The notes beneath the pieces were generated by a model, which ran no database searches, was not told the DNA's origin, and saw only the letters and a program-made list of their open reading frames with translations. Shown piece by piece: positions 1 through 64,000 of a DNA stretch of 64,000 bases; within the stretch, counting starts at the first letter, position 1; each line of letters opens with the position of its first letter. The stretch is taken from NCBI RefSeq assembly GCF_019649055.1, contig NW_026570235.1, positions 1,178,001 to 1,242,000 on the forward strand, written 5' to 3'. A program made the translations under genes and the position numbers. This DNA is from Paramacrobiotus metropolitanus (taxonomy: Eukaryota > Tardigrada > Eutardigrada > Parachela > Macrobiotidae).

Positions 1-3000
1 AGCAAACCGGCACAATGGAAAAAATTCCGATAGCTTATTATTTGACATAAAAAGTCATCTGGTAGTGTGTGTATGGCTTTTAGCAGGAGCTTTCAAGTGT
101 GAAATTATGACTTGACTGCTCTATACCTTCAAGTAAATGATGCTCTCGATTGTGCCAATTTATATCCACATAGTAATGCAATCGGGCGATGTATTCTGGT
201 CAGAGCGCGCAATTAATCTTTCTCGCTTCCCCAAATTATATCCGTTGAAGTGGCAAATAAGGTTCCGGGCAGTGTAGTATTCCCGATAACGTTGACCACT
301 GGTCAAGACATTCACACCATCATCCGCGACGCTTTAATCACCAATAGTACAAGTCAATTCGTTGACTGACGGCGCTGAAATGCATGCGATGCTGTGGATA
401 AGAAAATTCTCCTGCAATAATCAAGATTAATTACTCGACAGATATCCACGGTAGCAGCAAAATCGTTAGACGAAATGCTTGAGATATTAATTAATTATAC
501 ACAGAGATGTGTAGTACTGATAGTCGCTGGCTGTCAAAATCTCTTAGAGAAATATCACATAAGCGCATATACAAAGAGGTCGATATCAGCCCCCAGTCTT
601 GACATGAAAGGTTAATCGTGTAAAAGTTTTGACCAAACGCATACGCTTGCCAGTTTGATTGCAACATACAGCTCATCAAACTCCACTTAGGTACATCCTA
701 TTCATTAATTTTATTTGATAGAATCATAGAATAAACAACAAAACTTGAAAAGTTTTAGTTTTAGCTACTTGTCTATTAAAAAATTAGCGTTTTACAAATT
801 ATATTTTTACAGTCAAGGATTCCGCAGCTCTTACACCACACTTATACGGGTTTTGGTACAATACAGAATTATTAAACGGCAACATTTCGTACAAACAAGG
901 AAAAATTCTTTCATTAAGGAAACGTTTTGCATGCACGGGGGTAAGGTAAATACGTGACCTATTGTCGACGGCCTAATAACGATAAATTATTCCCACAAAT
1001 ATCTACCGGTAAAGGTTTCATATCCGGCTAGAAGGCGGCACTTATCAAAGTATGCATTTCAAGAATCCCACGCAAAATTCACGTCGACATTCCCCACAGC
1101 ACGAAAAAGCAGTAAAACTGACAGAAACACGCTAGCTAACACAGCTTGGCTTGTTTGACTAGTGAGATAAACGCGTGAGAGGTAGCTGCACTAGGGCATC
1201 CCCAATACACTGTTTTCACTGCGAATTAAAACTTTTATGACCAAACAGGACAGATCGCGATGGCTGTGATATATCGCGCTGGCAATTCCTCTCTCTGGCA
1301 CCGAAAATTGATAATCAAGCAATTAAACTCAAGTGGGTCTATAATATTGAGCTAGCTTTCAATAAAATCCTCCTTTGCCCTTTTTGCCCCATTAATGCTC
1401 CTGTTTTACGAACACTGATTGCCGGATTCGCCTGGAGGAAATTTGCCCAGTCAACAGCACGCAACCTTGCTGTTACAGTCGGGAAACAGAGGAAGCAGAA
1501 AAAAATCATTATAACGACTTCCTATCGACATGTATCCACTGTGTGGTAACCTGAGCAGCATGGAACAACAAAGTCACCGCGCGCAAATGCTTTTATACGG
1601 TTACGTAAAAAATAACATTTAGGCACAGATGCGATGCACCGTGCCGGGGAAAGTGCGCGCTAATGCGTATCAACAACGATTGACCAGCTTCACACCTCGA
1701 AAATCGAAGCCGAAAATGTAGCAGCTGCATTAAACGTTAACTCTGTTTTCACCCCTCGGTATATACGCCAACGGAACCGGTAATCGTGAATTGTCACCAG
1801 TGATCCGCTAGTAACCTCACTTCCGCTGCAGTCTCAGCATTCAGGAAATGAAGCGTTTTGCCCAAAAAATAGCCAATAAAGCGGTGGAATTTTTCTGTTA
1901 ATCCAACTGCACAGCGAATAACAAGGTCTAAAGTGAGTGTACATTAAAATACGGAAAAAGAAGTGATGCAAGAGGAATTAAGAGTTTCGGACAACAGAGA
2001 ATATACATACTTTATACGCTGTTGATTATACTGTGCAAATAGAAGCATCGCTCTCCAAATGTTCCTAGTGGACAATTGATCATATTGTATCGTATCCCTC
2101 CAGCTATCCATTTTTCCTGATAGATTACGCGGACTGCTTTTCAAAACTCCAGCAACATTTATGCAATCCTTTTACTAATGCAGTCAAGAGACAAAACAAT
2201 TTCCCGAAAAAATGTTTCCCAAAACTAAAGCCTTCCCGTTCGCCCCACTACCGCTACTGCATTACCTAATTCCCACAATCCCGGTCTAAAGGAATTAAGC
2301 TACTGCGGTAGCAAATGTATATCCGAGTCCCGAAATGACTGTGATGCAGTTCAGTGGTGCGTGACTGGAAATTTCGATCGACCAGCAGTGAATGTTATCA
2401 AGCTGTTAGATGCAATGTTTACATGGCCATCTGACTACAATTTTCCCAGTAAAGAAAAGAATAAAGAAGAACAGATTTGATTAAACACTTTAAAACGTTC
2501 GCATTGACTCGGGCGCACTGGACAAAAGAATGGGAAAAATGTTTTGTAGCCAGACGACTGACATTTTACGGACGCTGGAGACCGCTTGCTGTGCCGATGG
2601 TGTCCGGCATGAAACTGGCTGGCTGGCACACACTGCCAACTGAACTTCGTACTTAATCGATCACTTTCCTCTGCGAGCGGCCCATTACCACAATCCCAGT
2701 CCATTATGTGCTTCCTAACCACCAAGGCAATCATTATCCTATAGCTGGCGCTATAAAGATGTTAGGGGAAAAAACAAAAGCGCTAGTTAAAGATAAATTT
2801 AATTTTCCGTTGCAATCCCGGCTAACGATGACCGGCTAACGAAATTTCTCGTTGACTCAGCAGCTCAGATTATCTGCAAAATTACGCGCAAAACATCTAT
2901 AATACTGCGATGATCAACAGCTTCGCGAACCGTGTGTACGAGTTTGTAGTGGGAAATAAAATTAATTTTTCAGCTTACGCCGATTTTGTGAATACGATAA

Positions 3001-6000
3001 ACAGAGGCAGACCGGATACATGGATCGGTTATCGAAACTTACGAATCGGAAGAAATTCAATCCGAGCAACGTTAAAACAAGGTAAACGTAAGCATTGCAA
3101 CAATATGATAATATCTAATTCAATTCCTGTTTATGCTGTGTGATCTGCGGTACGTGTACAGATCACACAAACACGATTCATGGGAAAAAAGGACTTTACT
3201 GACCATGAAAGTTTTTTGGCTTTCCCATTAACACAGCAGATCAATACACGATGGATGACAAAATGTGGACTCGCATGACGATTCCTTTTACAGCGATCTG
3301 GTAATCATAATCAAAATTCAATATTCCGTTCGCGCTGAGTTTTTGTGGTTAGTTAACGCACATACACATGCAACCGATTTGCTGTCAAAAGCAGATAAGC
3401 AAATGATCACATAAAAACAATAATCAATGCAATGATTTATGGAGGGATGGATTGCAGATTTCAACGGCACATTTGACAATGGTAGTGTTTTTTACCCCCC
3501 ATCCACCAAGTATTAAATATCACGCTGCAGAATCATACCTGCATCGTAGATACCATGCCGAACGCTTGCAATCAAAAACGGTTACAACAAAATATTAATC
3601 GGTTCACTTCGAATACAAAATCATAAGCACATAAAATCCCGCAACGCACTGAATAAGAACTGAGAACACTTGACTGAGGATATGATCCGAGCCGTACTCG
3701 CATGAGCAGCCGTTTCTCGTACGGCACACACATGTATACACAATTACACATACATACAAACTCTGCCTACATTTCAATCGCGGAATTACTGCGACAGCGG
3801 ATGCGAGTACATAACCGGCAATTCTGTGTCTTAAGAATGCATTGATCTTAGCGCTGTGGCCGGAGAAAACCTGTGCATTTAACAAAGCGCTGGCCACAAT
3901 ATTTGCTATGTGTCTGTATATACGCACGGATCCATATTTGACCAAGTTAATCATTTCTGTCTGTCAGGCCTGAGACATACATCCACTGGTCAGTTAAGTA
4001 GACTTCTCTGGGCTGGCTTGAAGACCCGACTCCTCAAAACGCAACACAAAGAGCGATTCGGGAGCCGGTTTGAGCATACGGTAGCCACTGCCATTAAACA
4101 GCAAGGAAATGCGAAATCGACAGAGAACTATACAGAGAAGGGGTTGTTCTATGTTAACCAAGCGAGAGATGCCTTGAGTTGTATTTCCCTTGCACTTCAT
4201 AAAACGTGCGATAGCCACAATGGCGACCCTCCCATACCGTCAAGGTGTTAACCGCAAATACACAATGTAACGATGTGGAAACATTCGATTTCAATACCCC
4301 GGCGCTGACCGGTTAGCCGCAGGTCATCTGGTCATAAACTTCCTTTACATATTGGCAAACGCATGTGCGCTCAATACAATTTATTACCGTTGTATGCTGA
4401 GCGCACGTATCCTTACACTTAACTCCCACAATCAGATAAACCATAATATCAAGATTCAATAAAATTTGTACCTCCAACATCGTCCACGTACAGTATATTC
4501 TCGCTGCGCCTCTGCATATGCACTGATCATAAATGGGGATCGACCGCCTAATGCCCACTAGTAGGTGTACACCGAAGCGAAGCAAAATGCAATTATTACG
4601 CCGTTACACAGGCACCGGAAGTGTTTTATCTGGGTCAATATTCTGTGAAAATATTACAGCTATCTAGCCTCGTGTTGCAAAAGTTTTTGAATACCGTGAC
4701 TGTGTTATTTACCATTTGGACGATGGTCGCTATAAGCTGAAACACAATAAACTGCGTCGAGTCATTCAGTTGGATAACACAGTGAAGTATCGTCAAGTAA
4801 TGCATAGTAAGGGCTGCAAGGTTACACTGAAATTAGTTTATATGAGATAATAGGCTTTTGACCTTCTTTTTAAAATTTCTTTGCTTCAGTGGAAGCTTGC
4901 AGTGTGTGTGCCAATGTTAATTTAGCAGAGGCAATATTAATATAAATCACTGGCGGGAGTGTGCAGGTGAGAGATCTATACGACAAAAAAGAATCTTGTG
5001 TATGTGGAGACGACCTGGCACATAAAAGGCACGTGTTTAGGATACCGGTCGACGACGAGTTGTAGTTTGCTAAATCAACAACGATACGCTGTCCGAAACT
5101 GCTAGCAAACATAAAAACTTTTTCATATGTCGCTTGTTAAAAATTTCCATGAGGCTTTTAATGTGTACTAACATTTCTCGAGCTAACAGTATGCGCGCGG
5201 AAAACCGTGTGATGCACACAATCGAAGAAGCACCACACCATGGCTAGGTACAATTAAATCTACACCGTACAATTTTTATAAAATGTTCAAAAACTGATTT
5301 AAAATCTACCGTCTCGAGTACTCATAAACACTTCGAAAAACTATTACATGAATATTCAGCCACTTTTACGTGTGACCTTCGCACGACCTGTGTTGACAAG
5401 GAACGGGATCAAGTCGGCCTGCATATTTGCAATGCCCTTAAACGCTTACTATCCTCGAAAATTGCACAGTAGACTGAGTCGATAGCGTATTATGAACACA
5501 TTGAAAAGGTTTTCAGGAATAATATGCAAATAATTTTCAAATAGGTACATTCTTAAGAAAATGTGAAACTGCTACCGATCTAATACAGCGTGGGAAGTCA
5601 ATGTTTATTCGCAGTCGTTGATAGCTCATCTCACCAAAGGTATGCCCCGAGTCGTACCATTACCGGCACATTTCTCATCATAAAATTGTCTGCTGTGCCG
5701 CTTCTTTCTCTCCTTCATTTCTCGATAAATTCTGATGTTAGAATTTTATTCATGGTATCTAAAATCTATACGAGTACATTTTGCTGAAGCTACGTACCGT
5801 AATTCAAAGTTATCATGCAGCCCGTAGAAGTCTCACCCGTAAAATTAACAATGTGTAAATTGGATTTAAATTTTCCGAAGCACATGGTTACAGAAACACA
5901 TTATACTTAAAAATGAATAACAAACTAATTTTTCCGTAAAACAACACCGTTTTTCAAAGCTTCATTTACGCAAACTGATTAACTGTTCATGAAAGTTTTC

Positions 6001-9000
6001 TATTGCAATTACAAAACCTCCTGATTCGTAATCTGGATTCTGGACCACAAAGCGCTTAGCAATTGATAATCGATGAAAAAGTTATATTATTCTACGCCAG
6101 AGCCTGATCGGTTTTAGCATAAAATTTAAAAAGCAATATTTCTTTTCAAGCTGAACATCAACCAGTGCAATACAGTCATATCCTTTTACCTGCATAGGCA
6201 TGTGTAATTATGCAAACAGCATCTTGAATACTGCCCATCATAAAACCGTTAAAACTGTTTACTTTTGCTACTGCTGCTTACAGATGCGAAAGATGTTATT
6301 ACGAAGTACATTCATTTGTTGGGGATGTGTCAGACCTATCAGACCGCATTCCCCTCTACGAAGGGAAATGTTTGTACCGGAACACCCACCATTAGTGGAT
6401 CGGTGATGCCATCCAAATGGACAAAAGGATTGCTACGGCATGGTCAGCCTAATCGGACGGGTTGGCAGATGACTCTTTTCAAAAATGTGCGAAAGCGCCG
6501 TGTAAGCAATTATGAATTATCAATATATAAATTGTTTATCCGAGAAATGATATAAGGCTGTCAATTTGGACAACGTCCAGTGTACCAGAGGAAGTCCATT
6601 AAAAACTCCAGTATGCCAGCTCCACATGTTATCACAAACTACAGTACATAGCTTCTACATTGGCACCTTCTGTCGGCAACTGATGAGAATCCAACCGGAA
6701 ACAATTCGAAAACCATAACTTCAAAAACTCATAAATAATTATTCTTTTACGTTAAACGAAGCCTTTAACAAACTCCAAACTAATTTCGCACAAAAAAGAA
6801 GCCGCACGTAGAACCGAACACATTTAATAAACAGACAGACAATATAATCGTTATGCGTCGTCAGCGTTGACAATAACTTAAGCACATGCTTCCAATAAAT
6901 AAAAACCATAAAAATTATGTCGTATTTGTTTATATTAGTTCAATTCGTCAATAAAGCGACATGATCGCTCTGCTACTAGCACCATAGCGTTACTGCGTTG
7001 CTGGGGATGTTCATAAAAATGTATCCGAAGTCGACTCGCACCGTGAACAACCAAATATTACAGATACACGAATCTTGTTTTGCTCTTCGCACTCTGCAAG
7101 AATTATTGCGCTGTCTGTCAGAGAGTTCACGCCAAGTGACTTCTGGTCAAGTAATTGTTTCAAGTCATATATTTACTAGTTTTATAGCTGGCATCCGGCG
7201 CGGGGCCAGATAGATCTTCTACTACGTATAATAAGTTAAGATGCAGACGGGAATGTCTGTATCGCTAGCGGATCGCATTTCTTATCTTTGGTTAGATTCT
7301 GACAATCACTGAAATGTCCGTCTAAGTGGTAAACTAGCTGCAAGGGAATTAACTGTCTATCGCCTAGGAGGCCCAACTGAATTCATTTCATCATTTGTTT
7401 TCCAACACAAATTCTCATGATCTGGCGCGTTTGGGCATAATGTCAGCGCAAAAGGGAACCTTCAAACTTCTAGCAACTAATGAATGAAACCAAAGCACAT
7501 TTCTTGTTTTCTCGCCCGTCGCCCACTTTGTTTCACATAATTGTCTCTGTATTTACAATATAAGTGTACCCTTGGTAAAATTACTTCCTGAATGTTACAA
7601 ATATGTGCAATGCGGGGCAGCATCCTACCAGTGAAGTATATATATGTATACGGCAAATGTACATTTCGATGATACAAGGCCGCTCAATTGTTTCTTATCT
7701 CAATGAGTATGATAATTAAGTTAAGCAGGATTATTTGATTAACCCCATATTACTCTACCGATCTCCATTGGTTCATAAATACAAGATGGTGAATCAGTAA
7801 AACGTAAACATCGTCTAACATGAAATCTTCCACACAGCCTCAAGCTTCCATCTTCATAAATCGATTTTCAATACTTGCTAGTCCATAACAACCCGGCTTA
7901 TTTAAAGCACTTCCTTACTGTATGCACCAGTACCGTACCGGAAATGCACCGCTTTCGGTGTTGACCGCGAATAAAACAAAGTTCACCAGCAAATCACAAC
8001 ATCTACAGTTTAATGAACATAAAATGAGCATTTGCTCTCAAAAAATGTTCCCAAATGAGCCGATTAAAGCCGCATTTTCCTGTATTTTGTAAATCCTTTA
8101 AAGAGAAGTCACTCACCGCGTAAGAAATTCCAGTTCCTCACTTTCGCACGTGTGCATCAAACGGCAAAATATAGATTCCTAGAACAATTAAGGTTGTTAT
8201 CGACACTGGAGCAAAAAATGGAGCAAATAAGATGTCATACACACGAAAAATGAATATGAACAAGCAGGCTTATTTGACAGCACTACAGAAATGTTGCAGA
8301 GCACATTATGTTCCATGATGCAAGTGTACTGGTCATTGTCTCGTTATGCGTTCACGCAGTGGTCATTTATGACAAGTACTGCCACACTCTGGCAATCAAA
8401 TTGCAAAAACATAACTACAACAAACTTGCTCGATGCACGGCAGTGGCAGTGAAGAGAGCGAATTCATAAATTCATATTTCGCGGTCAAAGGAACGTTCAG
8501 GCAAAGATTTCAACTTGCGAACGCTACAATAAATGATTTGCTGGATAATGATTGTAGAGGCTATAATGAACTTGTCCTGCTACAAAATCGCATGATACAA
8601 TATGCGACTGAATCCTCCGGTGATTTTACATTCGGTTCTGTCGCCCCAACGACCATAAACTTCAAAGAAAATTTATGCCCACGCTCAGAATGCTGAATTA
8701 ACCGGCAGTATATGTATATTCGCACCTCCACCTTGATGGTATCTTTTATTAAGTACACCCGCACACAGAAAAAACGGAACATAATTTATCGACAGACTGG
8801 CAATTTTACTGCCTAATAAAAACATAATTACAAAGAGGTGGAAGAGTTTTCAGAAAAATAGTTCTCACGAAGTATACTTCGTACTCGTACCAGCCGTATC
8901 GCAGTTTATTTACCCACTTTTACCTCAGCAGTTAGCAGACAAATGACATATCATGGCAGCACAGCTCTATAAAAGCATATGCACGGTAGATTTTAACTGA

Positions 9001-12000
9001 AATTAAAAATCTAATTAAACCAGAATTTCATATATTCAAGTAGAAGCCTATACTCCGTCCGCACCTACATAAGGCTGCTATATATATAATAATATACTTA
9101 TATACAGTATGTCGCAAAGTGTATTTTACGTATGAGACATTACCATATTTACATATCTCAACATATATCCGCGAACGTTCCGCGACTATTCTGATGATAT
9201 ATGAACTCATTGACACTTATTAGCTACCGGACTATAATTAAAGTAACTCTGCAGATTAGTGCCATATTCAGACAAACAAAAAATCTCGAAAATGATCAAT
9301 GAAACTCGCAGCATGGGCACATACCAGCGGGAGTTCGTAGGGTGTGGATTCAAGTAAATACGGCGAGTATTATGCAGTTGTGAAGATGTAGGAGCGATAA
9401 TTGCTAACATCGGGCCCAGACAAATCCATTACTGATTTCGCATACATTTGGCAGAACCGGTCAAGTAAGAAGGAAGTGGACAGCTCCAAACGGCTACTAC
9501 ACCACTGGAAGCTGTATAGCAGAGATAGCCGCGGCTGCATATGTAATAAAGCGATGGGCCAGGTCCTGCCAGACCCGTCAGCAGTTGTCAAAAATAAGGA
9601 AATTAAGGATTTCAAGTATAGTTCATGAAGTTTTACGAGACGGACCACGTGCGGTGGACGCAGATGTTTGATGGTGCGTAGAAGATGAAGTAGAAACAGA
9701 GGCAGGAGAGCTATATGCTACTCTCCACAACTACACATGAGCGGTATACATGTCAATTTCCAAGCCCAGCCACAGCGATGTACACACAGCACGTGCCTGA
9801 AGTGGTCAGGCAGTCGGTCATATCAAAATCCGTTTACAGTGGATCTCATGGGAAGTGACCACAAGAGTCCATCACTCCTGTCAAAAACGCCGATATCCTG
9901 CTTTTCCCCTTTTGCTGCCAGTAATCTCTCTCCTTGTGGGAAGAGTAGTTAAACGTATGCAGCATGAACGATGCTGTCCAGTTGCCGCTTGTACATGCGC
10001 ACATATGTCGGTCTATTGAACGCACTGCGCAATGTGCAATGTCCGCAACACCCAAAATGAGATGCAACAAAAATAACCGCCGGCTTGGACACTTTTCCTT
10101 CCCCTGGCCAGTTTCAGTAATCCATCAATTTTCTACTGTGCTCTGACACCTTATATCTTCACTAGCCGCCAGATTGATTACCGCTATTTTTCCACAAGCA
10201 CAATTACAAAATTTGCACCCATTCACTAATCTGTTTCCTATTATCCTATTCATTTGGTTAACACTCGGCGTAGCCGAACATCTATCACCGAGCCCATACA
10301 CAACACGCAAAAGGCGGTTTAATCATCGCCAATTTAATGTGCATAAATGAGTAAACGGCTACGCGGGACAACGCCCTAACTGGCACAGAACAGTTAATCA
10401 GCCGATTCCAATATTCAAAACAAGTTCAAACTTCGATTTGAAAATGTGCTACAAAGTCCACAGTCAGCGCTTAACGACAGCGCCGTACATTTTCATAAAT
10501 TATTGTGAGCTGTGTCACTAGGATACTGCACGAACAGTTAGCTTTACGGTATTCGCATTTTGGCAATGAATACGCCCAAAATTTGTACCAGAAGCGAAAA
10601 CAGAATACTACCATATGCAGTCCTAGCACGGATCAAGCACGAAATCAAGTCCTGTTTTAAAGTTTGACCCAATTTAGTCTTGTGAATTCTTAACAAGATC
10701 CCTCTTGTAACAAATTTCCAAACAGAGTCGACAGCATAAGATTTATTCCGTAAGCCTGGGTGATTTATCAAGTCACTCGACCACAGGAAGTACGACTGCT
10801 ACCGCGCAGGACAACTTGACGTTTCTTCCTTACAACCGCAACACACTCCATTATTGTCGACCAGAAGCAGATCGCGTATCGCTCTAAGTGGCAATTAATC
10901 AATTAGAGCGTTCACAAGCAGTTTTCCAACTCCTTAGTACACTACCGCATTATTCTCGTTATCGGTAACCACTTTAGCTAATCCGTTATAGCAGCTGCAC
11001 TTCCTAAGCCATAAAGACCGGAGTTTTTCTATTTTTTCTGTTGTTATAATTGAAAACTTGCTTGCACGCACGGAACATATGATCTCATTTTAATTATGCG
11101 CTACCAATTCAACTTACAATTAGGTAATGCAGCAGCGCTACAACTTTACTGACTTGTGAGAGCGGTAATCCAGTATTTTCTTTCGATACTTCGAAGTATC
11201 AATAGACCAGTTAAAAGGCAAATTTTTTTTGTTCATTAAATAATTTACAAACGACTGTAAGATACCAGCGGAAAAAAACCCGCACGTGCTACGTATACGC
11301 AGAGTGCAAAATCGCGTCAACGACTCTAAACAGCGGCACATACTGGACGTGTTGGAGGCTGTGGACATTTAGCGCCAAGAATTATCCTCCCAACGATTTG
11401 AGGATATTATTTGCAGTGAAGTAATGTCCGAGGCTGTCTTCAGAAAATCAAAATCTGTCAAGATCTGCTTAAGCGAAACCGTAATGGTTAAATGATTCTC
11501 CAACCAGCAGATGGTGTGCAGCCCTTCAATCACAAGCCAACCTGAACAAAGCTATACCCTATCGTATGCCGTTTCGACGGGCTTTCATATGGCCTAAACC
11601 CCCCAATATCTTTCAAGAGATTGCTTGCCCTGCATTTTGCAACTATACACGATATATGTATTTACAAGACGGTACCGGACAGAGGCCACCAAATCCCTTA
11701 ACAACCTTAATTCCATCGAGCGGGATGCTCAGTTTTCCCCAGCACTAAGCGGTCATCGTCGGTCTTCCTGTGGATCGATTTTCGATTCTTCAAACAGCAG
11801 TGGAATCGCATGACCGTTAAGGTTACAAACGACGCCGAACCTTAAAATATTATTTAACTTATAATACTTCCAGCTGACGGTGTAGAAAATAAAAAGATAA
11901 GATTGTAGCAGCAAACAGCAATCGATTGTGTGCAAATCTTTCATCCAATGTAAGTGCAAGTAGACGTCCCGCTATTTAGATTGGGCAACTACGCGATAGT

Positions 12001-12265
12001 TTTATCGGTGAATGCAAATTTTCCGGTCGACACAACAAACAGATACACATTATCACACTGTGCGAGCCGGAAATTCAAATCGCCAGAAAGTATTTACAGA
12101 AAAGTAATCACAAAAAAACGTATTCCACAATTAACGGGACAAATGTTTAATATTTTGCTTAATAAATTTATTAACGAATGTAATTGTGTAGTCAGTGTAG
12201 CGTTCGTTGTAATGACAGCTCAAAAAATGGGAAAAAAATCATATCGCAACTGGCCGCTCAGTTTT
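1..12265. other. Gene-poor AT-rich region, no recognisable gene
   Basis: Both strands carry only short open frames (under about 120 codons) with no domain, signal or family resemblance that I recognise, and I see no tRNA-like box pair. One frame at 8,433-8,696 (+, 87 codons, beginning MHGSGSEESEF) has a balanced protein-like composition and could be a small exon, but nothing supports it further. Small hairpins occur at 3,137-3,169 (11 bp arms) and 4,365-4,406 (about 15 bp arms with a bulge). The stretch could be true intergenic DNA or long introns of a gene whose exons lie outside the window. Confidence 0.5.
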
Positions 12266-12314
12266 CAAGTCATCCTATAGGATGACTTGTGTGCAAATAG
12301 CTATTTGCACACAA
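12266..12314. repeat. Two overlapping perfect palindromes
   Basis: A 24 bp perfect palindrome (12,266-12,289, centre CCTATAGG) is followed, sharing three bases, by a 28 bp perfect palindrome (12,287-12,314, centre AATAGCTATT). Neither has a spacer. They lie in non-coding DNA, so the symmetry is not a by-product of coding. They could be remnants of snap-back elements or a site extruding as a double cruciform; no function is known. Confidence 0.8.
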
Positions 12315-12926
12315 AGAATTAATTTTGTAAGATTAGTATTTTGTATATCCCACAAATATCCTAAAAGCTCGGCACTCTTTCCTCCACTCCGGCTACTACC
12401 GTTAGCACAAATCAACAATACCGGCGATTTCGGGCACAGCTGCAAGGAAGCATTAGGGAACGTGTTGTAAAAATTCCTGACAACCGACATCCAGCAGTCT
12501 GCATCTTAAATAAGCCTGTGGCAAAAGCCGCTAAAATGTATTCAGCCAGGATGAATAGACTGAACAGAGCGGAGATAAACCAAACGCTTTGCAAAATTAA
12601 ACGAATATTTTCAATCGTAAAGAATCAGCAAAATGGTCAGTTATTCCATCTATTATAATCTCTAATGTTATCAGTGGATGGATGGCAGAAAGAATTCCCC
12701 AGTCTGAGAAAGAGCGCTCCTGACTACGATACACTCACAATCGTCATCAATCATACTTAATGCCTTAATGCTCTGCTACCAAGATGCCCATGGGATCTGA
12801 ATTAAGGATTTCCGAATCATACCACAGTTTGTTTGGCTTACACAGTACTGTACACAGAATGAATTTAAAATATACCAGCGAAAAATCCGAACTGTTTCCT
12901 CATCTCTCGCATTATGCGTGCATCCT

Positions 12927-13068
12927 TCCCGAGTAAAACAGTTTGTAAAAAAAACGCTAGCTAAACGTTAGTTAAAGGCCAAAATTCGAACATGTTCGAA
13001 TTTTGGCCTTTAACTAACGTTTGACTAACGTTGAACAAACGTTTTTTTAACAAACTGTTTTACTAGGG
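12927..13068. repeat. Hairpin element with 60 bp perfect palindromic core (MITE-like)
   Basis: The core 12,963-13,022 is a perfect 60 bp palindrome centred on GAACATGTTC. Outside it the arms continue imperfectly, and the outer ends repeat in inverted orientation as AGTAAAACAGTTTGT (left) and ACAAACTGTTTTACT (right), with CCC/GGG just beyond. The whole unit is about 140 bp and has no coding capacity. Size, terminal inverted repeats and foldback shape fit a miniature inverted-repeat element of a cut-and-paste DNA transposon, but no unambiguous target-site duplication is seen, so the superfamily stays open. Confidence 0.65.
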
Positions 13069-16000
13069 CTTACAGTTACAACAGCAGATTTATTGTCTTT
13101 CTGATAACCGTACGTAGCTGAAAAATTGGAAGGGATCGCTCGCAGGGGAAATTGGAAGGGATGATCGATCGCATTAATTTTTTGCAAATTTGATTTCATT
13201 TTTATTTTTTTAACTGGGACTAGTGTGCTCCTAGAATTTCATGTGCTACGTAGATGCGGTTTAGACTTTAGAGCACTCAAATTTATTTCTCGTACTGCTT
13301 TATGACGGTTCCGGATTGTGCTCAGTACAAAGGCACGTGTATGTACACTCGGCGCACGTCATACGCTCATAAAACGCCAAAATTATTACAATGTCGAAGC
13401 CAAGGTTTATCAGCCATTTACCGGCCACCTCGCATAACTGATAGAAAACGAACGGCTAAAGAAAACAAGGATTATTCATCAGTCTGGCTTAAAATATTAA
13501 GGAAAACGAAAATACACGATTACGAATCGCGGCGAAGAATGTCAGGTATGCACAAGAAAACTCACCATGAATGGGAAAACTAATCATAAGTGATCGCACT
13601 GGCCAAAAGCAGCGCAAGGCTGTCCAGACCTATTCAAATTATTTGCGACATTGTTGTCCATGCGTAAACATGAAGGAACGATAATTATTACTTTATCAAT
13701 CCTTAGTACTCGTGTTAGTGATCTACATTATGGAACACGTTATAAGCATGCAAGATCATCCCGCAAAAAATTACATGCAATTTTAATTTAATACATTACG
13801 CATGGTACACAAGTACTACGAAGCCAAAATTAAAAATACTGGATGTTTCCTAAGCAAATTTTTAAAACTGAATTATTAGCGATTACCTCTCTTATGATGG
13901 AAGATAAAAGTCACAGCTACTACAAGATGCATGCAAGCACTTTTTTTGCAACGAACAAAGGATTACTGCTACAGAACTGATTCTTTAGTTGTATTGCGCT
14001 ACAGAGTTATACAAGTCTACCGTACAGCCGTCTCTTTGATATAAATTATTAGCACAATATTTAATAAGGTGATGAAACTTGTTTTATTTCCTTCGCTAAT
14101 TGAAATAGACATTTTCATTGTTTGTAAAATTGTCGCACATTGACAAAAGCGGTCCAACGGTCGGGTGCCGGCAGAAAAATGAATGCCGTACCGAATAAAT
14201 AATAATGCTCACGCTATTTGTTGCCCTTTAAAAATGGTTAGCAACTGTCATTAATATTAAAGTTGTACGTAAGTTCGAATTCTTTAAACTTTTGCTCTCA
14301 TCTATAACGGCGCAAGACCACTTCTAAGTTCGAAGCCATATCCAGACGGCAATTAAAAATTTTATCATAAAAATACATTGAAACTGGTTGTTAGTATTCG
14401 ACAACAACAATGTTAGTATTTGTAAATTACATGGTATAAATTAACCAAACATAAATAATCGCACTGCACAGTGTGCACGTGGTCAATAACGCATTTAAAC
14501 TTACTTTTTTATAAAAAATTCTCTAGCTTAACTTTTATGGATACTTAATCACATAATTTAATGAAGTTTGACACATTTAAACGATCTTTTAAAATGTAAC
14601 AATAAAACAAATTCAACCGCTTAAACGGCTTTCAAACATCATTTTTAGAAACGCCTTTTTCAAAAGCCATCGCAATGCAAAGGCACTGTGGATGCTGTTA
14701 CCGATTACAGTCAAGCAGAAAGTGGTAATAAACTAATAATCAACCGATTTTAAGTGTCCTTACGCGAATTTCCATGATTAACAATCATCACAGTTCATTT
14801 GGCGGCCAAGCAAGCGAACTTTATTTGTTATCATACAAGAAGCATTTGATAACTACGACGCAGCTTCTTGGTGCTGTATTAAAACGCGTGCGTAAACTCT
14901 ATTCAGTTTTGAAAAGGCTATTTAGCAGATAGACGTTGCGTGTTAAACTAAGGTGGACACTCGTCTCAGCTGTCCTGAAGAGCGATTGTTTACCTTTCTC
15001 ACTAGCTAAAAAGAGCGACTACTTCAGTCTAGGACACAGGACATAAATATGTACATGCACCTGAAAATTACCGGTTTGTTGAGAAAATTTGCAAACTGCT
15101 CTGCAACATTTAGGTAGGCGGCAATCAACATTCAACCAAAAAAAAACTAAAGCGAGCGCTATCGTAGTAACAGCAGTACAATATGTACATGGCAAAATAA
15201 AATCAGCGGATTTTTCATCACTTTCGGCAGAAATTTCGAAAGCATACCAAACTGCAAAGCACTGCAGCTTTACGGCTCTACTTACCTAAACAGGTATCCT
15301 TTTTCCATCACATGTAGATCCTCCAGGAGCCCAAAAGCTTCCGTAAATCAAGGGCAAAAGGCAGGAAAAACTTGCGATACTCACTCTACAACTTGAATAG
15401 TCCACCCTCGCAACTGTGAAATAATTATCGAATAGTTGACCGTATCTGCAACCGCAATTGCTGGGAAAAGCCTTTATGCATCATCGTATGCCTGCACAAT
15501 CAGCTTGGCGGACTGTTTGAACCGCCGCTGAAGTAGGCGGCCTTTCGTACCGCCTCATCCAATAGAATGCACTGAAGTGACCGGCAACCAGGATCCGAGG
15601 CGGAGCTGGAGCAGGGTTATGCATATTCCCTAGAGAATGACCAGTCTAGGCATATAAGTAGCCAGTGTCCATTGTAAACTGCTTCGCCTTGTAGATACCA
15701 AAGAAATTCAAGCTATGAATTTCTTCTTAACTTATCCAATTACTGTAAATTTATGCACATGCAGTTTATATTTTATCTCCTGCTGCATATACTGTACTTG
15801 ACTCATATTTTTGCGTACGCCGTTGCTTTTGTGATTCTGTTTATGACGGCATTACGTGATAAAGAAACGAAAGCAATTCACTGAACAATCGTCTGTCTTT
15901 CTTATTTCATAAAGCACGCTTTTCCCCTAAAAATTTTAAAAGAAATTTACAGTCGTCTGTATTGTACCGTTGCACAGCTTATTACTGTTTCAGCTGCAAA

Positions 16001-19000
16001 GTCGGTTAAAATAAGCCCGATTTATTATTGTGCATGTGGCATTACGCATATTCTGCGTAATTGCGAACATTTCTCAAAAGTTTGTTTTGTGCTGTGAAGT
16101 TGGAGCGACGCAGGTGCAGACAGCTACTTCTGTTGCACTTGCATTATATTGCTTTAACGATTTTCAAGTTTCTCCGGCTGCATGTAGCGGTTTAGACTTC
16201 CCTCATCAATAATCCTGAAGAGCAGAATGATACATCGTACTTTGAATACTTACCTGTCAAAAACAGCAAAATGGCTATAAATATAGATGAAAATCTGGAC
16301 TGTTTGTCGTGGTTGTAGTATTTGCTCAAGTAGCTAATGCGGTCACTGATGACCACTCGTGAAGCGGACGGCAAAACGGTACAGGAACGCCGCGCGGCGC
16401 AGCATTTACATTTGTGGCCCCTAATCGGTCAGATTTGCTATGGTCACAACAACATCCGCCGATGCTTCATAACTTTCTGACATTGAGCTAATTTTGTGAT
16501 TAATCTATTCAATCTCCATTACGTTGTGCAAACCCCGGCAGACAAAGAAGAAGCGTAATATCATGTCACTGTTTGCGCCGCAGCCCGAGTCCAGTCGCGT
16601 ATCGGCGCAGTCTGGCGCGTTGGGAGAGGACAGCGGAAATTGGAAGGCATGCACAATATACTTGCAATCTGGCGTTTAGTTTCTCGGATACTTCATCTTC
16701 TCGATCGGCGCATTAATCCCGGCTTCCTAATTAAGATCTACTGTGTGCACGCGCCAACATCTCCTGTTGTGGTTTCAGCTGATCGCTCCGTCAGATGCAT
16801 GAAAATTCTCACCAAGGTTATCAGCCGAATCCCATGCGCATATGCTGACCCGTAAAGCAAATACAAAAGATCAAACTTGCTAACGTTTAATGCACCATGA
16901 ATATGCGCTGTGCCCACATAATTTGTGAGAATGGTTATAATTACCGCGCATCGAACGCTCTGCGAAAGCGCAATGTTTGTACGGTAATTTTTATGAAATC
17001 AGCTGCAAAAATGGTTCAAATTTTCTTTTAGACTTACGCCTGGAATTCTCAGTATTCCAACTTTTTTGTCCGATTATTCGATAAGAGTAATTTCTTAGGC
17101 AATTTAAGGTACAATACAATTGAATACATTAATAATAACTGTTACTAATTTACAAATGCATGCTTGTAGACTTGACAACATGTATGTCGTGACCGAGTTG
17201 GCAGAACGACCGGTTGTTGTTCATATATATCTTAAGTTATGTCAATGAATCGTTTACACCTCAGTAAATTTGCAAAGACCGGCAATTATGCTTCTTCTTG
17301 TTAACGCAGCTCATATTGGATTGCTTTTCTTCCATTTCGAAACCAATTACTACCATATGGAACAACTGCTTTACATAAACATAAATACGCTTGGTTGACC
17401 ACGGCCAATAGCGACCACATGTACCGATGTTCATACATGTCGTGTTAGCCAAATAATGGATACTGCACACCTATATACCAAAATCTAATTTAAGAAAACA
17501 AAGACTTCCAAGCGCCATAAAACTAATGTCAGCTGCACTAACATACGCATCTATTATATATGTTTTTCTATCCCGCTGTTTTGGTAGTGGCTATGAGTTA
17601 ATTAAAAATATCAATGGCTTGAACTTAATTTCAGAAACACAGATGCAGATGCAAAATTCCCAGTGTGATATGTAGACCTAAAACTGCAATTAAAACTTTT
17701 CATTCATGAACAAAAACCGTCGTTTCCAGGCAAAGCAAAGTACCGACTGAAAATGCGATATATAGATTATAATAGCATAAAGTTAGAAACTGTACATCGT
17801 ATTTGTATACGAGTACAATACAACTGTGCTTTATTTGTATTTACGATTCATATACAGTACAGCACAGAGTGTTTAAAATCTTGGGCGACATGTATACGTA
17901 GTACGAGTACACGTTGTACACAGATATATAATAATTTCGTCGCGATAGACAAGGAAAATATTCGTCTACCTTTTTCTTTACAACAATATATAGGCGCTGA
18001 TCCAATCTATTCGGAAGTTTTCATTGAAATCCGTCGCTATCATAAACCTGGCGTCATTCATTATTATGCACGTTTTCGTGCTTTTATGGACTCGGTGTGG
18101 ATGACAAATGCCAGTCGTCGACCTGGCAGAATTTGGCAATTAACATGCATAAGCCGTTTAAGTCTTTAAGTAAGCCAACAATTCAAGGGTTTCAGAATTC
18201 CTCTTATGAGGCCTGTATCTATTCTCCGGCTAATTCCTCTTGGAGAATTTATTGCAGGTTGTTCCGCACTTTTTGCTACCGTGGGTGGTATAATAATAGC
18301 AGCCGAAATCACTGAAACCTGTGGCCTCCGAAATGCGTACTGCTGCCTTGCCTGCGCACTGCTCCGCTTCTCTGTCCCTGTCTGCGCCCGGCCTGATGGT
18401 GCGAGCCATCGCGACAATCGCAACCCATAGTCTACACTGCTTTGAAGTAGAACAATAGCCAATTCAACTGAGTTAATTATCGAGTCCCCAAACAGATCAA
18501 GCCTCTGAACAAACTTTTCCGAATAAAGGTGGAACAAGGCAACGCCAATCTGGAAAGGCATATAAAAACTTTCTGCCAAACGATGTCATTAACTTGGGGG
18601 TGCGGGATTCAAAGATGAGAACAGTTGGCAGGACAATTTACCTAGCTGGATGGCAAACAACCATTCTTTTTAGCGGTGTTGAATTGTAAGTCTGCACCGT
18701 AGCATCCGCACAGTGGTGGAGAATAATCGGCATGCTGGCAACAAAATGTGTACGGGATGCTGTATGGCGCCCTTTGAAACAATCGCACAGTGGACCATCG
18801 TCACAATTCAACACCAGGGTCACCGCGCGTTGAGCAGGTGCAAAAGCTTTTAGCAACAAAGATAACATTTTTTAAAATTATTTACATTTAACTTGCTTGG
18901 GATCGTAATTCTTTCCACAAGGTTTGCATTTATATGTACATCACTTAGCAGTTGCCAGTATAATTACGAACATTTCCTGTAATTAGGGAAAGGACGTGAA

Positions 19001-19216
19001 CACCGCGCTATAAGTATCCCTTTTTAAGTATTTTATCTTCGCACTTCCTTCTTTCCGTTCGTAGTCAACGGTTTTATCGATTTCTTCTATCAGTTCGTAA
19101 CTTCGTATTGAATTGGCGGTTTCGCAGGTATTAAAGATTACTGCACTGTCGTCCGTCACTTTGTTCAGTAATAATAATCACTTCTGTTGCGCTCAGCTGT
19201 CTGTTTCCGGTATGCC

Positions 19217-19250
19217 TTTCCATCTTTCCTGGGTTTCCATCTTTCCTGGG
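19217..19250. repeat. Perfect tandem repeat, 2 x 17 bp
   Basis: The unit TTTCCATCTTTCCTGGG occurs twice without a mismatch in non-coding DNA. It is too short to say more than local duplication. Confidence 0.85.
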
Positions 19251-21025
19251 TTACAAGATAGTTGTGTCAAGATGTATATGGATCTAATCCTTATATATAT
19301 GATCTCATCCTTATATACTGTATCTTGGTCGAGTTCAACCTTCATCATTTTGAGTAGTGTTACGCGAATGCACTTTTTGTTATATTGATGGCCTTTGCCC
19401 AATAAAAGAAAACCTTCATCTCATGGTCAGATCTGCACGGTACTGTATACTATAGCGGTGACCCTAAGCAGGCCGGTACAACTGAAAATTTATGTTTTCG
19501 TCAATAAGGAATTCAGCACATTATGTGCTATCACAAACATGTTTCTGTGGTTTCTGTTGACAGAATGACGAAGAATTATTTGACAAATATTTATTTCGCA
19601 ATACGTGTAGAATAATTTTATATAGCAAGTAGTGCAATTTAAAGATCTTCTAGTGTCAAGAACATGCGACTAGGTACTAGATAGAAAGCTTTGCAACGAA
19701 AAATTGCAGGAAACAGCTAGAAGTACCAGACTACCACCAGTATCTGCAACAGTGGATGTAGAAGGGAGTACTTAGAAAAATTTCCCATAACTTAATGATC
19801 TGTGTACGATTTTACCGAGTTACTGTAGCTGTGCACCGACAATAAGTAAGGCCCCGGGCCAGCATATTCTCTGTTTTGCAAGTTATATCAAGAGGACTCT
19901 GTCGGGACTTACCATCCATGCAACGGTACGGGATATTCGCGGCGGTGGTAATTCCGATTCAATTCCGACTGGTGCAAAGCCCTGCTTCGAAATAAATTAT
20001 CAAATACTGTAACTACGGTCACAGCGACACGGCTAACGCACGTGGACAGTCTACCGGCTTAGCTACGGGATTTTTTTCGCAGCAACATTGGTTCAGCTGG
20101 AGAACAGTAATGGGGGCCGAATAAGATGAGGAAGCGTCAAACCTTCACTCAGGACTGCCCAAGGGGCACAACTCTGGGGTTTGGGAGCAATCGAACCTTT
20201 AATTTCAACCGGAAGGCGCGTATAATCATAGAATTTGCATGGGAAGAAAAAGTATCACAACCCTTCTACAGATTTTTAAAGACGTTCTACAAACAGCTTT
20301 AGATTGACACATGACCTATGACCTTTCTGTAGAGGCAAATTATAATGTAATTGTTAAGTTTAGTTAGTCGTAGCTTCACGTCGGAATGGTATAAACACTG
20401 AACTGTTCTGGTTTCGTAATGCGCATTGCGCAGCTTTCCATGGTATCGTTTTTTTGTGGTAGTACTTTATAAGTTATAACTGAGTTGTTCACTGAGTCTT
20501 GAGAAAATTGTAAACGCCGGGACAGAGGTGTAATTGTGCTGGGACTGTGCGTAGCTTCCGATACTGACAAAAAGTATTTGGGAGTGCGCCATAGCGAAGT
20601 TGCATGTACATCCATTTGGTGCCATATACAGTACCAAGTCACGAGTCACTTCCATTGTACCGTGTTGCACGTGTTTTTGGTCGCGAAGATTACAGTACCG
20701 GTTGGACATTCGTAAATGAATACAACAGCTCCCCTAATTCAGCAGCGAAACCAGAATTTTATATTATGGAAATCTCACAGAGAGATTCCAAATCTCCCGT
20801 TCACTTTCTGCCGAATACATGATACTCGTACATTTTCATCTACGATGCAAAATGCATTATTCCTGTAAAACCACTGCAGTATGACAGTAAATCTGTTATA
20901 GAAACCTTCGCAGAACCAAGAGAGCTGACGAATTCGGTATACCTACTAGGCTTGTTCTCGACCCCATAGTACTTACTAGTACGTACACTACGAGCACAGT
21001 AGTAATATTGGGCTGTGCTACGAGT

Positions 21026-21057
21026 AGTATATGTAAAATCTAGTATATGTAAAATCT
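21026..21057. repeat. Perfect tandem repeat, 2 x 16 bp
   Basis: The unit AGTATATGTAAAATCT is present twice, head to tail, in spacer DNA. Confidence 0.85.
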
Positions 21058-23053
21058 CCATGTAACAAGGTATTATACCACTTAGGGCTCAAGAGAACGA
21101 TCCTGGTCATCTGTCAGTTGAAATCTGCGGCAGTTTTGTCAGTGGAGCCGCAGGCAATGGCTAAAAAGTTTTTGCACGGTTCCACAGGAAATGGCTAAAA
21201 AGGTTAGACAAACCCGGCACGTTAGATATTTATTGTATGTCATACCAGTTTTCCTATACCTTGCATAAGAACTTTTGGTTAGAGCTGCAGCACCTCCACC
21301 ATCCGGCCATGGGATATTGTTCGTTTAACCACTCCCTGCTATCAATGAACTTCCGCAAAACATTCAGTATATATATACTGTCCAATTTCATAATCTATTA
21401 CCTTACCTCAGATTTAACCCATTTCTAAACTTTATGCCCTTATATAACTTGTACGTGCGACCAATATTTTCCTATATATATGTCGTAATTGAAAGTTATA
21501 TACTGTATATGTCGTTCCCGGATGGAAGCCACTTTTCCACGCTAGGCCTCACTTTCGATATCAATCCACGTTACTCCGTTGCCCGCGCCGCGCCTCGCCT
21601 GCAGAGTCCTGGCGTTCTTCTTGCCCATGTTGCCCGTTTTCAGATCAGCCGGCAGGGGAACTTCCGATCCGAATGGTCCGTACTTTCTTAAGGCCTGTCA
21701 CTAGTGTCATCATAGTACGGGACACACCACATTAAACGTAGTCTTAAGCGCCGTTCTGCGGTTTCGTTCTGTTCGGCTTGTGTCGCTGCTGCTCCGGCCT
21801 GCGTGGATGCTGCAGCTGCTTGCCAGCTGATGTGATCTAGGCCCCGGCAGGTCCAGTACACACACAACTACGATCTAAGGTCATGTCAGCATTCTGTTGC
21901 TGTATGAAGGCGAATCCATCGGAGTGTTTGCTGTCGGTTCTCAGTACTCTGTATTTTCGATGGTCGGAGTTCGGCTTCTATGGGGTGGTTGGAGCGAAGT
22001 TAGCCCATTGACGACCGAGTAAACATCGAAGGATGTAGAATTCTACTCTCGAGTTCAAAACTGTTCAAATCGGGCGACATGTTGATGCGAAGGTCAGTGA
22101 GTATTTCAGTTGAGCTGTCGAGCCGCTTTGCTGCTTTTTTTATCTTGAATGGACAGAATTCATTCGATCCTCAAGTTTTTGTTATTTTACATATATATAT
22201 ATACCCGTATACGCAGAGGTCTCGGTTGAAAAATATTGAATGCGCTTTTAAAATACAAAATTTTACGATTAGGTCTTCGTATAAATGTAAGGAATAAGAC
22301 ATGGTTTTCATTCTTGGAAATAGCCGGATTTTCGGCTAATTTAGTACGTAGACTAAATCGTTTTGGAAAACTAGTCGAAACGATGACCTTTTCATATACC
22401 TGCCTAAGGCTGCCTTAATACTGTACAGCAGGTATGCATGGCCTGTTAATCCAGTGCGCGGGTTATTCGAAAACGAACATAGTGTTGGTTAATATATTTC
22501 AGTTACATTTTTAAGTCATTTCAAAACTGCTGCGGCGTGCATGATAACCCCGCTCAACGAAGTGCTGTGGGTACGTCGTTTGCCATTGCACTACGATAAG
22601 TTCTAACGTTACTGTTGCGCTGTTTAATTGTACATGTGTACTTAACGGCTCGCTAGTGGTGCATCCAACGATTCCGGCAGATACCCTGCGAGCAATTTTC
22701 AAAACCGAAATGCAAATAAAGTACAAGCACACACAGGGACTTTATTGGTCAAATCAAAAACGCAATGCATAAATATATGAAAAGAAACACCTTAGACTAG
22801 AGACTAAATCCGCACACACAAACATTATTAGCATAAAACGACAAGACATTATACTGTGGATTCCAAAAATAATATGGAATACTTTATTTTATATATACAG
22901 ATATATTTTATATTTTATTTTATGATCAGCTGCATGCGGGATGCATTTTACAATTGTTAGTTCAAAACTTCTGACTTTTTTGTTTCCAAAGTATTGTTTA
23001 CTTTGTAGTTGGCTCCAGACACCCTAACTTTGAAGCATAGTCAAAACAATTTT

Positions 23054-23138
23054 TGCTTTGCATGCAAAGCACAAAGCTGTGCATCGGTCTAAACATTCCT
23101 GGTGCGCACCAGGAATGTTTAGACCGATGCACAGCTTT
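23054..23138. repeat. Perfect 66 bp palindrome next to an 18 bp palindrome
   Basis: Positions 23,073-23,138 form a 66 bp perfect palindrome without spacer, centred on GGTGCGCACC. Immediately before it, 23,054-23,071 is an 18 bp perfect palindrome (TGCTTTGCATGCAAAGCA). Open frames running through it on both strands are a consequence of the symmetry. Long loopless palindromes are usually unstable, so intact copies suggest recent origin, for example a foldback transposon relic, or an assembly fold-back artefact. Confidence 0.8.
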
Positions 23139-23385
23139 CCCGAAATATAATCGCAAAGTCACCGGAGAAGTTCCTCCAGCTGCGTTTTCGAAATTAATCA
23201 TTAAACATTTTCATTCCTTGGTGTTGCTGGAAATGTGTTTCGGTAAAACAAATGCGCATACACATTGTCCGATAACGTTAACGATATGATACCAACGACA
23301 AAAATACAAATTATTGGATCAGAATGTTTTAGAACCTACTTATGGTGTGTAGTTTTATATAATTATTTAACCAGCGCTGATGTTT

Positions 23386-23456
23386 AGCTCCTTGCATACC
23401 AACTCCTTGCTTGCTCCTTGCTGTTTAGCTCCTTGCTTGCTCCTTGACGGGTATCC
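23386..23456. repeat. Degenerate tandem repeat of CTCCTTGC
   Basis: The octamer CTCCTTGC and close variants recur five or so times in about 70 bp, interrupted by GCATACCAA and TGTTTAG. This is a small degenerate minisatellite in the spacer upstream of the Bark gene. Confidence 0.6.
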
Positions 23457-24445
23457 TTGCAATTCGATTTTGCTAAGAACTAACGGTACCTTTTGTGATT
23501 GCTTCTGCTGAAGTTCTAGTTTAAATTATGATCGTTTAAATGAGTTGCTGTACTCTGCGGAAATTTACGTATTAATTTTATAAGAACGCATTCGTATTCG
23601 GGATACCGTACTTGCATCGTTTCCGTCCTGGCAAGTCTGTTGTACTGTACACAGTTTGCGCAGCAAAGTGCAAACTGCAACATTGACCCATCACCATGCA
23701 AAAGCCAAAAGGGTACGGTACGTACTGGACTGCATGCATCATACAATTTTGAGATTGACCACGCCCGCTATTGGTGATGTGTATGCATTGCATTGCACAC
23801 ATACAGTATGTATGCAGTGGCCCTAATCTCTTTCGCATGAGATAAGCGCCCGCCGATATGGATTATTTGCTCAAAGTCTAAGTCATCGCCGTTATCAGAA
23901 TTAGTCAAAAATGTAATTCATATGAAAGCATTTTGAAAATGCACGCGTTGGATAATGTGCGCTATGGAGGCCTGATATGATCGCCTCATTTCCCAACACC
24001 TTGCTTTTCGTTTCTGCTGCATTTTTTGAACCGTTATGCAGCATTCATTGGTCACCATAAATACCTTTCTTATCTGAATGGACCACCTAAATTAGGCTGT
24101 TTATCGCGTAATACTCTAGCCAATCCGCCAACAGAATCCTGAACCTCAAGATTTGGAAGACTGCGAAGTGCGAACCTGAGTATTTCCAAGATTTAAGGAA
24201 TTCTTCCTTTCACTTTTCATTTGGATGCTCCACTTTCGCCAACACCCTCCTATTGCAACTCCGTTCAGAGTACTTGGGGAAAACTCAAACTTTACGTTAG
24301 ATATTACTGTGACGATGTCACTGCATCGTCCATTATCACGAATTTGGGCTCAACCATCTGTTGCCACTTGGAAAACACTGCGTTTCCAACAACATTATTG
24401 CTTTAATGTTTGTTACTTGTCTTAATTGCACACTTGAACTGGAAG

Positions 24446-27400
24446 ATGGAACCGGCATTTATCCGGCCTCCATCCAGCCGCATATCCCACTGTGTCCGCA
24501 TACACCGGCGACCAGTGTCCTGTATCAGCAGTATATTATTACTGGGAATTATCTTGTCGATGCCGTTTGCATCCGGACAAACACTGCTATCTCAACAAGA
24601 TATCCGGTCATCTGGAAACACAACATGGCAGCTGACACAGAGTCCGTACCGTGTCCAGCAGACGCTGGTCATTCCCAAAGGAGCTCTTGTGCTGATAGAA
24701 GCCGGTGTCCGATTGGAATTCCTTCCGGGCACGGGATTACTCGTCCAAGGGGCACTGCGCGCCACGGTAATGTGCAGTGTGTACACGGCTATAAGCCGGA
24801 CAAAATACAGCACAGTAAACAATGTTGTCCAAGTAGTCCGAATGTCCATTATATCAATCTAATTAGCCTGGGTTAACATGACAGATGGACATGTCGGAAA
24901 TTATTTCCAGTTCTGTTCGACAGCATATGAGTGGGGACTCTAAGTGCCTCTTGTCAAAATATTACAAACTTGAACCGGAACAATACTGTTCTGACTCATG
25001 ACTAGCTTAAAAATTCAGGAAAAACTGCCCGTTTTGACTTCTGGTAATTTTTACTGGTATATTTAACTCAGCAGATTATATCGCGTTCAAACCGTTGTTA
25101 GAGCTGTCACCTCGGCGTTCTACAAAAATCTAGAAAATATATTTTTTGCTGCTTTTTGTGCTCCAGATGAAACATTCATCTTTTGTTTACTATTACCGTC
25201 AAATTCAATATTTCTACCATTTTTTCTATCATTTTTGCGTGCGGTTGTACCCAAGAATAAAAAACCTCATGTTTTGCCTTGTCAGTGAATGCATTCAAGT
25301 CGGCAGCGCGTGCGTCAATACTGCACTCTGATCAAGAAGTCAAAACCATATTTTCACACACAGCTTCATAAATTACTCTGATAAGTCTGATTGCACTCGA
25401 AATACCAGAAACCGGTTTCATGTTTTACTATCCCTTGCTCTTTTCTGTTGTGCCGGCTGAATTTTTACCACAGCAAGAGTTGATAGACCCCTGTGAGAAA
25501 AACAAATTTTAGATGCTCCAGCTGTTCTCAATTTGATTTACCTTTAAAGGAAAGTGTTTTACCTTTCGCCGGATTTATTTGTACTGCGTGCTCTTGAACA
25601 GAAAAGCATCCAGACTAGTCCGCATCAGATTCATGTTTTACAGAACTTTAGCGACAAATTAAACTAAATACACCCATAGTATGTGTTTGCAGTACGCGCA
25701 TATGGGCTGAGAATAATTGCTTAAATGAAATTTCGGAATTATAGGTGCAAATTTTTAATACTTAATAAATTAAATATGTATTTGTATTACTGCCATTACA
25801 TATAAAAATCTACTCTACGCAATCTAGCAGTAAAATGAATGAACAACTACAGCTACTACAGCCAGGTCTTTAAACTGGTCTATTTGAGTATGTATATCAG
25901 TAATTCTTTTTTTGCGAATTTTATTACAGGAAAACAGCACCTGCATTCCAATTATAATAATCATTAACGTTAAGTTCTCACAATTTTTGAATTAATATGC
26001 ATAATTTATTCCTATTATTGCAGGGAGAACCACAGCGGCGTATCCTAATGACATCCCACACAGCACCGGCCTTGCCACGTGTTGGTGCTCCCGACCTAAC
26101 CGTGCTTCCCACTTTTAATGACGAAATTTTAAATTTTCACCGCCAAATTCGACTGGTCCGAGGCACCAGCCCGGCACACGGTCAGATCCAGCTATTTCAT
26201 CGCAACAAATGGAGGAGTGTGTGCACGCATTCATATAAGTAAGTTCTAATTGTCATCCGGCTACAGCCAAACGCCTCGCTATCATTATTCGTCACTCAGT
26301 GATAATGCCAAACGTCAACATTTCCCTTGTCCTCTGTCTACACGCCTTTCACATCTCTTTATCAATGAAAGTTATGATAACACATTTTTCCCATTTTGAC
26401 GGTTATGCATTATATTGTGTATTTATTATTATCATTGTGTCTAGCTGGACAGCTGAGGATATTCGAGTCGCATGTGTCCAGATGGGATATCTAGAGGGAC
26501 TGTTTGATGCATGGATTGATCATGCTAACGATACCGACTATATGCTACTCCAACGACCCAGATGTTCTGGAGTGGAAGGCAGTCTCATGCAGTGTGCCGA
26601 TTACAGCAGTGTCCATTTGGGCAAAAGAATTTGTGGTATGTACAGAACAGTGTCAGGAATAATGTGTGATAGACCAATTGGGAATAATAAGAGCCGGAAA
26701 TCACATCACTTCATACAGCAGGAAATTTCCATCAACATGCTCGTTGTCCAAGAAAAATTTGCACTTAAATACGTGGTGAGCGTAAAGGCAAACTACCAAA
26801 AATCTTATCGCAATGCAATGACTACTTTCCATTTCAAAATTCCAAGCCCGGTTCGATGTTAAGTTTCCCATTTGAAATTTATAACAAGTGCCAGTAACGA
26901 CAAATAATGACGAAGAATATTTCAAAATACCGTTTAAAGTTTGCTTTAATTAAATGAAATTATAAAAAGTTGTTTACGTATTCCGGTGAGACTTGAGCCG
27001 CCAATTAACGCTTTTTGTGTGGTCGGTTTCCGTGAGAGTGCCGGGGAAGCGGAAGAGTTTTTTCATTCGAGCACAACGCAATCACAGTAGCGCACCGGTC
27101 AGCAGTTAATTTAAGGGTTAAGAGGATTTGAAAGGGTGAAAAGTGGATGGGTTGGTACGAGCAGGTTGTGTTTAAACTGGTGAGCTTTACCATCTGGTTT
27201 ATTGTTTCTTCATTCATCGCCCCGCCGGGGCCAGACACATTCTGGCCCAGATCGACTTGAACAGTGAAAATTATCTTTTCATACCAGACGGTGTGACCGG
27301 TGGTGGTAAGAGAGCAGCCGCGCAATTTGGATTCGCTTCCTGCATCACCGATGATCCATGCCGGCCGTTATGTACAAACTGCCCTAACTCATTCATAAAG

Positions 27401-30400
27401 CGGCTTTAATTCTACGTTGCTTATGGGACTGCCCGTTGGTCTTCCAATGAACTCACAGCAGGCGACCTTTGACGGGATTGTATTTGTAATGGACTTAATG
27501 TAATATTTTGAAACCCGACTTACCCAAATAAAAAGAGCATAGAATGCTGCTGCTTTCTAAATTGTTGTGAATTTCTTGCGAAACATATCGAAACTGCTGC
27601 GTTCAATGTAATCAAATGAGCAGCACTGATGCAGCACCAATACAAGTACTTCCAGTCATAACAGTGTACGCCGAAAACTCAGAACTTAGAGATTTGTTGT
27701 TTGTTGATTCAATAGTGTCTTTTACATTGCGTTTCAATTTTTCTTATACGCTACAATGTTTTAGACCTTTTCTGCTTTCAATGAATAAAACGATAAATAA
27801 AAAGAATTTCGATGAATAAAATAACAAAATTTGATAAGAACAGGTCGTGGACCGGAAAAGATAAAATTTTTGCCGCAACGATTGTCTATCGCGATGAATT
27901 ATGAATGCCGAAAAACAATGCGTAGTGCAGCCAGAGCATACTGCAGTGATAATCCTCGCTTTATTGACCGTCGGTCAAAATCGATATCGCTTCTGCCATC
28001 AATGTCTCGTATCCGGATCCCGCTAAAATGCAATTACTTTAGATCACAGGTAGAGATTATCCGAAAATTAAAGGTAGGTATGGGTGCTGTGAAACGCGCA
28101 GGCGAAATTGAATATTTTGGCTGATAATCCCTGGGGCATGTCGCTTATGAAGTGATAAGGCCCAGCGTGACCGGTTTCCTAAGCTCTCAGTGTGGAAGTT
28201 GGGCGCTGCGTATCCCCCTACTTCACACATTAAGTATTCACACTAAGCACGCATATGATTAATTGCCCGGCTCGTTTTGCTTAGAGGGTCATCCGGACAT
28301 GTTGATTCGATGTTTACGCCATTCTTCCCCTATTCAAACCCGCCACTGGATGGGCATACACTTTGCTAATGCTTCGTATACAACCCAGTTTCCCTACGGC
28401 CGGACACTGGAAGTCAATGTGACTCAATCGTTATTGCAGCACGTGGACGTTTACTATGCGGGTAAGGCCAATCAAAGGATCATAAAGTGTTGCCGCAATT
28501 GCAGTGGTTATTGGGAAATGGTTGTAAGAGTTTACAGTTGCTGATTAAGTGACATGAGGCCGTGTTATAATTTGCAATAATATGTCACCCCCGTTCTGCG
28601 TTTCCCAGGATCCGGCCCTAACGGCCAGTTAAGCTCAGCCATCGAGGCAATTGGGGCGCCACCTATTGTCAGGCATTGTACTGTCCAGTTTTCCGCTTTC
28701 AATGGGCTTAATTTTACCCATACAACCGGGTCCATTCAGATTTATGAATCCAAATTCAGATGGAATAAAGGTAAGTTATATGCCGGTGTTATAGCATTTC
28801 CATACGATTTAAAGTTTACACGCAGACAGTTGATATTGTCAGCTTAGAGAAAGCAATCATGTTTATAAAATTTTAAAACTGACATTCTTCTCCCACACGC
28901 AGGCCATGGTATTTCGATTAATTCCACCGAGGGGAATAGCACTATTCACAATGTCATTTCTGAGTATAATGCCGGCGATGGAATTCATTACGTTCACAAC
29001 GACACCTTCTTTCAACTTCCGGACAATTTCAATTTCTGCACCAGACCACACTTGGGCATGAGTCAGTCGTATCCTGTTTATGCTAGCATAAATCGACCTG
29101 GTCGAATGTCCGCGCCCACTGAAGAGCAATGCATACAGGTTAGATTTCGAACTATGACCGCATTCGTCGAGCTCGTTTATTAACAATTTTTAACAAAGAA
29201 TGAACAATTTTTTTGCAAATTATTTTACTTTGAAATAATCCAGTGTAAGAGAAGATAAAACATTTTTTCTGAAGTTTTTTCATCGAGCAAGAAATTATTG
29301 TAGTCCCATAATTAACTAATCAAAAAGCTACCCGTAGAATTGTGCTGAAACACGTAAAAGCAATTGAAATTCAAAATAAATCCCGCTGAGCTACTCTGTA
29401 TTTTATAAGGAGCTTTTAATTACAGAAATTTATTGTCCAAGAACCGTACATCTTCACTGTCCACTTTCTCCTGGTGGAAGCGTCGGGAACAAACAGCGGC
29501 TACTTGGAAGTGCGCGATGGCGTTGACCCCTACTCGCCACTACTCGGTGTTGTGGAAATTAAAAACGGCACACGCCCGGAAAGTGTCAGCACGAACGGCA
29601 ACCGCCTCTGGATCCGCTTCCGGTCCAATCCACGCCATACAATACGGCTCAACATCAAGATTACCGCTGGTCTAACGAAAGAATACGATCTGAACGTGAC
29701 CAACAGCATGATCACCGGCAACCAGGGTCGCGGTATCAGCGTCACCAATATGCGCAGCGGAGTGAACATCGAACGCGCCACTATCCAGGAAAATACCTAC
29801 CGGGCGGGTGTCCATGTGGACGGCGGAGCGGGTGATGTTAATGTCACTTATTCATTGATTACCAAGAACACCGGCGATGGTATCAACGTGACCTATGTGG
29901 GAGGCAGGAGAAACATTACCATATCGAAAATCACCCAGAACCAGAAGCGCGGCATTGCCGTCGGATTCAACGAAACCTACCCGATCCGGTCGTTCGTCCA
30001 GGAGACGTACGTGGCGCATTCCTTCATCGAGGAAAACTGGTTGGGTGGAATTTTACACGGGAATTTCTGTGCGCACGCCAGTATCGTTAACGTGACAAAT
30101 ACATCCTTTGCCGGGAATCAGAACACCGCCGTCGAAGTGTGGTCGTGCTTAACGCCCAACCACACCTACGATAGGAATACAATGCTGTTTCTGTTGGAAT
30201 GGAACACCTTTCAAGACAGTAACGCGTTGGCCCTGAAAATCAAACCAGCGGCATTTATTTCCGCCCATATTGGTAATAACACATTTGTGCGGCATCGGCG
30301 CGGTGTTGTCTGGATTCAGAATATGAACCATCCTTTCGATAACGAGTGGGACCATCTGCCGGCGGATGTGTCCATCGGGGACAATATTTTTTCCTCGAAC

Positions 30401-33400
30401 GAGGGACCGTTTGTTGTACTGATCGGTTTGAGTGACACAGCTCCACAGCAAAACGGCCAGTTAAAGTACAATTATTTTCGCGATAACATCATCATTCCCG
30501 CCACCGCTCATGTCCGCCGGCATCAGTCGGAAGGCGTCGTGATTATCGGTTCCAGTAATGTTGTGGTCGCACTGAATTCCTTCGATAATCCTCGCAGTCC
30601 AATTTGGCTGGCCTCCCATTTGCGGCATCCGGGAAAGACTATTAACGCAACCGCCAACTGGTGGGGAACCATCGATGAAAGTGTTATTTACACGCGGATA
30701 TTCTCGGGCAAAGACCGTTACGATATTGCCAATGTGATTTTCCGGCCATATTTATCTCGACCCGGCTTAGTCGACCCCGAACCTATTGCTCCGCCCCCGG
30801 AACACCGTCCCCAATTCGTTCGGGGCAATGTCATTGGGGGCATCTATGGCGACCGAATGAACTCGATCTCCGGCGAATACAGTGCCGATTCCGATCTCAT
30901 ATTGCAGCCAAATTCGATTTTGACTATCCGAGCCGGAACCCGTTTGCTCTTCGATGCCGGTATCGGGATTTTGAGCCAAGGGAAAATTGTTATTGAGGGC
31001 ACGCTCCAGAATCCAGTGACCTTTGAAATGAAGCCACCCGCACGGTTTGGCGGATTCAGCAACGAGAGTCTGGTGCGGTTAGTGGGTGGTCCCAGCCAGT
31101 TCGAAGGCCGACTGGAGGTGTTTGTCGATGGGGAATGGGGCAGCGTGTGCAATGAAGAATGGACGATTAAGAACGCCGGCACAGTATGCCGACAATTGGG
31201 GTTGGCGCACGCTCCGGAAGATTTCGCCGGTGGACTTCTACACTACGGTCCAGGCGCCGGTCCCATCGTCCGCAGCAATGTCCAGTGCGATAACTGGGAC
31301 TGGGATATTATAAAATGCCCGCATTATGGAGTGCACGAACATGTCTGCACGCATCTGCAGGATGTTGGAGTCAGGTGCCGACTACCGGGCTGGGCGGGGA
31401 TGCGCATGCCCATCACAGCGGAACAGAGTATCATCGAACACGCGGTGTTTCGACAGGCCGGTGTTCTGGATTTCGATACGCAGTCGGTGTCGTCGGCACT
31501 GCAGATTGACTTTAACGTGATGCACCGGGTGCGGAACTGTGTTTTCGAGGATAACGCCAATGCCGGTCTGGTTATACTGAATAATCATCTGCAGTCGGGG
31601 CCAGAATGTGGTGCAGGGTGGGCGGTTTCGGAGAAATTCCGGTTCGGGTCTAGTCACTTACAGTCCCGGTTTGATGGTGGTGGATGGAGAGTTTATTCAA
31701 AATGGGCGCAGTGCATTTCTCTATAATCCCAAACTTACGCGCTATCAGCAGCGAGAATTCGTTGCATTTTGGAGAGAAAGAATAACTGGCGGACAGTGGT
31801 CATTCCTACACGCGGTGTACAGTTGAGTATGCAGGTTGATCCTCATCAAGAAATTCTGATCAAATCCACTAACAAGCCTCATGAAGCTAATCAAAGCGTG
31901 TTAATTGAAATGGTGATAAAAGATATGGGCTATGTTTTCGGCCTTCAAGCGCTGAATCCCCCGCTGCGTGGAACAACCGGTAAATTTTTTATTACGTATT
32001 GTTATAATTATAATTACTACTTCGATTAAATTACCTAAATACGTGCAGAATGCACGGTTCAGAATTACCGCAAGTAAAAATATGAGTTTCATTTAATGCC
32101 TTTTTGTCATAGAAACCATGAGAATCTTCAATGGGGATCCAAAATCATCCGATGTGGAGATCTGGCTGCTGGATGAACGCGTCAACCATTTACCGGCAAC
32201 CAGCGTGTCTTATAAAATCGTTGTCGAATATCACAGTGGGCCAAACCCATCCGGCAACATTATCCTCCAACTCACACCTGTCCGTAGAGATTTCGCTGTT
32301 GACCGGCAGCATGTGATTTCCTTGGAAGGATGTAGCTTTGACAGGAATAAGCGAGCCATTGAAATGATTCACTATGACCTTTTGGATCAGCACGATAATC
32401 CTTTTGAGTTTCCTCGCCGATTCAACAACGAAAGCATTCGCATCCTAAATACCAAAGTTATGCAGTCGATGGATGAAGGCTTGAAGGTGTCCAACGTTCA
32501 GCCGTGGATAAATATTATGCGGTCGTATGAAAGCGCCGAATTTTATTTGTTGAAGTCGTTGGCACAAATCTCGTATCTTATTAATGGGACGACTTTCGGG
32601 CAGAATGGCGCAGGGATTTCTTTTGTGAGAGAAGGTCAGCAAACACGAACATTACCTACTGATTAGGAAAGTGACTGAATAATTAACACCAAGAAGGTTG
32701 TACTCTGTATACAAAAATATATTTAAAGTTTTCGATATAAAAAAATTTAAAATATATAAGCACCAAATAAAAACATCAAATAAGTAAAACAAATGTTATT
32801 ACAGTAAGTAAAGGCTTTTTTGGGATGCAGGTTATATGAACGTCGAAGCATCCGGCAACATTTACCAGTGGACAATTACGCAAAGCGCAATTGCCGACTC
32901 CACCGGACCCGCTTTCACGCTGGATTTTCCCGTTTCTTTGGGCAAACGCAACTACGCCATGTGGGATAAACGATATATGCGCGCCGAAGCATTAAAGCTA
33001 GAATACGATCAAATGATGGAAAAATTCTGGCAGATCGCCTTGGGCCAGTTAATGTACGGCGCCACCTATGATTTTCGCTGGATGGAACAGGAACATCTTC
33101 GCCGTCTGGGTTACGCCTCGTTCCATGCGTCTACCGAAAATCTCCCGCCTTTTGCCGTACATAGTCTACAGATGAAAAACAACCGCATCACTGGGAATCG
33201 TAACACCTACGCAAAAATCGACGGGGACTTTGTGCGGATGATTTTCAGCGGTAATGATGTCTCACGTAATTTGTGTCCACCTCAGTGGGGTCTGCTAAAA
33301 GTGTCGGGAATGGAGAAAGAGCTCATTATGGGGGATAATGTCTTTGTGGAAAATCAGTGCCGGTTCGTGGTGGAATTCGATATCTCCAGCCATACTGCCA

Positions 33401-36400
33401 GTACCGGGCGGGTGCCGGCTAATTTCGTCCGCAACGAGTTACGCGCCAACCGCGGCAATGTTAGGCGCACTGCTGTCGTCCCGGATACGAATCCCAACAG
33501 CTTTGGCGTGGCGGTGAAGGGTCTCCAGCGGGTCAACGTGACGCGAAACATTCTGGAAAATCCCGCGATGGACTACGAACTCATCTCCGGGTTGTTGACG
33601 GACCAGCTGGATATGGAACTGGAAGTGCGGGAGAACTGGTGGGGTACGCATAATGTGACGATTATTCGCGGACGGATCTTTGATTTCGACGACTGGAACT
33701 GCTATGCCCATGCGCAGTTTGTCCCTTTTCTATCGGCACCCACGCGGGATGCTGGTTTAGTGGAGAATGTGAGAACGGCACCGGTAGCCTCACCCGAAGC
33801 ACCTACCGTTCTCGGAGGGCGGTTACAAGAGTCCATGGTTTTGAAGAAGCGACCAGTGCCGTATATTGTCAATCGGGATTTGACCAATTTTACCGGGAGT
33901 GACGCTGACCATTGAAAGCGGAGTGCTGATGGAATTTTTTCCGAACGTAGGGATACTGGTCTTGGGAGACTTGCAAGCTGTTGGAAGAAAAGGCGATCCG
34001 GTAGTTTTTAAGCCGGTCTCGCGGTCGCTTGCCCAGCGGGCGCTGTTCCCAGCTGTGCTATCACAAATAAAGTACACAACCGATCTGGGAAACGTCCGAT
34101 TATTTGGAGGCCTGCAACCAACGGAAGGTTTGTAAAGCTTACTCTCTTTGTAGTAAATATTTTCTCAGTATACATTTCTTTATTTCGCTTTCTTTTTCAG
34201 CTCATATATTTTTTACACACTCTACTATATTACACAGACTTGCTTGTAATACCATTTCTGCAAATTTCTAAAAAGTAAAGCATATTGTTAAGTTAATGTC
34301 CACCATTCCTCTAAATCGTAACACACCATGGTTTGGCCCTAACTTTGTTTTATTGTAGGTTATTTGGAAATCTTGAATACAACGACGAACCAATGGGTAC
34401 CGATATGGCATGCCGACTTCAGCATCCGCGATGCGACTGTTGTCTGCCGGCATTTGAACTTTCCCGTGGACGACGTGCAAGTGTGGCGTGGGCCGCGGGT
34501 GGAAGACTTCAGCTACGTGCGCACATGGCTACGCCCTTTCTACTGCATTGGAAACGAAGCGCGAATACAGGACTGTGACCTGCCGTTAATGGACACCGTT
34601 GTCCCGGCCAAAGAACAGATGAAAGACCTTTTCATTTTTATGCGCTGCCAGGGCCGGCACATCCCGATGGATTCGGAGTACTGGGGCGGAATTCGGTTTG
34701 CCAGGGCCGATATGGAGTTGGCGGAGAACGGTCCGGATGTATCGGTCTTGGAAGACGTCGAGATCCTGGCGGCCGGTATGCTGCATGGACAACGAGCGGC
34801 AGGTGCAGTGGAAATCATCCACCGTAATCCGAAGATCGAGCGCGTGAAGATTGCCCGCTCCGCGTCCAACGGAATAACCGTGATTAATCCGACTGGAAAC
34901 CTAGTACTGCACCATACAACCGTGGACAGCAGCGTGCTGACTGGAATCAATATTCTCTTACTGCATGGTGACCTTAAGGGTGACACGGACCTGTCGACAT
35001 TCGATCCGGTGCGACATCGGCCTCAGATTGGCATGGGATCCTTACCTCCATTAACGGCACAGTTTGCAGCCGGCATTGCTCTGGGAGCGAATATATTCGG
35101 AATGGTGGACATTTGCAGTGCGGATAAAGTGGTGTACGTACGGAAACGCGTGCTGGTGCTGTTTAGATACGATTCGCCATCCTTGCGAAAGGACTGCGTG
35201 AAGATCTTCCAAGTAGTGGGTATGCGCAAGATGAACCGGATGCCAGATGTACCACCACCCAAAGTGGCATTCCGCCTACTAGAATGGAATATGCACCAAT
35301 CAGAGTTCCTTCCCAATTCTGATTTTGTCGAATTATACGAAGGTACTGTATATGAACTAGCAACCACCAGCGCACTTGGTTATGACGACCGCTGCGGCAC
35401 ACGAAGACAGCACTTAAATGATACGATAATTCCAAAATAAGATCTCAAAATTATCAAAGTGTCCGAAGTTTTAAAACCGGTCGCGGTAAATGATTATGGT
35501 GATATACAGTAATGATACGAAAAATAAAGGGGAAAAGATAAAAAAATTTTTTGTTTGTACACGTATGAATTCGGATCGTACAATATTCACTCGTTCCAAA
35601 TTTCTCACAGACTACCTCTTTTTTTTTGCAGGAAACGTTTATAACCAGACGGATTACAGACTTTTGAAACGGATCAACGCAAGCAGCAATGTTCGGGAAA
35701 CATTTGACAGCGCCAAGGAAACCTTAACCGTCCATCTGTCCGCCACAACCGCTCCCAATTCCCTAACCTACGGCTTCATCGCCGAAGTAGTGACCTTACC
35801 ACCGGCTTACGTCGGCGTCAGCCGCGAAGCCAGGCTTAACGTTACATCATCCGTCCTCCAGAACAACCGACGCGGTGGCCTGCATTTGTATACTACCGGC
35901 GAATTCAACCCGGTCATCGGAATCGAACGCTGCCTCTTCCACTCCAACGGGGAAAAGGTCTTTCACAATTTTTCCACATCATATCGTGCAGCTTATTTGG
36001 ACATCCAGAACACTCCACACATCGAGCTGCACAATAACAATTTCGAGAACAACCAAGGCGGATTGCATGTGGTGGCGAATTCGATGACGGCGGCTACGCG
36101 CAGTCAAGCGCACATCCGCGGAAATGTCTTCTACGGCAACCGCAATACACCGGCATTACTGGTGTTGGGGCGCAGTATCAGCCCTTATCAAGAAGCCACC
36201 ATAACGCACAATTATCTCTTCGACAACACCGGTCAGTTTACCGACAATATCCATCTGGGACGCATCGTGGGAAATTTCTCCGTAAATCAGGTGATGTTCA
36301 ATTTGGGCCGGTACAATATGTTCCTGGATGGATTCGGGCATGTTCGGCTAACGGACTATCAAACCATATACAAGAACAGTTTCATTCGCAATGCCGCGTA

Positions 36401-37679
36401 CGGCCGACCCGAACTGCATTTGATTGACTTTAAAGCACGCGACAAAGCGACCATCTTGGCTACCGGAAGCGGACAGACCATCACGTACAACGTGCTGAAC
36501 AATCCAGAAAACGATTTAGATCTACACACCAGCAATCAGACTGAACTGTTTCCCACTCTGCCGGGTGTTATTAACGCGCGGTATAATTACTGGGGAGCGT
36601 CGTATGAAGCCGGTGTGGCTGGAAAAATTAAGGACAAACGCGATGATCGCTGGTTACATGAAGTGGAATTCACGCCTTTTCTGCCGACAAACACGTCACT
36701 GATGGATGGGAAATGTTACCCCGGTTTCACCCTCCTCCAAGATTCCTGTTATATCTATATCGGTGGTGTAACGACTTTCGCCAAAGCTTTGCAGTTTTGT
36801 CGTATGATCAATGCATCTCTACCATATGCTGATAAATTAGAATACCAATTAACACGCTTTATTCACGACCAGCAACGCAATTTCGATTGGCGCGTGGATG
36901 GTGCGTGGGTGCAGAGTTACTCCTATTCCAACCCCACGGATCGCTGTGTATATTTGCGCAATCAGCGGGCGTGGCCGGCCGAGAACTGCGATGAACCGCA
37001 CCCGTTCATCTGTGAACGAGACACGGCGTACGTTATCACCTCCAAAGCCTGGCATACGCGGATGGCCTACTTAGCGGCGATTGTCATTGGTTTGGTGACC
37101 TTAGTGTTTGTACTCGTGCTTGGATGTTGCTGGTTGCGCAAGTCAAAACAGCGCCGGAAAGAGGCCTTTAAGCGCCGCGAGAGCATCCGCGAATCCATCC
37201 GTTTCAGCCGAACGAGTTTGGCGTTTGCCTCCACGACGAATCTTAACGGAGGACTGAATGTCTCACGCACCAATCTGCTCCAGATTCCCAATCCACCGAT
37301 TGTCGAAACCCACTTCCCTTCCAATGAGGATGCCAGCAGTATTTCTAAGAGTAATCATACGTTTAATTCCTCGGTGGAAATCAGTCCCGATTATGAGTTT
37401 TTCGAAGCGCGCAACGATGCCCTGATATTCGATCCGTATTCGAAAGTGGCTCACATTATACGGAAACATCTGACACCCTCGGATCTGACCTTTAATAATG
37501 TTGCGTACATCGATAGCTCTAATAGTCGGACGAGTACGCGAGCGGATACGATGAGTTTCGATACGATTGATGTTAAGCCGGATTTCTCTGCGGCGTTTCC
37601 GGAGGACGAAGAATATGAAGACGAGAGTCCCAGGACGCGCCGCTATCGCAACACCGTCCTGCTAGAAACTGATATGTAG
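24446..37679 (+). CDS. bark: Bark beetle/Anakonda homologue (tricellular septate-junction protein)
   Basis: Large single-pass cell-surface protein; in insects Bark/Anakonda organises tricellular septate junctions. Exons: 24,446-24,766; 26,024-26,238; 26,445-26,635; 28,285-28,461; 28,609-28,770; 28,903-29,138; 29,426-31,979; 32,113-32,634; 32,831-34,127; 34,359-35,342; 35,632-37,679, phases matching at every junction, about 2,901 aa. Order: signal peptide (core SILLLGIILSMPFASG), beta-helix start, SRCR 1 (about 148-253, ending CEGHPDMLIRC across the phase-1 intron), CUB (about 430-515), beta-helix, SRCR 2 (about 984-1,085), beta-helix, SRCR 3 (about 1,885-1,995), beta-helix, C-type lectin (about 2,580-2,682), transmembrane segment (about 2,696-2,720), 180-residue cytoplasmic tail. 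The three beta-helix blocks close with NWWG, NWWG and NYWG followed by PYL or PFL. Domain order and length match insect Bark. Exon 7 holds two compensating one-base frame changes (near 31,605 and 31,770-31,800) and exon 9 one (near 33,897); assembly errors are likeliest. The 1.3 and 1.6 kb introns hold nothing recognised. Confidence 0.93.
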
Positions 37680-37775
37680 TGCTATGATCGGTGTTGTAAC
37701 TTTCCTGTTTACCAAAGTTTTTTTAAAATTTGCATCTTTTATAACATGGTTAATTTGTTACTGCAATTTTTACTG

Positions 37776-37781
37776 ATTAAA
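37776..37781 (+). terminator. Candidate poly(A) signal of the Bark homologue
   Basis: ATTAAA lies about 97 bases after the Bark stop codon and is the first canonical-like hexamer. The gap 37,680-38,049 is otherwise a shared 3' spacer between two convergent genes. Confidence 0.4.
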
Positions 37782-38049
37782 TACACACAATTTATACGAA
37801 CGAGCATGGCAGAGACAGAAATAACGCATACACCGAGCTAACCATACCATATAAGTATCTTTCTGGGTTAAAACAAAAGCATAAGAGCCACTTTTAAGCA
37901 CTGTAACAAATCGACTGCCATCGTTGTTGAACAATTTTTAAACTGTACGGGTAAGTAATTGTTGATTCACAATTTCGTTTGGCGTGAACAGCTCACACAA
38001 TGAATAAGTAGACATCCACACCAACTATTTCTTTTGAAACGAAAACGGA

Positions 38050-41000
38050 TTAAAACAGTCCTTGCACCAAACCAGTTTCCGGATCCAAATCAATATCGAA
38101 AAAGGCTGGGCGCGTTGGAAGCCCCGGCATCTTGGTTATCTGAAAAATAAACTTCGGTAAGCTTAATCGAATACGAATACTCGTAATTTTGTAACATTCC
38201 ATTATGCAAAGACGAGTAATTTGGCGACATTGAGCTGTATGCTGTAAATTTGTAATTTCGTAGTTGCGTAATTGGAAACTTTGTAAAGTACTTACCGTGC
38301 CAACAAGTGCGCAAACAAATCCAGCACCGGCACTAGCCCAAACCTCTCGAATCGGCAGTACAAAATCTTTCACCACGCCTTTTTTCTCTGGCTCATGGGA
38401 GAATGACAAATGTGTTTTCGCCATACAGATAGGCAGTCGATCAAATCCGTTGCGCTTGACGCGGTTCAACTGTTCTTGCGCTTCTGGAGTAAAACTGATA
38501 TCCCGAGCACCATAAATTTTTTGAGCGATAGTTCGCATCTTCTCCTCCAGTGGTAGCTGCAAACAAAGTAATCCAAATTTTTATATTATTGTTTTCGTGC
38601 CAATGAAATTAGAAATCTATGGGTTTCGCTTAAACTGCTTAAATGAAATCAATAACACGTAGAATGCGATTACAATATTATAATACCGAAAGGTCATAAA
38701 GGAATTTGAACCGGCTGGCCGCTTCCGTCGCGCGTACCACCGATTTAGCCAGTTCTACGGCTCCCTTTCCGCCGTCGGCCCAATGGGAACAGATAACTGC
38801 ATCGTAAGCGCCAGCTTCTTTGGACATTTGCTGAACCAGATCCAGTTCCGCCTGAGTGTCGGTACTATAATTACAATTTCCACATTATTCATTTTTTTAC
38901 AAGTGTATTAACTATAAGTCGCGTATGCACTAGTGCTACGTACTGGAAGCTGTTTATGGCAACCACCACGGGCAAGCCAAATTTCTGGGCGTTTTCAATG
39001 TGTTTGCCCAGATTAGCAAATCCATTGCGGACTAGTTCGATGTTTTCTTGAATATACTCATTGGGTAACGGTGTGCCGGCTGTTACTTTTGGCCCACCAC
39101 CGTGCATTTTCAGCGCTCGGATGGTGGCCACCAGTACTGCGGCATCGGGTACGAGGTTAGAGTATCGGCATTTGATGTCGCAGAATTTTTCCATGCCAAT
39201 ATCGGAACCAAACCCGGCTTCGGTCACTATAAAAATTTTAAACTGAGCCGGTAAAAACGTTTAATTTCGAAGGACGATAGTCTATGAACACTTTGAGATA
39301 ATGGAAAAATAAAAGACTGAGCCAAATTTTTACAATTCAGCAATACCTACGCTCGACATAATTCCAACCCAAAGCAATTATAAATTGTATTACGTAAAAA
39401 CTCATGTGCAAGAATTATATTCTCTTTCACTCCGTCACTTACCAACGAAACCATCTTGTCCTACAAGTTTCAGGGCAATTAAATCGGCGACAATACTGGA
39501 ATTTCCATGGGCAATGTTAGCAAACGGTCCCGCGTGAACAAATACTGGTGTTCCCTACGTTCAGCAACAATTAAACCACACTATGCCGCACGGATACAGT
39601 TCAGAGTTACTTAATTAACCTAAGAGCCATTAACTAGGAACTAGCTATTACAAAAACATTTTCACATACCAACACAAAGTAAAAAAGAGAGAAATCTGTC
39701 GTCAAAATACAGTATGAACTTACTTCGAGAGTTTGCATAATGTTGGGACGAATCGCATCCTTCATCAAAACTGTCAGAGCGCCAGTTATACCCTAGGAAA
39801 CAATCTCATCGTGAAATCAGGCACGGGAAATACGTATAAAACATAATAATATTTTTATGTTTAATACAATAACATAAAAATACTAGGAAAGTGCACTCGC
39901 TTCTGGCGGGCACTGCATGACCGAAGCACAGCAGTAAATTCACAAATATTTTCATGTACTCAGTAGTAAAAACTGGCAGAAATAAGACTGTTGCGATTAT
40001 GAAGTACGTATGTAGAGTAAAATCATGTAACCGGTGAGGCCTCCCAGATAATATAATATGCGGTGATAATATAATCTTTTATATTATAAAAGAAATTACT
40101 GACTATAGCTTTCATACTTACTAAATCGTCAGCCGTCACCGGCACACCACTCTTGCTGCTGGCAACGACCATCTTCCCAAACTTTTCCCGCATATCGGCA
40201 ACAGATGTAGCCAAAGCCAGCACGGCCATGATCTCACTGGATACTGTGATATCGAATTGTGTCTGGAAGTTAGGCCAATATGACTTACATACGCGGGTCC
40301 AAAAGTTACCAACACTAAAGGTGCACGAATTGTTCCAGAATTCCTGAAATGACTAACCTGCCGCGGTGGTATTTGAGGTTTTTCCTTGAAAACAGACTGG
40401 CCAATCGTGATTTCGCGGAGGAACTGGTCATTTGTATCCATAACTGGGGGCAATTTAACCAGTTCCAATTTTTACTGTGAATACTGGCGTTATTAAGTAA
40501 TCAAAGGCATACCGCGGTTCCATGAAATTGTGGCCGGATCAATATCTAAGCGAACAAATTTGCCCACTTCTTCCGGGGTCAGCGCATCGGGATCGGTTTT
40601 ATCGATACCCAGTCGCTAGAAAAGAAATTTATCAAACTTATCCGGCATAGAAAATAAAGTTAAGGAAAAAGCTACCTTAAGTCTGCGAATCTGGATGGGA
40701 GCGAAGGTTTTGCTTCCGTCTTTGGCAGCGGGAACCAGCCGACGGAATAACGCGTCGTTCTTTTGGGTGCCTTCGTGCAAAATACGGGCATCAATGGCAG
40801 CTGCCAGAAGGTTGTTTGCAGCAGTAATGGCATGGATGTCGCCGGTCAAGTGTAGGTTAAATTCCTCCATGGGGATAACCTGGGAATATCCTCCGCCAGC
40901 AGCACCACCTTAGCACAAACGTTAACAAAATTTATAAGAATTGTTTATGTAGACTTGTATTTCTATAAACCGGATGCATTGTACCATAAAAGTGCTTTTC

Positions 41001-43298
41001 GAACTTGCAAACATTGCAGTTGCTCAGTTTGCTGTGACTGCTTGCAGCTATCGAATTGCTTATAAAGATTCCGAAATCCAAAAAAATTACCGAAAGATAA
41101 GCTTGCAACTCTACCTTTTATTCCAAATGTTGGGCCTTGTGATGGCTGTCGTACGCAGGCAAAAACGGCTTTCTTCAAATGCGCACCCAGAGCCTGGGCT
41201 AAGCCGATAGTTGTCGTACTCTTTCCTTCTCCAAGAGGAGTCGGAGTGATGCTGTAAAAATACGACAGCTTCACATATACGGATAAAAAAATTTGATGCA
41301 TTAGATATGAAAACTAGTCCGAAGATTTTATATCTTTAAATCGTACCCAGTTACGACGACGTATTTCCCGTCTGGCTTGTTTTTCAATCGCTGGTACGTT
41401 TCCAGTGTGACCTTTCCCTTAGTTTTGCCGTATGGTTCAATCTCGTCCGTTAGAATGCCCACTTCCTGTGCCAAAACAGCGACATCTTTGGGCGTTTGGG
41501 AACGTGCGGCTTCGATATCACTGAAATTGTTTTGAAAGTTAGCTGCGTGATCCAGTCTCTAGATTTAGCAGATTTATTAACAACTCTACCGTCAAACCTT
41601 GCCGATCTAAAGGGTCCAGTTTTTAAAACGTTAGAAAAAATCATTTTGTTTGTTTACCTGGGTACAGGGCGTTTCAGGTCCAATTTCAGTGGTTTTACTT
41701 TCCAGATCGGCTCCTAAATTGCGTTTGATTGAACAAATACCTGAACTGTTGGTGTGTCACCAGAGAAATGTCAAGAATCAACGTATGCACTCAAACAAAC
41801 CTGTTCGGCTTTGAAAGCTTTCTGAGCGGCTTCCACGGTGTTCTCCATCAACATGCTGACAGTCATAGGGCCAACTCCGCCTAATTTTCAACAGAAAAAA
41901 ATCCATCCTAGTTCTGCATTACGGAAACCGTGAAAAGCATAATGTATAAGTTATAACAGCATGCAAACCTGGGACGGGGGTAATCCACGAAGCCCGCTGC
42001 TTTGCAGCCTCGAAGTCCACATCTCCCACCAGGCGACGCCCATTTGGTGCTTTTGAATCTACAGGTACATCCGTACATGCAATGATCTAGCTTACAAAAT
42101 AATTGCATTTTCATTTAACATGTAAATTTATTCTTTCGGTTACCTTCAACAGAATTAATTCCACAGTCAATCACCACTGCACCTTCTTTAATCCAGTCTC
42201 CTTTGACAAAATTGGCTTTTCCAATCGCCACCACAAGAATGTCTGCGGTTTTCACCTGGAAGCCACGAATGGAAAAGAATTTGCTATGATCAGTTAACGT
42301 TGCTACCCAGTAGCTATACATGGATTTGTCGCAGCAGTACCACTTACAATGTCTTGCACGTTTTTGGTTTTTGAATGACAAACAATGGTTGTTGCATGAT
42401 TCCATAACAGCACTTCCGACATCGGCGCGCCGACAATTTTGCTCCGTCCCAAAACTACGGCAATCGCTCCTTCCAGTTTTACACGGCACGGATTTCCTTA
42501 GTTTCCATTAGCATAGCATATCAATCATCACAATATAGCAAATATATCAATTTTAATTTCGTAACAAGTACTGACTTCGAAAAATCCCTAAACGATACTT
42601 TATGTGCAGTAGTGAAACCGGTTTGGCCAATCAATTCCAGAGTTGTCCATAAGGAGTGCACAATAAAATATCAGTGGTTCACTTATGTAGCCGAATGCAA
42701 CCTACTATAGTGGTAAAAGGCGGTCAGCATGCAACGATTTATATGCCCGGGCGAAGTAGATATATGCATATGATAGAAGTTCGCATAATAAAGAACATAA
42801 TTTACCCATCGACATCCTTTAAAGGCGAAATACTTCCTGTTGCTTTTTCGGTGTCAATTGAATCTTTCGAATCAAGTGGTTAATATGCATGGACGTATCA
42901 AAAAATACAAACGTATTCAAGTAAGACTGCATAAATTTCCACGCACTGCAAATGGCTAATCCAGGCGTGCATCCTTGCTCTTTCAAAGCGGAAACCGTGG
43001 TAGCCACATGTTGCTGCGTCTCCCTTACAAATTTATATATGTTAATTGCAATATGTTTTGTTTTTAAAAATTTATTTAGTTGAAATTGTTTGTTCGGACA
43101 CTTCAAAACAATATCAGAATCACATAAAACCTCACATATATAGCGCTGCGCATTGTTATTCCTCGTTATGATGTGAGTTAAACTACTTTTGCTGCATGCC
43201 AGATTGCCAGTGCTGCAATCTTGCTTATGCTCTAAATCCATCACTCACTTCGCGATGCTTTTTCCATCCAGAATCTGGCCAAATGTAGTGCCAACCAT
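38050..43298 (-). CDS. MTHFD1: C-1-tetrahydrofolate synthase, cytosolic (MTHFD1-type)
   Basis: Interconverts 5,10-methylene-, methenyl- and 10-formyl-THF and ligates formate to THF. Exons in transcript order: 43,298-43,249; 43,023-42,947; a conserved block 42,879-42,806; degraded piece about 42,675-42,613; about 42,496-42,348; 42,255-42,144; 42,058-41,969; 41,880-41,801; 41,713-41,658; 41,520-41,347; 41,251-41,115; 40,908-40,676; 40,615-40,513; 40,443-40,358; 40,262-40,122; 39,792-39,724; 39,554-39,443; 39,226-38,944; 38,864-38,687; 38,556-38,296; 38,139-38,050. Dehydrogenase marks: [12 protein letters not shown] and [14 protein letters not shown]. Synthetase marks: P-loop [50 protein letters not shown]-terminus [19 protein letters not shown]. 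All phases close from 42,255 to the stop. The N-terminal third is odd: after GCTPGLAI about 60 residues, including the segment with the catalytic lysine, are absent, and the [14 protein letters not shown] block changes frame. Either the dehydrogenase is decaying or the assembly is wrong there. Confidence 0.9.
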
Positions 43299-45088
43299 TG
43301 TGATGAATGCAGCAAATCACGGAATCCTTCAAAATATAGCACCCAGGAGAGTTTAGATTATCTGCAATGGTAACGCGCAGACGGGTGGCCAAGATTATGG
43401 TTGAAGAAAGCGTAAGCGAAGACGTCGGAACTGCAAATTTAAGAAGACAGTATTCGCTGCAGAAACTGGACACTTAGCTTTATAGTGTAAATGAGCGCAG
43501 AAATTTTTATCTATTCCTACGGCAGGTATTACAAAGATGCAATCAAGCAGTTGATTTTGTGGGCTGATTTTGATTAATCTGATTGAAATGGAGCATGGAC
43601 GGCTAGCTGCGCGATAAGAGTAGCCTAATACTTGTACAACGACGAAATACTCACACTGCCAAGACACGTGTAAATACGAGACCGCACGATGATATCCGGT
43701 GCCGAACTGTACGGTAGTGACCAGTCCAGTTCAAGTGTATAAGCATTAAGCGCTATCGATAAGGAATAAGTACTCCACGAAGCGGCAAACCGTACGAAGT
43801 TCTGTTTTCAATTTTTTAACAGTTACCACATGATTAACTTTCGATAGCGATACAGGGTAGGGTACCATGCACTTGCCTTCGTAGATGTCGGTTAAGAAGC
43901 ACTACAATAAGGTTTGCAAATGGTTAGCTAGTACTCCGCGTTTTGGACTGTTATTAATTACACCACAACTCGGAGCAATATCCACAACCGGATATGAATT
44001 TTTATCATGAATGTACTTACTACACCGTATTATGTATCGCACTTTCAGTACTAGTCAGTAGTGTTGGCTTTAAATCGGCAGCAGGTAGAACAATTATTAT
44101 GAACGTCCACAATATTGATGGAATCTAATATAGATATTACTGCGCTGAACTTGTACACTAGAGAAATTAGGAACACAGCACGATGTTATCATACCCACTT
44201 TTAAAACCAGACCAGAACCGGTTGGTGCCGTTCACAATAAGTCAGCTGCTCCTTGCCGAAAACGCCGGGTTCTGAATACATCTTAAGAAAACCGTATATA
44301 CGTAGCACGTAAAGAAAGTGCAGGAGCAGTTTATAGTTTTTGATTTTTTTTGGTCAACAGTTTTGCAGACTAAAACTGTAACAGAGTCATATTACTAAAT
44401 TTATGACAAACAGGAGATTTTGAAATCAAATAAAAATGTTGATAGGGCTACCATAATTCATGAAATTCTGAACTGAAGTTTCGAATTTAAAAAATGTACC
44501 GTGACACGGTGACAGTGAGTGTGCCGCGTGGGGCCTTGTCGTTCTGGTATGAATGTACTTCCAAGACCAAAAATAATCCTGTTTGCTTTTGATATCGAAT
44601 CGTTACGATACTACTTACTATCGCATATTACTGAAAAAATGAAAATCAAGGGGAAAAACCGAAATGATTAATAATTATCCTTGTCTCTGGATTTACAGTA
44701 CTCCATCGATTAAGTGCCGCCACCGAACAATAACAGTTTGACAAGTTCCCGCCTAGAGGCACTAGCTTGCTAGTGACTGCTACGTTGCTTGAAAGAAACT
44801 GCCATTCCAGCTGGGAAACCTGTTCCTCACTGACTCCAGTAATAAATGGAATTTACAATACAGTAAACTCGTTAATTTGATGGACGAGTTCATTCGGTTC
44901 AGTTCCAAAATTCTGACTACTGCTTGTCTGCGATATCACTTACTTCGTCTTGGAAATTCAGTGCATTGCAATTGCGTTTTGCGGGTGCCCGGAGGATCTT
45001 CCCGCTTTTGGTTGTTCTGAGTGTTTTAGCCTAGCTAAAAGCGTTCGTGAGCCAATTTTCCAGACATTCACCATCTGCTCCATTCAAA
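43299..45088. other. Divergent spacer between MTHFD1 and eL34
   Basis: About 1.8 kb with no recognised gene. It must hold the promoters of both divergent genes. A pyrimidine-rich tract ending in TTTTCCAG lies 25 bases before the eL34 start and may be the acceptor of a 5'-UTR intron. The open frame at 43,395-43,667 (-) is AT-rich and unlike any family. Confidence 0.4.
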
Positions 45089-46161
45089 ATGGCCCAGCGT
45101 CTCACCCTTCGCCGTCGCCTTCCTTACAGCACCGCATCCAACAAACGGAAGATGTACGTCCATAGGGTTCTCGCGAGAGGCCGCGGTACTTGCTTTGCAC
45201 GATGGAAAGCGTTTTAATTATTGTAGAGTCAAAACTCCTGGAGGACGATTGGTGTATATCTACCAGAAGAAACTTGCCACACCAGCAAGATGTGGCGACT
45301 GCAAACGGGATCTCCCTGGTGTAAGTGCTGTTGTAGCATTAATAATTAGTTTGTACTGTAAGTGTAGTTATTCATGTTATTAATTTGTTATTATTTTGTC
45401 ATTTTTGTGATGACAGTACTTAATAATACATGTTTTATGGTTTTGTAAAAATGCAGATACTGTGGTTAGTGATGCCACAAATTTGTTATTTGTGATGACA
45501 ATACTTAATTATACATACTTCGCTTGGCCCATTATTTTAATCAGTACCGCTTTAGGGATCAATATATTAATCACTTTTACTGCATAGATGCAGTGCTGGT
45601 CTTACTGCATAGATTGCACACTGATAAGCTGCGTAGGCTGCATAGACTGAATGGTAATGCATATTGCATAGACTGCATTTCAGTCAGCCGTGGTTGTTCA
45701 TGTAGCCGCCCGCCACAGAGGCTCTCAGTTCGGTAAAGTGATTAATATATTGATCCCTAAAGTGGTACTGATTGAAATAATGGGCAAGGCGAAGTATGTT
45801 TTATGGTTCTGTAAAATGCAGATTTAATTGTTCGCTAGCGGGAAATTCGAGATTTCATCACGTATTGGATATTTATTTTGTTCAGGTTATCCGCGCTCGC
45901 CCGAGGAAGTTGCATTCAGTTAGCAAGCGTCTGAAGCACGTCACTCGCAGTTACGGAGGTTCCCGATGCCATAGCTGTGTTCGTCAAAGGTAACTTAACA
46001 ACTGACTAGTTAACAGAAAACCTCAGTTTTTGCTGTGTGACACTTCGAGGGTCTTTTTTTGATGTGCCTTAATTTGCAGGATTGTTCGAGCGTTTTTAAT
46101 AGAAGAACAGAAGATCGTACAACGAGTCCTGAAAGCCAAGGAAACTGGAACAAAAAAATAG
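45089..46161 (+). CDS. RpL34: Large-subunit ribosomal protein eL34 (RPL34)
   Basis: Structural protein of the 60S ribosomal subunit. Exons 45,089-45,153, 45,227-45,320, 45,886-45,989 and 46,080-46,161 join with matching phases to 114 aa; the human protein has 117. Landmarks in order: start MAQRLTLRRRLPYSTASNK, then TPGGRLVYIYQKK, zinc-ribbon cysteines CGDC and CHSC (two CxxC pairs), RSYGGSRCHSC, and the tail RAFLIEEQKIVQRVLKAK. Intron 1 is 73 bp with a GTACGT donor; intron 2 is 565 bp and carries a MITE. The exons have no frame break. The ATG is chosen because it gives the universally conserved N-terminus of the family. No terminal oligopyrimidine start site can be placed with certainty. Confidence 0.97.
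45517..45795. mobile_element. MITE in eL34 intron 2
   Basis: A 279 bp element with terminal inverted repeats of about 65 bp (left arm from 45,517 to about 45,580; right arm 45,733-45,795) that differ at only about five positions. Ends read ACTTCGC and GCGAAGT, flanked on both sides by AT. The interior is non-coding and rich in TGCATAGA-like words. The flanking intron sequence exists twice: the copy at about 45,387-45,464 reads TACATGTTTTATGG without the insert, while the second copy is split by the element exactly between TACAT and GTTTTATGG. This gives a built-in empty site and sets the insertion point and a 2 bp AT duplication. It fits a non-autonomous DNA transposon; the superfamily is unknown. 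Confidence 0.8.
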
Positions 46162-46238
46162 ATGTCTCATAATCTTGTTTTTTTGCGACAAAAAGAAATG
46201 AATGAATGCTTTGCGGAGTTTATTGTATGATCAAGGAA

Positions 46239-46244
46239 AATAAA
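46239..46244 (+). terminator. Poly(A) signal of eL34
   Basis: A canonical AATAAA lies 78 bases downstream of the eL34 stop codon, a usual distance for a ribosomal protein gene. Confidence 0.6.
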
Positions 46245-46619
46245 GGATCCATCTTTGCAGTTTGATGTACTGGAATGCAGCAAGAAGTATGAACGCATCG
46301 TATCAACTGTAATAGCTTAAATTAATTAGTGAAATTTAATATAAACATATTAAATTGTATAAATGCTAAGCATACACACGTATTACCCGTTTTTGTATTT
46401 TGGAAAATACAATTAATTTACTCCTCATCGTCGGCATTTAACTATTTGTAACAAGCATATTGTGTATCAACATTCAATAGTACTATTTTCATCATTCAAA
46501 ATTGAAAAGCGAATTGTACGGAAAATTTCGATACAAAATGAAGCTTTGCGAAGCACATGAGAGCTTTAAAAGTGAGTAAACAGCGCGTAAACTTTTAAAT
46601 AGTGAATACTGAACAAGAT

Positions 46620-48295
46620 TTAATTGACCACGTGCTCAAGAATTCCTTGACGGATAAGATCTTCGCATTCCATTAATGGCAGGACGTGCCGAGTGTTCTT
46701 GGTCAACTGGATGCAGCTTCCATCTTCCAGTTGATATTCCCCGAAGTCTTTGAGAACTCTCACCTGCACATAAGGTCATAAAAGTATCACCGTATTATTT
46801 TGGTTTTAAACAAAAGTAATTTGTATGACATTACAAAAATACAAACCATGAAAAAAGCACGTTGCTAACTTGCTACCGGCTGCATTAACGTTTGATGCAC
46901 TGTACAGTACAGAGTACAGACCACACAGTAAATTCTTACACTGTTTCCTTTTTTTCTTTCTAGATATTGTATTATGTATAAATTAGGTATAACCTTTAAA
47001 CCGTCTAATATTACCAAATGCGACTGACAAATAAAAATAATTATAACCCTTCTAACTTATGTACCGTAAAACGGACGTAATGATTGCAGCCAATAAAGAA
47101 TAGTTTCATACGTGAAAATAGTATGAGTGAACTCATGAAGGCACTGTACTATCTTTATGGCACTATGGTGAAATATGTAATTGCGACTTGATTACTGTTC
47201 AGTGACTTTTCTTTACAACACCAGCAGAAGCAATAAGATTAGGATAAAAAACAAATGTAACATGTTTAATCAAAGATTTAAAGTTCTTTATACTTATTAT
47301 AAAGATATGAGATTTGTAAATGAAAATTATCTACGTACGTGAATGTAGAGGTCTTGTGGTGGCTTTTGATGAGCTGGTAAATTAAGTCCGCTGTTATCTT
47401 GCATAAAACCAGTAAGCAATGTGTTGTAGCTGTTGAACCATTCCACCTCCTTCTCCGACAGCGCGGCCCGCACATCTCGCGGAAGAATACCTCCGAACGA
47501 CCAGCGTAAATTTCGCAGCCGTTCTAGTCGATTATAATGGTACGCAATCAAACAGCGCAGGTTGCGTTCCTTCGCGAGATGACGAAAACTGATGGCATTC
47601 TTCAGGTCTTCTGCAGCTTTATCTTGAGATGCTGCTAAAAGGCTTTCTCGACGTCCACTAAAATTTCAATTTTGTATTGTCCATAATGATCAACGTGTAG
47701 ACCCAAGATTTGGTAATAAAAAAGTTTTAACTTTTATGTGTGTGTTAACAGGTTACCTGTCTTCGACATTGTTTTCGTGAATAGTGGCGATTTCCTCGCA
47801 AATCAGTCTAACCGCTTCTGCCTGTTAAAATTTTCAGCATCAAAGTTGCAGCCTTGCAGGCAATTTCATGAACGTAAGTTAAAGTGTGCAGAATAAAGCT
47901 GGAAAGCTCGTAAGCATCGTTTATCAGACTCAGAGTAAACAAACAAGACTCCAATTCCATAATGCGGATGAATCCGTATTTGTGTTGATCATCTTAAAAC
48001 TGATCCTTATGAAGCTATAATTCTTTTTTAATTTCTTATGGATCTTACTTCTTACATAGAGAATTCTTACGGTTTTATACCCTTAATTCTTGGAGATACG
48101 TAAATAATTAACTCAAAGAACCAACTCTTTCTAGAGAAACAATTATCTGTGAGGTTCTAAACTGAATTAAAATTACAACGAAGCTTTAAGGTAAGCAATC
48201 TTCGCTAAATAAAAACTTACATTATAAGGAGGGATGGTTTCGTCTGGTGCGCGAGCCAAACTGCGTATCAGGTCTTCTGCTCGACGGCAAAACAT
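46620..48295 (-). CDS. GINS1: DNA replication complex GINS protein Psf1
   Basis: Subunit of the GINS tetramer (Sld5-Psf1-Psf2-Psf3), which joins Cdc45 and Mcm2-7 in the replicative helicase. Exons in transcript order: 48,295-48,221, 47,821-47,757, 47,657-47,339 and 46,763-46,620. They join in phase to 200 aa; human GINS1 has 196. Landmarks: N-terminus MFCRRAEDLIRSLARAP, the helical block RLERLRNLRWSFGGILP, EKEVEWFNSYNTLLTGFM, then the B-domain linker KPPQDLYIHVRVLKDFGEYQ and the end LIRQGILEHVVN. The start is the ATG giving the conserved MFC beginning. Introns are 399, 99 and 575 bp; the 575 bp one holds nothing I recognise. No frame break or missing residue block is seen, so it looks functional. 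It faces eL34 tail to tail and shares a 432 bp spacer with the next gene. Confidence 0.96.
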
Positions 48296-48727
48296 GTTGC
48301 GGTTTCGATCTCAAATAACGTTTCACTGTTTTCAGCGTACGTAAATGAAGTCATGTAAGCAAACCAAAATCCTTTCAGTTTTCACCACGTTAGAATCTGA
48401 ATTTCAGCTTTGCAATAAATCGGACGAATAAAAACCGATTCAAAACTCAAAAGCGAAAAGCAAAACGAACTGTGAAAGGTAAAGTGCGAATTCGCACTGG
48501 CCTCCTAAATGATAGAATAACACATCTGCGCCAAAAAGCGTGACGAGCCAAGCCAATTAGGCGTAGTCTTAAAGACGGACTGCTGGTAGTCCTTTACTAC
48601 TACACACCGTTTTCGAGACGTCCAATTCCACAATTTTTATGGACGTCTTCGATACCCGGCAGATCTTATCTTGCTTCCCTTTCCACGATTTTGTTTTCCG
48701 TTGTCCCATTTAACTCTGGTTTCGATA

Positions 48728-49690
48728 ATGGGTGAATCAAGATCACACAGAAAGTATGGTAATTAATAAAATTAAATTAATTATTAATTTAAATTAAATA
48801 GCAAGAGCTATGGTTCAAAGCGTGTAAATCCTCATCCGGTTCGTTTCCTGTTCTTGTTTTGTCCAGCTTGGCAGCAGACTGAACAGGTACGGTTGGTAGT
48901 GCCGTAGTGGTACGGTATTCTGTTGATTCTTCGCGAACCACAGAGACTACGTAGAACTGTCTAGAGAGCTTTACTTCTGTCTTTCTGCATCTACATATAC
49001 AGTATCTGTGAAATATATATGTGTCGTATTTTATTATTCGCTTAACTGTCGGAAAATGTCGTATTCAGCCGAGAACGTCATACTCGACCCGAAATTTTTT
49101 CCATTGTTTGAAAATATCGTATTCCGGTATATATTGGGTAAAAGCTGTACTCGTATTGAATGATTTGAATCTAATTATCTACAGTAGATTATCTACAATT
49201 AAATCCTGAATTTAAATAAAAAAAAATGTTCTAGATTTTTATTTCAGTGTGTTCAAAAGTCCCGGTCACCCCCGAAGTGGAAGAAATGTGCGAGGAGCGG
49301 ATTGCCGGCTGGTCGGAGACATTGGTTCACATCTATGAAAAGTATTACGAGGTAAAAAAGATGGAAAGATCGTATTTATGGTGGCAAAAACAGATAGCCC
49401 AGCGCATCCTGCCGGCCAACCTGCCGACGAAATTCCGGGCACTGCTTGATGTTCCTGATTTTCCCTTTCCGGAATACTTGTCTGAAGAAAAGAAAGAGCG
49501 GCACGAAAGTCTTAAATGGGGATTTTTAATGGATGTTATTACCAGCCATTGCGACAATATTCAGGCGGCACTGAAAGCTCTTGCGGCCGAAGAAGTGAAT
49601 ATTACAAGCGCGGCAGAAAAGCACTTGCGTCGTGGGGAAATACTGGAATTGAAAATTAAATGTCAAAAACTTGCTATGTTCCCTTTTTAG
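48728..49690 (+). CDS. Unrecognised two-exon gene, 157 aa, helical charged protein
   Basis: Not recognised. Exon 2 (49,248-49,690) is a strong open frame preceded by TTTTTATTTCAG. An upstream exon 48,728-48,758 (ATG...TATG/GTAATT) fits it in phase and gives a start MGESRSHRKYVCSKVPVTPE; total 474 bases including the stop. A later in-frame ATG at 49,286 would give a 134 aa form instead. The product is rich in Glu, Lys and Trp and probably mostly helical: EEMCEERIAGWSETL, YLWWQKQIAQRILP, a Pro/Phe patch DVPDFPFPEYLSEEKKE, then a long amphipathic helix. There is no signal peptide, membrane segment or metal motif. It is divergent from GINS1 with only 432 bp between the two start codons, so a shared promoter is possible. 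A further 3' exon cannot be excluded. Confidence 0.55.
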
Positions 49691-50664
49691 AATTGATGAC
49701 CTCAAGCGAAAGAACAGGTACAAAAAAATGGATCGTTGAATACTGCTCCGATGCTAGCCGTTTAAATTTTCTTAATCATTTTCGTTTTGTACAGACGTCT
49801 GAATTACGAGTCCATTAAATAAGCAGTACCATACCGGCTTTGCGTAATACTTTTCTGTGCTCCGTTGTATTTCTTAATGACCCAAAAATTGATATTAAAC
49901 ATTTACTCGATGATCATCCAATGATTTCTACGCATTATTGCAACGAAAGCGTTCAAACAGTGTCATAACATCATAATAAACACAACAATGAAAATGTGTG
50001 ATGTGTAAAAGTAAACGAAAGTGCTATGCGCCAGGAAAATTCCTGGCGCATAGTCAACTTGCTATGCGCCAGGAAATTTCTCGCAAAATTAAAATGTAAG
50101 TGTTTTTAAGTTGTTAATATCCCTTTACGAAGTCTAATCATAACCCACACGTCCGATTACGATTACAGCCCGAGCCTTCATCAACTGTCACTTTAACACA
50201 GTACATACTAAATAGTGATCAACAGTGCTGGTAAGAAGTTTTATCAACTTGATGGTTAGATCAGAAAGGCTGTAATGCCAGTTGTTTATACGGCACACCG
50301 TTCTTTACATCAAGACGGACTTTATCCAGGACACCCCGAATTTTTTGAAACTGGCTTCCGTTTTCAATAATTTCGTTTAACCAGTTTCGAAATGTAGACT
50401 GTTTGGCATAATTCGCGCTTTTGATGTTCGCATTTTTTGAAAGGGCATGTTTGACGCAAAACGCTGGTGCATATACCCCACAATTACTCTAACCGATCTT
50501 TTGTTGCGGGACGGAAGGACACTCAATGTGCATTTCGTTTCCTTGAGTGCAAAGTAATAATGTATGTATCCAGGTTTACAGCTTAATACAAGTCCATCGG
50601 TTTCCGTCTAAGTGTGCATAGGACTCGCGATTTTTGGGATTAACCCATTCCAGTACCAACATGC

Positions 50665-50907
50665 AGGCCCGCGCTGGGGTCTTTTGGTGAGGGGGGGGGG
50701 GGCGGAATGCCGCCGGGAGGCGGCGTTTTGGCTAAAATCCGCCGGGGTGGCGGCCAGAAACTGGTCGGGGCAGAGGGGTGGAAGGCGCCATACTTTAAAT
50801 TCGCCCCCCGGCGGTCAAAAACCGAAAAATCGCCGCCCCCACGGCGGCCAAAGATCGAAAAGGGGGGTGGCGGCCGCCCCCACCGCCCCCCTCCAACGCG
50901 GGCCTGC
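50665..50907. repeat. Very GC-rich insert with inverted ends
   Basis: About 240 bp of strongly G/C-skewed DNA, including a run of 12 G at 50,691-50,702 and several CCCCC/GGGGG tracts, sits in AT-rich surroundings. It is bounded by GCAGGCCCGCG (from 50,664) and its inverse CGCGGGCCTGC (from 50,897); the same end word recurs at about 51,455. The open frame over it (50,612-50,983) is a by-product of GC bias. The shape fits a small inserted element. G-quadruplex formation is likely from the G-runs, but that is inference. Confidence 0.6.
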
Positions 50908-51062
50908 TAACATGCCGGTGAGACCGTTGCTTCTTATTCCTTTCGACTGTTGGAAAATCGTGCATGCCCTGCTTTTTTGCTGATTTGTAAATACGGCAAA
51001 ACTGTACAGTGGTGTTTTTACTTTTCAACGCGGCCATAACAACACATTGCATTCCCACACAT

Positions 51063-51450
51063 GCTCGGACTTGGATTTCTAAAACTTGGACTTGGATTTC
51101 ACTTGGACTCTAAAACTTGGACTTTATGACTTGGACTTGGATTTAGGCGTTTCTCATGTCTTCTTACGTTTCTTCATGTTTTCTCAGGTTTCTGAGGTTT
51201 GTTGGATGTTCTTAGGTTTCTGAGGTTACTAAAATTTCATAGTTGTCTAGGTATTCTTTGGTATTCCAAGAAACCTAAGAAGCCTAAGGAACCTAAGGAA
51301 CCTAAGGGACCTAAAAACCTAAGAACACCAAAGAAACCTAAGAACACCTAAGAAAACATGAAGAAACATAAGAAGACATAAAAGACATAAGAAACGCCTA
51401 ATTCCAAGTCTAAGTCATAAAGTCCAAGTTTTAGAAGTCCAAGTCCGAGC
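51063..51450. repeat. 388 bp imperfect hairpin of CTAAG/CTTGG-rich repeats
   Basis: The two halves are inverted copies: the outermost 13 bp match exactly (GCTCGGACTTGGA and TCCAAGTCCGAGC), and the pairing continues inward through GGACTTTATGACTTGGA-like, AGGCGTTTCT, ATGTCTTCTTA and TTTCTTCATGTTTTCT blocks up to a centre near 51,255. Inside, short degenerate units of CCTAAG(A/G)AA repeat many times. It is non-coding on both strands. Together with the neighbouring GC-rich insert it makes this the most structured spacer in the window. Confidence 0.7.
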
Positions 51451-52037
51451 TTGAGCGCGGGCCTTCTGCTCGAGCAGTCGCAAATGCTTCCTTAGGTCTA
51501 ATGCCCATCTAATGCCCATCACAAGTATTGCTGGTGCTCCAGTTCTTAGTTTTTCCTAAATACTGAGTTCTTGGAAAGCGTAGTTTGTGCTTTTTGTAAT
51601 GAATCTCACGTGTTGTTATGCTGGCTATATAAAAAGCACTTTCACCAAGTGACAGTATTATGTTATTAATAATTGAAAGCGATAAATTTTAATTTTGGCG
51701 GCGAATTTCCGGGCGCATAGCAAAAGGACTACGCGCCACGAATTTTCCTGGCGCATAGCAAATTGACTATGCGCCAGGAAATTTCCTGGCGCATAGAAGT
51801 GACCAAAAGTAAAACGCAACACCCAAGTCAAAGTGCAATTCCTGTTTTCCAAGTCTGACGCTCACTAAAAAGATAAATCATATACAATTTGCAGACATGT
51901 TGGAACTACGCGTAAAACTTCTATCAGGAACGCACAACATCAAGAAAACTTTTATGAAAGAAACTGAACGGCATAGTTAAAACAATAAAAATTATTAGGT
52001 CCCTGTGGTGGAAAAGCCGAATCTTGCTCCACATTCC

Positions 52038-54228
52038 CTAAGAGCGGTCCCCAGTGCGCGAGCGGTAGGCAGCAAATCCCTTCAGTTTGTACTCCAGTGC
52101 TACCGCTGCGGGATCGGACGATTCCGTGATACCGCGACCCACAATAATGACATCTGCGCATTTCCCCATTACTTCCTGTGGCGATGAATAATTCTGTCCC
52201 AAGCCATCACCCGCCGCTCCCATGTGAACTCCCGGTGTCATGCGAATAAAAGCCGGATTATCAGTGCAGTTTGTCTGGCACACCAGACCCACCACATTCT
52301 CGTTGTGCTGATCGCATATCTTGACCGTACGCTTGGCGTAATCGCCATCGGTCAGTGCACCGCTGCTACTCATCTCCGCTATAAAAACGAATCCGATCTC
52401 CCGATTTCCCTGCCGTTTAATGCCCTCCTTCAGTCCACTGACGATGCCTGGCCCGGGCAGCGCGTGTACCGTCACGAGATCGGCCCAGTTGGCAATGGAA
52501 TGCACACCGCCACTCATCTGGTGCGACACGGTGAAGCCGATATCAGCGAACTTACGATCTTCCATTAGGAGAAATTTATGCGCCTGTGAAATCTTAACGA
52601 GTTCAGTTATAAAATCAGCTTTAAAATCTTGAATAATATCGGCATGCAGTTTCAGAAGACAGATATGCGGACCCAAAGCTTCGGCCAGTTGCAGTATGCC
52701 GGCAGTAGTCGTGACATCCACAGCGACGGCCAATGTAGTATGTTTATTCTCCATGATCTCGAAGAGATGCCGGGCGACTGGGTTTTTGGTCTGCTTCGCG
52801 CGTTCTGTAAACGTCATCTGCAGCCAGGATGACGTTGCAGGTTTCGGGGACGACACCACGCCGCTTGTACCATTCGTGACTTCCGGCTTCTTTCGGCTAA
52901 CAGCAAGGAAGCTTTTGACAGCTTCGTAGACTGGGATCGGAATTTCTCCTGTAAAAAGTTAATTACTGTAGATTCGTCCAGTATTAATGTAACAATACTA
53001 ACAGCATTGTAACAATAATGTAACAAAACTAATAGCTTACACACTAATAGCATGTCCAAAGTTATTGTTACACGAAAATGTACTTCTTTAGAGTAAATTG
53101 AAACTGTCAAATTCTTAACAAAAGCAAATGTCAAAATGCAATCAAGATGCGCATCCAAGCTGGTCGTACACGTCGAAGGTGTTCAACGCCCGAGGAAACG
53201 TTTAAGCGTTTTGTTAGCAAACCATAATATCAATTTTTAAAACAGTTGCATCATTTAACCACTGCAAAAATAAAAAAAATGCAACCAATAAATTATTCAA
53301 CCATTCTGAATAAGAAAAATGCGGTTTCTAATACTAGTATGCAAGCAGTAATAATACAGCATTATCAAATGCAGCAACGGGCTTACAAGTTTACAACTAC
53401 CGAATCAATAAACTAGTTACATTAATACAGGTTTCAGTTATTCAAAGATTGCACCTTTGCAATTATTGTGCTACTCTAAAATTTGAAACCTGTACAATTT
53501 TTCAACAATTTCAATTTTTTACCGTAATTTAAAGAAATAATACTCTGCTTGTCGACCGGTTAGAAAGAAATAAAAAGGGGTTTATCAGTTCATGCAGGCT
53601 TAATTACATTAACACGGTATTTCTCATTTCTGTGTTTACCTGCAGCCACAAGAGTACTGCAAAGTTGGGTAATGTTCAGGGCATAATGCAATTTGATGCC
53701 ATTCTGCTGCAAATATTCCGCTCCCCCGCTTTCGCGATCCAGCAATACCACGGCATCCTCCACAATTAACCCCGCAGCGCGAAGATCCTCGGCAGTTTCC
53801 AGAATACTCTGCCCGCTGGTGCACACATCATCCACCAGCAAGCAGGGTGCACCACGCTCCACCTTTCCCTCGACAATCTTCTTCGTCCCGTGATCTTTCA
53901 CTTCTTTGCGGCGCATAACCATGGGAATGTCCTTATCGCAAGCGATGAGCGTGGCAATGGGCAGTGCGGCGTACGGCACGCCGCACAGGACTTCGTGCAC
54001 CACCGCGTCGGTCTCGTAGATCGCTTTGGATATCAGACGGGCCGCAGTTCGGAGCAAGCGCGGATACGAAATTATCTCGCGCAAATCAATATAGATGGGA
54101 GATTGCACGCCGGATTTTAGAGTAAAACTACCAAATTTTATCACGTTGACTCGGTGGAACATCAGTATGACATCTCTCAGTGATTCGGCATTGATCATAT
54201 CGGGAACTACGAATTCGTGTGGGTCCAT
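52038..54228 (-). CDS. UMPS: Uridine 5'-monophosphate synthase (OPRT-OMP decarboxylase fusion)
   Basis: Bifunctional enzyme catalysing the last two steps of de novo UMP synthesis: orotate to OMP, then decarboxylation to UMP. Two exons, 54,228-53,640 and 52,948-52,038, join in phase (G/GA) to 499 aa; human UMPS has 480. The OPRT half (residues about 1-200) has FGSFTLKSG, SPIYIDLR, CGVPYAALP and the PRPP-binding loop LLVDDVCTSGQSILET. After a Lys/Pro/Ser-rich linker, the decarboxylase half has the catalytic DRKFADIG with its Lys and Asp, LTPGV-type RMTPGVHMGAAGDG, and VIIVGRGI. The start is the first ATG giving a short N-terminus before the OPRT core; an upstream GTG-led extension is not needed. 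The 691 bp intron holds nothing recognised. All key residues I can check are present. Confidence 0.97.
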
Positions 54229-54878
54229 TTCGTGTGCGAAATGTTGTTCAGAATTAGGTAACACAGGATGCGGAGTCTGAAAAGAGGTCAGTTATTCTAT
54301 CCCAGAAATTATTATCTGTCGCAGAAAATCTGCAGATCTGCAGATTTATTGTGCGTCGGTGTGCTGTGCACAAAAAATAATAAGTTGCTTTTACAAGTAC
54401 CGTACGAAAAATCTGAATATCACCGAAAAATTTTTCAACTGTTTTCGTAAACCAGCTTTAGTGAGATTTAATACCACCAACCATGATGCCTGAGATACAC
54501 GCGCGTGAGCAGGTAACCGTCACCCAAAGCTGTGCAGGGCCAGGACAGGAAAGGTCGAGTAATAACCGTAAAACGTAAAATACCGCCACCGGTAATATTT
54601 CTTCAGTCTAAAGTCTAAAGTTATAGCAAGTTTACAAGGTCATTGTTGACTACCAAATACCATTTAATGTGTAAAAAGTTGATAAGGGCTTTAAACTAGT
54701 AAAGAGAGAGTCGTACAGTCGCATGAATTTGAAAGATCTTTGGCTACATTAATTAGACCTTAATCAAGGTGCTACGAGATTTATACATTATTGCATTTAA
54801 AAACCGTACCAATGACAACAGACGACGGCTTAAATATGTTGATTAATGCCCGGAAACATAACTGCAGTCTGTAGATAT
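54229..54878. other. Upstream spacer of UMPS, site of LTR element insertion
   Basis: About 650 bp of AT-rich DNA that should contain the UMPS promoter. It includes a 22 bp perfect palindrome (54,326-54,347, centre GCAGATCTGC). The LTR element inserted at its far end, so it now lies about 650 bp upstream of the UMPS start codon and in the opposite orientation to that gene. Confidence 0.5.
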
Positions 54879-55310
54879 TGTAGCGATAGTATTTGTACGA
54901 ACGATAAGACCGCCTAGTTATGATGAATCATTCCACCGCGGTATGAATTTGTCCACTTTACCGGCTAGTTTCCTTTCTCATGAATTTCTAGAATTCAGTC
55001 TTGTGCTCAGCTTGCTACAGCTTGCATCTACTTGATTGTTCCTCTTGCTGAAACCCTTGCTTACAACCTTGCTGTGTTCTTGATTCCCTTGTCATTAAAC
55101 ATGCCTTGAGTTACGTTGTTGCGTTTGACCGCTTGGGATGAACTAGCGTCATCCCAATCGGAGCCACCTGTGTAATTGTGTACATCAGTAAGAGCGTCCT
55201 CGGCCAGCATCGTTGCCGGCCGTGCCACCTTTCACACCAACAGCCGTTTAATCGTGGTAAAGGCTGATCGCCACCCCACTAGAACAGTAGCCAGATAGGC
55301 CACTGTTACA
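54879..55310 (+). repeat. Left LTR of the retroelement
   Basis: 432 bp direct repeat starting TGTAGCGATAG and ending CCACTGTTACA, preceded by the target duplication ATAT. It appears identical to the right LTR. Confidence 0.9.
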
Positions 55311-58300
55311 TGGCGCTCCTGTAAAGAACCATTCCACCTGGACGCCTGCATATACCAGCAATTTCCATAATATCACCACTTCCCACACCAACCAGCGGAA
55401 GTCCCGGAACGGATCGCCGTTTCGTGAGTGTTTACTGTGTCCGTTGACGCAGTGAGATTTGCTTTTTTCGGTCTTGATACATTAATAACATCAAAGTTTT
55501 GTATTAATTTTCCGAACGCTAAATTAATTAATATCACTGTTCCTGTTACGATGCCATTTTATCAGAAAATCTTAAAACTGCGAATATAGAAAAATAATTT
55601 TTGCTGCATTATTTGTTCGCGCTTTTGCTAACCGTTATATTACCGTTGTTCACCCTGCGCCGCTGTGCCGCCGTGGTCTGGTTCGCGCCAAAACTTCCTT
55701 GTGTATCGTAAACACTGGTCTAGATGCTCTGAGAGCACAACATTAACTGTCATGGTCCACCAGTTCAATGGAATCTGAGGAAATAAATTTGCAGTCTCAG
55801 CTTGGTGAACTCACCAAGGCGCAGTTGCAGGACATCAGCAACAGTCTAAACGTGTACATTAATCGGAAAGTCTCTAGGTCAGGTTATGTTGATAAATTAT
55901 CTTCCTACATGTTAAAGCACAACATTACTTTGCCGAACACTTGTATCAACAATGATAACACTGGAAAGATTAACGCGCTTTCCCTGTCGACATTACACGC
56001 AGCGTCAACGTCTGCTGTCCAGTCTTGGTCCTCTGCCCAACCGGCCCGCAGCCTTACACATGCACCGTCAAGGGAAAACAGTGGACAGAGCGCAGTGCGT
56101 GGGAATACAGCATGCACTCACATCAGCCACACAGAACCGGTGCTTCGACACGACAGACTGGAGCAACGTTATAAACAGGAAGAAACATTAATTACCTTTT
56201 CAGATGATGAGCCTTCCGATGAGTCACTCACTCAAACTGCTTTGCACAGCGCTCCGTTAGCAACCGCACAGAGAGAGCATGCCGCGCACACAGCCGCGCA
56301 GCACGCCGCATCCGCTCATACCGATACAAACATTACTACTGTACAACTGCCGCTTGATATTAACCGCTTGGTACAAGTGCTCGCGTTACAGTCGCGTTAC
56401 GGATATACTGCAAAAGATTTCAATATTAAAGTCTTTAATGATACTCCTGATTATATTATCACTGCGTTCTTTCAACAATTCGAAAGAGCTGCTGACGCAA
56501 TTGGATGGAGTTCAGAAGATAGAATTTGTATCTTTCCTACATACTTTGGTGATAAAGCACGTCTGTATTTTGAGCGCAGTTGGCCCACATGTTCGAAATT
56601 AAATTATGAAGAGTTGAAATGCAAATTAATTGACCGCTTTTTCCCTGAAGATTACTTAATAAAGAAACGCATTGAATTATCAAAAAAGGTGTTCAAGAAA
56701 GGGTCAAATATTGAGACATTTCTGATGGAGTTGGAAATTCTGTTTAACGAAATAGATCCTCAAATGTCTGATTCGCATAAACTTGTTGAACTTCACCGCG
56801 CATTTTACAATATGCCAGAATGCAGGAAATATCTTATAGTTTCTCGCGCAGTTACTTTCTCTGAAGCTCGTTCTGTACTTGAAAAAGTAGCTGCTGCCGA
56901 CACCGCAGTAAACACTGCTGTACAGTCAGCTCAAACTGAAATTAAACTCTCCGACACTTGTAACCGTCACAGTGACAACAAGGGTACCGACGCCCAGCGA
57001 CACCGTACTCGCCAGGAACATTATAATGCTTCAGATGACCATCGGTCATCCAGCCCGAGACGGCATCTTGTACGTGCTGATTCTTATCACCTCCGTAGAA
57101 ATACTAATGGCAACCGGTCACCCAGTGAGCACCGCCGCTGCTCACGTTCCCCGAATTACCGTGCTCAGCGCCGTCCCTGCTCGCCCGACAGCGATTACAG
57201 CGCTGATAATCGCCGTACACATTACCGGGAACACCACAACCACACACTCGAGAGTGATCGTCGTTACACATTATCGTGACCAGCACCGTAGTCCTTCGCC
57301 CAAACGTGACTACACAAAATACTGTAATCGAAAAATTACAATGCGGAAAAGAGAATACATCCTAAATTTATTGACTTCGACAGCTACAGATTAAATAATG
57401 GAAAATTGTTTTGTCCTAAATGTCTGGATTTCTTCCATTCGTATGGAGAATGCACCAACTACAGCACCAATGACAAATATACCATACCGCGTATATGCCC
57501 TGATGACATTAAAGTTAATGTTCAAGGAGAATATGACGATTACATTAACTGCACGGTGGAACGCAAAGGAACTTCATTTCTATTTAGTAGGCAGTGGAAA
57601 AGAATGAACACCTACAGGAAAGGAGGAACGTACGGCTATGACTATGTACCTCCCGTGTTTTACAGTGTTACGGAAATTAATCTCTACAGCAGCCGCTCAG
57701 ATAACCCGGCATCTCGCTGCAGAAAATTGTTAGCCGAACAAAAAGCAGAAATGAACAAACCTGATCTGTTAAAACCGCGGACACCGTACATCACAAAATT
57801 AAACCAAAATGTATGTCATTCGACGAATTCAAGCGAATTATCGACTACAATCCCGCAGAAGGTGGAATTATGTGAGACATTACTGAGTGAAATTTTAACG
57901 GAACTGTTAACGCCTACATTACAACCGACAACCGAGACTAAAGCATCTTCGCAGTCAACACACACTTCCGTTCTGCAAGAAGTGCCAAAATTAAATATTC
58001 GCCACCAACGATATTAAAAGAAAAATTAAAGGAAATGGTTTCCATAATACAAAGTATTCGCTTGTCTTCATTTTACCAGCGATTAATGAGACAAACGCAT
58101 ATTATTTTCCCAAACGCAACTGCACCGACATCGCACGAAACCTCCACTACTTCCCCACAGCACCGGATAAACGCGGAAAATTTCCGGATACCGTGAGGGA
58201 CCCTTCAATCCCGGACATATCCAGCGGAACCTGATTGTAGGATTCTTCCGATCGCCGGATGGATTCTCGTGGTAGTTCAACGTGAGGGACCACCACGCCG

Positions 58301-58434
58301 TACGTTAAGGATCATCCCGGACCATTGTGTTGTACAGCTTACTAATTCCTAACGCTTAATTTTCCTGTTTTCTTATGTAACTTTTGTTTTGTTGTCTTGA
58401 TGAGACAGGTATATCTCATCGCTACCGTGAGGGA

Positions 58435-58866
58435 TGTAGCGATAGTATTTGTACGAACGATAAGACCGCCTAGTTATGATGAATCATTCCACCGCGGTAT
58501 GAATTTGTCCACTTTACCGGCTAGTTTCCTTTCTCATGAATTTCTAGAATTCAGTCTTGTGCTCAGCTTGCTACAGCTTGCATCTACTTGATTGTTCCTC
58601 TTGCTGAAACCCTTGCTTACAACCTTGCTGTGTTCTTGATTCCCTTGTCATTAAACATGCCTTGAGTTACGTTGTTGCGTTTGACCGCTTGGGATGAACT
58701 AGCGTCATCCCAATCGGAGCCACCTGTGTAATTGTGTACATCAGTAAGAGCGTCCTCGGCCAGCATCGTTGCCGGCCGTGCCACCTTTCACACCAACAGC
58801 CGTTTAATCGTGGTAAAGGCTGATCGCCACCCCACTAGAACAGTAGCCAGATAGGCCACTGTTACA
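58435..58866 (+). repeat. Right LTR of the retroelement
   Basis: Second 432 bp copy, followed by ATAT (58,867-58,870). It is preceded by a short purine stretch (GTGAGGGA) where a polypurine tract would be expected. Confidence 0.9.
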
Positions 58867-59404
58867 ATATATCGCCAGTTCTGTGTGCTGGCTGGTATGT
58901 AGGTACTAGGTACAGTGTATTTCTTTTATTCTGTCGGCGAAGACGTGCTGACATATTTCCGCATTGAACCTATGATGCCATGAAATGCGTGTGAAAGTTG
59001 TTGATATTTATTTCCGGGTTTCTGCTCAATTCATGTCATTTGTCAAATTAAAAGAACTTGACACCTGGTAGAAATCGTATCAGTATAGGTATCCGTGCCA
59101 AATTTTGCGGAATCTTGTGCTGGTTGTAAAGCATATCCAAGTGCTTTAACACTTAATCAAATCTTGTTAGTAATTTTGTTTGTCGTCATCGCCAATTATA
59201 TGCCGTCATGTCAGTATGTGCTTTGTTACCGGTATATGTCGCCTTGCAATTGCCTTGCAATAATAATGCCATACTGTATACCACTAAACCAATTATTCCG
59301 AAGGACGTAGCGCTGCATACGTCCACGGGTATATATATACTTCGCCTGCTGCCTTATATGGGCTCCCCTTACCTTACTTTTCCTTATCTGGGCTCCCTCT
59401 AGTT

Positions 59405-59539
59405 AAAACAGCTGCAAAACTGCAAGTACTAATGTAACCGCGCACAAGGTCGGTTGCGCGCACTTCCGGCAGCATTGACAGTATGGGCAACCGACCTTGT
59501 GCGCAGTTACATTAGTACTTGCAGTTTTGCAGCTGTTTT
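59405..59539. repeat. Hairpin element with about 52 bp arms
   Basis: The left arm 59,405-59,457 (starting AAAACAGCTGCAAAACTG) and the right arm 59,487-59,539 are near-perfect inverse copies around a 29-base spacer. It is non-coding. The size and shape fit a MITE or foldback element; no clear target duplication is seen. Confidence 0.7.
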
Positions 59540-59994
59540 TCTCAGAGGGATCAAGAGAAATAAAAGAAAGAAAGAATATAAGAGCAGCTATAATATATGT
59601 ATGTATATACAATATATACCTGTACCTGTGTAGGTATGGATCCATGTCGAATCATATTGTAACTTGTAAGTTTGTAACACAGGATAGGGAAAAACTGAGC
59701 TTGTAACTGAGGACAGACAGAACGTTTACTGACAATAGAGAGAAATTTACTGTAAACTCAAGAGAGACAGAAATGCTGTAACTCAGGTCTCAGGATGGGC
59801 AGAGATGCAGAGGCAGAGGTGGAGCATGTATGTGAACAGTGAAAGAACGCACTGAATGTCATCGTCAGTTGATCCAAAGTTTCAAGCACTAGTTTTTCGT
59901 TTACCTTTCCATAAAACTTCCTAACCAACATCTCAGAAGATAGAAAGAAAAATTTTACGCTTTTTGATCTCTGATAAGTCTTTTTTTTGTGGGT

Positions 59995-60109
59995 AACCAA
60001 GAAAGTTATGCTTGTTTTGGTTTCTCGTAGACATAGCATAGGGTGCAAGCAACGCCTCCATCGGACCTATGCTAAGTCTGAGAAACCAAACAAAACTAAT
60101 CTCTTGGTT
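59995..60109. repeat. Imperfect hairpin, about 46 bp arms, 22-base loop
   Basis: The left arm (AACCAAGAAAG ... CATAGCATAGG) and the right arm (CCTATGCTAAG ... CTCTTGGTT) pair with a few bulges around a loop of about 22 bases. The total length and bulged stem would also suit a long microRNA precursor, but a small foldback element is the simpler reading. Expression data would decide. Confidence 0.55.
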
Positions 60110-61343
60110 CTCCATAAAACCTACTTTCAAAATATCAAAAAATTCTAAAATTTTATTCTCTGAAACATTAATGGGAAGGTTCGTTAAAGTGACAACGAAA
60201 AACTGATGCTGCAAGTTTTGGAGATAGTGGCAGTCGGAATCACGTACCCAAAGTCGAGACTAATACACGTATGCGCGTACGCGAGGTGGTTGCACTTGCC
60301 GCAGACTATTTCGCTAAATAAGCCGTCCAGCTTGCAGCCTTGCACTCAGGCAATCTTCCCAGTAAACAACTCCACAACAGAAGTTTTTTGCAGTTATTAT
60401 GTAATAAAACCCGTCCTTCGGAACAGTCCCCACTGGGGACGCCCCGCTAGGGTTTTTTGTCTATGCACGAGTCTCGAGCATACATGACGTATACTTCTAG
60501 GGCCAAAGCTTTTTTAAATTGCTATAATTGTAACCAATACAGAATAACTATAAACTTCAAATTACTGTAAATACAAGATTATTAAATATTACATCAAATC
60601 AGTAGGTTACGGAGTCTACTAAACAAACCACTGAACCAGCAATATTATTGTAAACAACAGATTAGCAGCACTCGTACCTTCCAAATGCTCTTAATTTATC
60701 CACCATAGCTATTCCCGGCTTCCCTTCACGGTTATCTCAAAAATAAACTGCAAATACGAAAGTTCAATTTTTAATACACGTATTAAGCTCTACATTAATA
60801 TTGTGGTACTGTACATTTTGTGAGTTTTCAGAAGTAAGTATTTGTATAAGCTGGGACAATTTGCATTTTCGGCATGCTTGCCGCCGCATGAATCGTTAGC
60901 AAATAACACTGTAATCAGCGACATTTATTAGTTACACATAATTAGATTTTATTATTAATTTTTCTTCTTAAACAACTAATTTTCTGCGATCAATGAATAG
61001 TTCTGTTAGCTGCGAAAATAATATGAAAGCAATGAAAACGACAATCACAATTTCTTACTCGTATTACTGTAATTACATATTATTATTAATCGTAAGTAAA
61101 TTTGTCTACAGTTGATACACTGCGTTGCCGTACTGGGCAGACTGCAACTTACCGACAACTTATTAGTACCGTCAATAATGACGCACTGCTATCTGGATGT
61201 GATTTACTTACTTGTTACTAGTACCATTCAGTAGATTCCTTTACGGTTTAAAAAATAAAGCGCAGAAGTTCTTTCGCTTTCAAAATATGTATACTCTATA
61301 GCTTGATGGATTTATTTCATGCTGGTGGGATGCACTACCAAAA

Positions 61344-64000
61344 ATGAGCGAAGACGAATCCATCGAAGAACGCCAAGAGAACGAAGTGAATGCCATCAAA
61401 GCGATATTTGATCCGTATGTTGAGGACCTGCGCGAGCAAGATGAATGGAAGGTATAGTGTTTTTCAGCTTTTAAACTTACCCTATCGTAAGTTCAAATTT
61501 TTTCTCCAGGTTCGCCGGTCTCCTGAAATTCAGATACGATTGTTCCCACAAGAAAGCATGCAGGAAAAGAAGCCCACGTTGAATTGACGCTGGGTGTGAA
61601 ATGCGGAGAACGATACCCGTTCGTGTGCGTAGAATGTTGTTCGCACTTCGCAGTGATGATCGTTTGTCCGAAGGTCCGAAGGGTTTGTTAACGATTCAAT
61701 TTGCAGTGCGCCGGAGTTGCGTTTAATAAATCCTAAAGGGCTGAGCGACGTTAACGTTAAAAAATTGCTAAAAGATTTGGAGATGAAGGCAGATGCAATG
61801 AAGGGCCAGGTATTGTCGTGTAAATCATAATGAAATCTTTTACGCTGATTAACGAGTGTAGCTGAAGAAATTTTTTGCATTCGGATCTAAGGTGAAAGAA
61901 AATCAATTGAATCGGACAAGTTCTATTTTATCTCACACTATGTGACTATGGTCTAATTCTGCGATTTTCTTATTAATTTTGCAACGTTCGCTCAACTCAC
62001 ACTGAATTGTATTTTCTGTGCATTTTGTTTGTATTAATTGTAATTTGTAATTGTACGATTTTTTTAATTTATGCAAAGTGGGCTTTAATTATTTGGTGGT
62101 ACCGGTGCGGAAAAGGGACGGAAGGGATAATTTTATTGGCCCTTTCGTTACTTCAAATCTGAATATTGTTTCCGCTTCTTCGGTGTGTAGGAAATGATAT
62201 TTCCGCTGGCGGAAACCGTGCAGGCTTTTTTGTACGCCAACAATAAACCAGCCGACAAATCATTTTACGACCAGATGATCATGAAGCAGCGAAACGAATC
62301 CGAAAAGCTGGCAGCGGAAGAACGACAGAGAAGGGATTTTTTGCAAAAGCAACAGGAGCACGAGGTGGATAATAATTTATTCTGTGTGAGTATATCTGTA
62401 GACTGCCTTCGTGGTAATCCTTTGTATGCTATTCAGATGGAGCAGATTGAACAAGAAATCGAAAAGCGTAAATCCTACATGCAGCAGGAAGAGAAGAATG
62501 TGCGATTTAAAATTGAAGTAACTGCTGCTCCATGTGTTTTTTTTGTGTTTGTTTTTGACGTTTGAATCATGTGCAAAATCTGTTTTGGATTTGAGTGATG
62601 TTTCGTTTGTATGTTGAAGAATGATGCTTCTGAAGATCAGTCCGTCGAACCTGTCACATTAGTTGCTTCGTCTTCGCCTTCAAGATCATCCACGCAAGAA
62701 AAGCCGCAGTTTCCCGTTCCACAAAGGTATCACGTGAAGAAATACCGGTTTTACAAAACGGAAGATGGTTTGAATTCATCCAGATGCGATCTATTTTACA
62801 GCAGATCTCGGTCAACTGAGTCGGAAAGTCAGAGCAACCTTAGCCACAGAAAAGAACCCTTCGAGTTGGAATTGCGAAGTGGTCGGAAAAAGCGGTTGCA
62901 GATTATCAGATCGTTCGGTATGTATTTCGTTGGCATTAGTGTACTTGGCTCACGTGATAATACTGGAGAGGTCTGCGGCAGAAAAGGAACTCAATGGTTC
63001 ATTCATCCACCACGCTCTTGATTTGGACCGCGATAACGCCTTGATTGTGGTCGGCGAATGGTTGTTCCGCTGGCGACCGTGGCGCAAGAAACCTAGCGCA
63101 CAGCAGCAGGAAATTCTTGCCGAAGAATCCAAGAAATATCTGAAACAGCTTGATATTATGGATGGAGAATTTCAGCAACTGCTCAGACTGCGACATTCGG
63201 GTTTACGGCATTATCTGGGATGGATGTATGGATTTGACAAGGATCACGTTTATGTGCATGTTAGTTAAAACGTTCGATGCTGATATTCGATGCTATGCGC
63301 CCCAAAAAAGTGAAGTAGAATTACCTGTGCACAAATAGTTAATTTGGGCGCACGGAATTTCAAGTGATCTGTATTTACTAATGTTGCAGCTTATAGTTTA
63401 AAAAAATATAAAAAAGTATCCGGTTGTATTTTTTCGCAAATATTTTGTTGGTGCGATGACTGTTTAAAATGTTTGTCATAATGAAGTACTGCAAAAAATT
63501 ATGATAGTCGATTGTGGCTAAACTTTACTCACTAGGTGGTCATTATTGTAAATACAGTACATCTACCGTATTTGCTAATCTCGGTGTAATGTTGTTTTGC
63601 ATTTTAGGTGCTTAAAGAATACATTTACGGAACTTCTCTTTCCGCTTTCCTGAAGGATCATGCTCCGTTCTCTATGGAACAAGCCCGGCTTCTTGCTTCC
63701 CAGCTTTTAGACAGCCTTAGTTACCTCCACAAGAATAATGTCGTACATCGGCATTTGATACCTTCTTCTGTGATATATTCCGATAATGGGAAGTTCCTGC
63801 TCGGTGATTATGCGATCGAGAAGAAACTGGAAGAAATTTACCAGTTTTCACTGAATGAAGCTGGAGATATGGTTGCCACCATAAAAAGGTATTCGTATAA
63901 CCACACATAGTCGAGAATGCCTTCATTTTTTAATTTCTAGAAAAACTTTTTCGACAGTGGAAAGAAAGCCGATATTCTTCAGTTTGGTATGCTGCTGGCG
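61344..64000 (+). CDS. GCN2: eIF2-alpha kinase GCN2 (EIF2AK4), 5' part, runs off the window
   Basis: Senses uncharged tRNA and stalled ribosomes and phosphorylates eIF2alpha. Exons: 61,344-61,451; 61,510-61,624; 61,707-61,809; 62,191 to 62,385 (or 62,364); 62,437-62,499; 62,620-62,917; 62,982-63,259; 63,608-63,888; 63,941 onward. The N-terminus is an RWD domain (NEVNAIKAIFDPYVEDL, ELTLGVKCGERYPFVAPELR, NPKGLSDVNVKKLLKDLE), then a charged helix (QRNESEKLAAEERQRRDF, EQIEQEIEKRKSYMQ), a Ser-rich linker and the pseudokinase domain. The pseudokinase call rests on HRHLIPSSV in place of the catalytic HRD loop and GDYAI in place of DFG, as in other GCN2 proteins. The true kinase and HisRS-like domains would follow outside the window. 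Exon 2 loses one base in a GGAAAAGAAG tract, between KK and AHVELTL; a sequence error is likeliest. Confidence 0.93.

Follow-up and report, generated by a model that had tools for sequence, protein, structure and literature searches.

Which enzyme would be encoded by a C1-THF synthase gene that lacks the catalytic segment of its dehydrogenase/cyclohydrolase domain, and which genes would then supply the lost activities? The question is raised by a gene in a stretch of 64,000 nucleotides of the tardigrade Paramacrobiotus metropolitanus (NW_026570235.1; C15:1178001-1242000), which we refer to as the window. A preliminary description of this DNA had proposed a formate-THF ligase with a dead dehydrogenase. 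We examined the locus in detail and searched the whole genome (169.8 Mb, 533 contigs). With a probability of about 65% we consider the window gene to be a monofunctional ligase, the lost activities being supplied by two separate genes on contigs C4 and C47.

The window gene and its predicted product

The C1-THF synthase gene (MTHFD1 type) is located at 43298-38050 on the minus strand of the window. Its features are listed below in window coordinates; protein letters of longer stretches are not shown.

43249..43298, minus strand: exon 1, 17 residues, start codon kept, donor gtgagt
42947..43023, minus strand: exon 2, 24 residues, clean frame, donor GCA/GTGCGT at 42946, phase 1
42497..42946, minus strand: damaged segment in the place of ancestral exons 3-6, best read now as a single intron
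42805..42879, minus strand: exon 5 remnant, 25 residues in an open frame, good donor, no adjoining acceptor, stop directly upstream
42618..42681, minus strand: exon 6 remnant, 12 residues followed by LELIGQTG, stop at its start and internal frame change
42348..42496, minus strand: exon 7, where the NADP-binding half begins (GRSKIVGAP), acceptor CTAAG/GA, phase 1 as in the C4 gene
42255-42144, 42058-41969 and 41880-41801, minus strand: exons 8-10, remainder of the NADP-binding half, clean
38050..41713, minus strand: linker and formate-THF ligase domain, 13 exons, uninterrupted, TAA at the end

Exons 1 and 2 were both found clean on the minus strand and give the normal start that had been reported. 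By eye the N-terminus of the protein (12 residues) is the start of the domain itself and no presequence is visible. With exon 2 joined to exon 7, the model comprises 19 exons that encode 826 residues; every intron is GT-AG, and the reading frame shows neither internal stops nor errors up to its final stop codon. The predicted product matches PF01268 with 833.8 bits over profile positions 2-556 of 556 and PF02882 with 184.2 bits over positions 30-159 of 160, the first 29 positions being missing. No match to PF00763 was obtained at E 0.001. Gene model and domain matches agree that the synthetase half and the remainder of the dehydrogenase carry no damage, and the combination of a full PF01268, most of PF02882 and no PF00763 match fits the ligase with a dead dehydrogenase that had been proposed. 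Among PDB chains the NADP-binding half is closest to the DC domain of MTHFD1. For the formate-THF ligase family we obtained 8 exon matches genome-wide, all of them on C15 inside the window and thus representing the one FTHFS locus found.

PMC3368264 names Tyr52, Lys56, Gln100, Leu101, Asp125, Gly273 and Gly276 as key residues for substrate binding and catalysis. Five of these seven (Tyr52, Lys56, Gln100, Leu101 and Asp125) are lost from the window gene; Gly273 and Gly276 remain. In PMC9173628 the contribution of Lys56 to the dehydrogenase step is described as chiefly one of binding, and a single site is said to serve both activities. With five key residues gone, the dehydrogenase and the cyclohydrolase should both be lost, whichever role Lys56 plays.

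Two neighbouring features were also recorded. An inverted repeat (45508-45577 / 45735-45804) has 70-nt arms that are 91% complementary and 157 nt apart; it is a foldback or MITE-like insertion and lies within what by eye looks like an intron of a ribosomal protein L34 gene. Exons at 46620-47665 on the minus strand resemble, by eye, the GINS complex subunit PSF1, to which we presumptively assign them. At the level of the whole genome, the assembly gave no COX1 match and thus offered no mitochondrial contig for placing the species. Nematode cuticle collagen (PF01484) and cuticle protein (PF00379) gave no match either, but these two profiles were equally silent in the control genomes, so this negative carries little weight. 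A lipocalin-family hit proved to resemble ordinary fatty-acid-binding proteins, which, together with the fused C1-THF synthase gene as an opisthokont trait, suggests an animal.

The segment between exons 2 and 7

As references for the damaged segment we used the C4 paralogue, described below, and human MTHFD1. Their exons were aligned to 42946-42497 with tolerance for frameshifts and the scores were compared with those of 60 dinucleotide shuffles. Exon 5 scored 72 (C4) and 79 (human) with shuffle maxima of 28 and 29, and exon 6 scored 39 and 44 with maxima of 34 and 35; in neither case did any of the 60 shuffles reach the observed value. Exons 3 and 4 were undetectable in this segment: they scored 18 and 17 for C4 and 23 and 18 for human, and 23 to 58 of the 60 shuffles did equally well. 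Searching the 64 kb window for both exons with tblastn returned nothing better than E 0.30. In searches of the whole genome with PF00763 and the C4 protein, catalytic-domain residues were convincingly present on C4 and C47 only. A candidate exon copy on C309 (E 0.33, three stops) was taken as chance, as were those on C56 (twice), C160, C97 and C38 (E 0.38 to 3.98). The preliminary description had considered that the genome might hold the missing exon or separate MTHFD2- or MTHFD1-like genes; the separate genes exist, and the missing exon at the window locus was not found.

The reported anatomy of the damage was reproduced in every particular. About 70 bases had been given for a place where the family has about 60 residues; we measured 67 bases between exon 2 and the PLDS block, and in human MTHFD1 61 residues lie between the corresponding blocks (LAI up to residue 40, PLD from 102). 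The active-site segment with the Tyr/Lys motif (YxxxK) is indeed not encoded, as exons 3-4 are undetectable and Tyr52 and Lys56 fall in the missing part. The in-frame stop directly before PLDS is a TAA with no adjoining AG. The frame changes between CTPYGQ and LELIGQTG, a TGA precedes TTDILLCTP, and the 5' part of the exon 6 remnant is not recognisable. The equivalent of the C4 acceptor of exon 7 is also absent, the nearest AG being 12 nt upstream with the phase unchanged. Overall, the equivalents of human residues ~41-160 are absent from the window gene.

We then considered which splicing could bridge the segment. Both sides of an exon 2-7 junction are in phase 1, which keeps the frame; by chance alone such agreement occurs one time in three. 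Only 1 of 83 single GT-AG introns across the segment was open and in frame, namely the one joining exon 2 to exon 7. Its donor scored 4.48 and its acceptor 2.23, each above approximately 7 of the 26 accepted introns in a leave-one-out comparison (9 from C4 and 17 from the window gene). Between 38 and 47 kb, 14% of the GTs and 39% of the AGs match or beat the proposed donor and acceptor, respectively. The identical GTGCGT donor is found at exon 7 of C4. These splice sites appear plausible and unremarkable, short of proof.

Longer paths were enumerated with exon 2 as the first of at most four exons, and any partial path that contained a stop was dropped before the count. Exon 7 was reached by 1625 paths and 152 of these were open: 1 with two exons, 28 with three and 123 with four. 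Compared with C4 and human, 43 of the 152 outscored the exon 2-7 path, partly through pieces of exon 5. A path restoring exon 3 was rejected, the best score being 25 (C4) and 22 (human) against exon 3 self-scores of 189 and 190. A YxxxK string (YLNTK or YFAFK) occurred in 99 of the 152 open paths and SxxYxxxK in 11. As YxxxK is this common in open paths that lack exon 3, the motif alone is not diagnostic here.

Separate dehydrogenase/cyclohydrolase genes

Clear dehydrogenase/cyclohydrolase sequence was found at three loci genome-wide, the window gene and the following two:

C4:565090-567037, plus strand: C4 gene, 300 aa, intact frame, MTHFD1-type dehydrogenase/cyclohydrolase
C47:408500-418400 (L020), about 4003-6149: C47 gene, MTHFD2-type, best match 6jib with E 1.5e-105

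The C4 protein covers positions 1-115 of 115 of PF00763 and 2-158 of 160 of PF02882. Its best match is the MTHFD1 DC domain 1a4i (E 1.2e-109), all seven key residues are present, and the frame closes with a stop at the expected start of the linker. No convincing tblastn match to the ligase was obtained in the surrounding 9.9 kb. A rescue of the ligase on C4 and a decay of C4 itself were both rejected, given the intact frame and no convincing ligase match nearby. From its domains, its key residues and the missing ligase, C4 looks like an MTHFD1-type dehydrogenase/cyclohydrolase, and because no presequence was seen by eye it is probably cytosolic. Upstream of the C4 start there is an in-frame Met (L019 3990-4090) that would add ~23 residues, mostly hydrophobic and including cysteine; an alternative and possibly targeted form of C4 could start there.

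In C47 the position of MTHFD1 Ser197 is taken by Arg and that of human Leu101 by Phe, the latter change leaving six of the seven key residues. MTHFD2 itself has Leu at the Leu101 position, and it has Ala at that of human Cys147, which is Cys in C47. The two genes are candidates for the exchange between methylene-THF and formyl-THF, which the earlier reading of the window had expected to fall to another enzyme.

To place the genes we built a tree of six sequences (window gene, C4, human MTHFD1, C47, MTHFD2 and 7qei) from a MAFFT alignment. The first three of these group together and the last three lie outside; the support of 100/100 applies to this three-member clade as a whole and the tree gives no order inside it. 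The branch of the window gene is 0.74 compared to 0.38 and 0.53 for the other two, and since MAFFT misplaced its exon 2-7 junction we draw nothing from that length. Across exons 7-10 the window gene and C4 share 90 of 133 residues, the window gene and human 85, and C4 and human 83. Three of four comparable intron positions agree exactly between the window gene and C4, and the fourth is in phase and one codon off. The residue identities make a lineage-specific duplication that gave rise to the window gene and C4 likely. The codons differ at 57 of the 90 residues that are identical between the two in exons 7-10, which indicates that the duplication was not recent.

Age, interpretation and relation to known enzymes

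The exon 5 remnant is identical to human at 15 of 25 residues, and the retained exons range from 16 of 34 to 35 of 51. At codon positions 1, 2 and 3 it differs from C4 at 9, 5 and 12 sites in 25 codons; the corresponding counts are 15, 8 and 22 in 45 codons for exon 7, 10, 7 and 29 in 37 codons for exon 8 and 11, 10 and 34 in 51 codons for exons 9-10. Positions 1 and 2 combined give 14 of 50 for exon 5 and 61 of 266 for the retained exons, a slight excess at most. As exon 5 is hardly more diverged than the retained exons, its decay would be recent relative to the duplication, or patchy. The same conservation could reflect a very recent loss or a problem with the assembly or the allele. It speaks more than anything else against a loss of long standing, and because of it we kept two rival explanations.

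According to the first, exons 3-6 are present at the true locus and were replaced in the assembly by a collapsed, error-filled stretch of ~450 bases. All of the damage falls within one unbroken segment, 42946-42497, flanked on each side by clean coding sequence, and exon 5 within it is still well conserved, as such a fault might produce. However, a single collapse leaves one clean junction and here there are several separate lesions: exons 3 and 4 are absent, exon 5 lost its acceptor, exon 6 has a stop and a frame change and the exon 7 acceptor is displaced. The locus also lies 1.22 Mb into a contig of 1.76 Mb, the rest of the gene, with its 17 other introns, is free of errors, and no second copy or haplotig of the segment was found in the assembly. 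We therefore regard an assembly fault as unlikely.

The second rival is a segregating broken allele: a recent null of the dehydrogenase half would be carried by the individual or line that was sequenced, other alleles being intact. The little-diverged exon 5 remnant makes the loss look recent, and no alternative allele of the segment is present in the assembly, though it may have been purged. Against this, several lesions in exon 6 together with the traceless exons 3-4 exceed one new mutation, and we rate this explanation as decidedly improbable. It is hardly credible that the protein starts downstream of the damage (e.g. at a Met in exon 7) from another promoter with exons 1-2 as relics: the exon 2-7 acceptor is unremarkable and the ligase is free-standing in bacteria (PDB matches), which means that it needs no dehydrogenase domain, but exons 1-2 still have a start codon, an open frame and their splice sites, and they match human at 16 of 34 residues compared to 15 of 35 for their C4 counterparts.

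The monofunctional ligase that we prefer would be a former trifunctional C1-THF synthase turned into a single-activity formate-THF ligase. The ancestral exons 3-6 of the dehydrogenase/cyclohydrolase domain would have been deleted or have decayed, exon 2 would be spliced straight onto exon 7, and the loss would be fixed in the species. Translation of such a transcript would give the first ~42 residues, followed by the NADP-binding half and the entire ligase, with no catalytic site for the dehydrogenase and cyclohydrolase reactions. Methylene-THF dehydrogenase and methenyl-THF cyclohydrolase would be provided by the MTHFD1-type C4 enzyme, probably in the cytosol and in place of the window gene, and by the MTHFD2-type C47 enzyme.

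Among trifunctional C1-THF synthases, known as MTHFD1, ADE3 or pug, the window gene finds its likeness in domain order, in the matching start in exons 1-2, in the whole ligase and in the NADP-binding half, and differs from them in having neither the PF00763 catalytic domain nor five of the seven key residues. C4 has a catalytic and an NADP-binding domain and no ligase, as have FolD and MTHFD2, and would be expected to work as they do. It groups with MTHFD1 and not with MTHFD2 (100/100), and at human position 197 it has retained the Ser that is replaced by Arg in MTHFD2. C4 thus appears to be a fragment of the fusion gene rather than an ancestral free-standing enzyme.

PMC11064299 places the FolD-FTHFS fusion in a common ancestor of Opisthokonta and describes opisthokonts as having C1-THF synthase as a fused, trifunctional enzyme and no distinct FTHFS locus. 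MTHFD1L is presented in PMC11064299 and PMC9796130 as derived from MTHFD1 and monofunctional, its FolD region having diverged, and the former describes it as specific to Vertebrata. Like MTHFD1L, the window gene is derived from MTHFD1, with an intact ligase and a dehydrogenase/cyclohydrolase region without catalytic residues, a likeness that here concerns anatomy alone. MTHFD1L is an additional mitochondrial paralogue beside MTHFD1, whereas the window gene is the only ligase locus found; and while the FolD region of MTHFD1L is diverged yet detectable, the catalytic half of the window gene is deleted and no presequence is seen by eye. In the titles and abstract openings of the open-licence literature, none of the matches listed described an animal MTHFD1 without the catalytic domain, vertebrate MTHFD1L apart.

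We lean slightly towards the view that the opisthokont FolD-FTHFS fusion was undone in this lineage: a part of it would have been duplicated as the free-standing C4, after which the fused copy would have lost its catalytic half and become the only ligase, with that single activity. Steps formerly joined in one protein would now depend on two independently regulated genes. The window gene would then be a parallel to vertebrate MTHFD1L. A fusion kept as a ligase only, with the lost domain present as a separate gene, would be a natural experiment on the purpose of the fusion, be it channelling, stoichiometry or NADPH balance.
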